Below are positions 1 to 64,000 of a stretch of 64,000 bases of DNA, in pieces (positions within the stretch are counted from its first letter, which is position 1; every line of letters starts with the position of its first letter). The DNA is from Turneriella parva DSM 21527 (GTDB lineage Bacteria > Spirochaetota > Leptospiria > Turneriellales > Turneriellaceae): positions 124,001 to 188,000 of the forward strand of contig NC_018020.1 of the NCBI RefSeq assembly GCF_000266885.1, in the 5' to 3' direction. The position numbers and the translations under genes are program-made. The notes under the pieces are model-generated. The model was not told where the DNA came from, ran no database searches, and saw only the letters and a list, made by a program, of their open reading frames with translations.

Positions 1-282
1 TTTCACGTTGGGCAAGAAGGCAGGTATAAAGAAGGGAAAACCCTGAATATGGTCCCAGTGGCTGTGCGTAAACAGCAGGTGTATGTTGCCGCCCGTTTTG
101 GGCAGGTCAGACTGCATCAGTTCAAGACCGAGTATACGAATGCCGGTGCCGGCATCGATAACAATGCGCGTGCCGTTGTGCTCTACAAGGCAGCAGGTAG
201 TGTTGCCACCGAACTTGTCGAATTGTGAGCCGCTGACAGGCAGAGAGCCCCTGACGCCGTAATATTTTATTTTCAATGACAC
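1..282 (-). CDS. MBL-fold metal-dependent hydrolase, N-terminal part
   Basis: A frame of 94 codons runs from a GTG at 282 to the window edge without a stop, so only the N-terminus is visible. It reads as a metallo-beta-lactamase fold protein of the YycJ/PhnP-like group: an early GVRGSLPVSG strand, a DAGTGIR segment at about residues 43-49, and the zinc-binding THSHWDH motif with His73, His75, Asp77 and His78. By family it should be a metal-dependent phosphodiesterase or related hydrolase in the cytoplasm; the substrate cannot be told. GGA lies about 6 nt before the GTG, supporting this start. It is divergent from aat, with about 60 bp between the two starts. Confidence 0.85.
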   Translation of the reverse strand, partial: MSLKIKYYGVRGSLPVSGSQFDKFGGNTTCCLVEHNGTRIVIDAGTGIRILGLELMQSDLPKTGGNIHLLFTHSHWDHIQGFPFFIPAFLPNVK

Positions 283-345
283 GCTTATTCCAATATCGTT
301 CTGGCAGGGGGGGTAACTGTAACTACGCCAGTCCCGAAAATTGAG

Positions 346-1038
346 ATGCCGCCGAAACTAAATTTGCCACACTCAGAAGCCAGCGGCTCCGTGACCCGCG
401 GCAAATCCCTGCCCGTTTTTACGACGCGCTATGCTTTCCCGTCGACCGAAGGCTTAGGCGAATCGATGTACCTCGGGGCGGGTGCTGACCTCGAACCTGA
501 CACGCTGCTCTACGCTTATTCTCACGGCTTTTTCCCGTGGTACGAAAAGCCGCCGATACTCTGGTGCTCCCCACCGCAAAGAACGGTTCTGCGTGCCGGC
601 GAGCTGCACATCAGCCGTAGCCTGAAAAAGGCACTGAAACGCAGCAATCTTGAAATTCGCTGCGACTCGTCATTCACCGAGGTGATTCGTCTCTGTGCCA
701 GGGTCAGGCCAGAGACGTGGATTACCGATGAAATGCAGTCGGCTTATGTGAAGCTCTTCGAGCTCGGCTGGGCACATTCGTGGGAGGCCTATGAAGATAG
801 TCGCCTGGTTGGCGGCATATACGGCGTAGTGCTCGGGCGGGCCGCGTTTCTCGAATCGACTTTTCATCTGCAGAATAACGCCGGCAAAATCGCGCTCGTG
901 AATATGTACGAACAACTGCTCGGCAGCGGTGCGCAATTCTTTGATTTTCAGGTGCCCTCTGAGATCGCAGAATCTTTTGGCGCGTATGAAGTGCCGCGGG
1001 CCACTTTCGAGAAGATGCTGCGTCAGGCTCTGGTCTAA
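346..1038 (+). CDS. aat: Leucyl/phenylalanyl-tRNA--protein transferase
   Basis: This 230-residue protein matches the Aat family, which moves Leu or Phe from aminoacyl-tRNA to the N-terminus of proteins starting with Arg or Lys, marking them for ClpS/ClpAP degradation. Typical family segments are visible: LGAGADL, then YSHGFFPWYEKPPILWCSP near residue 60, the VGGIYGVVLGRAAFLES core, and the ending with FFDFQVPSE. The length is normal for the family. The first ~35 residues before SMYLGAG look non-conserved, so a later start is possible. The stop lies 3 nt before recC, so aat may be cotranscribed with the recCBD genes. Confidence 0.95.
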   Translation: MPPKLNLPHSEASGSVTRGKSLPVFTTRYAFPSTEGLGESMYLGAGADLEPDTLLYAYSHGFFPWYEKPPILWCSPPQRTVLRAGELHISRSLKKALKRSNLEIRCDSSFTEVIRLCARVRPETWITDEMQSAYVKLFELGWAHSWEAYEDSRLVGGIYGVVLGRAAFLESTFHLQNNAGKIALVNMYEQLLGSGAQFFDFQVPSEIAESFGAYEVPRATFEKMLRQALV

Positions 1039-1041
1039 TCT

Positions 1042-4000
1042 GTGTCGATTGAATATATTCATGGCAAATCACTGCGTGCACTTTATGCACCATTCTCACA
1101 ACAGCTGCATACTGACCGCCGGCATCTGCTGCCGCAGACGCCGCAGACCATTGTAGTCGGCAATCTTGACACCGAAACTTATCTGCAACGAAACCTGATT
1201 CAAGATGACGGCGTAGTCATGGGAGTCAACTTTCCGTTTCTGGAAAGCGCGATTGAAAATTTTTCACTGCGTTGCCGCCACGCATTGCCGCCCAACGCCA
1301 ATGAGAGCTGGTTTACCGCACCGCCAGCGAAACCGACAACAGAACGCAATCTGACTCTATTTGACCTCGAGATTGTCTTACTCGGCATTCTGCAAGATCG
1401 CGCGCATGATAATCTCTTGAATACGCTGGGCTACGACCGTCTTCAGCTCACACAAGCACGCATGTTGGCGCTCGCGCAAAAACTCGCGGGTGAATGGTAT
1501 GACTACCTGCTGCACATACCCGAGGCGCTGAGTTCACTCAAAGCCAAGAGCCCTGCAGACGTTTTATGGAAAACGCTGAAAGACACGCTGCTCAAAGCTG
1601 GATACACTTCAGCGCTGCTCGGCGGGCAGTTCAGTATTGAACCACCGCCGGCAGCAGGCAACGCGCAGGCAGGTTTGATTCTTTTCGGCATGCCGATTCT
1701 GTCAGCGCACCACCTGCGGGCGCTTTGCAGCATTGCCCGTTCGGTTCAGGTCACGATCTACGCGACAGATTTTGCCGAACTGCAGGCTTCGCCCGACACT
1801 TTCATGCAGGCAATCGGAGAAAAATTTGCAGGCTATCGCAGTTTGCTCTCACACACGGCAAAATTTTCGGGCGTTGAGGTTTCTTTCAGACACATTGAAG
1901 AGAGTGAGAACCTGGCAGCCCGCGTTGAAGTTGCGGCTTTGCCAGGTCTATGGCGTGCAGCAGAGATTATTGGCGACATCTGCCATGAAAAGCTGATGGG
2001 CAGCGGTCTGCGCCAGACTGACATTTCGATCGCACTGCACAATGTCGATGCGCAGTTTTCAGCTTTCGAACGGGCGTTTGCAATGCGCAGGCTAACTGCG
2101 ACCTGCCGCTCTGCAAAAACAACCGCGCCTGAGGCGAATGTTGAATTGTTGAAAATTCTTGCCGTTGGTGCAGAATCAGGCATTGATCGCGAGATATTGC
2201 TGAGGTACTGGCAGAACCCCATCACCATGCAGGCATTGAGGGTGAGCGACGAAGATGTTTTGCACTTCAAACTTGCGCTCGAACGGGCACAGGGTTTTCG
2301 CTCAGACCACAAGTCTGCATTTGAGGCCTATTCGCTCACCAACGCGCTCTCTCGCTTCGCCCGCGCGCTGTTTTTTCAAGATCGTCTTGGCAGCCAAAAA
2401 ACTCTGCGGCTCTTCGATTCGGCTGAGCACACAGAACTTTTGCTGAAAAGCATACTTTTGCTCGAAGAGAGTGTCAACCGCCTGAAACGGGAAACAGGCG
2501 AAAGGCTTCTGCCCCGGCTGCGCGAAACCTTGCGGTCACCCCTTTTCGGTACCGGTAACGAGAAACAGCGCGTTCTGCAGCTATTTGAACGCATAGAAAA
2601 TATACCCGGATCGCAGTCTCTGTCTCTGGGGCAGATCGTGGCCATCACCGAAAACCAGATTCAGGGGCTCGATTTACGCGTGAGCCAGCCGGCAGATGGC
2701 ATCGCCTTCGCGCAGCCAGGCGCGACGGCCTATGGTCGCCGCGTTCAGGTACTCTTTGATCTGAGCGACAAGATAACCACCCGTGATGATGACAGGCTCT
2801 ATATGCTGCCAGAGTTCCGCAAGGCCCCGACCCGCCTCAGCAGCGACGAGCAACTCGCGATTGCCATGCTGCAGGCGGTTTATGGCGGCAGCGAACATGT
2901 CATTCTGGCTTACAGCAATGTCGACGCAAAAACCGGTGCGGAGTTCTATCCGGCGCAGGTATTGGCGCGCTTCGAGAGTGCGCTACCGACTCAGGGCCTG
3001 GCGGTCTCATACCTTAAAGATTTTGCGCCGACAATGCTCGACGGGCGCGCGCAGCGAACTGTGATCGCAGCAGACGACGACGTTTTGACGATCAACTACC
3101 TGAACACACCCAGCCAGAAAAGAAACAAAAAACTCACAGACATACTCTTGCAAGACTTTCCGGCGGGCGACTCTGATACTCCGCCGACGCTACGGGAACT
3201 GCATGCATTTCTGATGAATCCGGCGTTGCACATACTGTCGCAGCGCGTGACCTTACCAGAAGAACCGGCTGAATTCAAATATTCTGAACCTGCGCTGGCT
3301 ACAGGCAAAAGCAAGCAGGCAGCCTTTTGTGAAGACTACCTTAAAGATGCTCTGAAAACTGGAAAAATCTCTCGTTCGCCCGTTGAGTTCGTGGGACGTC
3401 GTCAGAAAAGCGGCGAACTGCCTGCCGGCGGTTTTGATCAGGCCATGCGCTTGCTCGACAAAAGTGACAATGTGCGGCGGCTCGAAGCATTCACCGCAGA
3501 TACGATTGCCAAATACCGACGTATCGATATCGTGTTTAAAGCGGAAATTAAGAAAGCATTTGTGAGAAAAGACGCAGAACGGATCGACCGCTATTACCTG
3601 CCCGCAGTTGATATCGGTGCTGCCAGAATTACGGGCGAGTGCCATGATCTCTATCTCGACACCGAAAGCGGACTCTTGGTCCGAATCGAATCAGCGACAA
3701 GTAAACGAAGGCTTTCACCGATTCTGGAGCTGCATCTTTTGCGCTGCATGCTCGACTGCGCGCAGAACGCTTTGACCGATACCCTGAGCCTGGGTTTTTC
3801 TGAAATTGCCATTCATAGCAAAGCCAAAGAGCCTGAAACACTTGATTTTCAAATGAAAGAAATATGCAAAGTGGCTTTGCCCGATTTCGACAGCATGGCT
3901 TACCTTCGGGATGTCGTCGCCGCGCTGGCAGCAAGAGAGGTCTTTTGGTTCGATGTCGCGAGTCTTGGCACGAGCGTCTTTGCCACTTTGGCGACCGTCG

Positions 4001-4206
4001 AAGAGAAAAAGCTCGTCGATTGGCATGAGAGCGATTCAGAATTCGCGCAGCGCCCTGCCCGTTCTGTCTTTCTAAAGCGCTTTTTCGATCTGGCGGCAGA
4101 CCGGCGCAGCTTCGACTTCTGCAGACAATACATCGGGCCGCTCGCCGCCGCGAATGCAATAGTCAATGCAGGTAAACCCAAAGCTGCGAAACGGAGCAAA
4201 AAGTGA
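1042..4206 (+). CDS. recC: Exodeoxyribonuclease V gamma subunit RecC
   Basis: This 1,054-residue protein begins at a GTG (1042) with IEYIHGKSLRALYAPF, a RecC-type N-terminus. RecC is the non-catalytic scaffold of RecBCD: it splits the DNA strands and recognises Chi in enterobacteria. The inactive helicase-like folds have no Walker motifs, which is expected. Identification rests on overall character, size close to the E. coli protein (about 1,120 aa) and position directly before recB and recD. It ends in a GTGA overlap with recB (4203-4206), so translation of the two is probably coupled. Whether this organism uses a Chi-like site is not visible here. Confidence 0.9.
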   Translation: MSIEYIHGKSLRALYAPFSQQLHTDRRHLLPQTPQTIVVGNLDTETYLQRNLIQDDGVVMGVNFPFLESAIENFSLRCRHALPPNANESWFTAPPAKPTTERNLTLFDLEIVLLGILQDRAHDNLLNTLGYDRLQLTQARMLALAQKLAGEWYDYLLHIPEALSSLKAKSPADVLWKTLKDTLLKAGYTSALLGGQFSIEPPPAAGNAQAGLILFGMPILSAHHLRALCSIARSVQVTIYATDFAELQASPDTFMQAIGEKFAGYRSLLSHTAKFSGVEVSFRHIEESENLAARVEVAALPGLWRAAEIIGDICHEKLMGSGLRQTDISIALHNVDAQFSAFERAFAMRRLTATCRSAKTTAPEANVELLKILAVGAESGIDREILLRYWQNPITMQALRVSDEDVLHFKLALERAQGFRSDHKSAFEAYSLTNALSRFARALFFQDRLGSQKTLRLFDSAEHTELLLKSILLLEESVNRLKRETGERLLPRLRETLRSPLFGTGNEKQRVLQLFERIENIPGSQSLSLGQIVAITENQIQGLDLRVSQPADGIAFAQPGATAYGRRVQVLFDLSDKITTRDDDRLYMLPEFRKAPTRLSSDEQLAIAMLQAVYGGSEHVILAYSNVDAKTGAEFYPAQVLARFESALPTQGLAVSYLKDFAPTMLDGRAQRTVIAADDDVLTINYLNTPSQKRNKKLTDILLQDFPAGDSDTPPTLRELHAFLMNPALHILSQRVTLPEEPAEFKYSEPALATGKSKQAAFCEDYLKDALKTGKISRSPVEFVGRRQKSGELPAGGFDQAMRLLDKSDNVRRLEAFTADTIAKYRRIDIVFKAEIKKAFVRKDAERIDRYYLPAVDIGAARITGECHDLYLDTESGLLVRIESATSKRRLSPILELHLLRCMLDCAQNALTDTLSLGFSEIAIHSKAKEPETLDFQMKEICKVALPDFDSMAYLRDVVAALAAREVFWFDVASLGTSVFATLATVEEKKLVDWHESDSEFAQRPARSVFLKRFFDLAADRRSFDFCRQYIGPLAAANAIVNAGKPKAAKRSKK

Positions 4207-7118
4207 CCACCGAAGAAGAACAGGCGCACATCAGAAAGCTGATTCAGTCTGGGCAACACCTATTTATAGAGGCATCGGCGGGGTCAGGAAAAACAACTCG
4301 CCTCGTAAACCTGGTCGCCGAAATTATCGCACAAGAAAAAGCGACTATTTCCCAAATTCTCTGCGTTACCTTCACCGAGAAGGCGGCGGCCGAGCTGAAG
4401 GCGAGAATCTATGAAAAACTCCGCTCAATGCCGGGAGAGCCTGCAAAAAGGGCCACGGAAAATTTTTCGCTAAACGCCATCGGCACGATCCACAGTTTCT
4501 GCCTGCGCAGCCTCGGCCTCAGTAAGCTCTACTCTCTGGCACGAACCCAGGGTGAGGGTGTGAGCGACAGCGAACTTTTTGAAGAAGCCCGCGCCTGGGT
4601 GTACAGAGAAATCTGGACTCAGCTCGATGCCGATGAGCTCGCGCGTCATTTGCATGAGTCTGATTTCGGTTCGGGTGGCAATAACCGTACCTTTGACCAG
4701 GCATTGCGCTCACGCGCGCTCTGGTGTTTCAGCATGAATTCTCTGCCACTTTCGCCGCCTGCACCCGAAATGTCGGCAATTGCAAACGCAGCGGAATTCT
4801 TCAATTTCACGCTCGCGGCGATTGTCAGGCGCATGCACGAAATTGCCGAAACGGCAAACTCAATGTCGTTTTCGCGCATGATAACGCTCATGGCCGAAGC
4901 GGTCAAAGACAGCGATTTCGCCGCGACCATCAGGCAGAGTTACCACTATGCCCTGATCGATGAATTTCAAGATACGGATGAAATTCAATGGCAAATATTC
5001 AGAACGCTATTTCTCGCAGACCTGCAATCCAGAAAGACCATTCTCGTGGTTGTGGGCGATCCTAAACAGGCGATATATAAATTTCGCGGTGCGGATGTAT
5101 TTGTGTACCTTCGGGCAAGAACTGAGCTCATGGGTCTGGGCGCGTTGACCGACGAATTGACGCGAAACTACCGCAGTGTGCCCGAGATTTTGCATTACCT
5201 GAATGACTTCTTCTCTGACCCGGCAACCGCCGAGGTCTGGAGTCGCGCAGGCATATCGTACTCCCCCGCAGAAACGAACGACAAGGTCGTTTCTACCGGC
5301 GACGATTCGAGCGGTACAGAAATCTGGTACGCTGAAAACTACTCGCAACAATCAACCAAAGTATTCTGCGCGCAGGCCGCCGACCGAATTTCTGCGATCA
5401 GGGCCGCGCACCCAGATTGGACGATCGCGGTCATCGCATTCAAACACCGTACCCTGGCTGTGATGGCCGATGCGCTTCGTGCACGGGCAGTTGAATATGC
5501 CTATTACGGTGAAAAGCCCGATGTCAGGCGACTCGACATCGAACACCTGAAGGTTTTCGTCGATTCGTTTTCCCATGAAACCAGCCTCGGTCTTGCACAG
5601 GCCAACACCACAGTCTTCATGCTGGGACAAACCGATGCGCTGAGGCATTATGAATATCTCGGGGCCTTGCTGCACCAGGGAAAGATCATCAATTTTTTGC
5701 AGGCTTTGGCTCAAAATTTTCGCCCCTTGCATGCGATACTCGAACATGATGCTGACCCAGTAGAATACCACGCCTGGCGTACGCTTTTCGAAAATCTTCT
5801 GAACCGCTGCGGTAAAGACATCGTCGATCATTTCACTCTGCGAAAGGCCGTGGCCCAGCTGAAAGACCGTGATGCCGCCGAAGCGGCCAGCGGCGACATG
5901 CTCAGATCGGCGGCGGCCGTTCAGCTCTTGACCGTGCAGAGCTCGAAAGGTCTCGATTGGAACCTCGTGGTGCTGGCCGATGGCGAAAGCGACAAACGCT
6001 GGCGCGATTTTCCGTTCTTTCACGATGCCGCAGGCCATGCCGTCGTGCCGGCAGACATTGATGCGTTTGACAGCGGCGCAGATAAGCTGATGACCAGCAG
6101 CGAAGAGTCGCAGATTACGCAGCTCAACTTATTGTATGTGGCGCTGACCCGTGCCAAGCATAAACTTCTCATTTTCGCGCAGCCCGCGCTGCACGTGGCA
6201 AACCCAGGACCGACTGCGGCGTTTCTTTATGACCAGATACCGAAAGTGAACAAGATAGTGACCCTGCACCGCCTGCCCGATGCGACGACCGCGGTAGCGA
6301 TCGATTCCAACGGGCCTGCTGAACCATCGTCCGTTGAGCCAGGTCTGTTCGATAACCCGGCAGCGCCATTGCCTTTGCCACAGCACAAAGATGTGCCGCT
6401 GCGCATTCTGAAACGCGAGTCATTCTCTTCGCTGAGCAAAGCCGACTTTACAGCCGTCGAGTTTGCCGATGACATTTTGCCGCGCGGCGCCGAAACCGGC
6501 CAACTCTTGCACACACTGCTGGAAACCTGTGACTTCTCGGGATTAAAGAGCAAAACCACTGCCGAAGCAAACGCCATTCTACAGAAGACCCGCGCTGCCC
6601 TCGAAATTTCTCAGCTGGTCGAAGACGATATGCTTGAAGCAGTCGCGAACCGAATTCTTGAAATTGTTGTCCAGTGCGCGAATGCCAGCCTGCCGCTTGT
6701 CGACACGGCCAAACACACCCGCCTCAGTGAACTGCCGCAGACAAACCTTTGGCGCGAGATGCCGTTCTACAGCAGTGCAGACACGCATGCTGAGCTGCGC
6801 CGCATGCCTGCGAGCCCGGTGACGCGTATCATGACCGGGTTTATGGACATGGTTTTCACACCCAACGACATGGATTATTACATTCTCGACTACAAAAGCA
6901 ATTCACTCGCGGGAGTTGCCCCCGCAGACCTCGATGACTATATCAAGTTGCATTATGATAAGCAGCGCGAAATCTATGGTGAAGCTTTGCAGCGATATTT
7001 GCAAGAATTGTACCCTGAAAGCGGCCGCCGCGTCAGGGGCTGCTACTTTCTATTTTTGCGCTATCTGAAAAGTGGTGAAACCACCGGAGTTCAGTTCAAA
7101 GAATACGCCTATGTCTGA
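4203..7118 (+). CDS. recB: Exodeoxyribonuclease V beta subunit RecB (helicase-nuclease)
   Basis: This is a 971-residue UvrD/Rep-type superfamily 1A helicase with a C-terminal nuclease. Walker A is ASAGSGKTT (residues 24-32), motif II is DEFQDTD (near 252), then VVGDPKQAIYKFRGAD, LTRNYRS, VQSSKGLDW and LLYVALTRAKHK. The C-terminus carries the RecB nuclease signature ILDYKSNS (near 893) followed by QREIYGEAL, so the nuclease looks intact. RecB is the 3'-5' motor and the only nuclease of RecBCD. It is shorter than E. coli RecB (about 1,180 aa). The GTG start overlaps the recC stop, and the end overlaps recD by 8 nt. Confidence 0.97.
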   Translation: MTTEEEQAHIRKLIQSGQHLFIEASAGSGKTTRLVNLVAEIIAQEKATISQILCVTFTEKAAAELKARIYEKLRSMPGEPAKRATENFSLNAIGTIHSFCLRSLGLSKLYSLARTQGEGVSDSELFEEARAWVYREIWTQLDADELARHLHESDFGSGGNNRTFDQALRSRALWCFSMNSLPLSPPAPEMSAIANAAEFFNFTLAAIVRRMHEIAETANSMSFSRMITLMAEAVKDSDFAATIRQSYHYALIDEFQDTDEIQWQIFRTLFLADLQSRKTILVVVGDPKQAIYKFRGADVFVYLRARTELMGLGALTDELTRNYRSVPEILHYLNDFFSDPATAEVWSRAGISYSPAETNDKVVSTGDDSSGTEIWYAENYSQQSTKVFCAQAADRISAIRAAHPDWTIAVIAFKHRTLAVMADALRARAVEYAYYGEKPDVRRLDIEHLKVFVDSFSHETSLGLAQANTTVFMLGQTDALRHYEYLGALLHQGKIINFLQALAQNFRPLHAILEHDADPVEYHAWRTLFENLLNRCGKDIVDHFTLRKAVAQLKDRDAAEAASGDMLRSAAAVQLLTVQSSKGLDWNLVVLADGESDKRWRDFPFFHDAAGHAVVPADIDAFDSGADKLMTSSEESQITQLNLLYVALTRAKHKLLIFAQPALHVANPGPTAAFLYDQIPKVNKIVTLHRLPDATTAVAIDSNGPAEPSSVEPGLFDNPAAPLPLPQHKDVPLRILKRESFSSLSKADFTAVEFADDILPRGAETGQLLHTLLETCDFSGLKSKTTAEANAILQKTRAALEISQLVEDDMLEAVANRILEIVVQCANASLPLVDTAKHTRLSELPQTNLWREMPFYSSADTHAELRRMPASPVTRIMTGFMDMVFTPNDMDYYILDYKSNSLAGVAPADLDDYIKLHYDKQREIYGEALQRYLQELYPESGRRVRGCYFLFLRYLKSGETTGVQFKEYAYV

Positions 7119-8529
7119 ATTCAAATATCTCACCGATCAGTTGATCGCCGACGCCGACCTCTGGAATCAAGTGCCGCTGAGCTTGGCTGAGCGCGAGAGT
7201 CTGATCTCACAGTTTCTCGCGGGCGAAATTGCCGTTGAAGCTTCAGAGCGAACCGCCGGCATGTTAGCAACCGAATACTTTGACCTTACCGAGATAAACG
7301 GCGCAATGCATTTTATTCCGGGCCGGTACAAAGACATGTTTACATTCTTTCTGCAGTCTCTGAACCGTGCGCGCGGGCAGCGCAGCGCTGCCATCATGCC
7401 CGGGGTAAACACTCTTGTAACTGGTGGCCCTGGCACCGGTAAGAGCTACCAAATATCTCGTTTTGTCGAGTCGCTCGCCGCAAAACAGACAGATTCACCG
7501 GTGCGCGTGGCAATTGCCGCGCCCACGGGCAAAGCTGCAGCACGCTTCACAGCGCTCGAAGCGCTGCCCAATTTGCTGCTCGAATGCCTCACGATTCACC
7601 GGTTGATGCAACTGAGCCCAGACGGCAGCCGGGCAAAGTACGATGCGCCGAACCCGCTGCCTGTCGATGTTCTCATCGTCGATGAAATTTCGATGGTTGA
7701 TCTCGGCCTCTTTGCACGACTGATCGGGGCGCTGCCGCTGCACGCCCAGGTCGTGCTCGCGGGCGATATCGGGCAACTGCCGGCCGTCGACGGCATTGCG
7801 ATTGCTCCCGCTTTGGAATTTCTGGCCGAGCAAGGTCTGCTCACTCACCTTGAACTCACAGTCACCCATCGATTTTCTGCGTCAAAAGCGGCCGTTTATG
7901 CGGCATTGCAGAGCGACGGCATTTCAGCCGTAACTGCTCAATCAGAGGGCATTCGCCTCATTGAAATTCAAGACACGCAGGCCCTGAATCTTCACGTCGA
8001 AAACTATGCTCGGGAAATCTATCGCACGCCCGGGTTCACCGCGCTCGCCGAGCGGCTGGCCCAAACGCCTTTTCCTGGGACGACCTGGCAAAAAGCGGCG
8101 AAAGATATTCTGCAGCAGCTTCAGCGCAGCATCATTCTGTGCGAAAGCAACGAGGGCAGCCACGGCACCTCGGCGTTGAACCGACGCATTGCGGCAGTCT
8201 GCACGGGAAACCGGGTGACGCCGATTATGGTAACGGCCAATAGTTATGAGCTGCAACTCTTTAACGGCGATACAGGTTTCATATTTAACGATGGAAATCA
8301 CGAGCATGTGATCATCGAAAGCGCAGGCAGAGTGAAGCGTCTGCCGCTCGGTCGGCTGCGCCACTGGCAAATAGCGTACGCGATCACTATACACAAAAGC
8401 CAGGGATCAGAGTACCAGATGGTGCACATCGTGCACGAAACACGAAAGAACCCCGAGCGTGATCATCGGCTGCTCTATACTGCAGTGACACGCGCCCGTG
8501 AGCAGGCGGTTATTTTAAAGATGCACTGA
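7111..8529 (+). CDS. recD: Exodeoxyribonuclease V alpha subunit RecD
   Basis: This 472-residue SF1B helicase is the 5'-3' motor of RecBCD. Walker A GGPGTGKS is at about residues 105-112, Walker B VDEIS near 190, followed by LAGDIGQLPAV, and the C-terminal motifs TIHKSQGSEY (near 425) and LLYTAVTRAREQ. I chose the ATG at 7111, which overlaps the recB TGA by 8 nt, over an upstream in-frame GTG at 7072, because the added 13 residues lie wholly inside recB. It is shorter than E. coli RecD (608 aa). It closes a compact recC-recB-recD operon and is followed by a terminator hairpin. Confidence 0.95.
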   Translation: MSEFKYLTDQLIADADLWNQVPLSLAERESLISQFLAGEIAVEASERTAGMLATEYFDLTEINGAMHFIPGRYKDMFTFFLQSLNRARGQRSAAIMPGVNTLVTGGPGTGKSYQISRFVESLAAKQTDSPVRVAIAAPTGKAAARFTALEALPNLLLECLTIHRLMQLSPDGSRAKYDAPNPLPVDVLIVDEISMVDLGLFARLIGALPLHAQVVLAGDIGQLPAVDGIAIAPALEFLAEQGLLTHLELTVTHRFSASKAAVYAALQSDGISAVTAQSEGIRLIEIQDTQALNLHVENYAREIYRTPGFTALAERLAQTPFPGTTWQKAAKDILQQLQRSIILCESNEGSHGTSALNRRIAAVCTGNRVTPIMVTANSYELQLFNGDTGFIFNDGNHEHVIIESAGRVKRLPLGRLRHWQIAYAITIHKSQGSEYQMVHIVHETRKNPERDHRLLYTAVTRAREQAVILKMH

Positions 8530-8534
8530 GGGCA

Positions 8535-8566
8535 TAAAAAAGCCCGCACCGAAGGTACGGGCCTTT
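8535..8566. terminator. Bidirectional intrinsic terminator between recD and the 8580 gene
   Basis: A hairpin with arms GCCCGCACC and GGTACGGGC around a GAA loop lies at 8542-8562, with one mismatch. On the minus strand it is followed by six T residues, a canonical rho-independent terminator for the 8580-9293 gene. On the plus strand the trailing T run is short (CTTT), so termination of recD is probably weaker. Confidence 0.8.
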
Positions 8567-8579
8567 AAGCAGAATAGGT

Positions 8580-9293
8580 TTATTTCGCTTTGATGCCGTC
8601 GAGGGTGACCTCAACAGAATCTTTGCCTTTTTTCGTCACAACTTCGATGCGACCGGCTTCGATGCCTTTCACAATCAATGCGTCTTTGACGCTCGCACCA
8701 TATTTTGCCGCGTGCTCTTCGCTTTTGCCTTTCGCGACGAGCTGAATTTTCACGTCTTTCTGTGCCTGCAGAATGGGCGACATGTCGGCAATCTTGCCCT
8801 GCATATCATCGCTGAGCGCAGGCACTTCGTCTGCCTTCGGTGCGCGCTTTATATTGTAGAGGGCTTTCAGGTCATATGTTCCTGAAAAAACCGGGCTTGC
8901 ACCTTTGCGCTTGAGGCCTGCACCTTTCAGGGTGGGCACAACGCTTTCGAGAGCTTTACCTGAAGCGAGGGCTTCAAGGTTGTCACGCTCTGCTTTGGCC
9001 AAGAGGCCCCGCGCGATGCTCATCTTCGCGAAGTTGGTCGAAAGAATCGCGTAGAAGCTCGCCTTGTCATATTCACTGTCATTCAGAAAGTTCTGCGCTT
9101 TGGTGAAGAAAATTCGGGCACGGTACGCATCTTGCTCGGGCAGAAATGTTGCGAGCTCTTTGCGCGCTTCCATGGTGGCGAGCGACTGTTTTGCGTCGTC
9201 GACTTCGCGCTGTGCCTGCGCTTCTTTAATCATGCCTGCAAACGCAGGGGAAATCATGCTCATGACGAGTATTGCTTTAATCAGGTTTTTCAT
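8580..9293 (-). CDS. Periplasmic helical protein with DUF4398-like N-terminal part
   Basis: A 237-residue exported protein with a signal peptide (MKNLIKAILVMSMISPAFA, probable cleavage near residue 19). Residues 25-110 form charged amphipathic helices with paired segments (FFTKAQNFLNDSEYDKASFYA) like DUF4398 proteins. The C-terminal 70 residues (AQKDVKIQLVAKGKSEEHA, ending VEVTLDG) resemble the periphery of an OmpA-type domain, but I do not see a full peptidoglycan-binding motif. A good ribosome site (AAGGAG) precedes the ATG. It follows a small lipoprotein gene by 40 nt, and both show the same helical character, so they probably act together in the periplasm. Specific function unknown. Confidence 0.7.
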   Translation of the reverse strand: MKNLIKAILVMSMISPAFAGMIKEAQAQREVDDAKQSLATMEARKELATFLPEQDAYRARIFFTKAQNFLNDSEYDKASFYAILSTNFAKMSIARGLLAKAERDNLEALASGKALESVVPTLKGAGLKRKGASPVFSGTYDLKALYNIKRAPKADEVPALSDDMQGKIADMSPILQAQKDVKIQLVAKGKSEEHAAKYGASVKDALIVKGIEAGRIEVVTKKGKDSVEVTLDGIKAK

Positions 9294-9333
9294 TCTAGGT
9301 CTCCTTAAATAATGGCGTTAGGCCCACGCGTGG

Positions 9334-9681
9334 CTATTTGAGCCCCGCAGCGCGAGATTGCTGCAATACTTTTGAGAGTGCGCAATATGACTTCGCCTTG
9401 ATGGCCGCGGCCCAGGCCGCTTCGTACTCTTTTTCAATCGCAAATTCTTTTGCTTTGTCGAGCACCTCTTTGGCTTTTCCGGTTTCAGCGCTGCCGTCTT
9501 CGCCGAGTGCAGTGTAGGCTGCCTGCGCGTCTGCAATCGCCGCATCAGCGTCTGCTTTTTCAACGCTTGAAGGATATATAATGTCACGCGGGTCGTCGGC
9601 CACCTTGCTGCTGCCGCAGCCATAGCCTGCCATAACGGCAAGTGCCAGCATAGCCAATAGTAATCTAGTGTGTCTCATCAT
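9334..9681 (-). CDS. Small helical lipoprotein, DUF4398-like
   Basis: A 115-residue lipoprotein. I placed the start at the first of two adjacent ATGs (9681 or 9678), 5 nt downstream of AGGAG; longer frames have no ribosome site. The signal peptide ends in a relaxed lipobox (MAGYGC), as spirochaetes allow. The mature part is Ala/Glu-rich helix (AAIADAQAAYTALGEDG..., then AKEFAIEKEYEAAWAAAIKA), which fits DUF4398-type outer-membrane lipoproteins. It is upstream of, and probably cotranscribed with, the 8580-9293 gene. No enzymatic motif is visible. Confidence 0.7.
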   Translation of the reverse strand: MMRHTRLLLAMLALAVMAGYGCGSSKVADDPRDIIYPSSVEKADADAAIADAQAAYTALGEDGSAETGKAKEVLDKAKEFAIEKEYEAAWAAAIKAKSYCALSKVLQQSRAAGLK

Positions 9682-9832
9682 TGAAGCTCCTGTGTGTGGT
9701 TTTATGTGCCATAACCCAAGACCCATGTAAAGGCCTTCGGGTTCCCAAAACTGTGTACAGCTTGGCTCAGCCCTTGACCCAAGGCAAATCACAGATTAAG
9801 TGCGTCAAGGGAAAAGAGCTTTGAAATCTGGG

Positions 9833-9868
9833 CCATACCGCAACCCGCAGCAGCGGGCTGCGGTATGG
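9833..9868. repeat. Strong intergenic hairpin
   Basis: An inverted repeat with 16-nt arms (left arm CCATACCGCAACCCGC) and an AGCA loop, with one non-Watson-Crick position, lies in the 256-bp gap between the divergent small lipoprotein and beta-propeller genes. The odd pair would be G-U in an RNA read from the minus strand and A-C from the plus strand. No T run follows on either side, so it is not an obvious terminator. The rest of this gap shows nothing I can assign except presumed divergent promoters. Confidence 0.55.
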
Positions 9869-9937
9869 CGTTCGTCAGTACGGGGGTAATCCTCACTTTT
9901 TTTCGGACTATTTGCCGATGAGAGATAAGGTATTGGT

Positions 9938-11026
9938 ATGAAGGGGCATCTCAGGTCTCTGGTTGGCCGCAGCAGTGATACATTCGCAGGGCACCTCACG
10001 GCCAATTCGCGTGAAATCGCCTCGCAGGTGTACGCAAGGCGAACGCGCAGCCTTGTGCCCTCGGTGGCTGTTTTGCCGGCGCTCATCGGCTGTCTGTTTC
10101 TCTCGAGTGGCATGGGCCTTATCATTGCCGGCGGCGCAAACCCGACTGGCCCCTCGATTGAGCGCATTAGCCCTGACGGCGTCGAAACAATCTGGGAGAA
10201 CCAGATCACGCCCGCCCAGGGTCGTGAATTTCATCTGACGCTCGACCTCAATAACAGACTGAGCGGCATCGACACCTGGTCGCGGCGGGTGATGTGGCAG
10301 GCGCGTCTGCCAGAGATATCAGCCACTTCGGCACCGCTCGTCTTTACAGACCGCGGCCGCATTCTTGTCGGCGTGGCGACGACGATTGGCGCCGTCTATC
10401 TCATCAACGCAGGCAATGGCCAGATTGTGTGGATGCAGAACGTGAGCGATCGCATCGACGTATCGCCTCTGCAAATCAAGAATACGACCATGGCCGTGGC
10501 GTGTGCCGACGGTCGCATCTATGGTATCAACATCAATGACGGTCATATCGACTACATGGTGCAGACCGATTCGAAAATCACGGCCCTTGAACCTGTGAGC
10601 GATGGGCGCGGCGAAAACATCTACGCGATAGCCGACAAGAAGAAAGTTCTTGCGCTGAACGCGATGACCGGCGACCTGAACTGGCAGGGCGATACGCACG
10701 GTGAAGCGACGAACAGCCCGCTGATTGCGAAAGACCGCGTTATTGCACCGACGACTGACGGCGATTTCAGCAAACTCTGGGCATTCGACACGAGCGGTGC
10801 ACTACGCTGGATGTCGACCTATGACCGCGTGAGCTCGCTCGCTTCAGCAGACGACTACATTGCGATGGCGCAGGGCAGTATTGTCACGCTCTTGCGCGCT
10901 GACACGGGCGAACCCGTGCACTACTGGCAGGTCGATGAAACCCCTGCCGCGCTGCAACTCGTGGCGCAACATGGCCGCCTTATTGTCAGAACCGACCGCG
11001 GCGAAGTTCTGACTGCTCTCAATTGA
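9938..11026 (+). CDS. Membrane-anchored PQQ-type beta-propeller protein
   Basis: A 362-residue protein with a basic N-terminus, one hydrophobic segment (about residues 42-66) and then repeated blades of the PQQ/BamB type: GIDTWSRRVMWQARLP, YLINAGNGQIVWMQNV, YGININDGHIDYMVQT, ALNAMTGDLNWQGD and AFDTSGALRWMS. This pattern indicates a periplasmic eight-bladed-like propeller used for protein-protein contacts. BamB is a comparable protein, but this one is membrane-spanning rather than a lipoprotein, so I do not call it bamB. It stands alone on the plus strand, 47 nt before plsY, and may be cotranscribed with it. Confidence 0.75.
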   Translation: MKGHLRSLVGRSSDTFAGHLTANSREIASQVYARRTRSLVPSVAVLPALIGCLFLSSGMGLIIAGGANPTGPSIERISPDGVETIWENQITPAQGREFHLTLDLNNRLSGIDTWSRRVMWQARLPEISATSAPLVFTDRGRILVGVATTIGAVYLINAGNGQIVWMQNVSDRIDVSPLQIKNTTMAVACADGRIYGININDGHIDYMVQTDSKITALEPVSDGRGENIYAIADKKKVLALNAMTGDLNWQGDTHGEATNSPLIAKDRVIAPTTDGDFSKLWAFDTSGALRWMSTYDRVSSLASADDYIAMAQGSIVTLLRADTGEPVHYWQVDETPAALQLVAQHGRLIVRTDRGEVLTALN

Positions 11027-11073
11027 CGGCTTCAAATATCTTGACGCCACTGCGTTAATCGTCACTCGCCTCT

Positions 11074-11721
11074 GTGAATTCTGCAACCTTAGCCTGGGTC
11101 GTTCTGGGCGCATACCTGTGCGGTTCAATACCGACGGCTTACCTTGCCGCCTACGGCCTTAAGCGCGTCGACATCAGGCAATTTGGCTCTGGCAATGTCG
11201 GCGCCTCGAACGCAATGCGGCTTTTGGGTAAAGGTTGGGGTGTCGCCATATTGCTCTTCGATGCCGTGAAGGGTCTGGTGCCCGTTCTGCTCGTGCTGCA
11301 CGTCTGTCTCGCAGCTGATGCCTCGGTGCAGCGTTATGCGCTGGCGGCCGCACTCGCGGCGCTGGTCGGGCACGTCTTTCCCGTCTGGCTGAAATTTCGC
11401 GGCGGTAAGGGTGTTGCCACGGGCCTCGGGGTAATGACGGCGCTTTTGCCACTCGCAGTCGCGATCGCGCTGCCGGTTTTTATTCTGGTCGTCGCCGTTT
11501 CGCGTTATATTTCGCTCGGCTCCATCGTCGCGGCTGCCCTGCTGCCGGGCCTCTTTTTTATCAACCATACCCTACCGGCTGACTGCGAACTTTTCGCGTT
11601 TGTGTGTATCGCGTGCATTTTTGTGATTTACAAGCATAAGTCTAATATCAGGCGTATCATCGCGGGTGAAGAAAACCGCCTCGGTGAAAAACGGCCAGAG
11701 ATGCCCGCCAAACCGGTGTGA
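11074..11721 (+). CDS. plsY: Acyl-phosphate:glycerol-3-phosphate acyltransferase PlsY
   Basis: A 215-residue multi-pass membrane enzyme that acylates glycerol-3-phosphate from acyl phosphate, the first step of phospholipid synthesis. Family motifs are clear: GSIPTAYL, the glycine-rich GSGNVGASNAMR loop (near residue 36), KFRGGKGVATGLGV (near 107) and HKSNIRRIIAGEENR near the C-terminus. Start is GTG at 11074. The length is normal. The following gene has its own AAGGAG site 20 nt later. Confidence 0.96.
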   Translation: MNSATLAWVVLGAYLCGSIPTAYLAAYGLKRVDIRQFGSGNVGASNAMRLLGKGWGVAILLFDAVKGLVPVLLVLHVCLAADASVQRYALAAALAALVGHVFPVWLKFRGGKGVATGLGVMTALLPLAVAIALPVFILVVAVSRYISLGSIVAAALLPGLFFINHTLPADCELFAFVCIACIFVIYKHKSNIRRIIAGEENRLGEKRPEMPAKPV

Positions 11722-11741
11722 CCGCAGATAAAGGAGTATCT

Positions 11742-12125
11742 ATGAAAAAGCAATTATTGATGTTCGCGCTTCTATGCGCAGGCGCCGCGTCACTTTCAGC
11801 CGGGCCGATTCGCGACGAATTTTTTAAGACGAAAGACGATATCGAAAAGGGAAAAGATACTCCAGAAATGCGCAAACAATTTCTCGAGACCAATATTCAG
11901 CGCTCGCTGCGCCGCCTGCTCGTGCGCTACTACGGTTACCAGACCCCCGAAAAGGTAAAAATCTCAGCGTCGAACTATGAACAATCTGAAAAAGACAAGC
12001 TGACTTACTATTTCAAGTTTGAAGAATATGTCGGGTTTTTCACCTTTTCGAACGACCCCGAATACTATTACGCAGTACCGCGCGACGAAAAGATCATTAC
12101 AAAACCGAAAGCCGGCGCCAACTAG
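11742..12125 (+). CDS. Small exported protein of unknown function
   Basis: A 127-residue protein starting at the ATG preceded by AAGGAG. The N-terminus is a clean signal peptide (MKKQLLMFALLCAGAASLSA), with no lipobox Cys, so a soluble periplasmic protein is expected. The mature part is charged and aromatic-rich (RRLLVRYYGYQTPEKV, YYFKFEEYVGFFTF) with a Lys-rich tail. I recognise no family. It sits just after plsY and before cutA. Confidence 0.65.
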   Translation: MKKQLLMFALLCAGAASLSAGPIRDEFFKTKDDIEKGKDTPEMRKQFLETNIQRSLRRLLVRYYGYQTPEKVKISASNYEQSEKDKLTYYFKFEEYVGFFTFSNDPEYYYAVPRDEKIITKPKAGAN

Positions 12126-12137
12126 CATGAAATGTCG

Positions 12138-12165
12138 ACCCGCAGAGCGTCAGGCTTCTGCGGGT
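12138..12165. repeat. Intergenic hairpin before cutA
   Basis: Arms ACCCGCAGA and TCTGCGGGT enclose a 10-nt loop in the 75-bp gap between the small exported protein and cutA. There is no T run, so it may be a weak terminator, mRNA end or repeat remnant. Confidence 0.4.
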
Positions 12166-12200
12166 GGGCGTTCATCGCCGATAGCCGGCACCCCTGAACT

Positions 12201-12524
12201 TTGAACCCTGCCCCCCACCCCATCGTTCTGCTGACGGCATTACCCGATCTGGCAGCGGCAGAAAAAATGGCGGATGCAATTGTCAGCGCGAAGCTTGCTG
12301 CGTGCGTGAATATTTTTCCCGACATGCGTTCTGTATATTTTTGGGAAAACAAGATCGTACGCGAGAACGAGGTAAAGTTATTCGTTAAAACCTCGTCGGC
12401 AGTCGCCCCCGAGGCGATAGCATTCATTAAAGCTGGACATCCTTATTCTGTGCCTGAAATCACGACCATACACGCCGACATGCATGGCGAATACTGGGTG
12501 TGGCTTCAGGGTTACGTTGGCTAG
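12201..12524 (+). CDS. cutA: CutA-like divalent ion tolerance protein
   Basis: A 107-residue protein of the small trimeric CutA1 family. Visible family features are the initial strand IVLLTALPDLAAAEKMAD, LAACVNIFPDMRSVYFWENKI near residues 33-52, the ENEVKLFVKTSS strand, and HPYSVPEITTIHAD near the end. CutA was linked genetically to copper tolerance, but its biochemical role is still not settled. The start is uncertain: I used TTG at 12201, which gives the normal length, but there is no strong ribosome site. The TAG stop is the first base triplet of a large structured repeat. Confidence 0.9.
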   Translation: MNPAPHPIVLLTALPDLAAAEKMADAIVSAKLAACVNIFPDMRSVYFWENKIVRENEVKLFVKTSSAVAPEAIAFIKAGHPYSVPEITTIHADMHGEYWVWLQGYVG

Positions 12525-12684
12525 CAGGCTCCGGAAAAACTCCCGCAAAAGCGAAAAGCCTCGTCATTTGCGTGCGCAAACGACTGCTAAAGCGCGACGT
12601 CGCTTGCCAGCAAGCGACTATGCTGCTTTTCGCTTTTGCGGTTCCGGATGCCTGCTAACAGGTTCCTTTTTCAGGAACCTGCTA
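12522..12684 (-). repeat. Structured intergenic repeat, copy 1 (cutA / 12682 gene)
   Basis: Read on the minus strand, this 163-bp element starts at the TAG of the 12682-13800 gene. It forms an outer hairpin (CAGGTTCC...GGAACCTG), then a branched structure: stem P1 (AGCAGGC...GCCTGCT with CCGGAA...TTCCGG), a perfect 17-bp P2 (CCGCAAAAGCGAAAAGC and its complement), and two inner hairpins, P3 (GTCGCTTG...CAAGCGAC) and P4 (GTCGTTTGCG...CGCAAATGAC). The far end is the TAG of cutA. A homologous copy with the same order of parts occurs at 50015-50191. The outer hairpin may serve as a terminator. Confidence 0.85.
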
Positions 12685-13800
12685 GCGAAAGAAATTCAGC
12701 TGGCGCAGCAGGTGGTGCATGATCTCGGGCGTACAGCGCGTCGAATAGTGGCTTGCGTCAGACCAGAATTTGCATTTGTAATCGTCTTGCTTGGCGAAAT
12801 GGAATTTCACACTGCCGCCCGGCAGGTCTATCGCGTATTTTTCGACCGCGGGCGCATAGGGAGTTTTGTCGAGCACCCGGTTCAGCTCTTCGTGCACAAA
12901 CGGTTTGTAGAGCAGCATCGGCACATTCTTGTCGCGTGCGAGCTTCACGATGCGGCGCAATGATTCGTCCATAAGCGGGTCGACTGCGAATATCTTGTAA
13001 TTGCCCTCATACATGCTCAGAAACTGGCCGATGCGCTCATCGCGCAGTTTGCCTGTAAGGTCTGAATCGAGATAATCTTTATAGCCGCGAATATACTTCT
13101 CGAGAATAGAGTACTGCGGTCGTTCGTTTTGTGGTCTCGCGCGGTAGTCAGAAATCAGAAGTTCTGGCCGGGGTTTCAGCGCATAGCCGGCAAAAATCAA
13201 TCTCGCACGCGCTTCTTCTGAAACGGACTTTTTTCCGAATTTTTCGAGCAGCCGGTAATAGTCATAGTCGTACTCGTCGCTGAAGATGAATTCTGACTTT
13301 CCGTGGTTGTTGCGGTGCTCGAGTTCGAGCAGTTCGGGGCCCAGCTCAAAGACAATTGCATCGGGTATCAGGTTCTGTCGCCACAGCCGGTCGACCGCAT
13401 GGTAATAGACGACCATCTGCGCCCCGACCTGAGCATAGACTAGAAACTGGGTCTCAAGAATCTGGTCGCGTTCTTTGGCTGCGAGAAATTCGGTAATGCT
13501 TGCCTCTTGCTTCAACAGATTGAAGCGTTCAGAGCGAGAGCTGCCAAAGACCAGTACCGTGCGGCAGGCGCTGCCACAACCCGTGAGAGTGCCCCTCTTT
13601 TTGGCGACGAAACTTGCTTCGTTGTCCAGACGAATGCGGGCCGTTTCGGTCAGCTGAATGCCTGAACCTTCAACCGCACCTGCAGACGGTTTACCTGTGA
13701 GCAGCAGCAGTTTATCAGCGGCAAAAAGCAGCGCCAGCAGAATTAAAGGATAATACAACCAGCGCTTCATGAGTGGTTTGTTGGATTCAGAATTGGACAT
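12682..13800 (-). CDS. DUF1574-type, SGNH-like membrane-anchored protein
   Basis: A 372-residue protein with one N-terminal membrane segment (about residues 13-36) and a periplasmic domain. GSSRS at residues 86-90 and a late DASHYS block fit the Ser and Asp-x-x-His positions of SGNH/GDSL hydrolases, and the protein resembles DUF1574 proteins of Leptospira. Its gene overlaps the end of an MBOAT acyltransferase gene by 14 nt. Such pairs commonly act on extracellular glycans, the MBOAT moving acyl groups across the membrane and the SGNH protein attaching them. That role is inference; the substrate is unknown. Confidence 0.8.
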   Translation of the reverse strand: MSNSESNKPLMKRWLYYPLILLALLFAADKLLLLTGKPSAGAVEGSGIQLTETARIRLDNEASFVAKKRGTLTGCGSACRTVLVFGSSRSERFNLLKQEASITEFLAAKERDQILETQFLVYAQVGAQMVVYYHAVDRLWRQNLIPDAIVFELGPELLELEHRNNHGKSEFIFSDEYDYDYYRLLEKFGKKSVSEEARARLIFAGYALKPRPELLISDYRARPQNERPQYSILEKYIRGYKDYLDSDLTGKLRDERIGQFLSMYEGNYKIFAVDPLMDESLRRIVKLARDKNVPMLLYKPFVHEELNRVLDKTPYAPAVEKYAIDLPGGSVKFHFAKQDDYKCKFWSDASHYSTRCTPEIMHHLLRQLNFFR

Positions 13801-15142
13801 AGATAAATGCCTCGCTGGGTATTTGAATGCGTGATATCAAAAAATAGATAACGAGCAGCATTACCGGCAGCACCCAGGCCGCGCGCGGCAAAACCAGCTG
13901 CAGCAGGTTCTCGCGCCGGTGCTCCAGATATTGCACGAGCCAGGTCGCGGCAATGAGCAGCAGCACCAGCCAGACGGTCAGCGCCGCACTCTTCAAAACG
14001 AACACCTGCGAAATCACGGCTAGTGCCGTTGCCAGGTCGGGTGCGCGAAAGAACACGAACGCGAAGCTCCAGCCGGTAATCACCCAGAGGTTGCGCAGCG
14101 CCCAGGTGTAGCGATTTGCGGGCGTCTTGCCAAGTTTGACGAGCTTTTCGAGCGTGAGGTAGATGCCGTGCAGTGCACCCCAGATCAGAAAATTTATCGT
14201 TTCGCCGTGCCATATACCCGAGAGCACCATTGCCACCATCAGGTTGAAGTACTGGCGCGGCTGCGAAACGCGATTGCCGCCGAGCGCAAAATAAATGTAC
14301 TCGCGAATAAATACCGACAGGGTAATGTGCCAGCGTGTCCAGAGTTCTGAGAAACTGGTCGAAAAATACGGGCTGCGAAAGTTGTTCGGCATGTCGTAGC
14401 CGAAGAGTTTCGCCATACCACGCGCGAGATCGATGAATCCCGAAAAGTCACAGTAGATCTGTGCGCTATAGCCCAGAATGGCGAGCAAGGCGTCTGTACT
14501 GCCGTAATCCCCCGGAGATTTATACACGGAGTTAATGAGGTAACCCAGAACGTCGGCGATAAAAAGCTTCTTCACCAGCCCCAGACAAATCAGGTAGAGG
14601 CCGCGCGTCTGCATTTCGCGTGAAGCGACGGGGTTACCCACCGCGCGGTAAAAATCAGAAGACCGCAAGATCGGCCCCGAAATCAAATGCGGAAAGAACA
14701 GCATATAAAGAGCAAACCTTGCCGCTTCAGGTTTTTCTACCTGACCGCGATAGGTGTCGACCTGAAAAGAGATGAATTGAAAAGTATAGAAGCTGATTGC
14801 GAGTGGCATGACCACCTTCAGTGTTTCGGGGTTTGCAGTGCCCGGCGGCAGCAGCAACGCAATCGCTGAATTGAAATATTTGAAGAATGCGAGGTGCAGA
14901 ATGTTCAGCGATACGGCAGCAATAACCAGCGGACGCGAACGGCCGGCTGCAAGCTTCTGCGCGATTAAAAAATTTATCAGAATAACGAGTACGAAGTGTG
15001 CCAAAAACGCCGGGCTGTAAAAGCCGTAGTAGAACAGCGAAGCGAGTATCAAAAAACCCACGCGCAGGCGTTGCGGCAGGTTCCAGTAAATGACAAACGA
15101 GGCGATGAAGAAAGCGAGAAAGGCCAGTGAAAGAAAATTCAT
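13787..15142 (-). CDS. MBOAT family O-acyltransferase (AlgI/PatA type)
   Basis: A 451-residue integral membrane protein with 9-11 hydrophobic segments. The AlgI-type signature is present: ISFYTFQFISFQVDTYRG, YCDFSGFIDLARGMAKLFG, ELWTRWHITLSVFIREYIY and the catalytic-His block LSGIWHGETINF (His near residue 309). Such proteins pass acetyl or other acyl groups to sugars outside the cytoplasm. It is 6 nt after a hemerythrin gene and overlaps the DUF1574-type gene, so the three look like one transcript. The acyl acceptor (LPS, glycan or lipoprotein) is not evident. Confidence 0.92.
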   Translation of the reverse strand: MNFLSLAFLAFFIASFVIYWNLPQRLRVGFLILASLFYYGFYSPAFLAHFVLVILINFLIAQKLAAGRSRPLVIAAVSLNILHLAFFKYFNSAIALLLPPGTANPETLKVVMPLAISFYTFQFISFQVDTYRGQVEKPEAARFALYMLFFPHLISGPILRSSDFYRAVGNPVASREMQTRGLYLICLGLVKKLFIADVLGYLINSVYKSPGDYGSTDALLAILGYSAQIYCDFSGFIDLARGMAKLFGYDMPNNFRSPYFSTSFSELWTRWHITLSVFIREYIYFALGGNRVSQPRQYFNLMVAMVLSGIWHGETINFLIWGALHGIYLTLEKLVKLGKTPANRYTWALRNLWVITGWSFAFVFFRAPDLATALAVISQVFVLKSAALTVWLVLLLIAATWLVQYLEHRRENLLQLVLPRAAWVLPVMLLVIYFLISRIQIPSEAFIYVQF

Positions 15143-15148
15143 GATTAT

Positions 15149-15556
15149 TTATCCGTTACCCGCGCTCGCAGCCACTGCGGGTATGTAGGCCATGTCTTCG
15201 TGCAGAATATGCTGCGTCAGCCAGGTTTCGAGAAACTTGCTGAGGGCCTGCGCGCTGAGCGTCTTGTTCTGCAACTGCACGACATATTCGCCGAGCTGCT
15301 CGCGCATTTTCTGGTGCATCGCCTGGTGCTGAACGAGCGCATCGTAGTGCGCGTTCTGCATGACTGACTCTTCGTAGGCAAAATGTGTGGTCACGTATTC
15401 GTTCAACTCTTGAATGATATTCGCCAAGATCTCGTCGCTTCGCCCTGAGGCCAACGACCGCGAGAGTCTGTTCGCGAGTTCGAACAAGTATGCGTGCTGC
15501 GAATCAATTTTGGGAATTCCCGTGCTGTACTCAATCGTCCACTCAAGGGGTATCAT
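15149..15556 (-). CDS. Bacteriohemerythrin
   Basis: A 135-residue four-helix oxygen- or iron-binding protein. The diiron ligand pattern of hemerythrins is complete: W-x-x-x-Y-S-T-GIPKIDSQH, THFAYEESVM, HQAMH and the C-terminal HILHEDMAYIP. I started at the ATG at 15556, which gives MIPLEWTIEYSTGIP and normal length; the longer frame adds a Cys-rich stretch with no similarity. Likely roles are O2 sensing, storage or delivery. Its place at the head of the MBOAT/DUF1574 operon is unusual and unexplained. Confidence 0.9.
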   Translation of the reverse strand: MIPLEWTIEYSTGIPKIDSQHAYLFELANRLSRSLASGRSDEILANIIQELNEYVTTHFAYEESVMQNAHYDALVQHQAMHQKMREQLGEYVVQLQNKTLSAQALSKFLETWLTQHILHEDMAYIPAVAASAGNG

Positions 15557-15667
15557 AGAGAATAGGTATCCGCAGCAGCGACAAGACGTCAAGACTCGCA
15601 GGTTCTGCAGTCGCACCATAGGGCAATTCTTGGTTTACGTCTGCCCGAGTACAGCGCAGGCTGCACT

Positions 15668-16348
15668 ATGTTCACGCGACTCATTTTCATTAACACACTC
15701 GTATTCACCGTACTTCTGACGAACACTGGGCAGGTGCAGGCAGCGAGCAACTGCGACTTTGGCACCTCAGGGGCCGTCATGGTCAAAGAGACGCCCCTCA
15801 AAGACGGCATTGTGAAACTGGGCACGCTGCAGGTCTCGAAAAATAACCAGAACCCGATCGTCGCTTTTTTCCAGAGCGGCAAACAGGTGTTCTGCCGCAA
15901 AGATATCGACGCATCACCCGTAGATGCGCGTGCGATTGCCGCAACAGCCGACAAAGAGCACTTGTACATTGCCTTTAGCACCGACGGCGGCGCGAACAAC
16001 CCGATTGCCTTCACCCGCTTCACGAAAAGCGGCTGGCAGAAATCTTACGGTAAGGGCGGCGGGGCTAAAGTGATCGTGCTGCTCAAGATACGCAAGGCCG
16101 ACGGTGAAATCGTGGCCGGCACGTACCTGACCGCACGCAAAGACGACGGCAAGACAAACTCAATCGTCGTCAAAAAGCTGGCGTATGAAAATAACTCGGT
16201 GCAAATACAGGCAGACAGCTGGTATTCGCCCCTGCGTATCGACCAGAGCCCTTATAGCTGCTCAGGCAAATCGCCTTTCTTCTATACGATTCAGCTTTCA
16301 CCCGACCTGACGACCGCCATGTCGACCAACGCACCGCAGTGCAAATAG
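15668..16348 (+). CDS. Exported protein of unknown function
   Basis: A 226-residue protein with a signal peptide (ending near TGQVQA, residue 25) and a beta-rich mature part. Four cysteines (SNCDF, FCRKD, YSCSG, PQCK at the very end) suggest disulphides. Repeated strand-turn units such as NPIVAFFQSGKQVF and HLYIAFSTDGGANNPIAFTRF look like propeller-type blades, but they are too few to be sure. No known family recognised. It is divergent from the hemerythrin gene and 5 nt ahead of a GST gene. Confidence 0.65.
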   Translation: MFTRLIFINTLVFTVLLTNTGQVQAASNCDFGTSGAVMVKETPLKDGIVKLGTLQVSKNNQNPIVAFFQSGKQVFCRKDIDASPVDARAIAATADKEHLYIAFSTDGGANNPIAFTRFTKSGWQKSYGKGGGAKVIVLLKIRKADGEIVAGTYLTARKDDGKTNSIVVKKLAYENNSVQIQADSWYSPLRIDQSPYSCSGKSPFFYTIQLSPDLTTAMSTNAPQCK

Positions 16349-16353
16349 ACTCC

Positions 16354-17007
16354 ATGAAAAAATACCGCCTCATCAGCTTCAAGCTCTGCCCGTTCGTACA
16401 GCGATCGGTGATCGTGCTCAAGACAAAACACATCGATTTTGATATCGAATACATCGATCTGGCAAACAAACCCGATTGGTTCTTGAAGTTATCGCCTCTG
16501 GGTAAGGTACCGGTGCTTCAGGTCGGCGATGACGTGCTCTTCGAATCGGCGATCATCATGGAATATCTCGACGAGGTCACACCGCCCTCGCTTCACCCGA
16601 CCGACCCGTTGCTCAAAGCGAAGGCCCGCGCGTGGATTGAGTTCTCATCGCATCTGTTGGGGCTGCAATACCAGTGGACGCATGTCAAGACCGAGGCCGA
16701 CTATACCGCAAAGACTGAAGAGCTGCGCGCAGGGTTGAAGCGTTTTGCCGCCGAACTCAAAGGCCCATGGTTCGCTGGCGACACGATGCAACTGACCGAT
16801 GTCGCGATCGCACCACTCTTTGCACGCTTCGCGTGGCTCGCCCCGCATTTGCCGACCGACATTCTCGAAGGTCTGCCCGCCTTGAGTGCCTACTCGGCGA
16901 AGATTGCAGCGACGGAGAGCATTACAAATTCTGTATTACCCGAAGTGCCCGAGCTGTTTCGCGCGTACCTCAAAAAAACCGGGGCACATATCGCGAAGTG
17001 GCTCTGA
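16354..17007 (+). CDS. Glutathione S-transferase family protein
   Basis: A 217-residue protein with the two-domain GST layout. The thioredoxin-like N-domain opens with YRLISFKLCPFVQRSVIVL (Cys12 at the usual active-site turn) and contains the cis-Pro segment SPLGKVPVLQ followed by ESAIIMEYLDE, the glutathione-binding ES motif. The helical C-domain includes WFAGDTMQLTDVAIAPLFAR, the N-capping box region. I start at the ATG at 16354, 5 nt after the previous stop, rather than an in-frame GTG at 16339. Omega/beta-like by its CPF site; substrate unknown. Confidence 0.92.
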   Translation: MKKYRLISFKLCPFVQRSVIVLKTKHIDFDIEYIDLANKPDWFLKLSPLGKVPVLQVGDDVLFESAIIMEYLDEVTPPSLHPTDPLLKAKARAWIEFSSHLLGLQYQWTHVKTEADYTAKTEELRAGLKRFAAELKGPWFAGDTMQLTDVAIAPLFARFAWLAPHLPTDILEGLPALSAYSAKIAATESITNSVLPEVPELFRAYLKKTGAHIAKWL

Positions 17008-17103
17008 TTGCGAGATTTCTCCCCTGAGTGGCGCGGGAGAGTAACCAAGGTTCGCTAACCCCTAACTCTCTTGTTTTGCTGCGCCTTCTGCCGATAATCG
17101 AAT

Positions 17104-18252
17104 ATGCAGTTTTGGGCGGATTTATCACAGAAACGTATCATTTTTCCTTTGTTTTTGGTTTCAGCCCTGGTTTTAACGGCGTGCAGCCCCAACGCCAAGA
17201 GTAAGTTCTCTCCTTATATTTATAAATCCTCATCGCAGACGGCGTTGCCGCACGACAGCAATGGCGGCATCACGGTGCGGGTGAAACTGCATGCCGGTGA
17301 AGCGCTGCAGGTTAAGGCCGACGATTACACCTTCACCTCGGGCCGGGTAACGCGCCGCGGCAGTGGTTCGATCACTCTTGCCGAAGAAGGTATGCTGAAA
17401 CCTAAGGGCTTTTTTGTGCTGAAGTCAAAACGCTACTTCGGCGCGCTCGAGGCAAAACGCGAAGGCGGCGGCTGGCTCTACGTCAACCACGTACCGATGG
17501 ATGAATACCTGACATCGGTGGTGAGCCACGAGATGAGCCCGAACTGGCACCCTGAGGCGCTCAAAGCGCAGGCGGTCGTCGCGCGCACTTACCTGCTCGT
17601 CAAAATGAAAGAGCGCACCGCCAAACCATTCGACGTCGACACCACGACGAACTTTCAGGTGTATGGCGGCGTCAAAAAAGGCGACACGGGCGCGCGTAAC
17701 GCGGTCGGCGAAACGCATGACGAGGTGCTCTACCACGGCGACACCCTCGCGCAGACATTCTTTCACTCTTCATGCGGAGGTACCCTCGCCTCGGCGCAAG
17801 AAGTCTGGGGCAAACCCGTGCCGTACCTAAACGTGCAGAACTCGCCCTATTGCTCGGCGGCGCCAGTTTATAAATGGCAGGTAAAAATACCCTTCTCTGA
17901 AATAGCCCGGCGTCTGAATGCGCGTGGCGTTCGCAACGTGACGGTTGCTGAACGCAGCCCGTCGAAACGCGTGAAGACGCTGACGATTGCCACGGCCTCG
18001 GGTGTAAAAAACATTCGCGCCGATAAGTTTCGTACGGCGCTCGGCGCCATCAAGGTGAAGTCGACGTTCTTTGGTGTCGCGCGTAAGGGTGACTCGGTGA
18101 TTCTCACGGGCCGTGGCTTCGGTCATGGCGTCGGCATGTGCCAGTGGGGCGCCAAGGCACAGGCTGATGAACGCGGTAATTCGTATAAGCGCATTCTCGA
18201 TCACTACTTTCCCGGCACGTCGCTGCGCCGTCTGGCCGGTTATAGCGTATAG
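17104..18252 (+). CDS. SpoIID/LytB-domain lipoprotein
   Basis: A 382-residue protein with an N-terminal lipoprotein signal (LVSALVLTAC, Cys near 27). The SpoIID domain is clear: VNHVPMDEYLTSVVSHEMSP with the catalytic-type Glu, AQAVVARTYLLVKM, DVDTTTNFQVYGGV, FFHSSCGGTLASAQEVWG, and the C-terminal RGFGHGVGMCQWGAKAQA. SpoIID proteins are lytic transglycosylases for denuded peptidoglycan strands. In a non-sporulating diderm this would be a cell-wall remodelling enzyme, perhaps in division. It is 2 nt upstream of pgpA. Confidence 0.93.
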   Translation: MQFWADLSQKRIIFPLFLVSALVLTACSPNAKSKFSPYIYKSSSQTALPHDSNGGITVRVKLHAGEALQVKADDYTFTSGRVTRRGSGSITLAEEGMLKPKGFFVLKSKRYFGALEAKREGGGWLYVNHVPMDEYLTSVVSHEMSPNWHPEALKAQAVVARTYLLVKMKERTAKPFDVDTTTNFQVYGGVKKGDTGARNAVGETHDEVLYHGDTLAQTFFHSSCGGTLASAQEVWGKPVPYLNVQNSPYCSAAPVYKWQVKIPFSEIARRLNARGVRNVTVAERSPSKRVKTLTIATASGVKNIRADKFRTALGAIKVKSTFFGVARKGDSVILTGRGFGHGVGMCQWGAKAQADERGNSYKRILDHYFPGTSLRRLAGYSV

Positions 18253-18254
18253 AT

Positions 18255-18881
18255 ATGGCCACGAAAAAAAAGACAGCAGCAAGACAACGGCAGAAAATGC
18301 AGAGCGCACCGCGCTCATACGAACCACCTGCCGCTGCGACAACAACCTACATTGCACCTGCTGCGCTCGGCCGCCATGCGGCGGTGACCTGGCATGAGAT
18401 CGTTTCAACCGGCTTCTTTTCAGGTTATCTGCCGAAGGCCCCGGGCACCTGGGGTTCTGTTTTCGCGTTGCTCATTTGTTTTGTGGGCGCGCGCCTCTTA
18501 CCCGGTGAGGGTGTCATCTTTCTCGGCCCGATTCCCGTTTCGTGGTGGGCACTCGCCCTGGCACTCGTCACAACGGCCGTGGGAGTTTACGCTTCGGGTA
18601 TCTTTGCCAGCGAATGGCGTGAAGAAGACCCGGGTGAAGTGGTCATCGATGAATTCGCGGGCATCTTCTTTGCCTGCGCGCTCATACCGGCATCACCTTT
18701 CGCTTACATTGCGGCGTTTGTCTTGTTTCGAATTTTCGACATCACCAAACCTGGCATCATACACAAACTGCAAGATCTGCCCGGCGGTTACGGCATCGTG
18801 ATCGACGACGTCGCAGCGGGTTTCGCCGCTGCGCCGCTCGCGCTTGGGGTACACTTTCTGGCTACTCGATTTCTGGGCTGA
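18255..18881 (+). CDS. pgpA: Phosphatidylglycerophosphatase A
   Basis: A 208-residue protein; residues 1-45 are a charged, Ala-rich extension unlike PgpA. From residue 46 on it matches the family: ISTGFFSGYLPKAPGTWGS-type start, EEDPGEVVIDEFAGIFFA and LFRIFDITKPGIIHKLQDLPGGYGIVIDDVAAG. It dephosphorylates phosphatidylglycerol phosphate at the inner membrane to make phosphatidylglycerol. The start 2 nt after the SpoIID gene may be too far upstream, and an internal start would remove the extension. Confidence 0.93.
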   Translation: MATKKKTAARQRQKMQSAPRSYEPPAAATTTYIAPAALGRHAAVTWHEIVSTGFFSGYLPKAPGTWGSVFALLICFVGARLLPGEGVIFLGPIPVSWWALALALVTTAVGVYASGIFASEWREEDPGEVVIDEFAGIFFACALIPASPFAYIAAFVLFRIFDITKPGIIHKLQDLPGGYGIVIDDVAAGFAAAPLALGVHFLATRFLG

Positions 18882-18890
18882 AGCAGAGCA

Positions 18891-19739
18891 ATGCCGCGCA
18901 ACAACATACAGATTCTTTTCAACGAGTTGGAGCGCGAGGCGCAGAGCGCTGAAGAAGTTTTTCTGCTCGCCGACAAGAACCGGCATACACTCAAAGCCGC
19001 TTACGCCTCTCTGCTGTCGACGCTCGGCGGTGTGCGCGAGAAACTGAAGGACTACCCTCAGGCAGCGGCGGGTAAACGCATCAGGCTCGTCGAAACATTG
19101 CTGAACGACCTGTTGCTGCGCCATGAAACCGAACGCCGGCACTTTAATGCGCTCGGCTTTCTCTTGAGCCGGCTGCGCACTAACCTCGCAAGCGAAATAC
19201 TCGAACCCCGGCTCTATGGCAAAATTCGCGAGGCGCTTCTGAATGAGGCCAACCTCGCTCGCCTGCGCGAAAAATATCCCGATGCCGATGCGGTTCTGAC
19301 GGCACCTGCGCCAGTACGCCAAAAGGTGGCGAAACCAGTGAAACTGCTGCTCATCGGCGCGTCAGGGTTGCACTTCGCCATACCGGTACAAAAACTCGTG
19401 AAAAAAACGGCCCCCGGCCCCGTCGCCGAAAAATTACAACAGATTGGTTATCTATCCTCACCACTGCCTGCAGGCGGCAAATTCGGCCAGACCCCGCGGC
19501 TGCACGTTGCGTACCTCGACCTGCGCGGTCAGAAGCGCATGATCGAATGCGACGAATATTTCACTCCGGTGCAGATGATGCAGAAAACTCTCAAAGACCG
19601 GGTCAGCTATGCGGCCTCGAACGGAGCAAGACCCGGTGAGCAGCGCGGCCAGCTCACGTTTTATGGAAGGCGCTTTTTTCTGTACGGCGCACGTTTGAGT
19701 TACACTGTTCGCACCGGTGACCGCACCCGAGCTTCTTAA
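18891..19739 (+). CDS. Conserved-looking protein of unknown function
   Basis: A 282-residue soluble protein. The first ~140 residues are helical and charged (ELEREAQSAEEVFLLADKN, RHETERRHFNALGFLLSRL). The part from residue 148 (KLLLIGASGLHFAIPVQKL, then RLHVAYLDLRGQKRMIECD) has the strand pattern of a very divergent CheW-like fold, but I would not assign it. It overlaps the next gene, a CBS-PAS-Fis regulator, by 23 nt, and starts 9 nt after pgpA, so it is in the same run of genes and may serve the regulator. Confidence 0.6.
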   Translation: MPRNNIQILFNELEREAQSAEEVFLLADKNRHTLKAAYASLLSTLGGVREKLKDYPQAAAGKRIRLVETLLNDLLLRHETERRHFNALGFLLSRLRTNLASEILEPRLYGKIREALLNEANLARLREKYPDADAVLTAPAPVRQKVAKPVKLLLIGASGLHFAIPVQKLVKKTAPGPVAEKLQQIGYLSSPLPAGGKFGQTPRLHVAYLDLRGQKRMIECDEYFTPVQMMQKTLKDRVSYAASNGARPGEQRGQLTFYGRRFFLYGARLSYTVRTGDRTRAS

Positions 19740-20907
19740 CGCCGACGTTCTGCATCGCCTGATGCGCATCTTCATGGAATACAAGACCGACATCTTGCCA
19801 GTGGTCGAACGCGGCCGCATCGTCGGGCAGATTGACCGCCTCTCACTGATCGAGGCGCTGAGTGAAATTAAAGCCGAAGGTGCCTATCTGGCGATGCAGC
19901 CAGCCGAGACCTCTGAAGAGCTGCTGCGCCGGCTCGACGAAAGCGGTGGCGATGGTTTGGCCACCGTCAACCGCCAGTTCGAATTTAACGCCCTCTGGGG
20001 CCGCGCCGAAATTCTGCAGGCGCAGGGCAAAATTCCGCAGGTCAAGATCTGGACCCCACCTGCACCGCAGGTAGATAGTGAGCCTCAGGCTGTACCTTCA
20101 CCCCCAACCACTCTCCCGCGGGGAGAGGGGCGTGCGAACATCCCTTTCTCCTCTCAGGTGACCGAAGCGTCGCCGTCTTCTGAGAGGGAGAAAGAGGGTG
20201 ACGTTTCAACCTTCACCATCGTTCGCGAAGCACCGCCAAAATTTGCAAAACCCGCGCCGACCGCTGCAGAGGCAACGCGTGCCGTCAGCGAAAATCTGCA
20301 CCGCGAAATCGAACGCGGTCGGCTGGCGATCAACACGCTCGCAGCGCTCGACCTGCCGCTCATGGCCTGCGATGGTAATGGCAATGAAATGTTTCACAAC
20401 CGCGCGTTCGCCGAAATTCGCCTGCGCGATGCGATGCATCTTTCAAGCGCCGACCTGATACAGCGGGCGAAAGATGCCATCACCGAAAGTGCGATGAAAG
20501 GCGAACTCGACATCGAACGCGCAGTTGTACTGAAAGCCGGCCCGCGTGGCTACCGGGTCTCTTGCAAGGCGATTCGCGACTATGACAACCCGGCAGCGCG
20601 CGCAGTAGGTTATATTTTTTGGCTGGTGGCTACCTCACCCCCCACCCCCCTCTCCTTAAGGAGAGGGGGAGGAGCCGTCGAAGACGGCGGAGGGGGTGAG
20701 GTCAACTACGCAGGCAAGACCTTGCCAGAAATTCTGCAGGCCGAAGAAGCACGCGTGCTTGCCTGGGCGATGCAAGAGGCGAATGGCAACCAGTCTGATG
20801 CGGCGCTGCTCTTGAATATTCCCCGGCAGACATTCAACTACCGTTACCGTAAACTTATGCGTGCGAAAGAGCCGCGTGTACGCGGCAGCGAAAGAAAACA
20901 ACCATGA
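19717..20907 (+). CDS. CBS-PAS-Fis-type regulator with two palindromic inserts
   Basis: A 396-residue protein from GTG 19717. Residues 5-60 look like half of a CBS pair (ILPVVERGRIVGQIDRLSL). A PAS-like segment lies near 205-300 (LDLPLMACDGNGNEMFHNRA, then ARAVGYIFWLV). The C-terminus is a Fis-type helix-turn-helix (ARVLAWAMQEANGNQSDAA, then RQTFNYRYRKL). NtrC-type regulators end this way, but the AAA+ sigma-54 domain is absent. Residues about 128-162 and 306-329 are low-complexity Pro/Gly/Glu stretches encoded by palindromic repeats and fall between the domains. It probably senses a ligand or redox state and binds DNA; targets unknown. Confidence 0.75.
   Translation: MTAPELLNADVLHRLMRIFMEYKTDILPVVERGRIVGQIDRLSLIEALSEIKAEGAYLAMQPAETSEELLRRLDESGGDGLATVNRQFEFNALWGRAEILQAQGKIPQVKIWTPPAPQVDSEPQAVPSPPTTLPRGEGRANIPFSSQVTEASPSSEREKEGDVSTFTIVREAPPKFAKPAPTAAEATRAVSENLHREIERGRLAINTLAALDLPLMACDGNGNEMFHNRAFAEIRLRDAMHLSSADLIQRAKDAITESAMKGELDIERAVVLKAGPRGYRVSCKAIRDYDNPAARAVGYIFWLVATSPPTPLSLRRGGGAVEDGGGGEVNYAGKTLPEILQAEEARVLAWAMQEANGNQSDAALLLNIPRQTFNYRYRKLMRAKEPRVRGSERKQP
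20099..20201. repeat. In-frame palindromic element inside the regulator gene (1)
   Basis: Outer arms TCACCC and GGGTGA enclose a hairpin CTCTCCC-GCG-GGGAGAG (20111-20127) and a longer stem (CTTTCTCCTCTCAG pairing with CTGAGAGGGAGAAAG, one bulge). It encodes SPPTTLPRGEGR and following residues in the linker after the CBS-like part. The CCCTCTCC/GGAGAGGG style resembles short palindromic repeats common in many Gram-negative genomes. Confidence 0.7.
20632..20702. repeat. In-frame palindromic element inside the regulator gene (2)
   Basis: A three-way structure: outer arms ACCTCACCCCC and GGGGGTGAGGT (11 bp), a 24-bp perfect palindrome centred on CCTTAAGG at 20646-20669, and a small hairpin GCCGTC-GAA-GACGGC at 20674-20688. 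It encodes TSPPTPLSLRRGGG and a Gly-rich run between the PAS-like and Fis-type domains, keeping frame. The same layout recurs between genes at 37067-37119. Confidence 0.85.
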
Positions 20908-21851
20908 GCCAGCCCGAAGAAAAGAAATATTTCCCTCTAAAAAAGCGGATTTCTCACGTCATCGAATTTGCGTTCGTGATGCTGCTCTTCGGCATCATTA
21001 ACTTGTTTCCTTTTTCGATGCTGCATTCGGTCGCGCGTTTTTTTCGCATAATACTTTCACCGCTGTTGAATTCGGCGCGGCGGCGCATTCGCGGACAGGT
21101 TTCTGAAATTCTGGGGATCACCGATGAAAAAGAATTGAAACGCTTTGTGAACAACAACCTCGACCATACGATTCGCAGTTTTTTTGAACTGATGCAGTCT
21201 TGGAAAATGAAAAACAGGCGCTTCATCAGAAAATACGTGACATTTGATGAAGAGGCGCTCGCGATCGCCGAAGACCGCTCGCAGGGTGTCGTCTTTGCCG
21301 AAGGCCATTTCGGCAACTGGGAGATTCCGATTCCGGCCTATGCGTCGGTGGGGCTGAAGATCTACTTCGCTGCGCAAAAACTTTCGAACCCCTATGTCGA
21401 TTTTATGGTGCGCAAGATTCGTGAGGGTTATGGCGGCGGCGGTGCGATCTACCTGAAAGAATCAGAAAAATACGTGCCGCTGCTGCGGCGAAAAGAACCG
21501 ATTGGCCTTGTCGCCGATCAGGATGCCGGCGGCGAAGGTGTGTTCGTAGATTTTCTGGGCAAGCAGGCATCGACGCACATGGGGCCTGCGGTCATGGCGT
21601 ACCTCGGCAAAGCACGGTTGGTGGTCGCATTTTGCATTTTTCAGGGTAAGGGCCGTTATCGGTTTTATGCGCGCACCCTCTATCGCTTTGCAGGCAAATC
21701 AGATTTTGCATCGTCGCGTGAAGCGGCCCAGCAACTGACGCAGCTCTGGGTTTCAGAAATGGCCAAAGAAATTCGTAAATACCCTGAACAATATTTCTGG
21801 GTACACCGCCGCTGGAAAACGCGCCCACCTTCTGAGGGCGCGCAGGGGTAA
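20904..21851 (+). CDS. LpxL/HtrB-family lysophospholipid/lipid A acyltransferase
   Basis: A 315-residue protein with one N-terminal membrane segment (about 20-45). The acyltransferase signature is present: GVVFAEGHFGNWEIP gives the H-x4-(D/E)-type catalytic region of this family, followed by AAQKLSNPYVDFMVRKIRE, GLVADQDAGGEGVFVDFLG and the terminal YPEQYFWVHRRWKTRP. These are hallmarks of late lipid A acyltransferases, consistent with an LPS-bearing outer membrane. Start ATG overlaps the regulator TGA (ATGA at 20904). The exact acyl group cannot be told. Confidence 0.9.
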   Translation: MSQPEEKKYFPLKKRISHVIEFAFVMLLFGIINLFPFSMLHSVARFFRIILSPLLNSARRRIRGQVSEILGITDEKELKRFVNNNLDHTIRSFFELMQSWKMKNRRFIRKYVTFDEEALAIAEDRSQGVVFAEGHFGNWEIPIPAYASVGLKIYFAAQKLSNPYVDFMVRKIREGYGGGGAIYLKESEKYVPLLRRKEPIGLVADQDAGGEGVFVDFLGKQASTHMGPAVMAYLGKARLVVAFCIFQGKGRYRFYARTLYRFAGKSDFASSREAAQQLTQLWVSEMAKEIRKYPEQYFWVHRRWKTRPPSEGAQG

Positions 21852-21852
21852 A

Positions 21853-23043
21853 ATGCTGAAGTACCTTTTTGCCCGCATCTGGAAAAACCCGATCGCACGC
21901 TACGGCAGCATCGCAGGCATTTTGCTCATCAGCTTTGCCGTCATATTTTCTGCGCGGTTTGGTTTGTTAAAAACCCTTTCGCGCATGTTTTCATCGCCCG
22001 ACTGGTCAGATACACTGCGGCATGGCTCAAAACCATTCGCTTTTGCCGAAAACGAAGACAAGGCGCGTGCTCTCATCGAACAAGGCTGGAAAGCTCTGCA
22101 CGAACTCGCGGCGACGAGCATCGACAAGAATCAGTCGGCTGCCGAGACACTCACGGCTGCAGTCACACGCAAACCCTACTCGTCATTTCTGCGCCGAGAA
22201 AGTGAAACCGTCATTTTTACCTATCTAAACGGACTCAAAAGTGGCTGCGGTGACTACCGCACCTCGGTTGAGATTACCGATCGCACAACGGCGCTTGGCG
22301 AGCTCGCAGCTTCGCGCACCGTCGCGGCTCGCATCGCACAGCACCAGACAGAGGGGCTCAAAAAGACGCTGGAGATCTTTGTAAAATACGTCGAGCCGGC
22401 GATGCAGAAAAAACCCGATTTCGTGCCCGCGATTGAGCTCGCCGAAGAAATCTACCGGGCAACCTGCGCGCTCAGAGAAACCGCGCCATTATGGGCGCGG
22501 GCCCTCGACTACCGCGAATACGCGCTGCAGAAGCAGATGTACGACAGCGATAACGGCAGGCTGTACGACAAAGACCCTGAACTGTTCGAGACCAAGTTTC
22601 GCGAGAAGCGGCAGCAAGACAATATTTATCGTGAGCTGCTCGTGCGCCACTTCGACGCAACCCGATTTCGCACTCCGTATGACCCCGCACAACTCAAGAA
22701 CGTGCGCAATGCTTACTTTACACTGAAAAGTCCGGCGGCGCTGACAGCGATGATTGCGGCGCTACTGGCCGAGGCGCGGCACTCGAGCAGCAGCATTGCC
22801 CGCAAATGCCATTACGAACTGTTTTCGCTCGATGACGCCGGCATTACCGACCGCGAAGATTATCTCTACGCATTGGCTGAGACCGCAGTTCGCGGCGAAG
22901 AGTTTGTTCGTGCGCAAAACGTGATCTCGAATGCGCTGAAGGCAAAAACGCTGCGCGACCCGGCGACGAGGCGCGATCTTGAGCGCCTGCGTTTTCATCT
23001 GGAGCTTCTGCGCAATGAAAGCGAAAGTTTATCTCGATTTTAA
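21853..23043 (+). CDS. Membrane-anchored helical-repeat protein, unknown function
   Basis: A 396-residue protein with an N-terminal transmembrane helix (about residues 17-38) and an all-helical remainder with TPR-like spacing (EDKARALIEQGWKALHELAA, then EFVRAQNVISNALKAKTL). No catalytic motif found. It starts 2 nt after the LpxL-like gene and overlaps the next gene by 29 nt, so it belongs to the same operon. A periplasmic scaffold for envelope assembly would fit, but that is inference. Confidence 0.65.
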   Translation: MLKYLFARIWKNPIARYGSIAGILLISFAVIFSARFGLLKTLSRMFSSPDWSDTLRHGSKPFAFAENEDKARALIEQGWKALHELAATSIDKNQSAAETLTAAVTRKPYSSFLRRESETVIFTYLNGLKSGCGDYRTSVEITDRTTALGELAASRTVAARIAQHQTEGLKKTLEIFVKYVEPAMQKKPDFVPAIELAEEIYRATCALRETAPLWARALDYREYALQKQMYDSDNGRLYDKDPELFETKFREKRQQDNIYRELLVRHFDATRFRTPYDPAQLKNVRNAYFTLKSPAALTAMIAALLAEARHSSSSIARKCHYELFSLDDAGITDREDYLYALAETAVRGEEFVRAQNVISNALKAKTLRDPATRRDLERLRFHLELLRNESESLSRF

Positions 23044-24187
23044 TTCGACTCACCCGCCCGACCATGAAGCCCTGGGTGAGGCGCGCGCATTTTACTTTGA
23101 ACATTTTGCCAATTCTTCGGGCCTGTCGCTTGAATCGCAATTGGTCAACCAGAAGATTGAATGGGCGCGGGAGCAAATTGCGCAAATATTTACCGTTCAG
23201 CCAAAGCAGATAATTTTCACGGGTTCTGCAACCGAATCGAATAACTTATTGCTGCGGGAATTTTACCGACGCAGGGGCGAGCGCCGGCTGCGCGTTATTT
23301 GTTCGCCTTTCGAACACCCTTCAATCGCCGAGCCGCTAAAACGATTCCCTGAGGCCGACATCACCTTCATGAAAGCTTCGCGCGATGGAGCCATTGAACC
23401 CGTATCGCCACAGAGCGCCGCAGACCTTGCCGTGCTGATGGCGATTCAGAACGAGAGCGGCCTTGTACTCCCTTTAGAAGATTTCGCGCAGCAATTTTTT
23501 TCACAGAGCATACCGGTTCTCGCCGATGCCTCGCAGCTTATACCCAAGCTCTGCCCCGACGGCCCGACCTGCCTGCAGCCCCGGTTTATCCGATACCTGA
23601 CCGACCGGGGTTGTTACGTAACGGCGACAGGGCACAAAGTCGGTGCGGGTTTTGGCGCAGGCCTCATTATCACTCCCCCTGAAAATGTGCTTTCAGACAA
23701 CGAACCGCTGCTTGCCGGCGGCAATCAGGAGCACGGGCTCAGAGCGGGCAGCCATAACGTCGAAGCGATCATTGCGCTCGCGTTAGCGCTGGGGCGCCGC
23801 ATCGCAGAGACGAGTTTCACCAAGTGGAAAGCGCACACGCAGAGATTCGAAGGCTATTTGCTAAGCGCTTTCTCAGGTTTACAGGGCGCAGAGATTATCG
23901 GCGCAAACATGCAGCGCGCCCCCGGCACCACGCTTCTGCTCTTGCCAGGGGTGCCGATCGATTTTCTGATCATGGCGCTCGACAAAGCGGGCATCACCGT
24001 TTCAACCGGAACCTCGTGCAAATCACGTTCACGGACTGCCTCTGCGGCGCTCTTGGCGATGGGCTACAGCGAAAGCGAGGCGCTCGGCGTCGTGCGGCTT
24101 TCATACGACCAGAACCTCAGCGACGAGACAATGCAGACCGTCGCCTCGACGCTAGCGACTGCGGCGAACCGACTGAGTAAACTCTGA
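23015..24187 (+). CDS. Cysteine desulfurase-like aminotransferase class V protein
   Basis: A 390-residue PLP enzyme of the NifS/IscS group. Visible are VYLDFNSTHPP at the N-terminus, TGSATESNNLLLRE, EHPSI (PLP-stacking His), the Schiff-base Lys in TATGHKVGAGFGAG (Lys near 208), GGNQEHGLRAGSHNVEAI, and the mobile Cys in STGTSCKSRSRTASAALLA (Cys near 335). It would release sulfur from cysteine for Fe-S, tRNA or other thiolation. I chose the ATG at 23015 (MKAKVYLDF), preceded by GGAGC, so it overlaps the previous gene. The loop sequence differs from typical IscS (GSAC), and no iscU is adjacent, so the acceptor is unknown. Confidence 0.9.
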   Translation: MKAKVYLDFNSTHPPDHEALGEARAFYFEHFANSSGLSLESQLVNQKIEWAREQIAQIFTVQPKQIIFTGSATESNNLLLREFYRRRGERRLRVICSPFEHPSIAEPLKRFPEADITFMKASRDGAIEPVSPQSAADLAVLMAIQNESGLVLPLEDFAQQFFSQSIPVLADASQLIPKLCPDGPTCLQPRFIRYLTDRGCYVTATGHKVGAGFGAGLIITPPENVLSDNEPLLAGGNQEHGLRAGSHNVEAIIALALALGRRIAETSFTKWKAHTQRFEGYLLSAFSGLQGAEIIGANMQRAPGTTLLLLPGVPIDFLIMALDKAGITVSTGTSCKSRSRTASAALLAMGYSESEALGVVRLSYDQNLSDETMQTVASTLATAANRLSKL

Positions 24188-24234
24188 TTTTTCTGCAATG
24201 ATTGTCGCCCTGTGGCGAAGCGCTAAAGTAACGC

Positions 24235-26181
24235 ATGCGCGCATCTGTATACCTCTGTTGCCTTTTGCTCGCAGCGGGCTGTGCATCTGCCCCCGAAAAA
24301 CCGCCGGCAGACCTGCAAGGCCTGCTCGCGAAAGCCACCGAGCTGCGCGAAAAAGGTATTTCTGACAAAGCCAGGTATGAAGAACTCGTGGCGGCCTTCG
24401 TGAAAATGCGGCAAGAGTCGCCGCAGATGATTTCTGACCCGCGTAACCGTTCGCTCGCCGCAGATTTTGTCGAGGCCTACCCTGCAGTTAAATGCAAACT
24501 GCGCGTCACCGAACCGCGCGAAAAGCTGATTACAGCCCGCGGATTTGCGTCGCCGCTTTTCGTTGCGGGTACCTGCCCTGTGCCAGCGCCCTTTATGTTT
24601 GAAGCAGACAGCGCCGATATGGCCCTGTCGCCTGCCGGTGTCGACTTCGAAACGCCGTACCTTGTCGCCCGTATTCGTGTCAATTCTGCAACGGCTGACG
24701 CTGCACGCAATCGTCTGCGCTTCACGGCCGCCTATTACGCTGCTGATTTTTTGAAAACACTCTCGGCCGCATATTCGCTCGAGCAAGAATCTCTGATTGC
24801 ACTGACGCCTGCCGATTATGCGCTGCAGACGGCGCCCATCGTGGCCAACGATGGCTATGACAGCCACCGGAAAAATTTTCGCAAGGCAGAATTCACAAGT
24901 GAAGCCGTCGCAGGCGAACTCGGCAGCGAGGTCGCCATCTCTGCAAGCGGACAGTTCAGCGCGGGCGGCACGCATGCAGGTAAGCGCTTCGATCTCATTT
25001 ACGGTCACCCGAACGGAACTCTGCCCGACGGCATCGGCACCACCTTCACCACCGTGCGCGTCGATGGCACCGACTACCGCCTCGAGTCACAGAAGGTGAG
25101 CCGCAGCAAGACTGCAGACGGCACACTGGTCTGCGAAGCTGCGATCGGCAAGACCGGTGTCACCATTGTGCAGAAAATTAAACCCGAGCCGGCCGGCGAT
25201 CGTGTCAAAACACGCATCACTTATGAGATCCGCAACGGCTCTGCGGTCAAACACAAGGTGGGATTAAGACTTCTGCTCGATACCTGGGCGGGTCAGAATG
25301 ACGGCGTGCCTTTCATGATACCGGCGGGCAGCGCGAGCCAGCTTTTTCGTAACGAAGTGGAGTTCACCCCTACTGCGTCTGTCATGTGGCAGGTTTTCGA
25401 CCCCGACACCGCCGGGACTGCAAGGCAACTTGAACCGGGTTTACAGAACATTCTGGTCGGCGAGGGCCTCGTGCCGCCCGACCGTATCGCCTTCGCTGCA
25501 TGGCAGAACGCCGCCGACACGTTGTGGGATTACGCAGTCAGCGCCGACCGCCGGGTCACGGGCGATTCTGCCGTCATTCTGTGGTATAATCCCGCCGATA
25601 TTTCAGCGGGCGCAACACAGGTTGTCGCGACTGAACTCGGCGCCGCGCTGCAGAAACACGAACCAACCGTGTTTATTACCAACGCGGCAACGGGTGAGAT
25701 ACTGATTTATCTTTGGCATGTCAATGATTCGGGTGCCGAGCAGAAAATCGACTATAACGTGCGCGCCGAAAAAGGGAAGTTCACGTTTCAGTTAGACTTA
25801 AGCACGATCAAACTGCAGCCCGGTGAAGTTTACGTCAAGGCAAGCCCCGGCCAGATTCTCGCCGAAGGTGAAACGGCGATTGTGATCAGCGAAAACATTA
25901 ACGGTGCAAGCCGCGAATACCGCTTTCCGCTGCAGAATCTGAAAATGTGGAAACAGTTCAGCGCCGCGCCGGTGGTTGAACCTGCGCAGGTGTACCCTGT
26001 CAGCTATTTTGACGAGCGCAGCATGAACCTGAAAGCGCGCCTCAAGACCGCAGGTGGCAAGACAGTACAGACCATCATACTCAAGAAGCAACAGATCGAC
26101 GGCGGCTACCAGTACAGCGGTGAACTCAATATTGCGCCCGACATTGCGGCAGGTCGATACTCAGTCGAGGTCGTGAAATGA
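24235..26181 (+). CDS. Large lipoprotein of unknown function
   Basis: A 648-residue protein with a classic lipobox (CLLLAAGC, Cys 16). After a helical stretch to about residue 170 the protein is beta-rich, with sandwich-like segments (RVKTRITYEIRNGSAVKHKV, LRLLLDTWAGQNDGVPF, EQKIDYNVRAEKGKFTFQL). No enzyme motif recognised. It overlaps the next gene (ATGA at 26178), which encodes another exported protein, suggesting they work together in the periplasm or outer membrane. Confidence 0.7.
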   Translation: MRASVYLCCLLLAAGCASAPEKPPADLQGLLAKATELREKGISDKARYEELVAAFVKMRQESPQMISDPRNRSLAADFVEAYPAVKCKLRVTEPREKLITARGFASPLFVAGTCPVPAPFMFEADSADMALSPAGVDFETPYLVARIRVNSATADAARNRLRFTAAYYAADFLKTLSAAYSLEQESLIALTPADYALQTAPIVANDGYDSHRKNFRKAEFTSEAVAGELGSEVAISASGQFSAGGTHAGKRFDLIYGHPNGTLPDGIGTTFTTVRVDGTDYRLESQKVSRSKTADGTLVCEAAIGKTGVTIVQKIKPEPAGDRVKTRITYEIRNGSAVKHKVGLRLLLDTWAGQNDGVPFMIPAGSASQLFRNEVEFTPTASVMWQVFDPDTAGTARQLEPGLQNILVGEGLVPPDRIAFAAWQNAADTLWDYAVSADRRVTGDSAVILWYNPADISAGATQVVATELGAALQKHEPTVFITNAATGEILIYLWHVNDSGAEQKIDYNVRAEKGKFTFQLDLSTIKLQPGEVYVKASPGQILAEGETAIVISENINGASREYRFPLQNLKMWKQFSAAPVVEPAQVYPVSYFDERSMNLKARLKTAGGKTVQTIILKKQQIDGGYQYSGELNIAPDIAAGRYSVEVVK

Positions 26182-26645
26182 GAGCGTTCTTAATCCTCAT
26201 GATCATCTGCTCAACCCTGCCAATCTATACTGAAGAAGTTCTTTCAACCCGGCCGGTTGTCATCGCGCCCCGCCGCATCGAAGCAAAATCGGTCGATGTC
26301 AGCGGCCGATCGGTGGTCGCGCGCAGCGAGAAGCCGGCAGGCGCAGAGACCGACGAGAGCAAGGCATTGCTGCTCATGGCATTTCGCCGCGGTTCGATTC
26401 GCCTGACCGATGGCACGCAGAAGCAGCTGATGGCCCTCGGCATCAGACCGGGGCAAAGGCTGCGTGTCTTTGGTTTTGGTGACCCCGACCACAGCGACGC
26501 GGAGCGCATCGCCAACCTGCGCGCGCGCGTCGTCGCTTCTTATCTGAGAGAAAAAATTGGCCAGCTTTCAATCGAAATTCATTGGAGTGAAAAGCCCCAC
26601 CGCAACCACGCGGGCATCGGGGCAATTCTCGAAGGGGAAAAATAA
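26178..26645 (+). CDS. Small exported OmpA-like domain protein
   Basis: A 155-residue protein with a signal peptide (about 18 residues). The second half (GSIRLTDGTQKQLMALGI, RVFGFGDPDHSDAERIANL, RARVVASYLREKIG) has the strand-helix order and the GFGDP...R...R pattern of an OmpA-type peptidoglycan-binding domain, though shorter than usual. It sits between the large lipoprotein and ccmF with overlaps on both sides. Confidence 0.55.
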   Translation: MRAFLILMIICSTLPIYTEEVLSTRPVVIAPRRIEAKSVDVSGRSVVARSEKPAGAETDESKALLLMAFRRGSIRLTDGTQKQLMALGIRPGQRLRVFGFGDPDHSDAERIANLRARVVASYLREKIGQLSIEIHWSEKPHRNHAGIGAILEGEK

Positions 26646-28735
26646 TGCACCTGTTTGCCTCAATCGTCTTTAACCTGCTAATAGCCACGTCGGCATATTC
26701 GGCCATTATGGCCGCTTTGCACATTCGCAGACCCCAGCGCGGTGCGCTGCTCGCATCGGCGCGTTCTGCGCTCGAGCTGCACCTGATCGCGGTCTCTATC
26801 TGCGTGGTGATACTGCTCTATATGCTCGTCACCGCAGACTTCTCGATCGTCTACGTCGCCGAGCACGTGAACCTGCAGCTACCGGTTTTTTACCGGCTGA
26901 CCTCGCTCTGGGCGGGCCAGGCAGGCTCAATGCTCTGGTGGAACTTTCTCGTCGTGCTCTTTTCATACCTGGCGATACTCCATATACGCAAAGCAGAGCC
27001 GGCCCTCGAAGCCTGGATGATTGTCATTCTCATGTCACTTTCGCTGTTCTTTACCGCGATCGGCTGTTTTGCACCGTCATCTGACCCGTTCAGGGTATTT
27101 CAAGAAGGTGAGAAACTCTTTGCCCATGCCGAGGGCCGTGGGCTCAATCCGCTGCTGCAGCATTGGGCGATGATCATACATCCGCCTATTCTTTATCTGG
27201 GTTATGTTTCGTTCGCAGTACCTTTCGCCATTGCGATGGCAGCGCTGCTGAATTCGCAGTCGGCTTCACCGGTAGCGTGGATTAAGCACGTGCGCCGCTG
27301 GACTCTGTTCAGCTGGTTCTTTCTCGGCGTCGGCATTCTGCTCGGCGGCAAATGGGCCTATGAAGAGCTTGGCTGGGGCGGCTACTGGGCCTGGGATCCG
27401 GTTGAAAATGCATCGCTCATGCCCTGGCTGACAGCCACGGCATTCTTACACTCGATCATCGTGCAAGAACGGCGCGGCATGCTCAAAGTCTGGAACATGG
27501 TGCTCGTCTCGATTTCGTTTATCATGACAGTCGTCGGCACCGCTCTGACGCGGTCAGGTGTCGTACAATCGGTACATGCATTCGCGCAGTCGAATCTCGG
27601 CTGGTTCTTTTTGGGGTTCATCGTCGTGACGATGTTTTTTTGCACTTATGCAATTATTCGCGGTTATGAATCGCTCAAGTCGGCGCAACCGATCGAATCG
27701 CTGATGAGCCGTGAAGTCGGCTTTCTGTTCAACAACGTTTTGCTTTTGGCGTCGCTCTTTATCATCTTTTTCGGCACCATGTACCCGACGATGAGCGAAG
27801 CGATTTCAGGCAGACGTGAATCGGTCACGGCAGAATGGTTTAACAGATTTATGGCGCCGATGGGCATTCTTATTCTGTTTCTCACGGGGCTTGGGCCGCT
27901 GCTCGCATGGCGGTCAACAAGCTGGCATTCGCTGCTGAAAAACCTGCGACTGCCTGTGCTCGCTGCGGTGCTCGCTGCGGGTGTTTCGTTTTTAATCGTG
28001 GGGGGCACCGCCACCGAATGGAACGGATCAAAAGTAATGGCGATCATCACGTTTGCGACCGCGGCTTTTGTAGTGGCAGGTGTGCTCGAAGAATGGCTGC
28101 GCGCTGCGCTCAGCCGGCGCACCTATAGCGGCGAAAATCTGCCGCTCGCAATTATACTTGTACTTTTTCAGAACAAGCGGCGCTTTTTGGGCTACATGGT
28201 GCATATCTCGCTCGCCATATTGTTCTCAGGCTTTGCCGGGCTCGCGTTCGGCACCGAGGGCAGACTGATGCTCTCGCCGGGTGAAGCGCAGCATTTTGCC
28301 GGCTATACAATACACGTCGAAAATTACGAAGAGAAAGGCCAGCCCGAAGGTGCACGCATTCCCCTATACGGTACCCGCATGGTGACCGTTGCGGTCTACC
28401 GCGATAATACTCTTGTGGGACGCGACACCACCGAAATTCGCACCTACCCGATGTATAATTTCAGAGAGGGGCGCTACTCAGACACGCAGAACACTTCTGA
28501 ACCCGCGATCATTTCAAAGTTCAACGCCGACGTCTACCTGCAGCTGGGCGGCGACGAAAAGGGTAAGCTCGTTATTCAGGTATGGCTAAACCCACTCGTA
28601 CGGTGGGTCTGGGGTGGTTTCGCTTTTTTTGGTCTCATGGGCCTGCTGCTGCTGCTGCCGGTCGGTGAGAAAAAGTTTATCGGCTTCGGCAGCCTCAAAT
28701 TTTCTCTTATACCGAGGTCGCGAACCGCGCCTTAG
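26645..28735 (+). CDS. ccmF: Cytochrome c-type biogenesis protein CcmF
   Basis: A 696-residue protein with about 14 membrane helices. The haem-handling WWD motif is intact: WGGYWAWDPVENASLMPWL near residues 243-261, with the conserved His in HPPILYLGYVS and the further HSIIVQERRG. CcmF is the haem-lyase part of system I, attaching haem to apocytochrome c in the periplasm. The start forms TAATG with the previous stop. No other ccm genes are adjacent, so they must lie elsewhere. The last ~40 residues contain a further hydrophobic segment, as in other CcmF proteins. Confidence 0.93.
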   Translation: MHLFASIVFNLLIATSAYSAIMAALHIRRPQRGALLASARSALELHLIAVSICVVILLYMLVTADFSIVYVAEHVNLQLPVFYRLTSLWAGQAGSMLWWNFLVVLFSYLAILHIRKAEPALEAWMIVILMSLSLFFTAIGCFAPSSDPFRVFQEGEKLFAHAEGRGLNPLLQHWAMIIHPPILYLGYVSFAVPFAIAMAALLNSQSASPVAWIKHVRRWTLFSWFFLGVGILLGGKWAYEELGWGGYWAWDPVENASLMPWLTATAFLHSIIVQERRGMLKVWNMVLVSISFIMTVVGTALTRSGVVQSVHAFAQSNLGWFFLGFIVVTMFFCTYAIIRGYESLKSAQPIESLMSREVGFLFNNVLLLASLFIIFFGTMYPTMSEAISGRRESVTAEWFNRFMAPMGILILFLTGLGPLLAWRSTSWHSLLKNLRLPVLAAVLAAGVSFLIVGGTATEWNGSKVMAIITFATAAFVVAGVLEEWLRAALSRRTYSGENLPLAIILVLFQNKRRFLGYMVHISLAILFSGFAGLAFGTEGRLMLSPGEAQHFAGYTIHVENYEEKGQPEGARIPLYGTRMVTVAVYRDNTLVGRDTTEIRTYPMYNFREGRYSDTQNTSEPAIISKFNADVYLQLGGDEKGKLVIQVWLNPLVRWVWGGFAFFGLMGLLLLLPVGEKKFIGFGSLKFSLIPRSRTAP

Positions 28736-28759
28736 AACGGGCGCAAAAATTGCTGCAAA

Positions 28760-28793
28760 GGGGCAGAGAGTGATTTAGAGCAGAATCTGCCCC
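28760..28793 (+). other. Hairpin in the ppc leader
   Basis: Arms GGGGCAGA (28760-28767) and TCTGCCCC (28786-28793) with an 18-nt loop lie just upstream of the ppc ATG (28803), within the 67-bp gap after ccmF. It could slow readthrough from ccmF or occlude the ppc ribosome site. No T run is present, so it is not a clear terminator. Confidence 0.45.
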
Positions 28794-28802
28794 AAATACA
28801 GA

Positions 28803-31553
28803 ATGAAAAGCACAGACGCCAACGCGAGACTCCAAGAAGACATCGGATTCTTGCATGGCATTCTCGGCGAAGTTATCAGACAGCGAGAGGGTGAACAATT
28901 TCTGGATCAGGTTTCTGCAGTACTGCACAACTCAGCTGCGTATCGCAGCAGCCGAAAAAATGAGGATTTCGAAGCGCTACGAAAGCAGTTTGCTGAATTT
29001 GATGCCGAGCGCGCCGAAAAGATCACGCGGGCCCTGTCGTGTTACCTCAGCCTCGTGAATATTGCCGAAGAGCAAAATAAAGCACTCATCGAACGCGGCG
29101 CAGCGGCCGGCGAAACACTTGCCGATCTCGGCAAAACTTTTCGAACTCTAAAAGAATCGGGCATCTCCAAAGAGACGCTGTACGATGCCGTGACCAATAT
29201 GCATATTGAGCTTGTACTCACGGCGCACCCCACTGAAATCATGCGGCGCTCGCTCATGCAAAAATATGCGAACATAGCGCGCCACCTCGAAATTCGCGCG
29301 TATAGCGACGTGCCGCACTATGAGCAGCAACTGAACACCGAAGCGATTCGGCGCGAGATTTTCGGCATGTGGGAAACCGACGCAATCCGAAAGAAAAAGC
29401 CTACGCCGACAGATGAGGCCTATGGCGGCCTTCTGGTTTTTGAGCAAACCCTCTGGCAAGAGCTGCCCAGATATTTGCGCGAAGTTTCAGACCTGCTGAA
29501 ACGAGAAACAGGCAAGGCGCTGCCGCTTGAGGCAGTGCCGATCTGTTTCGCGTCGTGGATGGGTGGCGACCGCGATGGTAACCCCAACGTCACGGCGGCC
29601 GTCACGCAACGCGCGGTTTGGCTCGCCCAGTGGATGGCCGCGGTGCTTTACGACCGTGAAATTGACAAACTGCGCTTTGAACTTTCGCTACGCTCAGGCG
29701 ACGAGAAACTCGCGGCACTAACCGAAAATGCGCACGAGCCCTACCGGGTTTACCTAAAGGGCATTCACAACCGCATGGTTTCGACGCGCACCCGGCTCGA
29801 AGACCTGTTGCAGCGCGGTCATTCAGAAGTTCAGGGCCACTACCGAAATGCGGGCGAGCTGATTCGCGAACTCACCGTGGTGTATGACTCGCTGATCGCC
29901 ACCAATATGCACGCCGTTGCCGAAGGGCGTCTCACCGACCTGTTACGACGACTCTCGGTCTTCGGCCTGCATTTGGTGAAGCTCGATATTCGGCAAGAGT
30001 CTTCACGCCACCGCGAGGCGCTCGGCGCCATCACACAGAGCCTCGGGCTCGGAAACTATGCAGATTACCCCGAGAATGAAAAGATTGCATTCCTTTGCGC
30101 CGAACTCAAAGAGCGTCGCCCGCTGATACCGCTCGACCTCGCCTGCGATGCAGAGGTGCGCGAGGTGCTCGATACCTTCTCAATGCTTTCCCGCATTCGA
30201 ACTGAATCATTGGGCGCGTATGTCATATCGATGGCGAGAAGCGTCTCTGATATTCTCGCCGTGCAGCTTTTGCAGAAGGTGACAGGGCGCAAAACACCGC
30301 TGCGCGTGGTACCGCTGTTCGAGACCATCAACGACCTGGTGAATGCTCCACAGATTCTGCGTAAGCTGTTCGCGATACCCGAGTACCGTGCGCTCATAGG
30401 CAACAAACAGGAAATCATGATCGGCTACTCAGACAGCTCGAAAGATTCGGGAATTCTCACCGCCGCCTGGAACCTTTTTCGCTGCCAAGAAGAGATCATC
30501 AAAGTTGCACAAGAAGCAGGCGTTGAAGTCACGCTCTTTCACGGGCGAGGCGGCACTATTGGCCGTGGAGGCGGCCCCTCGCACCTGGCGATACTTTCGC
30601 AGCCGCCGGGTTCTGTCGAGGGCCGCATGCGGGTAACGGAACAGGGTGAAATGATTCAGGCAAAATTCGGATTGCCCACCGTCGCGCGCCGCAGCCTCGA
30701 AATCTACACGAGCGCTGTGCTCACCGCAAGTCTGAAACCCCCGCCGGGGCCGCCGCAAGAATTTCGCGATGTCATGGAATCGCTTTCTGAAAGCGCGGCG
30801 GCCGAATACAGAAGACTCGTGTACGAAACACCCGAATTCATCGATTATTTCAGAGCGGCGACACCCGAACAAGAACTGGGAAATCTGAACATAGGCTCAA
30901 GGCCCGCAAAACGTCGCTCCGGCGGTTCGCCCCGAGAGGCACATCCTGTGCCGCGCGAACCCGGGACATCCGTGTCCCAAGGTTCGCCCAAAGAAGCACA
31001 TCCGGTGCCGCGCGAACCCGGGACATCCGTGTCCCAAGGAATAGACGCACTGCGCGCGATACCGTGGATCTTTGCCTGGACGCAGGTGCGTCTCATGTTG
31101 CCGTCGTGGCTGGGCGTGGGCACTGCGCTCGCCAAAATTCTCGAATCAGACAAGCGCGATACATTACTGCGTATGCGCAGTGAATGGTATTTCTTTCGGT
31201 CGTTCATCGATTTGATCGAAATGGTACTCATTAAATCTGACGCGCGCATCGCCGCGCACTACGACAGCCGGCTTGTCGACGCCTCTCTGCAGCCTGTGGC
31301 GAACCAGATTCACGAGCGCCTCGCGAATACCATTCGCCGTGTTAGCGAAATTTCACCTGCTGGCAGCCTTGTTGCATACGATGCGAATTTACGGCGCGAA
31401 ATCGAATACCGCTCACTCTGGCTCGACCCGCTCAATATTCTGCAGGCCGATTACCTGATGCGGCTGAGAAAAGAACCTGAGAACGAAGTTTTGCGGCGCG
31501 GTCTTTTGCTTACCATAAACGGTATAGCGGCGGGACTCAAGAATACCGGTTGA
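28803..31553 (+). CDS. ppc: Phosphoenolpyruvate carboxylase with a 38-residue insert in the mobile loop
   Basis: A 916-residue enzyme converting PEP and bicarbonate to oxaloacetate, feeding the TCA cycle. Family blocks are present: VLTAHPTEIMRRS (His near 142), WMGGDRDGNPNVT, LFHGRGGTIGRGGGPSH (near 578-594), RVTEQGEMIQAKFG and ELGNLNIGSRPAKRR. Directly after KRRSG come residues 708-745, two near-identical 19-residue copies (unit GSPREAHPVPREPGTSVSQ), after which GIDALRAIPWIFAWTQ resumes. Without the insert the length (878) matches E. coli PEPC (883) and the loop reads KRRSGGIDALRAIPW, the normal consensus. The insert lies in the mobile catalytic loop, so activity or regulation may be altered; frame is kept. 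Confidence 0.96.
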   Translation: MKSTDANARLQEDIGFLHGILGEVIRQREGEQFLDQVSAVLHNSAAYRSSRKNEDFEALRKQFAEFDAERAEKITRALSCYLSLVNIAEEQNKALIERGAAAGETLADLGKTFRTLKESGISKETLYDAVTNMHIELVLTAHPTEIMRRSLMQKYANIARHLEIRAYSDVPHYEQQLNTEAIRREIFGMWETDAIRKKKPTPTDEAYGGLLVFEQTLWQELPRYLREVSDLLKRETGKALPLEAVPICFASWMGGDRDGNPNVTAAVTQRAVWLAQWMAAVLYDREIDKLRFELSLRSGDEKLAALTENAHEPYRVYLKGIHNRMVSTRTRLEDLLQRGHSEVQGHYRNAGELIRELTVVYDSLIATNMHAVAEGRLTDLLRRLSVFGLHLVKLDIRQESSRHREALGAITQSLGLGNYADYPENEKIAFLCAELKERRPLIPLDLACDAEVREVLDTFSMLSRIRTESLGAYVISMARSVSDILAVQLLQKVTGRKTPLRVVPLFETINDLVNAPQILRKLFAIPEYRALIGNKQEIMIGYSDSSKDSGILTAAWNLFRCQEEIIKVAQEAGVEVTLFHGRGGTIGRGGGPSHLAILSQPPGSVEGRMRVTEQGEMIQAKFGLPTVARRSLEIYTSAVLTASLKPPPGPPQEFRDVMESLSESAAAEYRRLVYETPEFIDYFRAATPEQELGNLNIGSRPAKRRSGGSPREAHPVPREPGTSVSQGSPKEAHPVPREPGTSVSQGIDALRAIPWIFAWTQVRLMLPSWLGVGTALAKILESDKRDTLLRMRSEWYFFRSFIDLIEMVLIKSDARIAAHYDSRLVDASLQPVANQIHERLANTIRRVSEISPAGSLVAYDANLRREIEYRSLWLDPLNILQADYLMRLRKEPENEVLRRGLLLTINGIAAGLKNTG
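30924..31037. repeat. Tandem 57-bp palindromic unit inside ppc
   Basis: Two copies (30924-30980 and 30981-31037) differ at only a few positions. Each has hairpin A (GGTTCGC pairing with GCGAACC, enclosing GCACA-TCC-TGTGC) and hairpin B (GGGACA-TCCG-TGTCCC). The unit is a multiple of three, has no stop in this frame, and interrupts a highly conserved coding block. I found no other copy in the window. Confidence 0.95.
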
Positions 31554-31628
31554 TCGCGCCATGAAAGGCAACGCAGGCAAACGACGATATTCTTGACATT
31601 CTCACTTTTGCTTGGCGAAATACCGCAG

Positions 31629-32798
31629 ATGAAAAAACACCTTCTCTATATCATCGTAGCAACATTTGCTCTACCGGGCGTTGAGCTGGGCGCTGCCCGT
31701 CGCAATGCGAAAAAAACAGCTAAAGAGACAGCAGCGGCTGCAAACCAAACAGCTTCGCCTGAAGCCGCGCGCGTCGCAATTCTCTTGTATCAAGACAAGA
31801 CGGGCACCAAGAACTTTGAGTATATGCCGGGTTCACTGAAAGAGGCGATTACCGCATCGATGCACCAGAAATTCGAATTTACCGAAGTTGATTCAAGCAA
31901 GGTCGACCCGGTCGTTGAACAAATCAGGGCAAAGTCAAAGGGTACCATCGGCGCAAAAGAAGCCGCCGAAATTTGCCGCAAGGCTGACGTCGATATTCTG
32001 ATCTATGGTGATTTCTCTTACAACAAAGAAGCAGAAGAAATCGAAATCCACACCAATATTTCTCTCGGCTCTACCGACAAGTTCAGGCTTTTGCCTGCCG
32101 TTGAGAACCGCGTCGACAGCACTATCTTTCAGGCAGCCGACAAGGTCGCAACAGACATCGTTGCCGAAATCACCAAAGTTGCGCTCGAACAGCAACAGGC
32201 AAAGGGTAAGGCCGAACTTGACAAAAAGGGCAAGACGCAGCTCGACAAAACAGAAAAATCGAAAACCTGGCAAGATATCAATTGGTCGTTCGCTCTGTCC
32301 GCTGGTCCAATGTATCCGTTGGTAAACCGCGACGCGGCCGATGTAAAGACAGAACCCGCCGCAAGTCTTTACGGGCATTACCGCCTGAAAAACGCCTGGC
32401 ATATCGGCGCGTTTACGTCTTTTTCTGGCCTCAGATCTTATGGTAAAAACTCACCGTACCAGACGAACTTCGATCACCTTTCAGGGGCCGCAACCGTCGG
32501 CTATTTCTTCGACCTTTCGCCGCGTTGGCGCTGGACGAACTTCGTCGGCGCGGGCTACTATTACGGCAGGCTATCGGTGAGCACCGAGTGTTCTTCGCAG
32601 AACACCCAGTGCAGCACGGGCAGCTTTCAGCCGATCAGCCAAGATGCCAAGAACCCATTCTTCATGGCGAGAACGGGCATTCACTTCTTGATCTTTTCGT
32701 GGCTCGCAATCGGCGCTGACGCCGAATACCGCATGTACTATGATTCGAAACCGATCAATACAGTCGGTGCGGCGCTGGCAATCACGGGCATGTTCTGA
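31629..32798 (+). CDS. Exported two-domain protein: FlgO/CsgG-like domain plus beta-barrel
   Basis: A 389-residue protein starting at ATG 31629 (MKKHLLYIIV, signal peptide to about residue 23). Residues 45-190 (ARVAILLYQDKTGTKNF, ADVDILIYGDFSYNKEAEE) look like the periplasmic domain of FlgO/CsgG/TolB-type proteins. A Lys/Gln-rich linker follows, then from about 235 alternating strands (SFALSAGPMYPLV, AWHIGAFTSFSGL, WTNFVGAGYYYGRLSV) ending in Phe, typical of an outer-membrane barrel. A possible -35 box TTGACA lies at 31593-31598. Function unknown; probably outer-membrane. Confidence 0.75.
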   Translation: MKKHLLYIIVATFALPGVELGAARRNAKKTAKETAAAANQTASPEAARVAILLYQDKTGTKNFEYMPGSLKEAITASMHQKFEFTEVDSSKVDPVVEQIRAKSKGTIGAKEAAEICRKADVDILIYGDFSYNKEAEEIEIHTNISLGSTDKFRLLPAVENRVDSTIFQAADKVATDIVAEITKVALEQQQAKGKAELDKKGKTQLDKTEKSKTWQDINWSFALSAGPMYPLVNRDAADVKTEPAASLYGHYRLKNAWHIGAFTSFSGLRSYGKNSPYQTNFDHLSGAATVGYFFDLSPRWRWTNFVGAGYYYGRLSVSTECSSQNTQCSTGSFQPISQDAKNPFFMARTGIHFLIFSWLAIGADAEYRMYYDSKPINTVGAALAITGMF

Positions 32799-32806
32799 GA
32801 GGTGCC

Positions 32807-33475
32807 GTGAAGAAATACTTTCCATCGCTATTGCTCGCGCTAGCCTCAGGCAGCAGCTGCACAAATATCGGTCTGGCTGATTACCTCGAGAACCCCGCGA
32901 GCGCGCTGACGTTAACCGCGTTCGTCGGGTCAGTGAACACCTCGGGCGATATGGGTACCTATTCTGCTGGAATTTTTACTGGTTGCGCCACGTTTCAGGG
33001 TTTGCTCAGAGCAGACTGCGCGTGTCGCACCATGGCAGCAAATGCTGGCCTGTCAGGTAGCAATAATTTTATCGCCTTCATGAGCGCGGCGGCTTATGAC
33101 ATGACCTGCCGAATCGCCGGCACCAATGGTCAACAGCTCAACTGTTCAGTGCCTTCCGGTGGCCCCAACTGGGCAAATATGAACGGGCAAAAGATTGCTC
33201 AGGGTTACGCCGGCCTTTTGAGCGGCAACCTGCTTGCGCCGCTTAACCTCACAGAAAATAAGGGTACCCCGACTGCTACCGTTGTCTGGACAGGCACGCA
33301 AGCGGGTGGTCAGTATTTTAGCAATGGCAGCAATAACTGCGGAGATTTCACAGTTGGCTCGGTCAATAATTCCGTAGTTGGCGATTTCAACAGCACTTCA
33401 TCTGCATGGCTGAATACAGGCACGATACAAGGCTGCACCAACAACGGCACGATCTACTGCGTTGCCAGACCATGA
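32807..33475 (+). CDS. DUF1554-type Cys-rich lipoprotein
   Basis: A 222-residue protein from GTG 32807 with lipobox ASGSSC (Cys 18). The mature region fits DUF1554 proteins, which I know mainly from Leptospira: GCATFQGLLRADCACRTMAA, MTCRIAGTNGQQLNC, TATVVWTGTQAGGQYFSNG and NNCGDFTVG, with cysteines spaced for disulphides. Likely a surface or outer-membrane lipoprotein of unknown role. It starts 8 nt after the beta-barrel gene and ends in an ATGA overlap with the reductase gene. Confidence 0.8.
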   Translation: MKKYFPSLLLALASGSSCTNIGLADYLENPASALTLTAFVGSVNTSGDMGTYSAGIFTGCATFQGLLRADCACRTMAANAGLSGSNNFIAFMSAAAYDMTCRIAGTNGQQLNCSVPSGGPNWANMNGQKIAQGYAGLLSGNLLAPLNLTENKGTPTATVVWTGTQAGGQYFSNGSNNCGDFTVGSVNNSVVGDFNSTSSAWLNTGTIQGCTNNGTIYCVARP

Positions 33476-34566
33476 TCTACCGTCGCCTCGGCACCACCGA
33501 TCTCGACGTGAGCGCCATTTGCCTCGGTACGATGACATGGGGATTTCAAAATACCGAAGCCGACGCGCATGAACAGATGGATTACGCCCTTGCGCAAGGC
33601 GTGAATTTTTTCGACACCGCAGAGATGTACGCGGTACCCCCTTCTGCCGACACATACGGCAAGACCGAAACCATCATTGGCACCTGGTTCGCGGCCCGCA
33701 AGAACCGTGACAAGGTTATTCTCGCAACGAAGATCGCCGGCAACGGCCTCAAGTGGATTCATGACGGCAGCGACATCAACCGCGCGAGCATCACCGCATC
33801 GGTCGAAGGGTCGCTCAAACGTTTGCAGACCGACTACATCGATCTTTACCAGCTGCACTGGCCAAACCGCGGTTCATACCATTTCGGCCAGCAGTGGACA
33901 TATAAGATTAAAAAGTCGACCTTGGGGCACGGAGAACCTGGGGTCGGCGGAGCCACGGAGGGCAGAGCGCCGACGAACGCACACGAAATAAACAATTTCG
34001 TCGAGGTGCTCACGACGCTCAAAGAGCTGATTGCAGCAGGCAAGATCAGGTATGTAGGATTATCCAACGAAACGGCATGGGGCACGATGAAATACCTGCA
34101 CGCAGCCGAAACGAATAACCTGCCGCGGATGCAGTCAATTCAGAACGAATACAGCCTGCTCTACCGTCTGCACGAACCCGACCTCATGGAAATCTCAATA
34201 CGCGAAAAGGTGGGCCTGTTGGCCTGGTCGCCGCTCGCATCGGGAATGCTCACCGGCAAATACGCGGGCGGCGCGCGGCCCACAGGCAGCCGCTGGACAC
34301 TCTCGAGCCGTTTCAACCAGCGTGACACGCCGCAGGCGCACGCGGCAGTCGACCGCTATCTCGCCGTCGCGAAAAAATACAATATCGATGTTGCGCAGAT
34401 GGCGATTGCTTTTGTGCTTTCGCGCCCATTCGTGACTGCAGCGATTATCGGGGCGACGAGCAGAGAGCAGCTCAAGACGAATATCGCGGCGGTAGATCTG
34501 GAACTCAGCAAAGAAGTTTTGAATGAAATCGCGGCGGTTCGCCGCGATTTCCCTATGCCTTTCTAG
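33472..34566 (+). CDS. tas: Aldo/keto reductase, Tas type, with probable insert
   Basis: A 364-residue NADP(H)-dependent reductase closely matching E. coli Tas by recognisable segments: LGTMTWGFQNTEADAHEQMD, FFDTAEMYAVPPSADTYGKT (catalytic Asp, Tyr), ILATKIAGNG (Lys), LYQLHWPNR (His), VGLSNETAWG and the C-terminal cofactor region IIGATSREQLKTNI. Between TYKIKK and NNFVEVLTTL there are about 23 extra residues (LGHGEPGVGGATEGRAPTNA) absent from Tas, encoded by sequence with palindromic arms. Start ATG overlaps the previous TGA (33472). Substrate uncertain. Confidence 0.9.
   Translation: MIYRRLGTTDLDVSAICLGTMTWGFQNTEADAHEQMDYALAQGVNFFDTAEMYAVPPSADTYGKTETIIGTWFAARKNRDKVILATKIAGNGLKWIHDGSDINRASITASVEGSLKRLQTDYIDLYQLHWPNRGSYHFGQQWTYKIKKSTLGHGEPGVGGATEGRAPTNAHEINNFVEVLTTLKELIAAGKIRYVGLSNETAWGTMKYLHAAETNNLPRMQSIQNEYSLLYRLHEPDLMEISIREKVGLLAWSPLASGMLTGKYAGGARPTGSRWTLSSRFNQRDTPQAHAAVDRYLAVAKKYNIDVAQMAIAFVLSRPFVTAAIIGATSREQLKTNIAAVDLELSKEVLNEIAAVRRDFPMPF
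33918..33990. repeat. Probable in-frame palindromic insert in the Tas-type gene
   Basis: The extra segment contains arms GTCGGCG (about 33942-33948) and CGCCGAC (about 33968-33974) around GC-rich sequence. Its translation is Gly/Pro-rich and has no counterpart in Tas proteins as I recall them. Boundaries are approximate. Confidence 0.5.
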
Positions 34567-34587
34567 TTGGGGCGCGCCCCAACTTCA

Positions 34588-35037
34588 TCAGAGTTTAATC
34601 AGCGAATCGACTGAAAGGTTTCCGCCGCCACTGATCACGAGCGCTGCAGAGATGCCGATCGCGAGAATGAAGAACTCAACGCCCTCGCCTTTTTGCGCGC
34701 CATACCAGTTCATGAAAAAACCGTTCTGGCGGTGTACCATCAACATTGCGCCGAGCATAATGAGACCTACCGAGAGTGCGCCGATGCGGGTGCCTGCCCC
34801 CGAAAGCAGCATCAGGCCGCCAAAAAACTCACCGACGATCACCAGAAACGCCACGATTGCCGGTAAGCCGGCGGTTCCGGTGAAATAGCCCATTGTACCT
34901 TTGAACCCATAGCCACCAAACCAGCCCAGAAGCTTCTGTGCACCGTGGGGCAGAATCATCACGGCGAGCGCTACGCGCAGTACCAGGCCCGACCAGCCTG
35001 CGTCTGTCGCCACGATTGTTTGAATTAAATCTGTCAT
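34588..35037 (-). CDS. DoxX family membrane protein
   Basis: A 149-residue protein with four predicted membrane helices. The DoxX pattern is visible: LRVALAVMILPHGAQKLLGW, FGGYGFKGTMGYFTG, FLVIVGEFFGGLMLLSG and TRIGALSVGLIMLGAM. DoxX proteins are inner-membrane and linked to redox or thiol stress in several bacteria. The gene is divergent from a marR gene across a 239-bp gap with two GTTGA/TCAAC operators, a common arrangement for MarR-controlled DoxX genes. Confidence 0.9.
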   Translation of the reverse strand: MTDLIQTIVATDAGWSGLVLRVALAVMILPHGAQKLLGWFGGYGFKGTMGYFTGTAGLPAIVAFLVIVGEFFGGLMLLSGAGTRIGALSVGLIMLGAMLMVHRQNGFFMNWYGAQKGEGVEFFILAIGISAALVISGGGNLSVDSLIKL

Positions 35038-35196
35038 ATAAATCTCCTTATACCTTCAATTTTTCTGCCCGTTGCCTCTGTAGCGATCGCGAAGATTTTT
35101 TCGGGTAAGAGCAGAAAAGATGCCCAGCCACACCGGACTCGGCAGTTTTTCTGCGTTAACCGCTCATTTCGCGAGCGCCCGTAACATCGGGCAGCC

Positions 35197-35218
35197 ATTG
35201 GTTGACTAATCAACCAAT
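35197..35218. promoter_or_regulatory. MarR-type operator 1 (doxX side)
   Basis: Perfect inverted repeat with arms ATTGGTTGA and TCAACCAAT separated by CTAA, in the doxX/marR divergent gap. The core GTTGA-N4-TCAAC is repeated at operator 2, 30 bp away. Probably bound by the adjacent MarR protein. Confidence 0.7.
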
Positions 35219-35236
35219 AACATGAAGCTAACCCCA

Positions 35237-35270
35237 TTTAGTTGACTCGTCAACAAAAAGTTCGTAATTT
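35237..35270 (+). promoter_or_regulatory. marR promoter overlapping MarR-type operator 2
   Basis: A second GTTGA-CTCG-TCAAC palindrome (35241-35254) contains the -35 box TTGACT (35242-35247); a -10 box TAATTT follows after 17 bp (35265-35270), and the marR ATG is at 35277. Binding here would block the promoter, so autorepression is expected. Confidence 0.65.
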
Positions 35271-35276
35271 GTCGGC

Positions 35277-35747
35277 ATGAAAGACCAAGAGACGCCTATA
35301 ACCGCATGGCGAGACCTGCTCGCCTACAATGCAGAGGTAGTCTATCGCATTGAACGCGAGCTGAAAGCGGCAGGGACCATACCACTCTCCGCTTACGATA
35401 TCCTCATTGAGCTTTATCAGGCACCTGAGAAACGGCTGCGCATGTACGACCTTTCAAAAGCCTGCATTCTGACGAAGAGCGGCGCCACAAAAATCGTCAA
35501 CACCCTCGAAAAGCAGGGATACCTGAAACGCGAGAAATGCCCGAGCGACCTCAGAGGTTTTCACGCCGTGATCACGACAAAGGGCATCTCGGCAGTGCGC
35601 AAGGCCTGGGCCGTCTATAGCCGCTGCATCGAGGCATTCTTCACTTCTGCTCTCAGCACGACCGAACACAGGCAGCTGGCGGCGATCATGCCAAAATTGC
35701 GCGCGCACCTGCCCGATAATTTCATGGCGCAGGCGTGCAGCGAATAG
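35277..35747 (+). CDS. MarR family transcriptional regulator
   Basis: A 156-residue winged-helix protein. Typical MarR features are LSAYDILIELYQAPEKRLRM, the recognition region LSKACILTKSGATKIVNTLE, and the wing KQGYLKREKCPSDLRGFHAV. Cys at SKACIL and KREKCPS could be redox sensors, as in OhrR/DUF24-like members, but this is speculative. It probably represses itself and the divergent doxX through the two palindromes between them. The leader is very short (about 5 nt from the -10), so the transcript may be nearly leaderless. Confidence 0.93.
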   Translation: MKDQETPITAWRDLLAYNAEVVYRIERELKAAGTIPLSAYDILIELYQAPEKRLRMYDLSKACILTKSGATKIVNTLEKQGYLKREKCPSDLRGFHAVITTKGISAVRKAWAVYSRCIEAFFTSALSTTEHRQLAAIMPKLRAHLPDNFMAQACSE

Positions 35748-35791
35748 TTTTCAGAATTGCCATCTGAGAGGGCCGGTACAAAAAGGCAGAG

Positions 35792-37063
35792 ATGAAATTC
35801 AAATGGTACTACGCAGCAATATTCGTGGCAGTCGCGATGGGCTCTTTGTTCTTCTGGTCATTCACCCGTAAAGACGACAGCGCAAACGCGAACCTGCCGC
35901 GCAGCTTCAGCCGTCTCGGCAGCCAGGGGTTTGCCACACCCGCAGAACTCGAGCGCATGCTCAATCGCAATCCGTCGCCGCGCGCGATGCTCGAGGCATA
36001 CAAACTGCATGCACAATACCCCGATTTTTCGCGGCCGCTCGACAGCACGATGGTCGACCTGATCGACCCGTGGAAACTCGTCGACGAACCGCTGCCGCTC
36101 ATCGATGACCCGGCACTCAACAACGAGGCCGGGGTTAAAAAGCGCATCGAAGACCTAAAGCAGTCGGGAAAAAAAGACAGCGAAATTGAAAGCGATCTCA
36201 GAAAATATTACGAAAGCCTGCCGCGTTACCAGTTCACCGCAAACCGACACACACTGACTTTCGGCGACGAGCTCATTGTCGCGCTGAAGGTAACCGATTC
36301 GAACGGCGCAAAGCTGCAGTACAGCCTCGGCGATGTTTTTGTGCTCGGCGACCCCGTCATGACGCGCTCGCGCCTCGGCACACCCGACTATAACGACTCG
36401 GGCTATCCACCCGACGGGGTTGCCGATGACGGCATCACAACCTTCAGCTACAAGATTCCCGGTGAAGATAAAAAATACTGGGGCAACCTGAAGCTCGTCG
36501 TGCAGATCAAGGCCAAGGGTAACAAAGACCCGATTGAAGTCTCGCACACCTTCTTTTCAAGCCCGATCAGCCCGGCGAAATTCACCGACAATTTTACCGA
36601 GCGGCTCGATAATGGCAGCCTTGTCATCGACACCATTGTGGATGTAAAACGTGAATGTAAGTTTATCTTTCAGGCAAATCTTTACGATTCACGCGGTAAC
36701 CCGACGCACTGGGTGACGACGAACTCGGTGCTCGCACCGGGGCTGCACCCTGTTTCATTCGTCTTCTTCGGCAAGATATTCCATGACAACGGCTACCAGG
36801 GGCGCTTCACGATGCGCGAGCTGCGCGGCACCTGCGAGAACCTGCCTTTTCCCGCCCGCTGGATAGGCGACCCGGCCAAGGTCGACGCGATCGCGAATGC
36901 AACACCGCTTGAAGAGCCGCTGCTCTATTACATGCCCTACACCGCGAGGTCATACACCACGGTCAAAGAATACACCCTGAAAGATTTCAGTAACGCCGAG
37001 TGGACGTCACCCGAGAAAGAGGCGAGAATTAAAGATATGGAGAGCCAGATACAAGGCGAATAA
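35792..37063 (+). CDS. Membrane-anchored periplasmic protein, unknown function
   Basis: A 423-residue protein with an N-terminal membrane helix (about residues 5-24) and a large periplasmic part. Residues 150-260 (TLTFGDELIVALKVTDSNG, YPPDGVADDGITTFSYKIP, LKLVVQIKAKG) look like an immunoglobulin-type beta-sandwich. The C-terminal region includes RGTCENLPFPARW. No known family recognised, and the neighbours (MarR, secreted hydrolase) do not suggest a role. Confidence 0.65.
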   Translation: MKFKWYYAAIFVAVAMGSLFFWSFTRKDDSANANLPRSFSRLGSQGFATPAELERMLNRNPSPRAMLEAYKLHAQYPDFSRPLDSTMVDLIDPWKLVDEPLPLIDDPALNNEAGVKKRIEDLKQSGKKDSEIESDLRKYYESLPRYQFTANRHTLTFGDELIVALKVTDSNGAKLQYSLGDVFVLGDPVMTRSRLGTPDYNDSGYPPDGVADDGITTFSYKIPGEDKKYWGNLKLVVQIKAKGNKDPIEVSHTFFSSPISPAKFTDNFTERLDNGSLVIDTIVDVKRECKFIFQANLYDSRGNPTHWVTTNSVLAPGLHPVSFVFFGKIFHDNGYQGRFTMRELRGTCENLPFPARWIGDPAKVDAIANATPLEEPLLYYMPYTARSYTTVKEYTLKDFSNAEWTSPEKEARIKDMESQIQGE

Positions 37064-37066
37064 TGT

Positions 37067-37119
37067 CCCCCTCCCTGCCTCCCCCGCGTGCGGGGGAGGT
37101 GCCCGAAGGGCGGTGGGGG
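37067..37119. repeat. Three-way palindromic repeat between convergent genes
   Basis: Outer arms CCCCC and GGGGG, a strong hairpin CCTCCCCCGC-GT-GCGGGGGAGG (37078-37099) and a small GCCC-GAA-GGGC hairpin (37101-37111). The layout and the GAA loop match the element inside the regulator gene at 20632-20702. It fills nearly the whole gap between the 35792 gene and the 37121 gene. Confidence 0.8.
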
Positions 37120-37120
37120 A

Positions 37121-37936
37121 TTATTTGCAGCCTAAGCCGAGACTGCGGCAGGCATTGTATTCAAGCTTTGCGGCAGTATTGATTGAGTTAGAACCGTCAC
37201 CCGTGTGTACTTTGTGGTAGCCGTTCTTAGAGCTCGACCACTCGGTACCCGAAGCGCGACCGCTCCAGATGTAGTGATAAGAGAAGCGCGTTGCGCCGAG
37301 GCAGTTTGAAAAACTGCCGGTTGTGTTGAGACCGCAAGTGCTGTGGTATGCAACTGCACCGTCGTCTTCGCCCGGCAGAATTACCGACGCACCAGTCCAG
37401 GTGGCTTCGTAACCTGCGATCGCATAGACGCCGATACCCTTCATGTTGTTGTGGTTGTACGAACCGCGCGCATTGCCGGTCTTGAGCGCCGCAACCATGT
37501 CGTTCGACGCCCAGAAAGCTGCGTTGGCAAGTTCTGAACCGCCGGCCGCGCTTGACGAAGCCCAGATGCGGCGAATGTTGTAGGTCGTCGCCGACTTATC
37601 GATGAAATATTCTGATGCATAACAACCCGCGCTGTGGCAGATGATCGTGCAGTAGTTAGAGCCCTTGCATTTTGCCTCGAGCACCTGGTAGAGTTTCGAT
37701 TGAGCACGGCAGCTGCCCCATGTGCGTGGGTCAGAGGCGCCGTCGTAGCCGACATAGTAGCGTGAGGCAGAGGTGGTAATACTCTTCGCAGTGCCCCAAT
37801 AGTTGTTCACGTCTGTGGTGTATCCGCCGCTTGCATCGCAGTGGCTGCCCGAGCGGCCATGAACGAAGATAACCGATTCTTCAGCCGAGAGGGCCGAGAC
37901 CGTAATAAGTGCCAGGAAAAGTCCTGTTAGTTTCAT
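37121..37936 (-). CDS. Secreted alpha/beta-hydrolase (lipase-like), Cys-rich
   Basis: A 271-residue exported protein starting at ATG 37936 (MKLTGLFLALITVSALSA signal). VIFVHGRSGSHCD is the oxyanion-hole HG region, CTIICHSAGCYASEYF carries the nucleophile Ser in H-S-A-G, GEDDGAVAYHSTCG gives a candidate Asp, and KVHTG a candidate His. Eight or more cysteines suggest disulphides. AAGGAG lies 14 nt upstream of the ATG, rather far, so translation could be weak. Esterase or lipase activity is plausible; substrate unknown. Confidence 0.75.
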   Translation of the reverse strand: MKLTGLFLALITVSALSAEESVIFVHGRSGSHCDASGGYTTDVNNYWGTAKSITTSASRYYVGYDGASDPRTWGSCRAQSKLYQVLEAKCKGSNYCTIICHSAGCYASEYFIDKSATTYNIRRIWASSSAAGGSELANAAFWASNDMVAALKTGNARGSYNHNNMKGIGVYAIAGYEATWTGASVILPGEDDGAVAYHSTCGLNTTGSFSNCLGATRFSYHYIWSGRASGTEWSSSKNGYHKVHTGDGSNSINTAAKLEYNACRSLGLGCK

Positions 37937-37982
37937 ATTTTTCGTGCTTACTCCTTCACGCAAATTTTGCCTTGTTGTTTTC

Positions 37983-38054
37983 GCGCGCCGCGTATGCAGT
38001 CGCATACACGGCGCGCATTCGAGATTAGATTGGCGGCGCGGCGCATGGTGCGCC
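37983..38054 (-). other. Two GC-rich hairpins in the leader of the secreted hydrolase
   Basis: GCGCGCCG/CGGCGCGC plus GTATGC/GCATAC (37983-38016, one mismatch) and GGCGCA-TGG-TGCGCC (38040-38054) lie between the STAS gene and the hydrolase start. They may be transcript-stabilising, terminating or repeat structures. No T run was seen. Confidence 0.45.
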
Positions 38055-38082
38055 AAAATAAGGGTAAACGTTTGTTAATGAA

Positions 38083-38124
38083 CCTAGACTGCTTTATGAC
38101 AAGCCTGTCATAAAGCAGTCTAGG
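38083..38124 (-). terminator. Perfect 19-bp hairpin at the end of the STAS gene
   Basis: Arms CCTAGACTGCTTTATGACA and its exact complement with a 4-nt loop. It includes the TAG stop of the STAS gene (38120-38122). It lacks a T run, so it may be a repeat that also protects or ends the mRNA. Confidence 0.55.
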
Positions 38125-38494
38125 CAAAATACGCTTCGGCTTCTGCGTAATCTTCAATGATGGTGAAGAATGATTTGAGTTTCGTCACTTCAAAAATGTG
38201 CAGCACTACCTGCCTTGGCGTGGTAAAGACGACGCGTGCATCTTCGTGTTTGCGAATCGCGAGAATAAAATTCACCAGCGCGCCGATGCCCGATGAGTCG
38301 ATGGTCGCGAGTTCTTCGATGTCGACGACCACGCGTACGCGTTCGGCCGAAAGCAATGGCTCAAGCTCGGCGCGCACCTGCTTGGCGGTAAACAGGTTCA
38401 GAATACCGCTGATAAAGACGATGGAATACGCCTTTTCGGGCACATCTTTGATCAGCACTTTGCAGCGTTCGGTCGACATCGGTAGAGACGGCAT
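38120..38494 (-). CDS. STAS-domain anti-sigma factor antagonist-like protein
   Basis: A 124-residue single STAS domain. IFISGILNLFTAKQVRAELE gives the first helix, and ELATIDSSGIGALVNFILAI contains the phosphorylatable Ser in DSSGIGAL used by SpoIIAA/RsbV-type proteins. It should be controlled by an anti-sigma kinase and a PP2C phosphatase; both types occur in the window (54542 and 59850) but not adjacent. Start may be Met1 or Met6. It begins 11 nt after the aldo/keto reductase gene on the same strand. Confidence 0.9.
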   Translation of the reverse strand: MPSLPMSTERCKVLIKDVPEKAYSIVFISGILNLFTAKQVRAELEPLLSAERVRVVVDIEELATIDSSGIGALVNFILAIRKHEDARVVFTTPRQVVLHIFEVTKLKSFFTIIEDYAEAEAYFA

Positions 38495-38505
38495 ATACGG
38501 CGCTG

Positions 38506-39441
38506 CTACCGTGTCGCCAAAAAATCTTTTTGCATACGGGCGCGCACACTTGCCCCGGGATAATCACCCACCCCGGCAGCCATATTTTCTTGCAGATGCT
38601 GCAACTTGTTGGTCGCGGGAATAACGAACGGCACGCGCTCATCGCCCAGAATAAATTTCAAGAAGAACTGCGCCCAGCTTGTTATGCCCTGTTCGATGGC
38701 CCATGGCGGCACCCCCCTGCCCCTGACACTGCTAAAAAGACGGCCCTGCGCAAACGGTTCGTTCGCAATAACGGCGACCTGGCACCGGGCCGCGGTCTCG
38801 ATCAGCGAATCTTTGCCCATCGCGGCGGTTGTTTCGGCGATCGAATAGGGTATCTGCAAAAAGTCGATGCGTTCGGTTTCGATTATTTTTTTCAATTCGC
38901 CAAAGGCGGATGTAGAATAGTGCGTAAGTCCGATATAGCGAATGAGCCTTTTATCTTTATATGACCGTAGAGTTTTCAACTGCGTGCGCCAATCGACCAG
39001 ATTATGAATCTGAAAGAGCTCGATTTGTTTGCGCCTCAATTTTTTGAACGACTCAGCCATTTGCTGAACACCCTGTTCACGGCCAGAGATCCAGACCTTG
39101 GTGGCAAGAAAGAGTTTGTCGTTGATGTTGGCGGCAACCGAGGCCGTACCGGTCACCTCTTCTGCCGGGCCATACATGGGCGACGAATCGACGAGCCGGC
39201 CTCCCAGCTTATAGAAATTCTGCAGCAAAGCCGCGGCACGCTGCGGCTGTAACTGGTCAAATATCTTGTACGTGCCCAGGCCAACGCGCGGCAGTTTCTC
39301 ACCCGTTGAAGGTATATTTGCCAGCGCTTGCCCCCGATTTAAATCGGGGGCCAGCGGTAATGCATCGAGGCGCATGCCGGTGGCAAGAGGTACTGCCAGC
39401 GCGGCCGTGTAACGTAAAAATTCTGCCCGTGTGAGATTCAT
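38506..39441 (-). CDS. Exported aldo/keto reductase
   Basis: A 311-residue protein with an N-terminal signal-like segment (MNLTRAEFLRYTAALAVPLA), so probably periplasmic, unusual for this family. The reductase core is intact: VGLGTYKIFD, LVDSSPMYGPAEEV (Asp, Tyr), FLATKVWISG (Lys), LFQIHNLVDW (His), IRYIGLTHYS and VIPATNKLQHL. Residues just after the signal (LAPDLNRG) are encoded by a 22-bp palindrome. Only 2 nt separate the ATG from a 50-bp palindrome, which would cover any ribosome site. Cofactor source in the periplasm is unclear. Confidence 0.85.
   Translation of the reverse strand: MNLTRAEFLRYTAALAVPLATGMRLDALPLAPDLNRGQALANIPSTGEKLPRVGLGTYKIFDQLQPQRAAALLQNFYKLGGRLVDSSPMYGPAEEVTGTASVAANINDKLFLATKVWISGREQGVQQMAESFKKLRRKQIELFQIHNLVDWRTQLKTLRSYKDKRLIRYIGLTHYSTSAFGELKKIIETERIDFLQIPYSIAETTAAMGKDSLIETAARCQVAVIANEPFAQGRLFSSVRGRGVPPWAIEQGITSWAQFFLKFILGDERVPFVIPATNKLQHLQENMAAGVGDYPGASVRARMQKDFLATR
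39330..39351. repeat. 22-bp perfect palindrome inside the reductase gene
   Basis: A self-complementary sequence with half-site GCCCCCGATTT, centred on TTTAAA. It encodes the linker APDLNRG between signal peptide and enzyme domain. Its TTTAAA centre resembles that of the palindrome at 39444-39493, about 110 bp away. Confidence 0.75.
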
Positions 39442-39443
39442 TG

Positions 39444-39493
39444 CGCGACACTCTGTAGGGGTAGGTTTAAACCTACCCCTACAGAGTGTCGCG
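39444..39493. repeat. 50-bp perfect palindrome at the reductase start
   Basis: Half-site CGCGACACTCTGTAGGGGTA continuing to a TTTAAA centre; fully self-complementary. It ends 2 nt upstream of the reductase ATG (39441) and about 64 nt before the desaturase ATG (39557). The inner 30 bp start TGTAG and end CTACA, as in palindromes at 50114 and 61802. Confidence 0.85.
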
Positions 39494-39556
39494 AAGAAAA
39501 AGGATAAATCCTCATTTTTTTTGCAACCCGCGCCGCAGGTTCGCCATCTCAGAAAT

Positions 39557-40504
39557 ATGAAGACGACGACAGATTTGCCCGTTCAGGGCACGCAGACCCC
39601 ACAATTTACCGAAGCCGACAAAATTACCGGCCGTTCAAAGATCGGCTCGTGGTTCAGCGGCGACAAGATGTTTATCGCGATGCATTTTATACCGCTCGCA
39701 GCAATTTACACAGGCGTTACCTGGAAAGCGGTCGTGCTCTGCATCGTCTCTTATTGGGTGAGGATGTTCTTCGTTACTGCGGCATACCACCGTTATTTCG
39801 CGCACCGCTCATTTGAAACCAGCCGAATCTTTCAGTTCATTCTGGCATTCGGCGCCGAAACAACCGGTCAAAAGGGCGTGCTGTGGTGGTCGGGCCACCA
39901 CCGGGGGCACCACAAGCACAGCGACACCGATCTCGATATTCATTCGATGAAAAAACTCGGTTTCTACGAATCGCACATCGGCTGGATCTTCAAAAAAGAA
40001 AATAAACGCGTGCCTATCGAAGACATACAAGATTTCGCCAAATACCCCGAAATCAGGTTTATCTCAAAACACGACTGGATAGCCCCGTGGACTCTCGGCG
40101 TCGTTTCGTTTCTGATCGCCGGCTGGCCCGGCCTGTGGATTGGCTTTTTCCTCAGCACGCTGATCACTTACCACTCGACGTTCACCATCAATTCTCTGAC
40201 GCACAAATGGGGCTCGAAGCGCTACGAAACCGGCGACGAGTCGCGCAACCACTGGCTGCTTGCGATCACCACCATGGGCGAAGGCTGGCACAACAACCAC
40301 CATTATTACCAGGCGTCTGCGCGCATGGGCTTCTACTGGTGGGAGATCGACATGACCTATTACATTCTGCGCTTTCTCGGACTCTTCGGACTCGTCTGGA
40401 ATTTCAAAGAGGTTCCGAAGGCGATTAAGGCGAAGACGATTGCGTCGCAGCAGGCCAACCAATCGCCGGCACCACGTGAGCAGGTGCTTGCGGCCGGCCA
40501 GTAG
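39557..40504 (+). CDS. Delta-9-type acyl-CoA/acyl-lipid fatty acid desaturase
   Basis: A 315-residue membrane di-iron enzyme. All three histidine boxes are present: HRYFAH, HHRGHH and EGWHNNHH, with QKGVLWWSGHHRGHHKHSDT and the late NHWLLAITTMGEGWHNNHH region typical of stearoyl-CoA desaturases (Ole1/DesC-like). It introduces a double bond at about C9 of saturated chains and so sets membrane fluidity; it needs O2 and an electron donor. I use the ATG at 39557 (MKTTTDLPV) rather than earlier in-frame starts that overlap the palindrome. A large structured element follows the stop. Confidence 0.93.
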   Translation: MKTTTDLPVQGTQTPQFTEADKITGRSKIGSWFSGDKMFIAMHFIPLAAIYTGVTWKAVVLCIVSYWVRMFFVTAAYHRYFAHRSFETSRIFQFILAFGAETTGQKGVLWWSGHHRGHHKHSDTDLDIHSMKKLGFYESHIGWIFKKENKRVPIEDIQDFAKYPEIRFISKHDWIAPWTLGVVSFLIAGWPGLWIGFFLSTLITYHSTFTINSLTHKWGSKRYETGDESRNHWLLAITTMGEGWHNNHHYYQASARMGFYWWEIDMTYYILRFLGLFGLVWNFKEVPKAIKAKTIASQQANQSPAPREQVLAAGQ

Positions 40505-40546
40505 AATTCATTGACGCGAGACCCGTCGCCTGCAAGAAAAGGTATG

Positions 40547-40706
40547 GGGGCTGCGCGGAAGGTCGTAAATGACAAAATTCAGGAAAAGTTCCGCGATTTT
40601 CGACACGAAAATCGCTCTATGAACGGGCTTAGGCCCGCTTTTCCTGAATTTTGTCGTTTAACCGTGATGCTGTAATATCCCATATGGCGACCTTCCGCGC
40701 AGCCCC
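40547..40706 (+). repeat. Branched inverted-repeat element overlapping the protease start
   Basis: Outer 19-bp arms (GGGGCTGCGCGGAAGGTCG at 40547-40565 and its exact complement at 40688-40706) enclose an 18-bp stem (GACAAAATTCAGGAAAAG at 40571-40588 with 40638-40655), extendable by a few pairs through one U-G. Inside are two hairpins, GCGATTTTCG-ACA-CGAAAATCGC (40593-40615) and CGGGC-TTAG-GCCCG (40624-40637). The right outer arm lies in codons 2-8 of the aspartic protease gene, so its start codon would sit within the fold. Confidence 0.85.
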
Positions 40707-41088
40707 TCTAGATCTCGTCTACGCAACAATCGAGTTATCGAACCCGCGCGATGCTTCGCTGAGCCCCCTGTCGACAGACGCTCTGGTCGACACCGGGGCT
40801 TTCATGCTCTGCATACCTGAGCATGTGAGAATTCAACTGAATCTTGCCGAGCTCGAGAAACGCGAGGTCACCCTGGCCGACCACAAAAAGGTGCTCTGCC
40901 CCTATGTGGGGCCCGTGCAGATTCGCTTTGCCAACCGCAGCTGTTTCACCGGAGCTCTCGTGCTGGGCGAAAAAGTACTCTTGGGTGCGATTCCGCTTGA
41001 AGACATGGACTTGCTCGTGCATCCGCTAAAACAACAACTTGTCGTAAACCCCGAGAGCCCGAATATCGCGAGTGGTCTCGTCATGTAA
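40684..41088 (+). CDS. Clan AA (retropepsin-like) aspartic protease family protein
   Basis: A 134-residue protein with the single-domain retropepsin layout: TDALVDTGAFMLCIPEHV contains the D-T-G active-site triad, and LLGAIPLEDMDLLVHPLKQ is the conserved later G-x-x-x-L region before a flat end. Such proteins work as dimers. I start at ATG 40684; upstream in-frame starts lie in the inverted-repeat element. No clear ribosome site is seen, and the start codon lies inside a predicted fold, so expression may be low or controlled by structure. A terminator follows. Confidence 0.85.
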   Translation: MATFRAAPLDLVYATIELSNPRDASLSPLSTDALVDTGAFMLCIPEHVRIQLNLAELEKREVTLADHKKVLCPYVGPVQIRFANRSCFTGALVLGEKVLLGAIPLEDMDLLVHPLKQQLVVNPESPNIASGLVM

Positions 41089-41108
41089 GTCGAGAACGAT
41101 TCTCAACA

Positions 41109-41146
41109 AGAGAAAAGCGGCGCAATGTGCGCCGCTTTTCTCTTTA
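41109..41146 (+). terminator. Intrinsic terminator after the aspartic protease gene
   Basis: Perfect 16-bp stem (AGAGAAAAGCGGCGCA pairing with 41128-41143), ATG loop, followed by TTT. Also has an A-rich start, so it could act in both directions. Confidence 0.85.
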
Positions 41147-41175
41147 CACTCCCCCAAAAACTCCGATAATTACCC

Positions 41176-43281
41176 ATGGAAATCGCACAGGTTGCCCTCT
41201 TTGCAGTGGCATTTATCGCTTCGTTCGCTTATGCCGGTTATGCCGTCATGAAATACTGGCGCTATGCGCACCTCGGCCAGGCGCAAGAGATCAAATCGAC
41301 ACTTGGCCAGAAGATCAAGAACATCGTTATCAACGTTCTGCTGCAAAAGAAGCTCATGAAGAAGCCCGTGCGCGGTATTTTTCACATCTTTATCTTTTAC
41401 GGCTTTCTTGTCTATGGCGGCCACACGACCAGCCAGCTGATTGGTGGATTTTTCGGCCCGTTTCAGATGCCCCTCGTGGGCACGACGGGTTATGAATTTT
41501 CAATACCTGACCTCATGGGTAAGGTTATACCGCATTTTGCTTTCGTCTATGACTATGCGCTCGACGTCTTCTCGCTTTTAGTACTTGCAGGCCTCGCGTT
41601 CTTCGCGCTGCGCCGCTGGGTTTACCGCGCCTATGAACTCGACCGCCCTTCGGGTCAATCAATGATCGTGATCGGCATGATCTCGACACTGATGATTTCG
41701 ACGCTGGTTGCAGAAGGCGCCCACGGAATATTGCAAGGCCATTCGCACGGCCTGCCGATTCGCGAAAGCGTCGGCGCGCTGCTTGCGTCATGGGGCGTAA
41801 CTTCGGCGAACGCCGGCTATTGGTACATCGGCGGCTGGTGGACTCACATCATGACTGTGTTCGCCTTCATGGCATTTGTACCCAACTCTAAACACGCTCA
41901 CCTGATTTGGGCGCCGGTCAACTTCTGGTTCGAAAAAGAAACACCGAAAGGCCAGCTGGCGTTTCTCGATACTGAAAACGCGAAAGTCTGGGGCGCGGCG
42001 AACGTACAAGATTTCACATGGAAAGACCACATGAACGGCCTCAGCTGCATCGAATGCGGCCGCTGCACGATTGAATGCCCTGCGAACCGCACCGGCAAGC
42101 AGCTCAACCCGAAGAGCATCATGGGCGACCTCAAGCACGCGCTGATGGAACAGATGCACAAAGTTGACGCGGCAAAAAAAGCCGGCAAGACTGACGAAGA
42201 AATTTCTGCGATGACTGAACTGCGCGTGATCGACAACTATACGTCGCAAGAATCGCTCTGGGCCTGCACTACCTGCTATGCCTGCGTAGAAGCCTGCCCC
42301 GTGGGCAACAACCAGGTCGATGCGATTATCGGTATGCGCCGCGCTCTCGTGCTTTCAGAGGGTGCTCTGCCGGGCGAACTGCAAACCGCGCTCACCAACA
42401 TGGAGAACCAGTCAAACCCATGGGGCGTTGGTTCTCATAAACGTGAAGAATGGGCAGAAGGCCTCAACATCAAAACGATGGCAAAATGGAACGAAGAAGG
42501 CCAGAAGCCAGACGTTCTCTTCTGGGTTGGCTGCGCAGGCGCATTCGACGACCGCAACAAGAAGATCGCACAGTCGATTGCGAGCCTCATGAATAAGGCC
42601 GACGTGAAATTCGGCATTCTGGGTACCGAAGAAAACTGCACGGGCGACTCAGCGCGCCGCGCGGGCAATGAATACCTGTTTCAGACTCTTGCCGGCATGA
42701 ACATACAGACGATGAACAACTACGGCGTGCAGAAGATCGTTACGGGTTGCCCGCACTGCTTCAACACGCTGAAGAACGAGTACCCACAGATGGGTGGCAA
42801 CTATGAGGTTGAACACCACACGACATACCTCGACAAGCTACTGAAAGAAAATAAAATTCAGGTAGACCCATCAAAGGCGAAAGAACTCGGCCTGGTGACT
42901 TACCACGACTCTTGTTATCTGGGCCGTTACAACGACGTTTACTCGGCGCCGCGCTCGATTCTCGAAAAAGCAACGGGCGGTAAGGTGGTCGAAGCGGTCG
43001 ACAGCAAGTCACGCGGCCTCTGCTGCGGTGCCGGTGGCGCGCAGATGTGGAAAGAAGAAGAACACGCGCGCGACGAAGCCGCGCTCAAAGCCGAAGGCAT
43101 CACGTACGAGCGCGTCAACATCAAGCGCACGAAACAGCTCGTCGCGACTGAAGCTAAGACTGTCGCAAGCGCATGCCCATTCTGCATTACTATGGTAGCC
43201 GACGGCGTCAAATCGATGGAGAAAGAAGAGTCGGTCAAGACTCTCGACGTCGCAGAGATTCTGGCGCAGACTGCCAAGTAG
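41176..43281 (+). CDS. Membrane Fe-S oxidoreductase, EtfD/HdrD-like
   Basis: A 701-residue fusion. The N-terminal ~250 residues form about six membrane helices like a NarI/HdrE cytochrome b domain (HIFIFYGFLVYGGH, WWTHIMTVFAFMAFVPNSKH). Then two 4Fe-4S motifs (CIECGRCTIECP and CTTCYACVEACP) and two CCG domains (GCPHCFNTLK, DSCYLGRYN, GLCCGAGGAQMW, ACPFCITMV). This layout matches proteins such as mycobacterial EtfD and Bacillus FadF, which are linked to electron transfer from ETF to menaquinone during fatty-acid oxidation. The acyl-CoA synthetase gene 1.2 kb downstream supports that role, but no etfAB is in view. Confidence 0.88.
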   Translation: MEIAQVALFAVAFIASFAYAGYAVMKYWRYAHLGQAQEIKSTLGQKIKNIVINVLLQKKLMKKPVRGIFHIFIFYGFLVYGGHTTSQLIGGFFGPFQMPLVGTTGYEFSIPDLMGKVIPHFAFVYDYALDVFSLLVLAGLAFFALRRWVYRAYELDRPSGQSMIVIGMISTLMISTLVAEGAHGILQGHSHGLPIRESVGALLASWGVTSANAGYWYIGGWWTHIMTVFAFMAFVPNSKHAHLIWAPVNFWFEKETPKGQLAFLDTENAKVWGAANVQDFTWKDHMNGLSCIECGRCTIECPANRTGKQLNPKSIMGDLKHALMEQMHKVDAAKKAGKTDEEISAMTELRVIDNYTSQESLWACTTCYACVEACPVGNNQVDAIIGMRRALVLSEGALPGELQTALTNMENQSNPWGVGSHKREEWAEGLNIKTMAKWNEEGQKPDVLFWVGCAGAFDDRNKKIAQSIASLMNKADVKFGILGTEENCTGDSARRAGNEYLFQTLAGMNIQTMNNYGVQKIVTGCPHCFNTLKNEYPQMGGNYEVEHHTTYLDKLLKENKIQVDPSKAKELGLVTYHDSCYLGRYNDVYSAPRSILEKATGGKVVEAVDSKSRGLCCGAGGAQMWKEEEHARDEAALKAEGITYERVNIKRTKQLVATEAKTVASACPFCITMVADGVKSMEKEESVKTLDVAEILAQTAK

Positions 43282-43320
43282 ATTGCTCTGCAATCTACGG
43301 GTTGATTTGCCGGGCAAATC
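43279..43320. repeat. Two tandem hairpins after the Fe-S oxidoreductase gene
   Basis: TAGATTGC-TCT-GCAATCTA (43279-43297, including the stop codon) and GATTTGCC-G-GGCAAATC (43304-43320). No T run. Possibly a weak terminator or mRNA 3' end. Confidence 0.5.
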
Positions 43321-43362
43321 ACGCAGGTCTCCGCAGGAAACCAAAATAGCCTACCGCAATCT

Positions 43363-44475
43363 ATGGCCGAGCTGACCGGCCTCGTGGGCACAATCGGAGC
43401 CGGCACGGCCTTTTATACGGGGCTGCTGCTGGTTCTGGGCAGGCACCGCAAAACCGTGCGCCTCTTGGGAGGCGCTTTTTTTTTCATTTTCGCGGCGATC
43501 TTGCTGCTCTTCACCCGGTTTCTTCTCGATCGCTACATATCTTTGCCGCACCTTGCCTTTGTGCACCTGCCAATCGTGATGCTTGCGGGGCCTGCAATCT
43601 ACTTCTTTCTGCGCTTCGTCGCCGAACCCAATTTTCGTCTTAAGCCAGTTTATCTTCTGCACCTGTTGCTGGCGCTCGCCGTTACGCTCTATATGAGCGA
43701 CATCTACTCCATTTCGGCTGAGTCCAAAAGGCAAATGCTCGCGCATTCACAACCTCTGCCAGAATACGTAATACCGTCGCTGCGGGTGGTATTTCTTATC
43801 ACCTACACTGCGCCGCTCGTATACTTTCTGCTATCGGTTCGTTATCTGCGGCCATTCTTCTCGCGGCTGACGGCGAACGAGTTTTCATTTTTGAGGGCCA
43901 TGCGTGTATTCTTGCTGATTTGCGCCGTCGCAACAGCAATGATGATTGCAACGCTAATCGGTGGCGACTGGATGAATGTGAAAGTATTGGCGCTTTCTGC
44001 CTATTCACTCGCGGTGGTACTCGCATTTGTCGCACTGGCACGCAACCAGCACTTTCCCGAACTTTTGGTGCGCGACGCGCGCCGCTACGATCGCTTAAAG
44101 GGCCGCAGTGAAACCAAAGTGCAGCAGCTCGAGCGGCTCATCGTCGGCGAGCGACTGTTCGCAGCAGAAAATCTGCGCATCGCCGATCTGGCGCAAAGAC
44201 TGGGTCTCAGACCAGACCAGCTTTCGCAGCTGATCAACGATAATTTTGGCATGAACTTCAACCGTTATGTAAACCGGTTGCGCATCGAAGAAGCAAAACG
44301 CCGGCTCGCCGACGATCAGCCCCTAAGCATTTTGAGGATTGCGTACGAATGCGGTTTTGCCACGAAAAGCGCATTCAATGCCGCCTTTAAACTCGAAACC
44401 GGCCAGACACCGACCGGTTTCGCAAAAAACCGGGGCTTATCGGGAATAAGAGAAAAAAAACGTCCAGAATCGTGA
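43363..44475 (+). CDS. Membrane-bound AraC-type regulator
   Basis: A 370-residue protein: about seven hydrophobic helices in residues 5-230, then a C-terminal AraC/XylS DNA-binding domain (ENLRIADLAQRLGLRPDQLS, then NFNRYVNRLRIEEAKRRLAD, SILRIAYECGFATKSAFNA, FKLETGQTPTGF). Both helix-turn-helix units look intact. Such 7TM-AraC proteins sense membrane or external signals and bind DNA at the membrane. It lies between the Fe-S oxidoreductase and acyl-CoA synthetase genes and might control lipid-use genes, which is inference. Confidence 0.88.
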   Translation: MAELTGLVGTIGAGTAFYTGLLLVLGRHRKTVRLLGGAFFFIFAAILLLFTRFLLDRYISLPHLAFVHLPIVMLAGPAIYFFLRFVAEPNFRLKPVYLLHLLLALAVTLYMSDIYSISAESKRQMLAHSQPLPEYVIPSLRVVFLITYTAPLVYFLLSVRYLRPFFSRLTANEFSFLRAMRVFLLICAVATAMMIATLIGGDWMNVKVLALSAYSLAVVLAFVALARNQHFPELLVRDARRYDRLKGRSETKVQQLERLIVGERLFAAENLRIADLAQRLGLRPDQLSQLINDNFGMNFNRYVNRLRIEEAKRRLADDQPLSILRIAYECGFATKSAFNAAFKLETGQTPTGFAKNRGLSGIREKKRPES

Positions 44476-44516
44476 TTCAGGGCGACATCGGCCCAAAACC
44501 GTGCTACGTTCAAGGC

Positions 44517-46403
44517 ATGGAAAAAAACAAACTCCGCAACGTCGCTGAGCTTTACCGTGAAGCGGCAATGTCTTATGCTGCTGAAAAATCATTTCTGACG
44601 CGCAATGGCCCAGGCCAGTTCGACGGCCCGACCTACAAAGAGCTTTATGACGCGGGCCTCGATCTCTCGGCGGCGCTGATAGAAGTCTGCAGGCTGCAGC
44701 CCAAAGAGCATGTGGCAATTCTCGCCGATAACCGCATCGAATGGATGATCGCCGATTATGCCGTGATTCTGGCCGGGGCTGCAGATGTACCGCGCGGCAC
44801 CGACGCAACCGAGCACGACATTGAGTATATTGTTAACCACGCGGGTTGCCGCATCGTGGTTGTCGAGAACCAAAGCATTTGGGAAAAGTTCGCCTCACTT
44901 CTCGATAAGCTGCCTGGCGTCGAGCATGTGGTGTTCATAAACCAGTTCAGTTACCAGAAAACCCGGCTGGAGTGCCATAACATTCACGACCTCATTGCCG
45001 CTGGCAAAGCTATCGAAAAGATCGAGATCGAACGTCGGGTTGCAGAGATAAAGCCCGACGACCTCTTTACGCTGATATACACTTCGGGCACAACCGGCGC
45101 GCCTAAAGGTGTGATGCTCACGCACGGCAACATTATTTCGCAGATACGCAATCTGCCGCTGGGCTTCAACCGCCATGATGTGATGCTCTCCATTCTGCCG
45201 ATCTGGCACATTTTCGAGCGCGCGTTTGAAATTATTTCGATCGCCTCGGGCGCCAAGACTGTTTACACAAACGTCAAGCATCTGAAGGCCGATATGCAAA
45301 GCGTAAAACCCACGTTTATGGCATCGGCGCCCCGCCTGTGGGAGAGTATCTACAACGGCATTTTAACGAAGGTCGCCGAAGGTTCACCCATCAAACGTGC
45401 TCTCTTTCATGCAGCGATCAGCGTGAATCATGTTTACCGCCAGGCGCTGCGCGAGATGCGAGGCCAAAACCTGCAGATTCTGCCGCAGAATATTTTCATG
45501 CGTATGGCTGCAATTCTCTCTTCAACTCTGGTGATCATCGCGACCGTCGTGCCGGCGCTGCTGCTCGACGCAGTTGTATTGAGCAAGATTCGGGCAGCAA
45601 CCGGTGGCAGGTTGCGCGCGACTATTTCAGGCGGCGGCGCCCTGCCCCTGCATATAGACGAATTTTTCAACGACATCGGCATTGCGGTACTTGAAGGTTA
45701 TGGTATGACCGAAACATCGCCGATCATCTCGGTGCGGCTGCCTGAAAACGCGGTGATCGGTTCGGTCGGTCCGCTCTATAGCGAGACCGAAATTCGCCTC
45801 GTCGACATCGCAACCGGCGCGACGATTTATCCCGGTAGAGACTACTTTGGCAGAAAAGGCGAGCTGCATGTAAAAGGCCCTCAGGTGATGGCTGGCTATT
45901 ACAAAAATCCCGAGGCAACTGCAAAAGTTCTGAAAAACGGATGGATGAATACCGGCGACCTGGCGATCATGACGGCAAATGGCTGCCTCAAAATCGTCGG
46001 ACGCAGTAAAGAAACGATCGTGCTGATGAATGGCGAGAATGTCGAACCAGTGCCGATTGAATCGAAGCTTTTGGAATCCCCCCTGATTGAACAATGTATG
46101 GTCGTCGGGCAAGACCAGAAATTTTTAGCGGCTCTCATCGTACCTCGCACCGAGGCCCTGAAACAATTTGGCACCGATCTGCAAACCCTCGCGCAAAACG
46201 CAGAGGTAAAGAAACTGCTGAAGGCCGAAACGCATCGGCTCATCAGCGGTGAAAACGGCTTCAAGGCCTTCGAGCGCATTGGCGGCATTGCCGTCATGGG
46301 CCAGCTGTGGGAGAAAGACCGTGAACTCACGGCAAAACTTTCGCTCAGGCGGCATGTGATTACTGAGCTGTACGAAAAAGAAATTCAAGGCATTTTTGAG
46401 TGA
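44517..46403 (+). CDS. Long-chain acyl-CoA synthetase (AMP-forming)
   Basis: A 628-residue adenylate-forming enzyme. The P-loop TLIYTSGTTGAPKGVMLTH, the A5 region YGMTETSPIIS, GWMNTGDLAIM, and the A8/A10 signatures GRSKETIVLMNGENVEP are all present. It also has the extended middle region with a hydrophobic stretch (AILSSTLVIIATVVPALLLD) found in FadD15/AMP-ligase relatives, so it may be membrane-associated. It activates fatty acids to acyl-CoA for beta-oxidation or lipid synthesis. Start ATG 44517 (MEKNKLRN) is preceded by AAGG. Confidence 0.93.
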   Translation: MEKNKLRNVAELYREAAMSYAAEKSFLTRNGPGQFDGPTYKELYDAGLDLSAALIEVCRLQPKEHVAILADNRIEWMIADYAVILAGAADVPRGTDATEHDIEYIVNHAGCRIVVVENQSIWEKFASLLDKLPGVEHVVFINQFSYQKTRLECHNIHDLIAAGKAIEKIEIERRVAEIKPDDLFTLIYTSGTTGAPKGVMLTHGNIISQIRNLPLGFNRHDVMLSILPIWHIFERAFEIISIASGAKTVYTNVKHLKADMQSVKPTFMASAPRLWESIYNGILTKVAEGSPIKRALFHAAISVNHVYRQALREMRGQNLQILPQNIFMRMAAILSSTLVIIATVVPALLLDAVVLSKIRAATGGRLRATISGGGALPLHIDEFFNDIGIAVLEGYGMTETSPIISVRLPENAVIGSVGPLYSETEIRLVDIATGATIYPGRDYFGRKGELHVKGPQVMAGYYKNPEATAKVLKNGWMNTGDLAIMTANGCLKIVGRSKETIVLMNGENVEPVPIESKLLESPLIEQCMVVGQDQKFLAALIVPRTEALKQFGTDLQTLAQNAEVKKLLKAETHRLISGENGFKAFERIGGIAVMGQLWEKDRELTAKLSLRRHVITELYEKEIQGIFE

Positions 46404-46454
46404 CTTCACACACCGATAATCTTGACGCGAGCCTCATTCTTTTGAGGCTTGCAT

Positions 46455-47270
46455 ATGAAAGACCTCAGAAACAAAGTCGCCGTTGTGACGGGTGCAGGCT
46501 CGGGCATCGGCCGGCAGCTCGCGCACCAGCTTGCAAAAGCTGGCGCTGAGCTGGTGCTCGCCGATGTGGTGCAAAAAAATCTTGAAGCCACTGTCGGTGA
46601 ACTCTACGGGCAGACGAAGATCACATCGCACGTTGTCGACGTCGCGAAACGCGATCAGGTCTATGCGCTCGCCGACGCTGCGGTCAAGGCACATGGTCAG
46701 GTCGATATTGTTATCAACAATGCGGGCGTTACCGTACTGCAGCCACTCGACCAGGTGAGCTACGAAGACTTCGAGTGGGTGATGAACGTGAACTTCTGGG
46801 GTGTCGTGTACGGTACACTGGCGTTTCTGCCACACCTCAAGACCCGGCCAGAGGCGTCGGTTGTCAACATCAGTAGCGTGAATGGCTTCGTGCCTTTCCC
46901 GAATAACGGGCCGTACAACTGCTCAAAATATGCAGTCTATGGTTTCAACGAAACACTACACCAGGAACTCGCAGGCTCGCCTGTTGTCGTGACTTCGGTG
47001 CATCCCGGTGGCATCAAGACGAATATCATACGCAATGCCAAGGTGCACGCATCGCCCGGTGGCAATGACAAGGCGCACATCACCTCGCGCTTCGACAGCA
47101 TCGCGAGCACATCGGCCGAAGACGCAGCGAAGGCAATTCTCGGCGCAGTAAAGAAGAAACAGAAGAAGCTGCTGATCGGTCTCGATGCGCACGCGATGGA
47201 TCTTGCCAAAAGACTCATGCCAGAAGAATTCACGAGCCTGGTCGGCATGCTGACGCAAAGGGTTGGTTAA
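46455..47270 (+). CDS. Short-chain dehydrogenase/reductase
   Basis: A 271-residue classical SDR. The cofactor motif is TGAGSGIG at about residues 13-20, NNAG near 88, the catalytic Ser in NISSVNG, and Y-x-x-x-K as YNCSK. Lys-rich tail KKKQKKLLIG. Oxidises or reduces an alcohol/keto group; substrate unknown. The neighbouring acyl-CoA synthetase suggests lipid metabolism. Start chosen at ATG 46455, preceded by GAGG. Confidence 0.92.
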   Translation: MKDLRNKVAVVTGAGSGIGRQLAHQLAKAGAELVLADVVQKNLEATVGELYGQTKITSHVVDVAKRDQVYALADAAVKAHGQVDIVINNAGVTVLQPLDQVSYEDFEWVMNVNFWGVVYGTLAFLPHLKTRPEASVVNISSVNGFVPFPNNGPYNCSKYAVYGFNETLHQELAGSPVVVTSVHPGGIKTNIIRNAKVHASPGGNDKAHITSRFDSIASTSAEDAAKAILGAVKKKQKKLLIGLDAHAMDLAKRLMPEEFTSLVGMLTQRVG

Positions 47271-47343
47271 CTGACTGACCGGGCACTTGATGATTTGACC
47301 TAAGCCAAGCGCCTGCCAATTGTCTGAGAATCTAGAGGGAATC

Positions 47344-48447
47344 ATGAACCGGTTCACAAAAGCCACCTTGTACATTCTTGTCTCATGCATCTTCGCACCC
47401 CAATGCGCATCTGGCTCAGGCCGTTTGTCTACGCGCACGGCGAGAATGCAGCAATTCATGGATCGTTTCGAAATTGCGATGAGAAACGCGTGCGACACGG
47501 GAAGTCAGCAGGCCTTTGTGCTCGAAAATGCAGATTCGGTTGCCATTTATCAAGGCCGGGTAAGTAAAGCCGGCAGGCAGAACCTGTATTCTCTGCAAGA
47601 GAAAGACATCGACAATCTTGCGCGAAACGTCAGCTCGATCAAACCCAATTTTGCTGCGGGAATCGCCATTTCGGCCGGGAAAGAAGAATTAGAAGGCAGC
47701 TTCATCGCCTTTTGCGAACTCGATGTGTCAGCACTGGCAGTGAAGGGAGAGCAAATCGTCATTAGGCCAACGGGCATCAATGCGCTCGTCATGAGTGCCC
47801 ACCAGGGCGATCTGCCAGCCGTGCAGAGGCTGTTGGCAAGTGGCATCAATCTGCACCAGCAGACAATGGGTAGCCCGCTAATGGCCGCAGCGGACAACGA
47901 TCAAGCGGCAATGGTAACCTTTCTGCTAAAGCGGGGAGCCCGCATCAATGACCGGTCGAATAGAAACGGCATGACTGCATTGCATTTTGCTGCGCGAAAA
48001 GCCAGATTGAATACGATGAAGGTGCTGCTGCGGGCCGGCGCAAAACTTGAAATTGCGGACAACGACGACTACACCCCATTGTGGAGCGCGGCCTGTTCTG
48101 ACAACATAGAGGCGATAAAACTGCTGCTCGCCAGCGGCGCGAAGCTGCAACGCCTTGATAAGAATGGCAATAATATCGTGGCCGCCGCTGCCGGCAATGG
48201 CGCCAATGCAGCCATTCAGTATCTGGTGCAGAAGGGTCTGAATCCGCGGCACGCGAACAGATATGGCCGCACAGCCTTGTTTGATGCCATTGAGCGACAG
48301 CAGCCCGAAACTGTTCGGTTGTTGCTTTCATATGGACTCGACGCCAATGCCACAACGGCGAGCGGCAAGACCCCCCTTGCAACTGCAAAGATTCTGGGCG
48401 CAGCGAATATTATCACCATGCTCGAAAAGGCCGGTGCCCGTGAGTAG
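47344..48447 (+). CDS. Exported ankyrin-repeat protein
   Basis: A 367-residue protein starting at ATG 47344 just after AGAGGGA, with a signal peptide (to about CASG, residue 24). Residues 25-140 are of unknown fold. From about 150 there are six ankyrin repeats (NALVMSAHQGDLPAVQRLLA, GSPLMAAADNDQAAMVTFLL, MTALHFAARKARLNTMKVLL, YTPLWSAACSDNIEAIKLLL, RTALFDAIERQQPETVRLLL, KTPLATAKILGAANIITML). Ankyrin arrays bind proteins, so this is likely a periplasmic or surface interaction protein. Confidence 0.88.
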   Translation: MNRFTKATLYILVSCIFAPQCASGSGRLSTRTARMQQFMDRFEIAMRNACDTGSQQAFVLENADSVAIYQGRVSKAGRQNLYSLQEKDIDNLARNVSSIKPNFAAGIAISAGKEELEGSFIAFCELDVSALAVKGEQIVIRPTGINALVMSAHQGDLPAVQRLLASGINLHQQTMGSPLMAAADNDQAAMVTFLLKRGARINDRSNRNGMTALHFAARKARLNTMKVLLRAGAKLEIADNDDYTPLWSAACSDNIEAIKLLLASGAKLQRLDKNGNNIVAAAAGNGANAAIQYLVQKGLNPRHANRYGRTALFDAIERQQPETVRLLLSYGLDANATTASGKTPLATAKILGAANIITMLEKAGARE

Positions 48448-48520
48448 TGCGACGGTTGATTCTGCTCGACACCGGTTGGCATAGATTTGACAATTTCGGT
48501 CGAAACCCAAGTGCTACCGA

Positions 48521-50017
48521 ATGCGTAAGTTCAGTTTTTTCGTATTATTGTCTCTTATGGCGCTCGCTACACACTGCGGCAAATCGCGCACCTCAGAGAA
48601 GCTGACCCGCACCGAAGTTGCGCAGCCGCTGAAGTTTCCCAAAGGCTTTTTGTGGGGCACTGCGACGGCTGCCGAGCAGCTTGAGGCAACGACCGCAAGC
48701 GACTGGGCAGAACTGATTCGCAAGAGTTACGCAGGCGAAGGCAAGGCCGTTGCAGGCGCTGCGATCAAAGACCTGCATCTCTGGTCTGCCGACGTCATCA
48801 CAAAAAAAACCGCGCACAACGAGAAGCTCGCAGAAGACGTGGCGCTCATGAAAGAGATGGGCAACAACGCCTACCGCTTCTCGATCGCTTGGGATAAACT
48901 TTTCCCCAAAGCTGAAACAACAGAGCCCGATGCGGCTGCCGTTGCATTCTATGACAAACTTTTTGCGGAGCTCAAACGTAACGGTATTGAACCCTCTGTG
49001 ACACTCTTTCACTTCAGTTCGCCGCAATGGTTTTTCGCCGAAAAAGACGGCAAGCGTGGCTGGGAAAGAGCTGACGCACTCGAACATTTCGGCCGCTTCG
49101 TCACATTCGTCGTTAATCGCTGGGGTAAAGACGTGCGCGTCTGGACAACGCTCAACGAGCCGATGGTCTACATCTATTCGGGTTATATGCAGGGCATATT
49201 TCCCCCGATGGAGAAACGGCCAAACGAAAAAGCCGTCGCGCCCGTCATGCAGTCGCTTCTGAAAGCGCACGCGCTGGCCTACAAAATCATTAAGGTTTTC
49301 TCGACCAAGAACGGCGTCAAGGCTTCGGTGGGAGTCACGCAACACACCCGCGAGTTTGCGCCCTACAGAAACTATGCGCTGCTCGACCGCATTATTGCGG
49401 GCAAAGTCGAGCAGGCCTTCATCTGGGATTTCACCGATGCTATCCAGACGGGTGTGTTGAAGGTAACAAATACCGATATTGAAGAGACCATCGCAGATCT
49501 GAAAGGCACGCAAGACTTTATCGGCGTCAATTATTACGGCAGATTTTACATTAAATCGAATATTTTTTCTCCAACAAAGTTTGAAGTCAAGAACCATGAC
49601 GAAAGCGACGAGAGCGAAATAAAAAATGAACTCGGTTGGGCAGATTATCCGATTGGCATGAAGACAATTCTGCTCACGGCAAATAACAAATATAAGCTGC
49701 CCCTTTATATTCTTGAATCGGGCACAGCTGAGGCGAAGCACGACGACATACTCAGGCAACGCCTGATTACCACACACCTCGCCGAGACCGCAGCCGCAAT
49801 CGAGGCAGGCGCCGATGTGCGCGGTTACTTTCACTGGTCGCTGATCGACAACTTTGAATGGGCCGAAGGTTACGATGCGCGTTTCGGCCTCGTCGAAACC
49901 GATTATAAGAACGGCTTCGCGCGAAAAAAGCGCAAGAGCTTCGACACGTATAAGCGCATCATAGAAACGGGGATTTCACCTGACGCGTACCGCGAAGCAG
50001 CAAAACCCTACCATTAG
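48521..50017 (+). CDS. Glycoside hydrolase family 1 lipoprotein (beta-glucosidase-like)
   Basis: A 498-residue protein with a signal ending ALATHC (Cys 19), so a likely lipoprotein, whereas most GH1 enzymes are cytoplasmic. The GH1 fold is clear: FPKGFLWGTATAAEQLE, the acid/base Glu in WTTLNEPMVY (near 213), and the nucleophile Glu in LPLYILESGTAE (near 399) where GH1 usually has TENG, then YFHWSLIDNFEWAEGYDARF. The changed nucleophile loop suggests an unusual substrate. The TAG stop starts a structured repeat. Confidence 0.9.
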   Translation: MRKFSFFVLLSLMALATHCGKSRTSEKLTRTEVAQPLKFPKGFLWGTATAAEQLEATTASDWAELIRKSYAGEGKAVAGAAIKDLHLWSADVITKKTAHNEKLAEDVALMKEMGNNAYRFSIAWDKLFPKAETTEPDAAAVAFYDKLFAELKRNGIEPSVTLFHFSSPQWFFAEKDGKRGWERADALEHFGRFVTFVVNRWGKDVRVWTTLNEPMVYIYSGYMQGIFPPMEKRPNEKAVAPVMQSLLKAHALAYKIIKVFSTKNGVKASVGVTQHTREFAPYRNYALLDRIIAGKVEQAFIWDFTDAIQTGVLKVTNTDIEETIADLKGTQDFIGVNYYGRFYIKSNIFSPTKFEVKNHDESDESEIKNELGWADYPIGMKTILLTANNKYKLPLYILESGTAEAKHDDILRQRLITTHLAETAAAIEAGADVRGYFHWSLIDNFEWAEGYDARFGLVETDYKNGFARKKRKSFDTYKRIIETGISPDAYREAAKPYH

Positions 50018-50191
50018 CAGTTCCCTTAAAAAGGAAACTGCCAGCAGGCTCTGGAAACCGAAAAAGCGAAAAGCAGCTAAGTCGCTTAGCGACGACGCGC
50101 TTTAGCAGTCGTTTGTAGAGCGGTTTCATAGAAACCGCTCTACAAACGACGAGGCTTTTTGCTTTTTCGGGGGTATTTCCAGAGCCTGCAT
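50015..50191 (+). repeat. Structured intergenic repeat, copy 2 (GH1 / murB)
   Basis: The homologue of 12522-12684, here on the plus strand and starting at the GH1 TAG. Same parts in the same order: outer hairpin (50018-50042), P1 with CTCTGGAAA/TTTCCAGAG in place of CCGGAA/TTCCGG, P2 (GAAAAAGCGAAAAGC with GCTTTTTGCTTTTTC), a shortened P3 (GTCGC-TTA-GCGAC) and P4. P4 is extended to 20 bp by an extra palindrome that starts TGTAG and ends CTACA (50114-50144). The element ends just before the murB stop. Confidence 0.85.
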
Positions 50192-50196
50192 ATGAC

Positions 50197-51141
50197 TCAA
50201 AGCTCTGCGAAGTTGCCGACGAGTACAACCTCGCGCTCGAGCCGAACGCCCGTCGCCTCGAACACGCGCTGTTCGGCAAGGCGAATCAGCTTATAGACAT
50301 CGGCAGCTGTCGCGTGGCCATTATTGACAATAAAATTGCAGTGCTCGGCTGAAATTTCGGCCCCGCCCTCTTTGACGCCGCGCAGATTTGCTGCCTCGAT
50401 CAGTTGCCACGCTTTCTTATCTGATATATCCGCTGGCGGGTTCTTGAAAATACTGCCGGCTGAGCGGCGGTTCTTGGGCTGTGATGCAATGCGGCGGGCT
50501 TTGTATTCGGCGATGCGGGCCTCAATCGCCCCTGCATCCCCCTTTGGTAACTCAAGAGTGGCGCCGGCTATCCAGTAGCTGCTGTCGCGCTTGAAAAGGC
50601 TGTCGCGGTAGCGAAAATCGCAGGCAATATTCGGCAGCGTCTGCGCATTGCCCTGGTGCGCGAGTTCAACATTCACGAGAGAATCTTTGAGCTCATGACC
50701 ATAACAGCCCGCGTTCTGTATCACCGACCCACCAAAGTGGCCGGGTATTGTCGTTAAAAATTCGAGACCGGCAAAGCCCTTGGCTGAAATCTTTTTGCCC
50801 GCAAGCGGCGCTCTTGCACTCGCAGGCACGTAAACCTGCAGCCGATCGGTTGATTGGTGCAGAATACGAGGCTCTTCGCCAAATTGCGGATGTATCACGA
50901 CGCCCGCAAAACCTTCGTCTGAGACCAGCAGGTTTGAACCGCCGCCGAGAAGAAACACCGGCAGAGCGTGGCCCGCGAGCCAGGCCTGCAGCAGCGCCAG
51001 TTCATCGGCATGCCGGGGTTGTACGAACACCTTTGCCGCGCCGCCGAGGCGAAAGGTGGTATATTCTTTTAAAGTTACATCGCTATCAAAGCGAATACCC
51101 TGAGCGTTGAGAAATTCTTCAAGTTCAGAATAATCGTGCAT
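50197..51141 (-). CDS. murB: UDP-N-acetylenolpyruvoylglucosamine reductase
   Basis: A 314-residue FAD enzyme of peptidoglycan precursor synthesis, reducing UDP-GlcNAc-enolpyruvate to UDP-MurNAc. Visible: TTFRLGGAAKVFVQP, LLGGGSNLLVSDEGFAGVVI (FAD site), LEFLTTIPGHFGGSVIQNAG, RSAGSIFKNP with the catalytic Ser region, and the late GGAEISAEHCNFIVN. Looks like type II MurB (about 300 aa). It is convergent with the GH1 gene and separated from glpD by 39 nt on the same strand. Confidence 0.97.
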   Translation of the reverse strand: MHDYSELEEFLNAQGIRFDSDVTLKEYTTFRLGGAAKVFVQPRHADELALLQAWLAGHALPVFLLGGGSNLLVSDEGFAGVVIHPQFGEEPRILHQSTDRLQVYVPASARAPLAGKKISAKGFAGLEFLTTIPGHFGGSVIQNAGCYGHELKDSLVNVELAHQGNAQTLPNIACDFRYRDSLFKRDSSYWIAGATLELPKGDAGAIEARIAEYKARRIASQPKNRRSAGSIFKNPPADISDKKAWQLIEAANLRGVKEGGAEISAEHCNFIVNNGHATAADVYKLIRLAEQRVFEATGVRLEREVVLVGNFAEL

Positions 51142-51180
51142 ATGGGTCCAGGCCTGCTAAATCTGCATGGCTGAGTTTCG

Positions 51181-52830
51181 TTAACCGATAATCGAACGCG
51201 ATTTCTTAAATTCGGCAATTTCTTCGCGGCGACGGGTGCTGTCCCAGCGCAAGAGATCGCCCATGAGGGACGCGACGGCGGCAAGTGCCGAATCTGACAC
51301 ATAACCCATGTTGCCCAGGCCGCAGCGGCGCTTCATGAAGTCGCTCAGCGTCAGCGCCATTTCATGGTCAACCGCGTAGCAAATCTCTGCGAAAATAAAC
51401 GGATATTCGTTTTCTATCGGGCGCAGCAGCGACTTGTCTTTAATGACGTAATCGAGCACTCTCTCATAGAGCGCACCATAAATTTCAATCAGGTGCTCGA
51501 TCAATTGTGGTGCGAATACTTTGTCCCAGCGGGCGTGAGCTTCGGCGATAAAGGTGGCAAGCCGTGAACCGACCGCCCCGCCCACGACAGGTGTCTTGTG
51601 CGAAACCGAACGGCGGCGTGGAAAACCAAACTTACGTTCGACCAGATCAATCGTCTGCTCGGCGAGCGCGCGCGAAGTTGTCCATTTACCGCCAAAGACT
51701 GAAACGAGTCCGTCGACATTCTCTGTCTTCTTGTGGTAGACAATTTCGTGGCGGCGCGATGCCTTATATGTCGAAGTCACAGAACTTTCGGCGACGAGCG
51801 GCCTTAAGCCTGCGTATGAATTGACAACATCGCCGAGCACCTTCTTCTGCGGAAAGTAATCGTTGTATTGCTTCAGAAAAGTTTCCGCGTCATCGCGGGT
51901 GACGCTCAGATCGTCGGGGTCACCTTTATATTCGGTATCGGTTGTACCCAAGAGCGAATACTTACCCCATGGAATCAAAAAGATATGGTGCTTATCGCGT
52001 GTTTCTATGCCAATCGTCGCATTCTTGTGAAACCTGGGAAACAGAAGGTGTATACCCTTCGAGCGAACAAGTTTATGTTCGGGGTTTCGATGCAGCTTCG
52101 CGAGCACCATGTCACCCCACGGCCCTGTCGCATTGATCGTGACGCGCGAGCGTATGGGAAACTGCTTTCCGCTGATGCGGTCTTCGGCGATGACCCCTGA
52201 AACCTTTTTGCCCGACGCAGTCTCTTCGACGATAAAATCGGAGCAGCCAACGTAGTTCGCAACCTGCGCACCGCGTTCGGCGGCAGAAAGCACGTACTCG
52301 AGGTTCGACCGGTTCGGGTGCCGGTTCAGAGCGTCATAATAATGATAAGCGCCGCGCAGCCCGTTGGGATTCAGGCCCGGTTCAATCTGCAGCGCCTTTT
52401 CACGCGTCAGCCAGCGTTTGCCGTCGAGATGTTTGTCAGGGTCGTCGATGTAATTTCTGTCCCATGCGAGGGCATCATAGAGCGTGAGGCCGATACCGAG
52501 CATCCAGCGGGGGGTCGGTGTAAAGTCATAGAACGGCATGAGAAACGGCATCGGAAAAACCTGATGCGGCATGTTAATTTCGAGATAGCGGCGTTCGCGC
52601 AGCGATTCGCGCACAACGGGAATATCACCCTGCGCCAAGTATCTGAGGCCGCCATGAATCAATTTTGAGGTGGATGCAGAAGTCGCATGACCAAAATCGG
52701 CACGTTCGATCAGCGCGACTGAAAAACCCCGCAAGACGGCATCCCAAGCGATTGAGGCGCCGCTGACGCCGCCGCCCAGAACGAGCACATCGAATACCTG
52801 GTTCTGAAACCGCTGCAGATCTCGCTTCAT
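51181..52830 (-). CDS. glpD: FAD-dependent glycerol-3-phosphate dehydrogenase
   Basis: A 549-residue membrane-associated flavoprotein oxidising glycerol-3-phosphate to DHAP and passing electrons to quinone. Features: VLVLGGGVSGASIAWDAVLR (FAD Rossmann, residues 15-34), HATSASTSKLIHGGLRYL, VTINATGPWGD, GKYSLLGTTDTEYKGDP and SVFGGKWTTSRALAEQT. The C-terminal helical domain is complete. A perfect 17-bp palindrome lies about 42 nt upstream and may be an operator. Together with plsY it suggests glycerol is a carbon and lipid source. Confidence 0.95.
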   Translation of the reverse strand: MKRDLQRFQNQVFDVLVLGGGVSGASIAWDAVLRGFSVALIERADFGHATSASTSKLIHGGLRYLAQGDIPVVRESLRERRYLEINMPHQVFPMPFLMPFYDFTPTPRWMLGIGLTLYDALAWDRNYIDDPDKHLDGKRWLTREKALQIEPGLNPNGLRGAYHYYDALNRHPNRSNLEYVLSAAERGAQVANYVGCSDFIVEETASGKKVSGVIAEDRISGKQFPIRSRVTINATGPWGDMVLAKLHRNPEHKLVRSKGIHLLFPRFHKNATIGIETRDKHHIFLIPWGKYSLLGTTDTEYKGDPDDLSVTRDDAETFLKQYNDYFPQKKVLGDVVNSYAGLRPLVAESSVTSTYKASRRHEIVYHKKTENVDGLVSVFGGKWTTSRALAEQTIDLVERKFGFPRRRSVSHKTPVVGGAVGSRLATFIAEAHARWDKVFAPQLIEHLIEIYGALYERVLDYVIKDKSLLRPIENEYPFIFAEICYAVDHEMALTLSDFMKRRCGLGNMGYVSDSALAAVASLMGDLLRWDSTRRREEIAEFKKSRSIIG

Positions 52831-52871
52831 TTATCGCCGGCCTGCCCCATGGCAGAATCGCGTTCAGAAAT

Positions 52872-52888
52872 GACCTGTCAGACAGGTC
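52872..52888. promoter_or_regulatory. Candidate repressor operator upstream of glpD
   Basis: The palindrome GACCTGTCAGACAGGTC lies in the 158-bp divergent gap between glpD and gltX, 42 bp from the glpD ATG. Size and symmetry fit TetR-type operators. The regulator is not identified. The rest of the gap shows no clear structure. Confidence 0.5.
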
Positions 52889-52988
52889 GTAAACCACTAT
52901 GTCTAATCATTGACCGGGTGTCCGGCGATTTGAGATTCGGTTATTGTCACATCACGAGCCGTCTGAAAAACTGAAACCATAAACATAT

Positions 52989-54545
52989 ATGTCTGAAATC
53001 CGCACCCGTTTCGCACCCTCACCCACAGGTTACCTGCATGTCGGTGGCGCGCGCACCGCACTTTTTAACTATCTCTATGCTCGGTCGCAAAAGGGAAAAT
53101 TTATTCTGCGCATTGAAGATACCGACCAGGCGCGCTCGACCGAACAGAGCTACCACCAGGTAATCGACTCGCTGAAATGGCTCGGTTATGAATGGGACGA
53201 AGGCCCCGAGGTCGGCGGCCCGCACGGCCCGTACAAACAATCTGAGCGCCTGCATATCTACAAAGAATACGGCGAAAAACTCGTCGCTGAAAAAAAGGCG
53301 TACCCGTGCTTCTGCACGGGAGATGAACTCGATCGCAAGAAGAAACAGCGTGAAGCCATGGGCCTGCCCTATGTCTATGACGGCAAATGCCGTGCGTTAA
53401 CCCCAGACGAAGTGGCTGAGAAAAAGGCGCAGGGGCTTGCGCACACCTTGAGATTTCGCACGCCTTCGAAAGAGGTTGTTGTCGAAGACATGGTTCAGGG
53501 GACCGTACGCTTCGATACGGCGCTCATTGGCGACTTCATCATCGTCAAATCTGACGGCTTTGCTTCGTACAACTATGCGGTCGTCGTCGACGATCATCTT
53601 ATGGACATCACGCACGTAATTCGCGGCGTTGGCCATCTTTCAAACACCCCGCGCCAGGTTCTGATCTACGAAGCCTTCGGCTGGAAGGTACCCGCATGGG
53701 CGCATGTCAGTGAAATCGTCGGCTCAGACCACAAAAAGCTTTCGAAGCGTCACGGGGCAACTCCCATCACCGCTTTTCGCGACCTCGGTTACACGGCGCG
53801 CGCATTCAATAACTATATGGCATTATTGGGCTGGTCGTCGCCCGACGGCCGAGAGTACATGTCGATCGCCGAACAGAAATCGATCTTTGACGTTGCCCGT
53901 TGCAGCAAATCGCCGGCGATGTTTGATGTATTCGACCTCGCCAAAGCGGCAGAAGTCGATCTGGCGCAGGTTTCAATATCTGAGCTCGAGACTTATCTTT
54001 TTCCCAAATCGAAACTGAACTGGCTTTCGAACCAGCACATACGTGCGACTCCCGACGATGATTTCATCGCCGAAATTCTGCCCTTCGTCGCGGCGACCGG
54101 TGTTGTGCCTTCTGGCGAGTGCAATGCGGATAATGAACGTCTGCGCGGCATTTTGCTTTCGCTCAGGGTTTATCTCGATACGCTCGGGCAGATTAAGCAG
54201 TACCTGGCAGACTTCTACCTGCCCTTTAACCCGGTGTTAGAGAATTATGTCTCATCAGAGTACTTTGCAGCAGAAAATTTTTCGTCGCTCGCCGGGGCAA
54301 TGCTACGTCAAATAGAGCAGATGGGCGATGCAACAGATACACTGGAACAGAATGCTATAAAAGATGCGATTAATGCCGTCGGCAAAGAGACGGGACTTAA
54401 AGGCAAGCCGCTCTTCATGGGTGTCAGGCTCGCTTCAACAGGCCGGCTCGAAGGGCTCGAACTGCCGGTTTATCTGAACCTGCTGGGCAAAGGGCGCGTA
54501 ACAGAGCGTCTCTCAAAAATGGTTGCCCTCAAGAAGGCCTCGTGA
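52989..54545 (+). CDS. gltX: Glutamyl-tRNA synthetase
   Basis: A 518-residue class I aminoacyl-tRNA synthetase. The HIGH-type motif is RFAPSPTGYLHVGGARTALF (residues 6-25), RIEDTDQARS follows, and the KMSKS-type loop is KKLSKRHGA (near 249). The anticodon-binding domain is present. Length is somewhat above typical bacterial GltX (about 470-490). Whether it is discriminating or also charges tRNA-Gln cannot be told here. GTGA overlap with the next gene at 54542. Confidence 0.97.
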   Translation: MSEIRTRFAPSPTGYLHVGGARTALFNYLYARSQKGKFILRIEDTDQARSTEQSYHQVIDSLKWLGYEWDEGPEVGGPHGPYKQSERLHIYKEYGEKLVAEKKAYPCFCTGDELDRKKKQREAMGLPYVYDGKCRALTPDEVAEKKAQGLAHTLRFRTPSKEVVVEDMVQGTVRFDTALIGDFIIVKSDGFASYNYAVVVDDHLMDITHVIRGVGHLSNTPRQVLIYEAFGWKVPAWAHVSEIVGSDHKKLSKRHGATPITAFRDLGYTARAFNNYMALLGWSSPDGREYMSIAEQKSIFDVARCSKSPAMFDVFDLAKAAEVDLAQVSISELETYLFPKSKLNWLSNQHIRATPDDDFIAEILPFVAATGVVPSGECNADNERLRGILLSLRVYLDTLGQIKQYLADFYLPFNPVLENYVSSEYFAAENFSSLAGAMLRQIEQMGDATDTLEQNAIKDAINAVGKETGLKGKPLFMGVRLASTGRLEGLELPVYLNLLGKGRVTERLSKMVALKKAS

Positions 54546-55189
54546 ATATCATATTGACCGTGCAAGAATTTGCGACAAATTCTCCCGCCACAAAAACGCA
54601 GATACTGTTTTGTGACTGGGCCGCACAAGACCAACGGCTGGCAGGCAAGACCCGTTTCGAGCGCGGTGTGTGCTTTATTCCCGCAGACCTGTCTGCCGTT
54701 GCCCACGTGCGCGGGTACATAGAATCGGTCGCCGGCATGTTTGACCTGTCTGAACAGAGCGTATTTGAACTTGCCCTCGTCGCCGATGAACTGGTGGCGA
54801 ATGCGATTCTCGCGAGTTACGCCCGCAACGGTGCCGAAAACATCGTGCTCAAATGGACGATGCAAAATGGCGTTTTTAGCCTCAGCGTACTCGACTATGG
54901 CGGCGGCTTCAAACTTTCTGATGTGTTCGAAGAAATACCCAGGGGTGAAGATCTCGGCAGCTTTCTGCGCAGCCTCAAAGAATACCGTGAGGCACGCAAA
55001 GCTTTGATTCCGCTGAACGGTTCACTCATTGAACACCTGCGGTTCGGCAGGGGCCTGCGCATTATTTCTAACCTCGTGAGAAAGCTCGACATCGCCTTTC
55101 ACGAAACCGACGGTTCGACAGCCCGCACTCCGGGTTCAAGCACGGTGGGTTCGATTGTGACAGTTGAATACGTCGCCGAAGCAGCATGA
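54542..55189 (+). CDS. RsbW/SpoIIAB-like HATPase regulator
   Basis: A 215-residue protein with a GHKL ATP-binding fold: N-box ELALVADELVANAILASY, G1-type VLDYGGGFKLSD and G2-type RFGRGLRIISNLVRKLDI. This is the pattern of anti-sigma serine kinases. An extra ~45 residues at the N-terminus (ILTVQEFATNS...) and an insert near 145-175 are not typical. Starts on the gltX stop (GTGA) and ends on the trmB start (ATGA). It may pair with the STAS protein (38120) and the SpoIIE-type phosphatase (59850). Confidence 0.85.
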   Translation: MNIILTVQEFATNSPATKTQILFCDWAAQDQRLAGKTRFERGVCFIPADLSAVAHVRGYIESVAGMFDLSEQSVFELALVADELVANAILASYARNGAENIVLKWTMQNGVFSLSVLDYGGGFKLSDVFEEIPRGEDLGSFLRSLKEYREARKALIPLNGSLIEHLRFGRGLRIISNLVRKLDIAFHETDGSTARTPGSSTVGSIVTVEYVAEAA

Positions 55190-55857
55190 AGCTTGAGGCT
55201 GGCAGTTTGGCCTTGCAGGCCAAACTCTCGGCAATTCTCGCGAAAAAAGCGAAACGTGCCGGCGAATTCGCACTCCCGTTCGAACGCGATCATTTTCCCT
55301 TAAACGTACGCCATGCGTTTGCCGGTTTTGATAGGTTTGCCCTTGAAATTGGCTGCGGCTGGGGTGAATTTACCCGCGCGCTCGCCGTGCAGGCACCTGA
55401 AACGATGCACATTGCGGTTGAAAAAAAACTTGCGCGTGTCATCACGTCGGGCAAAGACCAGAAGCGAGCGGGTATCGCGAATATTCGCTATCTGGTGCTC
55501 GACGTCGCCTGGTTCTTTGCGGGAGTCTTCGACACGTCGCAATTCGATTCGATCACGATAAATTTTCCTGACCCGTGGCCTAAGGCGCGCCACCATAAAC
55601 ACCGCTTTATCTCGTCTGATTTCGTGGGCGAACTGGTTCGCATAGCTGCAGAGCGCGGCAGAATCACCTTTGCCACCGACAACTATGCCTATTCGCGCGA
55701 AGCGATGCAGGCCTTCGAAGGTGAACCCCGCCTGAAGAATATTCACGGGGCTTACCTGGCAGTCAGCGATATTGCGGGCAGACCGCGCAGCTTTTTCGAG
55801 ACCCTGCACCGTAACGAAGGTGCACTCATTTATTTTCTCGAATACGAGAAGCTGTAA
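55186..55857 (+). CDS. trmB: tRNA (guanine-N7-)-methyltransferase
   Basis: A 223-residue SAM-dependent enzyme making m7G46 in tRNA. The SAM-binding ALEIGCGWGEFTRALA block (near residue 50), the VEKK motif after strand 2, and the TrmB hallmark INFPDPWPKARHHKHRFIS (near 125) are all present. The first ~35 residues are a variable extension. The 3' end overlaps that of lnt (opposite strand) by 32 bp. Confidence 0.95.
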   Translation: MKLEAGSLALQAKLSAILAKKAKRAGEFALPFERDHFPLNVRHAFAGFDRFALEIGCGWGEFTRALAVQAPETMHIAVEKKLARVITSGKDQKRAGIANIRYLVLDVAWFFAGVFDTSQFDSITINFPDPWPKARHHKHRFISSDFVGELVRIAAERGRITFATDNYAYSREAMQAFEGEPRLKNIHGAYLAVSDIAGRPRSFFETLHRNEGALIYFLEYEKL

Positions 55858-57496
55858 GGCGCGAGAGCAGCCACGGCCATGACGCAGCGAACATGAGCGC
55901 ATAAAAACTAATCATCCCCAGAACTGAGAATGGGGTTCTGCGCGTTGTCAGCGGAATCTCTGCAAACAGAGTTTCTGGCCTGCCCTGTCCGGTGCGCGCC
56001 ACGAGGTTCTCGCCGCGGTTATCGACCGCAAAACTGATGCCGCTCATCGCCGCCCTGAGCATCGGTCTGCCGTTTTCAACCGCGCGCAGCACCGTCGCCG
56101 AAGCATGCTGGGCGCCCTCAAAACCATCGCCAAACCATGCGTCGCTTGCAAGATTAATAATCACGTCCGCTGTCTGTGTCTGCGCATCTGAAGGGTACAG
56201 GGCCTCGTAGCAGAGCAATGGTTGAACCTGCAAAACGCGCGCTGTCTTGCCGAGATCAAAGTTCTGTCGCAGCACAGCGGGCTGTTGTACCAGAGAAAGT
56301 TCGCCCTGAATTTGCGTATAGGTGAGATGCTCGCGCTGGGCAACAAGCGGCAATTCAAGCGCCTGCGGTCGCAACGAGCCGGGTGTAAAATTGCCCGCCT
56401 CGGGAAACCACCGCCGGGCGCCGAACGGCAGGTATTCGCCCCAGGGAACAAGGCGCTTTTTGAAATACTGCGCCTCGGGAACATCAGCGCCGCGTGCAGC
56501 AAAGCGCGATCTCAAAGCATTGCTTTCTTTATGCATATCATGGTAGATAACGGCGACCTGCGCACGCCTGCGAAGATATTCGAGCGCCCCGTCGAAAGTG
56601 ACCGAATAGATATTTCGGTTTGCAACACTGGGCGATGCGCTGTGAAACGGCATCGATGCTTCTGGCCAAAGAATCAGGTCGAGCGGCGCATGCAGCTGTA
56701 AGGCGTCGACAGACTGCGCAAACAGCCGGTTTATTGCCTCGCGGGCGAAATTTTCATCGCTGCTCTTGGCGGCAGGTGCCGGCCCGATACTCGTCTGGGC
56801 TATTGCCACCCGTAGCGGCGGCGACGAGGGCGCAGTGTCAGGCCAGTAGCGAAACAACAGCGCACAGAGAATCAGCGCGGCGATCAGCAAAGCCGGGCCC
56901 AGGTTGAACGCAGATTGCGAGTCGCTACGCCTGCGCAGTAACGGAGCGAGCAGAACTGCCGCAACCAACACTGCGAAAAAGCCCACAAGGTATACAGAAC
57001 CGATCGCCGCAATCTGCCTTAGATGAGGTTCGCCCGCGATGCCGTTACCCCACGACCAGGGAAAAAGCTCTGGCGCGAGCGCATCGGCAATTGCGACAAC
57101 CGAGGCCGTGGCCACGAGCGGCGCTGCGCCCTGTCGCAGAGTTAAGCGCAGGGAGCGCAGAGCAAAAAACACCAGAGGAAACTTCAGCTGAAACACGATG
57201 GCATACACCATCGCCAACAGAGATGCCAGAAAAAGATTCTGCCCCGTGTACCGCCATATTGTACCCGCTATCCAGCCAAAGGTGATTGCGGTTGTCGCGA
57301 GTGAAAACATCAGAGACGCGGCCAAGATCTGCAAAGGCCGGGCCCCGCGCTGCCCGTCACTGGCTAAGAACATCAGTGCAGGTGCTGCAAACCCGAGCGG
57401 CCAGATATCGAACGGTGAGAGAGCGAGCAGCAGGCACACGGCGTGCCCTATCGCAAAAAGCGCCTGCCGGCAGTAATAATTACGCAGGCCGGACAA
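55826..57496 (-). CDS. lnt: Apolipoprotein N-acyltransferase
   Basis: A 556-residue inner-membrane protein with about six N-terminal helices and a nitrilase-type periplasmic domain. The catalytic triad is visible: Glu in LILWPEASMPF, Lys in FKKRLVPWGEYLPFG and Cys in QPLLCYEALYP. It adds the third acyl chain to lipoproteins, fitting the many lipoprotein genes in the window. The C-terminus overlaps the trmB 3' end. It is 2 nt after the lipase-foldase gene on the same strand, though the functional link between them is not obvious. Confidence 0.95.
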   Translation of the reverse strand: MSGLRNYYCRQALFAIGHAVCLLLALSPFDIWPLGFAAPALMFLASDGQRGARPLQILAASLMFSLATTAITFGWIAGTIWRYTGQNLFLASLLAMVYAIVFQLKFPLVFFALRSLRLTLRQGAAPLVATASVVAIADALAPELFPWSWGNGIAGEPHLRQIAAIGSVYLVGFFAVLVAAVLLAPLLRRRSDSQSAFNLGPALLIAALILCALLFRYWPDTAPSSPPLRVAIAQTSIGPAPAAKSSDENFAREAINRLFAQSVDALQLHAPLDLILWPEASMPFHSASPSVANRNIYSVTFDGALEYLRRRAQVAVIYHDMHKESNALRSRFAARGADVPEAQYFKKRLVPWGEYLPFGARRWFPEAGNFTPGSLRPQALELPLVAQREHLTYTQIQGELSLVQQPAVLRQNFDLGKTARVLQVQPLLCYEALYPSDAQTQTADVIINLASDAWFGDGFEGAQHASATVLRAVENGRPMLRAAMSGISFAVDNRGENLVARTGQGRPETLFAEIPLTTRRTPFSVLGMISFYALMFAASWPWLLSRLTASRIRENK

Positions 57497-57498
57497 AC

Positions 57499-58581
57499 TT
57501 ATTTCAGGTTATTCGTGCGAAGATACTCTTCGTATTGCATGCGGCGCTCGTAGGCTTCGGCTTCGTCTTTGCCGAGCAGTGAAACGCGCAGTTCTGAGAG
57601 TTTTGTCTTGCGCTCTACCTCAGACAGCGAGGCATTTTGCTGATTGAACTTCTGAGCCGCAGCCTCATACGCCTCGATTCGCTGCCGCTCTTGCTGTACT
57701 TCTTTGTCAACCTGTGCCATACGCCGCGCAGCATCACGCCCGAAATACTTTTCACGCATCTGCTGTGTTTCCACGGCGGCCGAATTTTTTCGCTGCATTT
57801 CATCGCCGCGCAGCATAAGCTCGGTTTCGTAGCGCGTGTACGCCGGCTCAGATTCTGTGTAGGCCGCATTGTAATCACCCAGCGATTTTTTTCTCAGGTC
57901 AAAATATTTCTGCACGCGCTCGTTCGCAGGCAATGCTGCCGAGCTTTTAATAAACTCTGCGAGTGCCTCTTGCGTGTCGGTGCGCGCTTCTTCATACCCA
58001 AATACGAGCTGCGCGTCGCTCTCAGAGAATATTTCTCGCCGCTTTTTCTTAATCTGCTGCTGCCGCTCTTCGACACTCAGATTTTCGGGCAGGATAAATC
58101 GCCGCATTGTGTCTTCGTACCGCAAATAGTCGCGAAAGAGCTTCAGCAGCTTCTCATTATCTGGCGCAGGATACTGCTCGCGTATAAAGGCTTCGATTCG
58201 CAGATTGCATTCTTCGGCGTTCATTTTCGGCGCTGGTGCAGCTTCGCTGGCCTGCTCTTTTGTGGGTTCGGTGGCGCCACGGCTGTCGCATTTCTGGCGC
58301 AGTTTCCAAAGTTCTGCAATAAGCGAAATGCGCCCGGTGCGGGCCATTTCAATCAGCTGCGCATAGGTATACATATTTTCTTCGGTAAAGAGTGATTTGC
58401 TATCGGCGGCGAACTGCCGGTATTCACCCGATGCCGGGTTTGCAGCCTGCGCCGCGCGCAAGGCCTGTGTTTTGAGCGCCTTGATCTTCTTGTCTTCTTC
58501 TGATTCAGGCCACAAGAACCACGCGAGCAGAAAGAACAATAACAGAATCGGTGCTGCCAGCAGTACATTGCGTTTGTTCAT
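57499..58581 (-). CDS. Lipase chaperone (Lif/LimK family)
   Basis: A 360-residue protein from ATG 58581 (AAAGGA upstream) with one N-terminal membrane anchor (residues 6-27) and a long, charged helical periplasmic domain. The pattern RREIFSESDAQLVFGYEEA, KYFDLRKKSLGDYNAAYTE and REKYFGRDAARRMAQVDKE matches lipase-specific foldases, known mainly in beta- and gammaproteobacteria. They fold the secreted lipase encoded next to them. The adjacent lipase gene (58667-59335) is broken, so this foldase has no intact partner nearby. Gain by transfer, then loss of the lipase, would fit. Confidence 0.8.
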   Translation of the reverse strand: MNKRNVLLAAPILLLFFLLAWFLWPESEEDKKIKALKTQALRAAQAANPASGEYRQFAADSKSLFTEENMYTYAQLIEMARTGRISLIAELWKLRQKCDSRGATEPTKEQASEAAPAPKMNAEECNLRIEAFIREQYPAPDNEKLLKLFRDYLRYEDTMRRFILPENLSVEERQQQIKKKRREIFSESDAQLVFGYEEARTDTQEALAEFIKSSAALPANERVQKYFDLRKKSLGDYNAAYTESEPAYTRYETELMLRGDEMQRKNSAAVETQQMREKYFGRDAARRMAQVDKEVQQERQRIEAYEAAAQKFNQQNASLSEVERKTKLSELRVSLLGKDEAEAYERRMQYEEYLRTNNLK

Positions 58582-58613
58582 ATTGATAATCCTTTGTTTG
58601 CAGAAGCTAACGT

Positions 58614-58650
58614 CAAACAAAAACAGGCCGGCTAGCCGGCCTGTTTTGCG
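58614..58650 (-). terminator. Intrinsic terminator between lipase remnant and foldase
   Basis: A 28-bp perfect palindrome (AAAACAGGCCGGCT and its complement, 58620-58647) followed on the minus strand by a T-rich run. It would reduce readthrough from the lipase gene into the foldase gene, giving lower foldase levels. Confidence 0.8.
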
Positions 58651-58666
58651 TGGAAAACTCGGCTAT

Positions 58667-59335
58667 CTATTGATTCGCCATCGCGTTTTTTGCCATGTCG
58701 AGGTAGAAACCATTCAGATCGAACCAATTTCCCAGAACATTGTTGGCGCTTTGCAGGTGGTCGACACCGGTTGAGTACAGCGGAACTGAAGGTGTACCCT
58801 TGTATGTGCCCCATTTTGCCGATGAGACAGGCACCATACAATCTAACTGCGTGCCTTGACCATAAAAGAGCGCGCCGATGTCGGTAATCGGGCAGATCCG
58901 GCCCATAGCAGGGTGTTGAATGCCGCCGAACCCGCTATTGTCAGGTCTTTCAGCGAAGCTGCCAGATCTTGCTTCGTGTTGCCATAGAGCAAAATGCCAC
59001 TCAGGTACCCGACCGCTGCAACTGCGTGCGGCTGCAACCACGAGGGAATCACGTTCAAGACGATGTCAGCCATCGGTGCACCGCGGTGAGGGGTTGCAAT
59101 CGACGTGAGAACACGTACTTTCGATGCCATGCCCAGATTTGCAACCATATAGCGTGCATCGAGGCCACCCTGTGAATGCCCCATGAGATTGACCTTCGTA
59201 TAGCCGTTTGCCGCCATCCAGAGGTTGATGAGTTGTTTCATCTCTTCGGCGCGCGCGGCGTGGCTTTGCAATGCGGTCTTTGTGGGCACGTAAACCGAGG
59301 CGCCTTGCGACCAAAAGCGGATGTTCTCTGGCGAA
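58667..59335 (-). pseudogene. Triacylglycerol lipase, 5'-truncated and frameshifted
   Basis: The remnant reads RFWSQGASVYVPTKTA, then KVNLMGHSQGGLDARYMVA (nucleophile elbow GHSQG) and LTSIATPHRGAPMAD, matching Pseudomonas-type family I lipases. It lacks the signal peptide and the VLVHG oxyanion segment: the frame hits a stop near 59359 and similarity ends near 59335. Near 58905 the frame shifts; the end continues in another frame as CPITDIGALFYGQGTQLDCM and LYSTGVDHLQSANNVLGNWF, with Asp and His regions, to TAG 58667. Both defects make an active enzyme unlikely. The foldase follows it. Confidence 0.8.
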
Positions 59336-59830
59336 CCCTTATGTGCATTTCAAAAACCAGTCAGAGATTCTGCAGGCGCTGATCAGCCAGGGTGAAGCCG
59401 ATCTGACACGACGCCTTCGCGAGGCTGAAGCCAAACATACTGATCTTCATCAGAAGCTCAGCGAAATAGCGCACGCCTATTGGGCGTTCGGCACCCACCA
59501 CCGTGAGCTGCATCGGCTCATGTTCAGCAACGGCGAACGCCGGCTATATGTAAAAAAATCCGCTATGTTCAACCTTCGTTTCGAGTATTTCTGCACGCGA
59601 TACGCAAAAGCACAAAAGAGGGTGAATTTCTGAACCAAAGCGTGAACTCGCTGGAAATTGCCCGCACACTCTGGGCCTGGATGTATGGACTGCTGAACCT
59701 CGAATACGAAGGGTTAGTGCAAATAACCCCAGAAGACGACCCGGTTCAAAAGGGAATGGATCTGTTCTATGAGATGCTCACGAAGGCGCGTATACTCGAT
59801 GCATCGAACAACCGCAGAAAACCTGGCTAA
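59331..59830 (+). pseudogene. TetR-family regulator, 5'-truncated and frameshifted
   Basis: The remnant begins at ANPYVHFKNQSEILQALISQ, the end of the TetR recognition helix; the first ~40 residues, including most of the DNA-binding domain, are missing. The ligand-binding part (YWAFGTHHRELHRLMFSNGE) runs to a TGA at 59631. A shift near 59620 leads to a second frame (LNQSVNSLEIARTLWAWMYG, LLNLEYEGLVQITPEDDP) ending at 59830. It abuts the truncated lipase head to head. Confidence 0.8.
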
Positions 59831-59849
59831 TTGCCCGAGCGGTTGTTTT

Positions 59850-61784
59850 TCAAGAACCTGTTAGCAGACCTTCAAGCCGTTTGACGGCCCGATTTTCAGG
59901 GTCAAAAGCCTGCGCTTTCTTGAATAGCAATGCTGCCTTGTCTTTTTTTTCCAGGCGGCGATAGATATCAGAGAGATTCACGATGCCATGAAAACTCATC
60001 GGTTCGCGCAGAATCAACCTTTCGCCATAATCGGCCGCACGCTTCAGCAGGCTCTTGTCGCCGTTCGCGCAATACTTCAATGCCCGCGAAGTCAGGTAGA
60101 TCATGCCGAGATCTGACGGGTCATAGTTGCAATACTCTTCGCCCAGAGCTGCTGCTTTGGCGAAGTGCTTCAACCGCGAATTCAGAAGCGCTAGTTCATA
60201 AACGATTTTGGGGTCATGCGGATTTTCAGCGTACAGCTTATCGAGCTCTTGCGCAGCCCCCTCGTAATCTTTGTTCTGCGCATAACGCCGAATCACCGAA
60301 AGATCTGATTTCGTGATGGGTTCATGGCCTGTGCCGTCGTACGTAATGCGAATCAGCGACAGGTCATCGGTTATATCGCCGCGCTCTTGCAGCTGGCGGC
60401 GAATTTCGTGCAGATCGCCATTCGCTTTTTCGATGGTACGCAAAAACAGCGTTTCATCAGAATTAATCATCGAGTTGCCCATTTCGTCGCGCCCCATCGA
60501 GATGTCGTCGCGACCGTCTGAACCAGCAAAGATCACATCACCCTGCTGCAGGCGGTACGTCTTCACTCTGAACAGCTCTTCGTTTTCGGGCATTCCCAGT
60601 TTTCTGAGCGTCATTTCTTCTTCAATAAAAGACGCTTCGCCGTTTCGCAGCACGACGATCCACGGGTGCTCAGCGTTAATGTAATACAGCAAACCGCTGT
60701 CTTCGTCGATCAGCCCAATCACGGCTGAAACCAGCATGCGGCCGTCAAAAGAGATCATCACATGGTCTAATTCTTCGTAGCAATCGCGCAGCCACTGCTC
60801 GGGAAATACAAAGCGGCTCATCTCATCGTTTTGCGTACGGTGCAAGAACGACTTAAAGACCGTGCCGAGCACCAGGGCGCCACCTGCCCCCTGAATCGAC
60901 TTGCCCATCGCATCACCGTTCATAAAGGCAACATAACGTTTGTTGCGCAGAATCACGCTGTTCGACGAGCTGATGTCGCCGCCGATTTCAGAATGCCATT
61001 GCCTGAACTGAAACTTCTTCTTCTGTTCGGTCAAAAACTCGACGCGAATTCGCGATGGCACGGCCTCGTTGAGCGCCAGGGGATGCAGCAGCTGCGAAGT
61101 GAGAAAATAATCGCCGTCTTGCTGGGTCTTGAGTTCGTTGATGCGCTTGATCTGGGCTTCAATTTCAATATTTTTGAGTTCAATTTTTTTCGTTTTCATA
61201 AACGACCCGAAACGAATGCGGTCGAGCATAAAAGAAAACGAGATTGCGATCACATATGATATGAGCAGGTTGTTCATCGAATACGCGGCCGCTGGGGTAG
61301 AGAGATTTGGTTTGTGAACGAGCACCGAAATCACGAAAGTCAGAATCGAGATGGTCTCGAGCGCCAGAAAAAGCCGAAACGCGACAGGCGTTGCAATCGG
61401 TATCATCACCACAATCTGCAGGCCCGAAACATAGTTCGGGTCGTCTGCGATGCGCCCGGTGAAGAATGAGGTAGCGACAATGACATAACCAATGAGCAAC
61501 TTGATCGAGAGCGCCCCAAACCTGCTGAGCTGCGGTATAAACGTCGCCAAAAAGACCAGAATCGCAATGCCCGTCAGCCCTAAACGAAAATACAGCAGCT
61601 CGGGAAATTCAGGGTGCAGCTTCTTATCGGTATTAAAGGCAAAATCGAGCCAGGCAAAAATGGCGATCGCCGAACCAATGCGCACAAAGCCATTCAGCTG
61701 CCGATCCATATCGGCGACAAACTCTTGCCGGTACTGTATTCTGTCTGGGTTCTTACGGAAGAGGTTCCGTAGCCTGCTCATCAT
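59850..61784 (-). CDS. Membrane SpoIIE-type serine phosphatase with TPR tail
   Basis: A 644-residue protein. About six membrane helices lie at residues 30-200, a short coiled coil near 200-220, then a PP2C/SpoIIE domain: FRQWHSEIGGDISSS, AFMNGDAMGKSIQGAGGALV, YINAEHPWIVVLRNGE, DVIFAGSDGRDDIS and DITDDLSLIRI (metal-binding Asp positions). Residues 500-640 carry TPR-like helices. Such proteins dephosphorylate STAS antagonists in partner switching. The last codons (LLTGS) and stop are encoded by a sequence resembling the edge of the structured repeat. Confidence 0.88.
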   Translation of the reverse strand: MMSRLRNLFRKNPDRIQYRQEFVADMDRQLNGFVRIGSAIAIFAWLDFAFNTDKKLHPEFPELLYFRLGLTGIAILVFLATFIPQLSRFGALSIKLLIGYVIVATSFFTGRIADDPNYVSGLQIVVMIPIATPVAFRLFLALETISILTFVISVLVHKPNLSTPAAAYSMNNLLISYVIAISFSFMLDRIRFGSFMKTKKIELKNIEIEAQIKRINELKTQQDGDYFLTSQLLHPLALNEAVPSRIRVEFLTEQKKKFQFRQWHSEIGGDISSSNSVILRNKRYVAFMNGDAMGKSIQGAGGALVLGTVFKSFLHRTQNDEMSRFVFPEQWLRDCYEELDHVMISFDGRMLVSAVIGLIDEDSGLLYYINAEHPWIVVLRNGEASFIEEEMTLRKLGMPENEELFRVKTYRLQQGDVIFAGSDGRDDISMGRDEMGNSMINSDETLFLRTIEKANGDLHEIRRQLQERGDITDDLSLIRITYDGTGHEPITKSDLSVIRRYAQNKDYEGAAQELDKLYAENPHDPKIVYELALLNSRLKHFAKAAALGEEYCNYDPSDLGMIYLTSRALKYCANGDKSLLKRAADYGERLILREPMSFHGIVNLSDIYRRLEKKDKAALLFKKAQAFDPENRAVKRLEGLLTGS

Positions 61785-61801
61785 GGGGACTTATTAACAT
61801 T

Positions 61802-61849
61802 TGTAGCGTCTGTGTCAACTCGCTAGGGCGAGTTGACACAGACGCTACA
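61802..61849. repeat. Perfect palindrome between ftsK and the phosphatase gene
   Basis: Two 22-bp arms (beginning TGTAGCGTCTGTGTCAACTC) with a TAGG loop. Starts TGTAG and ends CTACA, like the palindromes at 39455 and 50114. It has no clear T run on the minus strand (ACAAATG follows), so it is not a classic terminator. Confidence 0.85.
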
Positions 61850-61866
61850 TTTTCACTCGTTTGGTG

Positions 61867-64000
61867 TCACAGCGCGCGGCCTGGCCCACCTTGGCCTGTG
61901 CCAATAATTTCTCGTGGCTTAGAACCAATCTGTGGGCCGATCATGCCGCGCGCTTCGAAGGCTTCGATGAGACGCGCTGCCTTGTTGTAACCAATGCGCA
62001 GGCGACGCTGCAGATAGCTCGCCGATGCCTTTTGGCTTTCGACAATAATCTGCCAGGCCTCTTCAAACAGTTCTTCGTCGCCGGCTTCAAGTTCGCCCAT
62101 TTTACCTTTGGGGTCTTCGAGGGTAATATAAACCGGCTTCGCGAGCTTCTTTGCGTACGCGACTACATCCTCAACTTCATTGTCTTCGATGAGCGGCACC
62201 TGCGCGCGTATCAGCTGCGCTTTTGAAGGATGTCTGAATAGCATGTCACCCTGACCCAACAGTTGCTCTGCGCCATTGCCATCGAGAATCGTGCGTGAGT
62301 CGGTTTTTTGCGCCACCTGCAGCGCTATACGCGCCGGGCAGTTTGCTTTGATGAGCGCAGTGATGACGTCAACCGACGGACGCTGTGTTGCGAGAATCAA
62401 GTGAATACCCACGGCCCGCGCCTTTTGCGCAAGGCGAATGATTGAAGATTCAACTTCTTTACCCGCCACCATCATCAGGTCGCCGAGCTCGTCGATCAGC
62501 ACGACGATGTATGGCATAATCGGAGTTTCTTCGCCGATATTCTTGTTCTTGCCGCGCTGCGTTCGCACCTTCTCATTATACGAACGAATGTCGCGCGTAC
62601 TCATGTCTGCCAGGTCTTCGTAGCGGCGCTCCATCTCTTCAACGGCCCAGTTCAGCGCGAGAATCGCCTTGTTGGGTTCGGTAATCACCGGGTGCAACAG
62701 ATGCGGTATGTCGTTATACCCCGAAAGCTCGACAAGCTTGGGGTCAACCAGCAAGAACCTCACCTCTTCGGGGGTTTTGTGCAGAATGAGACTCGAGATG
62801 AACGAATTCACCGCAACAGATTTGCCCGAACCTGTCGCGCCCGCAATCAAAAGGTGCGGCATGCGCGTCAGATCTTCAAGCAGAAGGTTGCCCGCGATGT
62901 CGCGGCCAAGGGGTAACGGCAACTCGCCGCCGAATTCTTTATAGCCGATGTCGTTCAGAATATCGCCGAGCAAAACTTTCACGCGCTGCTTGTTGGGTAT
63001 CTCAATACCGACGGTTGATCGCCCGGGAATCGGGGCTTCGATGCGCACACGCATCGCCTCGAGCGCCATCGCGAGTTCGTCGGTCAACGCCAGAATGCGG
63101 TTTACCTTGATACCGGCAGCCATCTTGAGTTCGTAGCGCGTAATGATCGGCCCGCGCTGAATACCGATGACGCGCCCTTCGATCGAAAACTGGTCGAGCG
63201 TCTCTTCGAGTTTCGCAATGACATTCTGCGCTTCTGCCGGGTTAGAAAACTCGAGTGCGTGGCGCTGCGTCTTCAGTAAAGGGAACAGAATTTCGCGCTG
63301 GCGGCTCACGTGCACCTGCGGGGTGACAGAAGCGCGATCGATTACCGCGGGCATTGGCTTCGGCGCTGCCTCGCGTTTTATGAGAGCTTCGGCTTTGAGT
63401 CTCACGCTGGCCTTACCGTCGGCTTCTGCGCTTGCAGCTGGTTTCGCCGGCGGTGCTACGGGTTCAGATTTTTCGAGCAACTCTTCAAATGATTCGTCTT
63501 GCCCGTCAGCGGCAATATCCATGGTGATAATTTCTGCAGTGTCTTCGGCCGGTGCAACAGCGACACGTGCCCCCTGCAGCAGCGGGTCGAGTGCGTCGAT
63601 CGCGGCATCGGGCGCTGACCATGGGCGGGAGACTTCAAAATCGGCGGCATCAAAGAGGCGCTCAAGGTCGAACTCATCACCGCCCGCATAGTCTAGCGTC
63701 GAATAAGACAGGTTATATTCGCCCGGCTGCTGCGCTTTGGGTCGCGGCGCATCGAGCGTGTATGCATATTCCGTCGGCGCTGCGACCGGCCCGACCGCGA
63801 CGCGCTGCGGCGGCCTGTCATCGTGCGCCGGTGTGCGGGGCAAGTCTGCTTCAGCCGTCGTTTCGGGCATGATGTTTGCGGCCGCGATATCGAGCGGCGC
63901 AATGTGAAATGCATAGCCGTCGAGCTGCGCCACGCGCGTCGGCTTTGGTGCACTTTCTGTGTGGCGCATTTCGCCGAGCTTTTCGGCGAGGCGACTTTTC
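61867..64000 (-). CDS. ftsK: DNA translocase FtsK/SpoIIIE, C-terminal part
   Basis: The visible 711 codons continue past the window edge with no stop upstream of the internal ATG at 63969 (frame KSRLAEKLGE precedes it), so the membrane domain is outside. A long Ala/Pro/Asp-rich linker is followed by the motor: GIEIPNKQRVKVLLGDIL, Walker A AGATGSGKS (about 377 from Met 63969), LLVDPKLVELSGY, Walker B VVLIDELGDL, LATQRPSVDVITALIK and the C-terminal winged-helix gamma domain (ASYLQRRLRIGYNKAARLIE). It moves DNA through the septum and activates XerCD at dif. Confidence 0.95.
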   Translation of the reverse strand, partial: KSRLAEKLGEMRHTESAPKPTRVAQLDGYAFHIAPLDIAAANIMPETTAEADLPRTPAHDDRPPQRVAVGPVAAPTEYAYTLDAPRPKAQQPGEYNLSYSTLDYAGGDEFDLERLFDAADFEVSRPWSAPDAAIDALDPLLQGARVAVAPAEDTAEIITMDIAADGQDESFEELLEKSEPVAPPAKPAASAEADGKASVRLKAEALIKREAAPKPMPAVIDRASVTPQVHVSRQREILFPLLKTQRHALEFSNPAEAQNVIAKLEETLDQFSIEGRVIGIQRGPIITRYELKMAAGIKVNRILALTDELAMALEAMRVRIEAPIPGRSTVGIEIPNKQRVKVLLGDILNDIGYKEFGGELPLPLGRDIAGNLLLEDLTRMPHLLIAGATGSGKSVAVNSFISSLILHKTPEEVRFLLVDPKLVELSGYNDIPHLLHPVITEPNKAILALNWAVEEMERRYEDLADMSTRDIRSYNEKVRTQRGKNKNIGEETPIMPYIVVLIDELGDLMMVAGKEVESSIIRLAQKARAVGIHLILATQRPSVDVITALIKANCPARIALQVAQKTDSRTILDGNGAEQLLGQGDMLFRHPSKAQLIRAQVPLIEDNEVEDVVAYAKKLAKPVYITLEDPKGKMGELEAGDEELFEEAWQIIVESQKASASYLQRRLRIGYNKAARLIEAFEARGMIGPQIGSKPREIIGTGQGGPGRAL

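Follow-up and report, generated by a model that had tools for sequence, protein, structure and literature searches.

A mobile palindromic repeat family of Turneriella whose copies share a three-way junction fold

Introduction

Two distant stretches of the 64,000-nt window analysed here, from Turneriella parva DSM 21527, fold alike, and each starts on the stop codon of one gene and faces a second, convergent gene. Such a repeat may be an RNA structure under selection, or a palindrome that moves and enters at stop codons. The original prediction offered these two options and was largely right, in that both are supported. We propose that the two copies probably belong to a genus-restricted, non-autonomous mobile family with a fold-conserved, strand-selected three-way junction, moved in trans.

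Two copies of a branched repeat in the window

Both copies were located, at 12522 and 50015, the second in the opposite orientation to the first. BLAST of the T. parva genome with copy 1 as the query returned 67 pieces, with copy 2 at E = 4.3e-26, a likeness far beyond chance. In both, a long basal stem leads to a junction that carries hairpins, and an outer hairpin lies on one side. The P1 pairs, which had been said to change together, do differ between them: TCCGGA/TCCGGA in copy 1 versus CTCTGGAAA/TTTCCAGAG in copy 2. The TAG of a CutA-like gene (12522-12524) forms the first bases of copy 1, which closes on the minus-strand stop (12682-12684) of a convergent gene of 372 aa; the first bases of copy 2 are the TAG of a GH1-like gene (50015-50017), and a MurB-like gene lies opposite. 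Both therefore begin on an upstream TAG and face a convergent gene, as described before. The features are as follows, in window coordinates.

12522..12684, minus strand (the putative folded strand, on which mismatches read as G-U): copy 1, whole element; each end falls on the stop codon of one of the convergent genes
12524..12559, plus strand: copy 1, outer arm of P1, with its partner at 12625-12655 and an unpaired AAAAACTC bulge inside; assigned from folds and covariation across copies
12560..12562, plus strand: copy 1, near-invariant junction linker CTC (GAG on the putative folded strand)
12563..12584, plus strand: copy 1, hairpin P2, GTCATTTGC..GCAAACGAC; one A.C pair, which is G-U on the minus strand
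12585..12594, plus strand: copy 1, near-invariant junction segment TGCTAAAGCG (CGCTTTAGCA on the putative folded strand)
12595..12624, plus strand: copy 1, hairpin P3 region, from the fold
12625..12655, plus strand: copy 1, 3' arm of P1, from fold and covariation
12656..12684, minus strand: copy 1, outer hairpin TAACAGGTTCC..GGAACCTGCTA, which forms one inverted-repeat terminus of the element and overlaps the stop codon of the convergent gene
50015..50189, plus strand: copy 2, whole element, in the opposite orientation to copy 1; the putative folded strand is the plus strand of the window
50015..50043, plus strand: copy 2, outer hairpin, starting on the TAG of the GH1-like gene
50044..50189, plus strand: copy 2, P1 with three-way junction, long P2 (GTCGTTTGTAGAGCGGTTTC..) and P3, from the fold
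59846..59863, minus strand: isolated, core-less sequence TAACAGGTTCTTGAAAAA, resembling a terminal hairpin end

A family with a common fold

Using a covariance model, we obtained 72 matches in the T. parva genome at E ≤ 1; at E ≤ 1e-4, with echoes on the opposite strand discounted, there are about 50 distinct places, so the pair in the window has further copies. The elements are about 160-210 bp long, occur in multiple copies and hold no transposase gene. In a search of 48 genomes of the class, mostly drafts as far as the relatives are concerned, the family was present in seven of seven Turneriella genomes and in one genome of a sister genus, and in no other. When 247 Spirochaetota genomes were scanned with a looser pattern, seven matched, namely six Turneriella and the same sister-genus genome, and a reversed control pattern gave one match in the same set; no copy was found in the 239 Spirochaetota genomes outside the eight that have the family. 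Pattern matches in named contigs were confined to Spirochaetota. Ten further matches, in viral contigs, were taken as chance because all ten lack a complementary P2. The available part of the T. parva DSM 21527 genome paper reports no such repeat (PMC3746428), and the literature on Turneriella small RNAs yielded nothing relevant.

The fold is the same in all long copies: P1 is a long basal stem, in which an asymmetric bulge is frequent, and it leads to a three-way junction with a hairpin P2 of about nine pairs and a hairpin P3 of variable length; T. parva copies have a one-sided outer hairpin as well. On the copy-1 strand the core reads RGC-CTC-P2-TGCTAAAGCG-P3-CT-GCY. The junction linkers (CTC and TGCTAAAGCG) are 92-100% conserved, a figure inflated for TGCTAAAGCG by the anchor search, which permitted two changes in it, and less so by the model search, while many P1 positions are only 45-70% conserved.

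Small self-cleaving ribozymes have an anatomy of this type, in which a three-way junction combines free arms with unpaired segments that are short and near-invariant, and the junction might be such a motif, or another catalytic RNA, carried on a mobile element. We consider this very improbable. The hammerhead core is CUGANGA/GAAA, and it is absent from the linkers; Rfam gave no match at gathering in the window and no family even at E ≤ 1 for five loci.

Pairing is kept while the stem sequences turn over

We compared 68 distinct copies in an alignment whose figures lean towards structure, since it was fitted to the covariance model and the copies are related to one another: standard pairs fill 94.8% of cells, double-sided changes occur at 31 of 38 pairs, 491 cells hold double changes against 114 ± 11 after shuffling, and shifting the partners by one column lowers the paired cells from 95% to 40-43%. 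A model-free anchor count gave 91% paired against 65% shuffled for P1 (59 distinct arms) and 94% against 67% for P2 (52 distinct arms). Stem sequences thus turn over almost completely between copies yet remain complementary, and across the further copies stems are kept far more often than broken. One site is shared between T. parva (L125) and a relative (L080), with flanks about 70% identical. Here all three stems have changed and still pair, and the junction is retained although every stem differs; independent re-insertion at the same spot could also have produced this pattern.

The putative folding strand

To read the strand from the irregular pairs, we counted stem mismatches as distinct events on the copy-1 strand. 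There were 66 A.C versus 27 G.T, in a count made after an alignment that scored all mismatches equally and with a p value (6e-5) that is optimistic, the copies being kin. A narrower count gave 38 A.C versus 9 G.T, and G046, the closest relative of T. parva, showed no strand bias (8 vs 7). Because A.C becomes G.U on the other strand, the folding strand would be the minus strand of the window at copy 1 and its plus strand at copy 2. The original prediction had the irregular pairs turn into G-U on the strand of the upstream gene. This holds for copy 2, including the one exception it named, whereas in copy 1 the wobble is A.C on the strand of the upstream CutA-like gene and G-U on that of the convergent gene. 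Mutation bias is an unlikely cause of the asymmetry, since transitions in young subfamilies are balanced (56 vs 48; 38 vs 34 in stems and 18 vs 14 elsewhere).

Template switching during replication is known to produce matched changes in inverted repeats, and the element could be a purely selfish DNA palindrome whose imperfect arms are corrected in this way, with no selection on a folded strand. Such a palindrome would agree with the mobility of the element, its decay by deletion and the fact that single sites can do without it, all described below. However, equal numbers of G.T and A.C per strand would then be expected, in place of the skew above, and the near-invariant unpaired linkers would be left unexplained. 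We therefore think this origin unlikely. The wobble bias points to selection acting on a folded single strand. The test separates such a strand from a DNA cruciform and treats RNA and ssDNA alike; the folded strand is probably RNA. Paired changes in many more copies, together with the strand-biased wobble, thus bear out a selected structure, which would be the RNA structure first suggested.

Ends, target duplications and empty sites

Near-identical bursts are present in the relatives, with nine copies in G047 and groups of four to five in G044, and the exact ends can be read from them, e.g. GGGCGCGGGATTTGTTGGGGGG...CCCCCTAACAAATCCCGCGCCC. Terminal inverted repeats measure 22 bp in G047 and 20+ bp in G044, with related ends of 18 bp in T. 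parva; some subfamily ends, mainly those of older T. parva copies, are placed only to within a few bases. About ten young copies have perfect 8-9 bp target duplications (CCTATCGA, ACGGTTGC, CTGGATAG, CAGCAACC, ACCGCCGC, ATAACTAT, TGCAAAAG, GGGGTCGAG, CTAAGTGGT and TTCGATAAG); in others the duplication is imperfect or none was seen.

Sites were compared between T. parva and G046 in both directions. Copies of G046 were absent from the T. parva site in five cases and left as remnants in two. T. parva copies were absent from G046 at five sites, that of copy 1 included, present as remnants at two (L111 and L113) and common to both genomes at two (L101 and L107). Sites that are empty or hold remnants in both directions show that the element is mobile and that deletion removes old copies. 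The family has the features of miniature inverted-repeat transposable elements (MITEs) that were looked for, i.e. terminal inverted repeats, target duplications, short length, lack of a transposase and multiple copies.

Three elements in G044 (L329, L331 and L334) are 71-74 bp long, have the same inverted repeats and no core, and look like deletion derivatives that have moved; L329 has a perfect 8-bp target duplication. Because core-less 74-bp derivatives carry target duplications, the conserved core is dispensable for the movement of that subfamily. The reverse course, in which the core inserted into the tips of existing palindromes, was considered and rejected, as L331 keeps part of a P1 arm, which speaks for deletion instead; the segment by which L331 and L159 differ is flanked by GTTGC repeats, which fits deletion as well.

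Both the ends and the target duplications (8-9 bp vs TA) differ between subfamilies, so one mechanism may not serve them all. It is possible, and we put it forward tentatively, that the element is defined by its folded RNA core rather than by its end sequences: the junction would function as an RNA to which a factor of the host or of transposition binds, and would ride on more than one transposition system. The persistence of the junction across subfamilies with differing inverted repeats and target duplications might be understood in this way.

Stop codons and gene context

In T. parva and G046 the main subfamily has ends that read TA-R-CAGG, and exact coincidence with a stop codon was observed at 23 element ends in these two genomes. 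Where a gene stop lies within three bases of an end, the stop (TAA, TAG or TGA) uses the first element base at 6/6 left and 17/20 right ends. Abutting stops are commoner at the right end, which bears the outer hairpin (20/38 vs 6/27 on the left, p = 0.02), and the folded strand would thus lie downstream of the abutting gene. Comparison of an empty with a filled site (L074/L255) shows GGTTAATATTATT becoming GGTTA[GCAGG..CCTGC]TAGGATTATT, and a minus-strand stop likewise holds its place in the empty/filled comparison at L106 and L098. The stop codon predates the insertion, since empty sites already have it. These alignments suggest that the element may insert at the TA of a stop codon and, with a purine as its first base, restore the stop; the TA duplication itself is seen at one clean empty site of the main T. 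parva subfamily, and many left ends have no TA.

Convergent genes flank 19 of about 43 T. parva copies. In G047, young copies are mostly found between divergent genes. The gene-end position is therefore likely to reflect survival as much as target choice, and stop-codon insertion is no family-wide rule. The second option of the original prediction, a mobile palindrome that inserts at stop codons, stands as far as terminal inverted repeats, target duplications, empty sites and stop coincidence in many T. parva copies go, and fails as a general rule.

The same context could be read in terms of a resident cis-acting RNA that works for the host wherever it lies and spreads only now and then, such as a 3' UTR element, a terminator or an mRNA stabiliser. 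The gene 3'-end position in T. parva, the convergent settings, the overlap with stops and the orientation bias all agree with this, as does the orthologous site (L125/L080) that was kept across species while its stems diverged. Yet most of the sites compared are empty or hold a remnant in the sister species, young G047 copies have a mainly divergent setting, and the many different neighbours speak against a shared regulatory target. We think a resident RNA of this kind unlikely and retain the mobile family with a strand-selected fold.

Transposase search

We looked for a partner transposase or an autonomous copy at PF13358, PF12762, PF00872 and PF01797 loci, the relatives being mostly draft genomes, and found none with matching ends. 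One empty site is compatible with a TA duplication, as expected of MITEs of the IS630 type (Correia/RUP-like); the IS630 family (PF13358) is absent from four Turneriella genomes. IS1595 (PF12762) is present in T. parva and was rejected as a partner, its ends differing from those of the element. IS256 (PF00872) was also rejected, as the fragments found in the relatives have non-matching ends. Searches for larger copies around single matches to the terminal inverted repeats gave ordinary genes only and no transposase gene.

The IS1595-like transposase family of T. parva occupies 11 places (L343-L359), includes several near-identical pairs, and has ends unrelated to the element. T. parva also has three Y1 transposase genes (Y1_Tnp; C1:4295927, 24872 and 1284493, L152-L154). 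Each is flanked by its own perfect palindrome, of the GGGTTTAAACCC or CCGAATTAATTCGG type, and these form a separate small-element system.

GTAG/CGTC REPs and REPINs, which are associated with RAYTs, are dispersed palindromes whose termini give neighbouring ORFs TAG stops and which occur as hairpin singlets and doublets (PMC3733652). The Turneriella elements resemble them in being dispersed palindromes with stop-supplying ends; small hairpins that share these ends are scattered singly and in pairs, and the three Y1 genes could provide an enzyme for moving palindromes as single strands. In contrast to REPs, the Turneriella elements are much larger and branched, and no RAYT was found for them. 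The palindromes at the Y1 loci are unrelated to theirs, their ends read (Y)TAR or GGGYGCG with no one-sided GTAG tag and no CGTC tag, such as marks one end of the 20-40 bp REP palindrome, and perfect 8-9 bp target duplications are unexpected for Y1 transposition. Movement by a REP/RAYT-type system was therefore rejected as highly unlikely.

Proposed mechanism and relation to known repeats

According to the mechanism that we favour, the element would be a double-stranded insertion with terminal inverted repeats, moved by a transposase acting in trans. Insertion would generate 8-9 bp duplications in several subfamilies and would probably target the stop-codon TA in the main T. parva subfamily, where a first element base of A or G could restore TAA or TAG. 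The transcribed strand (minus at copy 1, plus at copy 2) would fold into the three-way junction, with near-invariant linkers that a factor may recognise and with arms free to vary while pairing holds. Selection on the folded single strand would keep the pairing during sequence turnover; this strand is most likely RNA, made as the 3' end of the transcript of the gene whose stop is overlapped, and may act there. Entry at a stop codon that is then restored would be harmless in a gene-dense genome.

We class the Turneriella elements as a new MITE-like family of the YPAL/ERIC/REP kind. YPAL (RU-2), the Yersinia palindromic sequence, is about 168 bp long, mobile and transcribed next to gene ends (PMC2229807). 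It resembles the Turneriella elements in its similar length, palindromic nature, filled and empty sites and target duplications, yet has internal inverted repeats and duplications of 3-26 bp (PMC2229807), whereas in Turneriella the inverted repeats are terminal, the target sites are 8-9 bp (or TA), and a conserved three-way junction carries arms that vary fully. No sequence relation between the two was seen, pattern matches lying in Spirochaetota contigs only. ERIC/IRU and Correia (NEMIS) are likewise short, MITE-like intergenic repeats, and their folded transcripts can affect mRNA stability (PMC2229807). In the Turneriella family, unlike in these, the junction alone is common to the copies and the terminal inverted repeats vary in sequence by subfamily. 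A single consensus runs along the whole element within each of the ERIC/IRU and Correia families.

Bacterial short mobile repeats are usually recognised by a shared sequence, whereas the Turneriella family shares a fold; methods based on shared sequence would group only part of its copies, and Rfam has no entry for it. One structure is represented by about 100 natural variants in a sequenced organism that can be cultured and in its relatives, enough for asking directly whether bacterial MITEs carry a working RNA.

Variants of the core

Two elements, L140 (T. parva 267474-267603) and L370 (G046:C306), have a similar extra helix, CCAATAGGTCG..GACC..TTGGT..CGA, in the TGC|TAAAGCG linker, and the core therefore has a larger, modular version. 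Four T. parva copies (L112, L120, L119 and L141) have one or two small hairpins (CTCCGAAGCGGAG and ACCCG..CGGGT) in place of the CTC linker, a second type of modular insert. Isolated hairpins resembling the one at 59846-59863 of the window are present elsewhere in the T. parva genome (L314 and L317).

Follow-up and report, generated by a model that had tools for sequence, protein, structure and literature searches.

The genome of Turneriella parva DSM 21527 carries, at one locus, remnants of a lipase gene and of a TetR-type regulator gene that share a common junction. The locus lies in the window analysed here, a stretch of 64,000 nucleotides (NC_018020.1, positions 124,001 to 188,000), whose own numbering is used throughout. 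Both the remnants and the junction they share are genuine, and the remnants are pseudogenes produced by ordinary gene decay. A single deletion across both gene starts, accompanied by further lesions and leaving the adjacent foldase gene intact, is probably the origin of the arrangement. The remnant region comprises the 1,268 bases between the stop codon of a SpoIIE/TPR gene (59850) and the ATG codon of the foldase gene (58581). The lipase sequence extends on the minus strand from 59310 to its stop codon at 58667-58669, and the TetR sequence on the plus strand from 59298 to 59830. The locus consists of the following features:

57499..58620, minus strand: intact lipase foldase (Lif/Lipase_chap); longest ORF, with the probable ATG at 58581; Pfam PF03280 at 9.1e-33 and orthologs in five congeners
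58620..58647, minus strand: perfect palindrome of 28 bases followed by a T-rich stretch, a terminator-like hairpin; repeat search and RNA fold
58667..58921, minus strand: C-terminal part of the lipase remnant, in a different frame from the middle part; 67% identical over 79 aa to the lipase of a congener (L061)
58912..58921, minus strand: joining point of the 76-base deletion within the lipase, with 10 bases readable as the ends of both flanks; DNA compared with four intact lipases
58918..59310, minus strand: middle part of the lipase remnant, which includes the GHSQG nucleophile motif and is short of about the first 67 residues; alignment, Abhydrolase_1 and tree
59298..59310, no strand: probable deletion junction, where 13 bases show homology to lipase as well as to TetR; profile comparison
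59298..59550, plus strand: first piece of the TetR remnant, starting within the helix-turn-helix; 51% identity to the intact TetR G000:C1:1650138, NCBIfam TetR models
59551..59575, plus strand: interval of the TetR frame change, with a run of seven A at 59552-59558; frame reading
59576..59830, plus strand: C-terminal piece of the TetR remnant; 46% identity over 41 aa to TetRs in L073 and L074, TetR_C_33 at 0.0054, below cut-off
59850..61784, minus strand: intact SpoIIE-phosphatase/TPR gene that bounds the remnant region; Pfam SpoIIE at 8.2e-28

The head-to-head orientation of the two remnants, proposed in an earlier note made from the sequence, was confirmed, and their meeting point was placed at 59298-59310 instead of near 59330. 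The lipase frame reads S-Q-G-A up to 59310, which fits the L-R-S-Q-G-A of its relatives in the profile comparison. The next two codons in this frame encode W and F, at positions occupied by R and L in all 34 lipases. The TetR frame reads R-R-L-A from 59298 and fits S-M-R-R-I-A; the two codons before 59298 encode P and K, at positions occupied by M and S in all 21 TetRs. Lipase and TetR homology both cover the 13 bases 59298-59310, with no third sequence between them. Both remnants lack their N-terminal part and any promoter gap, as the note had also stated: TetR models match only from approximately profile position 36, and the lipase is about 67 residues short. A genome search for the displaced lipase front end with the N-terminus of a congener's lipase detected it only within two other open lipase genes. 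The T. parva genome contains 23 TetR_N domains (PF00440). The overlap of both homologies in 13 bases, the abrupt loss of invariant residues just outside it and the lack of a stray lipase front end make a single deletion across both starts, apparently between short repeats, the best explanation, and the deletion suggested by the note is well supported by this geometry. Separate truncations of the lipase and TetR genes, of which the present junction would be the later one, are highly improbable: the additional, independent lesion in each gene shows that several events took place, but both homologies reach into the same 13 bases, and nothing separates them.

The internal lesion of the lipase remnant appears to be of the same kind. 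Between A-F-N and I-Q-H-P, the remnant is 25 codons plus 1 base (76 bases) shorter than all four intact lipases compared, and the 10 bases at 58912-58921 can be read as either end. Since a homology overlap is present here as well, the same kind of event appears to have occurred twice. At each of the two joins, with overlaps of 13 and 10 bases, one copy of the homologous stretch survives, and the ancestral second copies are not visible. The later lipase frameshift that had been placed at 58905 is indeed a break in the frame, and its nature is that of the 76-base deletion. The later TetR frameshift is likewise a genuine frame change; it falls in 59551-59575 instead of near 59620, and the stop codon at 59631-59633 is where the shifted frame ends.

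Assembly or sequencing error accounts for these lesions with almost negligible probability. The TetR frame slip lies in the interval with the seven-A run, a typical weakness of 454 reads, but base-calling errors do not explain the junction or the loss of 76 bases. Moreover, the type-strain genome was finished with 454 reads and approximately 1,675x Illumina coverage, the latter used for polishing, and its report gives an error rate below 1 in 100,000 (PMC3746428). An assembly error is unlikely because the genome is finished and deeply covered. The same paper reports 30 pseudogenes in this genome (PMC3746428). Outside the lesions, the 376 remnant codons contain no stop codon, and their codon-position G+C pattern resembles that of the intact neighbours. 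These features suggest that the two remnants were real genes until a fairly recent time and that their decay is not old.

The lipase remnant matches Abhydrolase_1 (8.3e-07) and related Pfam families and shares up to 68% identity with the intact lipase of a congener. Homology to family I-type lipases extends over the core, where the G-H-S-x-G nucleophile motif is present and H-S-Q-G is invariant in the alignment. The remnant has no complete frame that would include the signal peptide, the oxyanion-hole region and the catalytic Asp and His: the first approximately 67 residues are gone, and the part that presumably holds the Asp and His of the catalytic triad is out of frame. The remnant is therefore a pseudogene rather than a functional lipase gene. 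In a tree of 36 lipases, it is the sister of an intact lipase of G005 (support 100/99), and both group with four further lipases from the genus (99/99). The tree did not support the idea that lipases linked to foldases in other families are direct orthologs of the remnant, which groups with the lipases of its own genus. A plasmid search returned a sole match, of 83 bases, to a hydrolase gene.

The TetR remnant was identified by NCBIfam TetR-type models, the best of which match only from profile position 35-37 onward, and by an intact paralogue in the same genome (G000:C1:1650138; 51% identity over 93 aa). The C-terminal ligand domain and the second half of the helix-turn-helix are homologous to those of intact TetR/AcrR proteins; the C-terminal match to Pfam TetR_C_33 (0.0054) is weak and below the cut-off. 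A complete TetR_N domain is absent, as PF00440 has no match in the remnant piece, nor at this site in the genus-wide search. A TetR tree gave no placement of the remnant, whose branch exceeds 3 changes per column, and nothing was drawn from it.

No intact divergent lipase-TetR pair was found in the genomes examined. The 13 lipase-like hits in six congeners have no divergent TetR nearby. A PF00440 search detected 115 TetR_N domains in seven genomes of the genus, and only one TetR lies within 10 kb of a lipase-like hit, about 3 kb from a distant hydrolase (G001:C190) and on the same strand. Divergent upstream ORFs were scanned with Pfam over a broader set. Among 38 lipase entries, 36 have at least 400 bases upstream (2 were skipped) and yielded 35 divergent ORFs; all of these were scanned, and no TetR is among the matches listed (25 of 34 families), although a lone TetR match with a weak E-value could lie among the other families. 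Among 80 further contig loci, 74 have enough upstream sequence (6 were skipped). They yielded 130 candidate ORFs, of which 97 were scanned, leaving aside the majority of the shortest ORFs and also L103-L113, largely spirochaetes that had been covered before; these 97 matched 22 families and included no TetR. A locally built TetR profile had detected none near the 38 entries or the 80 loci, but it also found none in 652 ORFs even at an E-value of 10. This profile was blind to distant TetRs and was therefore replaced by the PF00440 search over the genus and the Pfam scans. The congener hits and divergent-ORF scans thus lend no support to a standing lipase-TetR pair in relatives. Searches of titles and abstracts in the open-licence literature, combining TetR, lipase, foldase and divergent, Turneriella with lipase or foldase, and spirochete or Leptospira with lipase foldase, returned no paper on this locus.

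The corresponding site is empty in two congeners. Both G001 and G002 have the order FtsK-SpoIIE/TPR-foldase-LNT, with 54 and 53 bases between the SpoIIE stop and the foldase start and no trace of a lipase or TetR remnant. G003 was left out of the region comparison, as it gave short matches only, mostly to SpoIIE-like DNA. Given the two empty sites, the pair in T. parva may have been short-lived, or it may have been assembled there by rearrangement.

Additional lipase genes were detected in T. parva, as the note had anticipated: C1:368012 (307 aa) has no foldase nearby, C1:2232926 lies beside another foldase, and C1:254588 is distant. The T. parva counterpart of the locus of the G005 sister lipase (L192, G000:C1:2662000-2680000; 9322-9382) has the same neighbours, with a gap of 59 bases in place of the lipase. 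In four congeners, a lipase lies beside a gene that we take to be nth-like; it is absent from the T. parva locus (L191, G000:C1:2912000-2930000; 8166-8225), which has 58 bases between a small gene and nth. Three other ORFs near this locus are absent in G001. Two empty lipase loci in T. parva indicate that lipase genes are readily relocated or lost in the genus. A gene pair, presumably RibH-like and NusB-like, lies beside the foldase in G005 (L055, G005:C85; 3097-4079); in T. parva it adjoins the empty lipase locus (L192; 6024-7030). Its placement points to a rearrangement linking both places. The position of the lipase beside the foldase may be ancestral or secondary.

These observations bear on a further explanation, in which an inversion or translocation with breakpoints in two unrelated genes joined the fragments, so that the lipase and the TetR gene were never neighbours. 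It gains from the lack of any relative with the pair and from lipase genes that change place, the G005 sister lipase occupying a locus empty in T. parva and the nth-linked locus of four congeners being empty there too. Such a rearrangement is nevertheless unlikely, as the cut-off lipase N-terminus occurs elsewhere in the genome only within open lipase genes, and two breakpoints would need to fall on the 13-base stretch of double homology.

The foldase next door is intact, in agreement with the note. Its Lipase_chap match scores 114.3 bits against a cut-off of 25.7 and covers profile positions 1-190 of 192, i.e. the full-length domain. Five of six congeners have orthologs (56-64% identity), as does G007, a member of the same family in which the gene starts at a contig edge; none was found in G003, a genome that is 83% complete. 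An adjacent cognate lipase, which is usual for Lif but not strictly defining, is represented in T. parva only by the remnant. The upstream side of the foldase is readable in five congeners, and in none of them does a lipase adjoin it. The intact foldase had been taken as a sign of recent lipase loss; this reading fails because congeners keep the foldase without a lipase beside it. Its accompanying suggestion, that another lipase in the genome uses the foldase, is compatible with the other lipase genes and with lipase production by T. parva as described in the genome report (PMC3746428), which also states that the strain is not pathogenic for hamsters.

Of six aligned genus sequences, five, including T. 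parva, have a TTGAC motif ahead of the foldase start; G006 lacks it. The stretch containing it (window 58581-58620) is a possible promoter of the foldase itself. The hairpin folded from 58605-58665 (-24.5 kcal/mol, z -3.45) lies between the lipase remnant and the foldase. Both the hairpin and the TTGAC motif are consistent with a foldase transcribed on its own, but neither is proof of it. T. parva has three foldases in all. A second, more distant foldase occurs at G001:C134:2281-2958 and G002:C263:1885-2577, where it contains one internal stop each (TAG and TAA) and is possibly decaying. Elsewhere in the class, the order lipase-foldase-LNT (apolipoprotein N-acyltransferase) was observed in G031, G034 and G039. 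The lipase has a foldase nearby in 17 of the 38 lipase entries (two of which are the same gene) and in at least 44 of the 80 further contig loci, a lower bound since the profile was built from spirochaete foldases.

Under the single-deletion explanation, the ancestral locus would have comprised a lipase gene on the same strand as the foldase and upstream of it, with a TetR gene in the opposite orientation. Two short stretches of almost the same sequence, now merged in 59298-59310, would have been the endpoints of a deletion that removed about the first 67 codons of the lipase, the start and first helix-turn-helix part of TetR, and the promoter region. Both genes would have been dead thereafter, the lipase without its signal peptide and oxyanion-hole side and TetR with an incomplete DNA-binding domain. 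A further deletion, again apparently between short repeats (76 bases, in the lipase), and a one-base slip of the TetR frame may have occurred before or after the junction deletion. The foldase, with its own conserved upstream sequence, would have stayed intact and probably serves a lipase encoded elsewhere. We infer the prior neighbourhood of the two genes from the junction alone, and infer likewise the slippage mechanism and the present client of the foldase.

A pair of pseudogenes is in itself routine. The small value of this one is twofold: it shows that the recent loss of a neighbouring lipase cannot be read from an intact foldase, which the genus retains without such a neighbour, and it offers a clean example of an apparent short-repeat deletion in a spirochaete. 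Tentatively, and with somewhat less than even confidence, the foldase of Turneriella may be uncoupled, with a conserved promoter-like sequence of its own, and may act in trans on lipases encoded elsewhere, with gain and loss of lipase genes at several loci; in that case, the remnant would be the last trace in the genus of an old lipase-foldase neighbourhood.

Three known systems resemble parts of this locus. TetRs of Leptospirae next to genes that we take to be desaturases (G000:C1:1650138 and G005:C217) are among the best-matching intact TetRs, with 44-51% identity to the remnant; in contrast to them, the remnant adjoins a lipase, and its branch is long and poorly placed. In E. coli, RecA-independent deletions between short direct repeats have been described (PMC5426353), and the likeness would be that the intervening DNA is lost and one repeat copy is left; unlike in those cases, the second copies at the T. 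parva junctions are deduced from protein homology. The gene pairs of Lif systems, such as LipA/LipB of Acinetobacter (PMC4713064), place a lipase directly beside a Lif-type foldase as at the T. parva locus, whereas the T. parva lipase is dead and the foldase stands apart from lipases in the genus.
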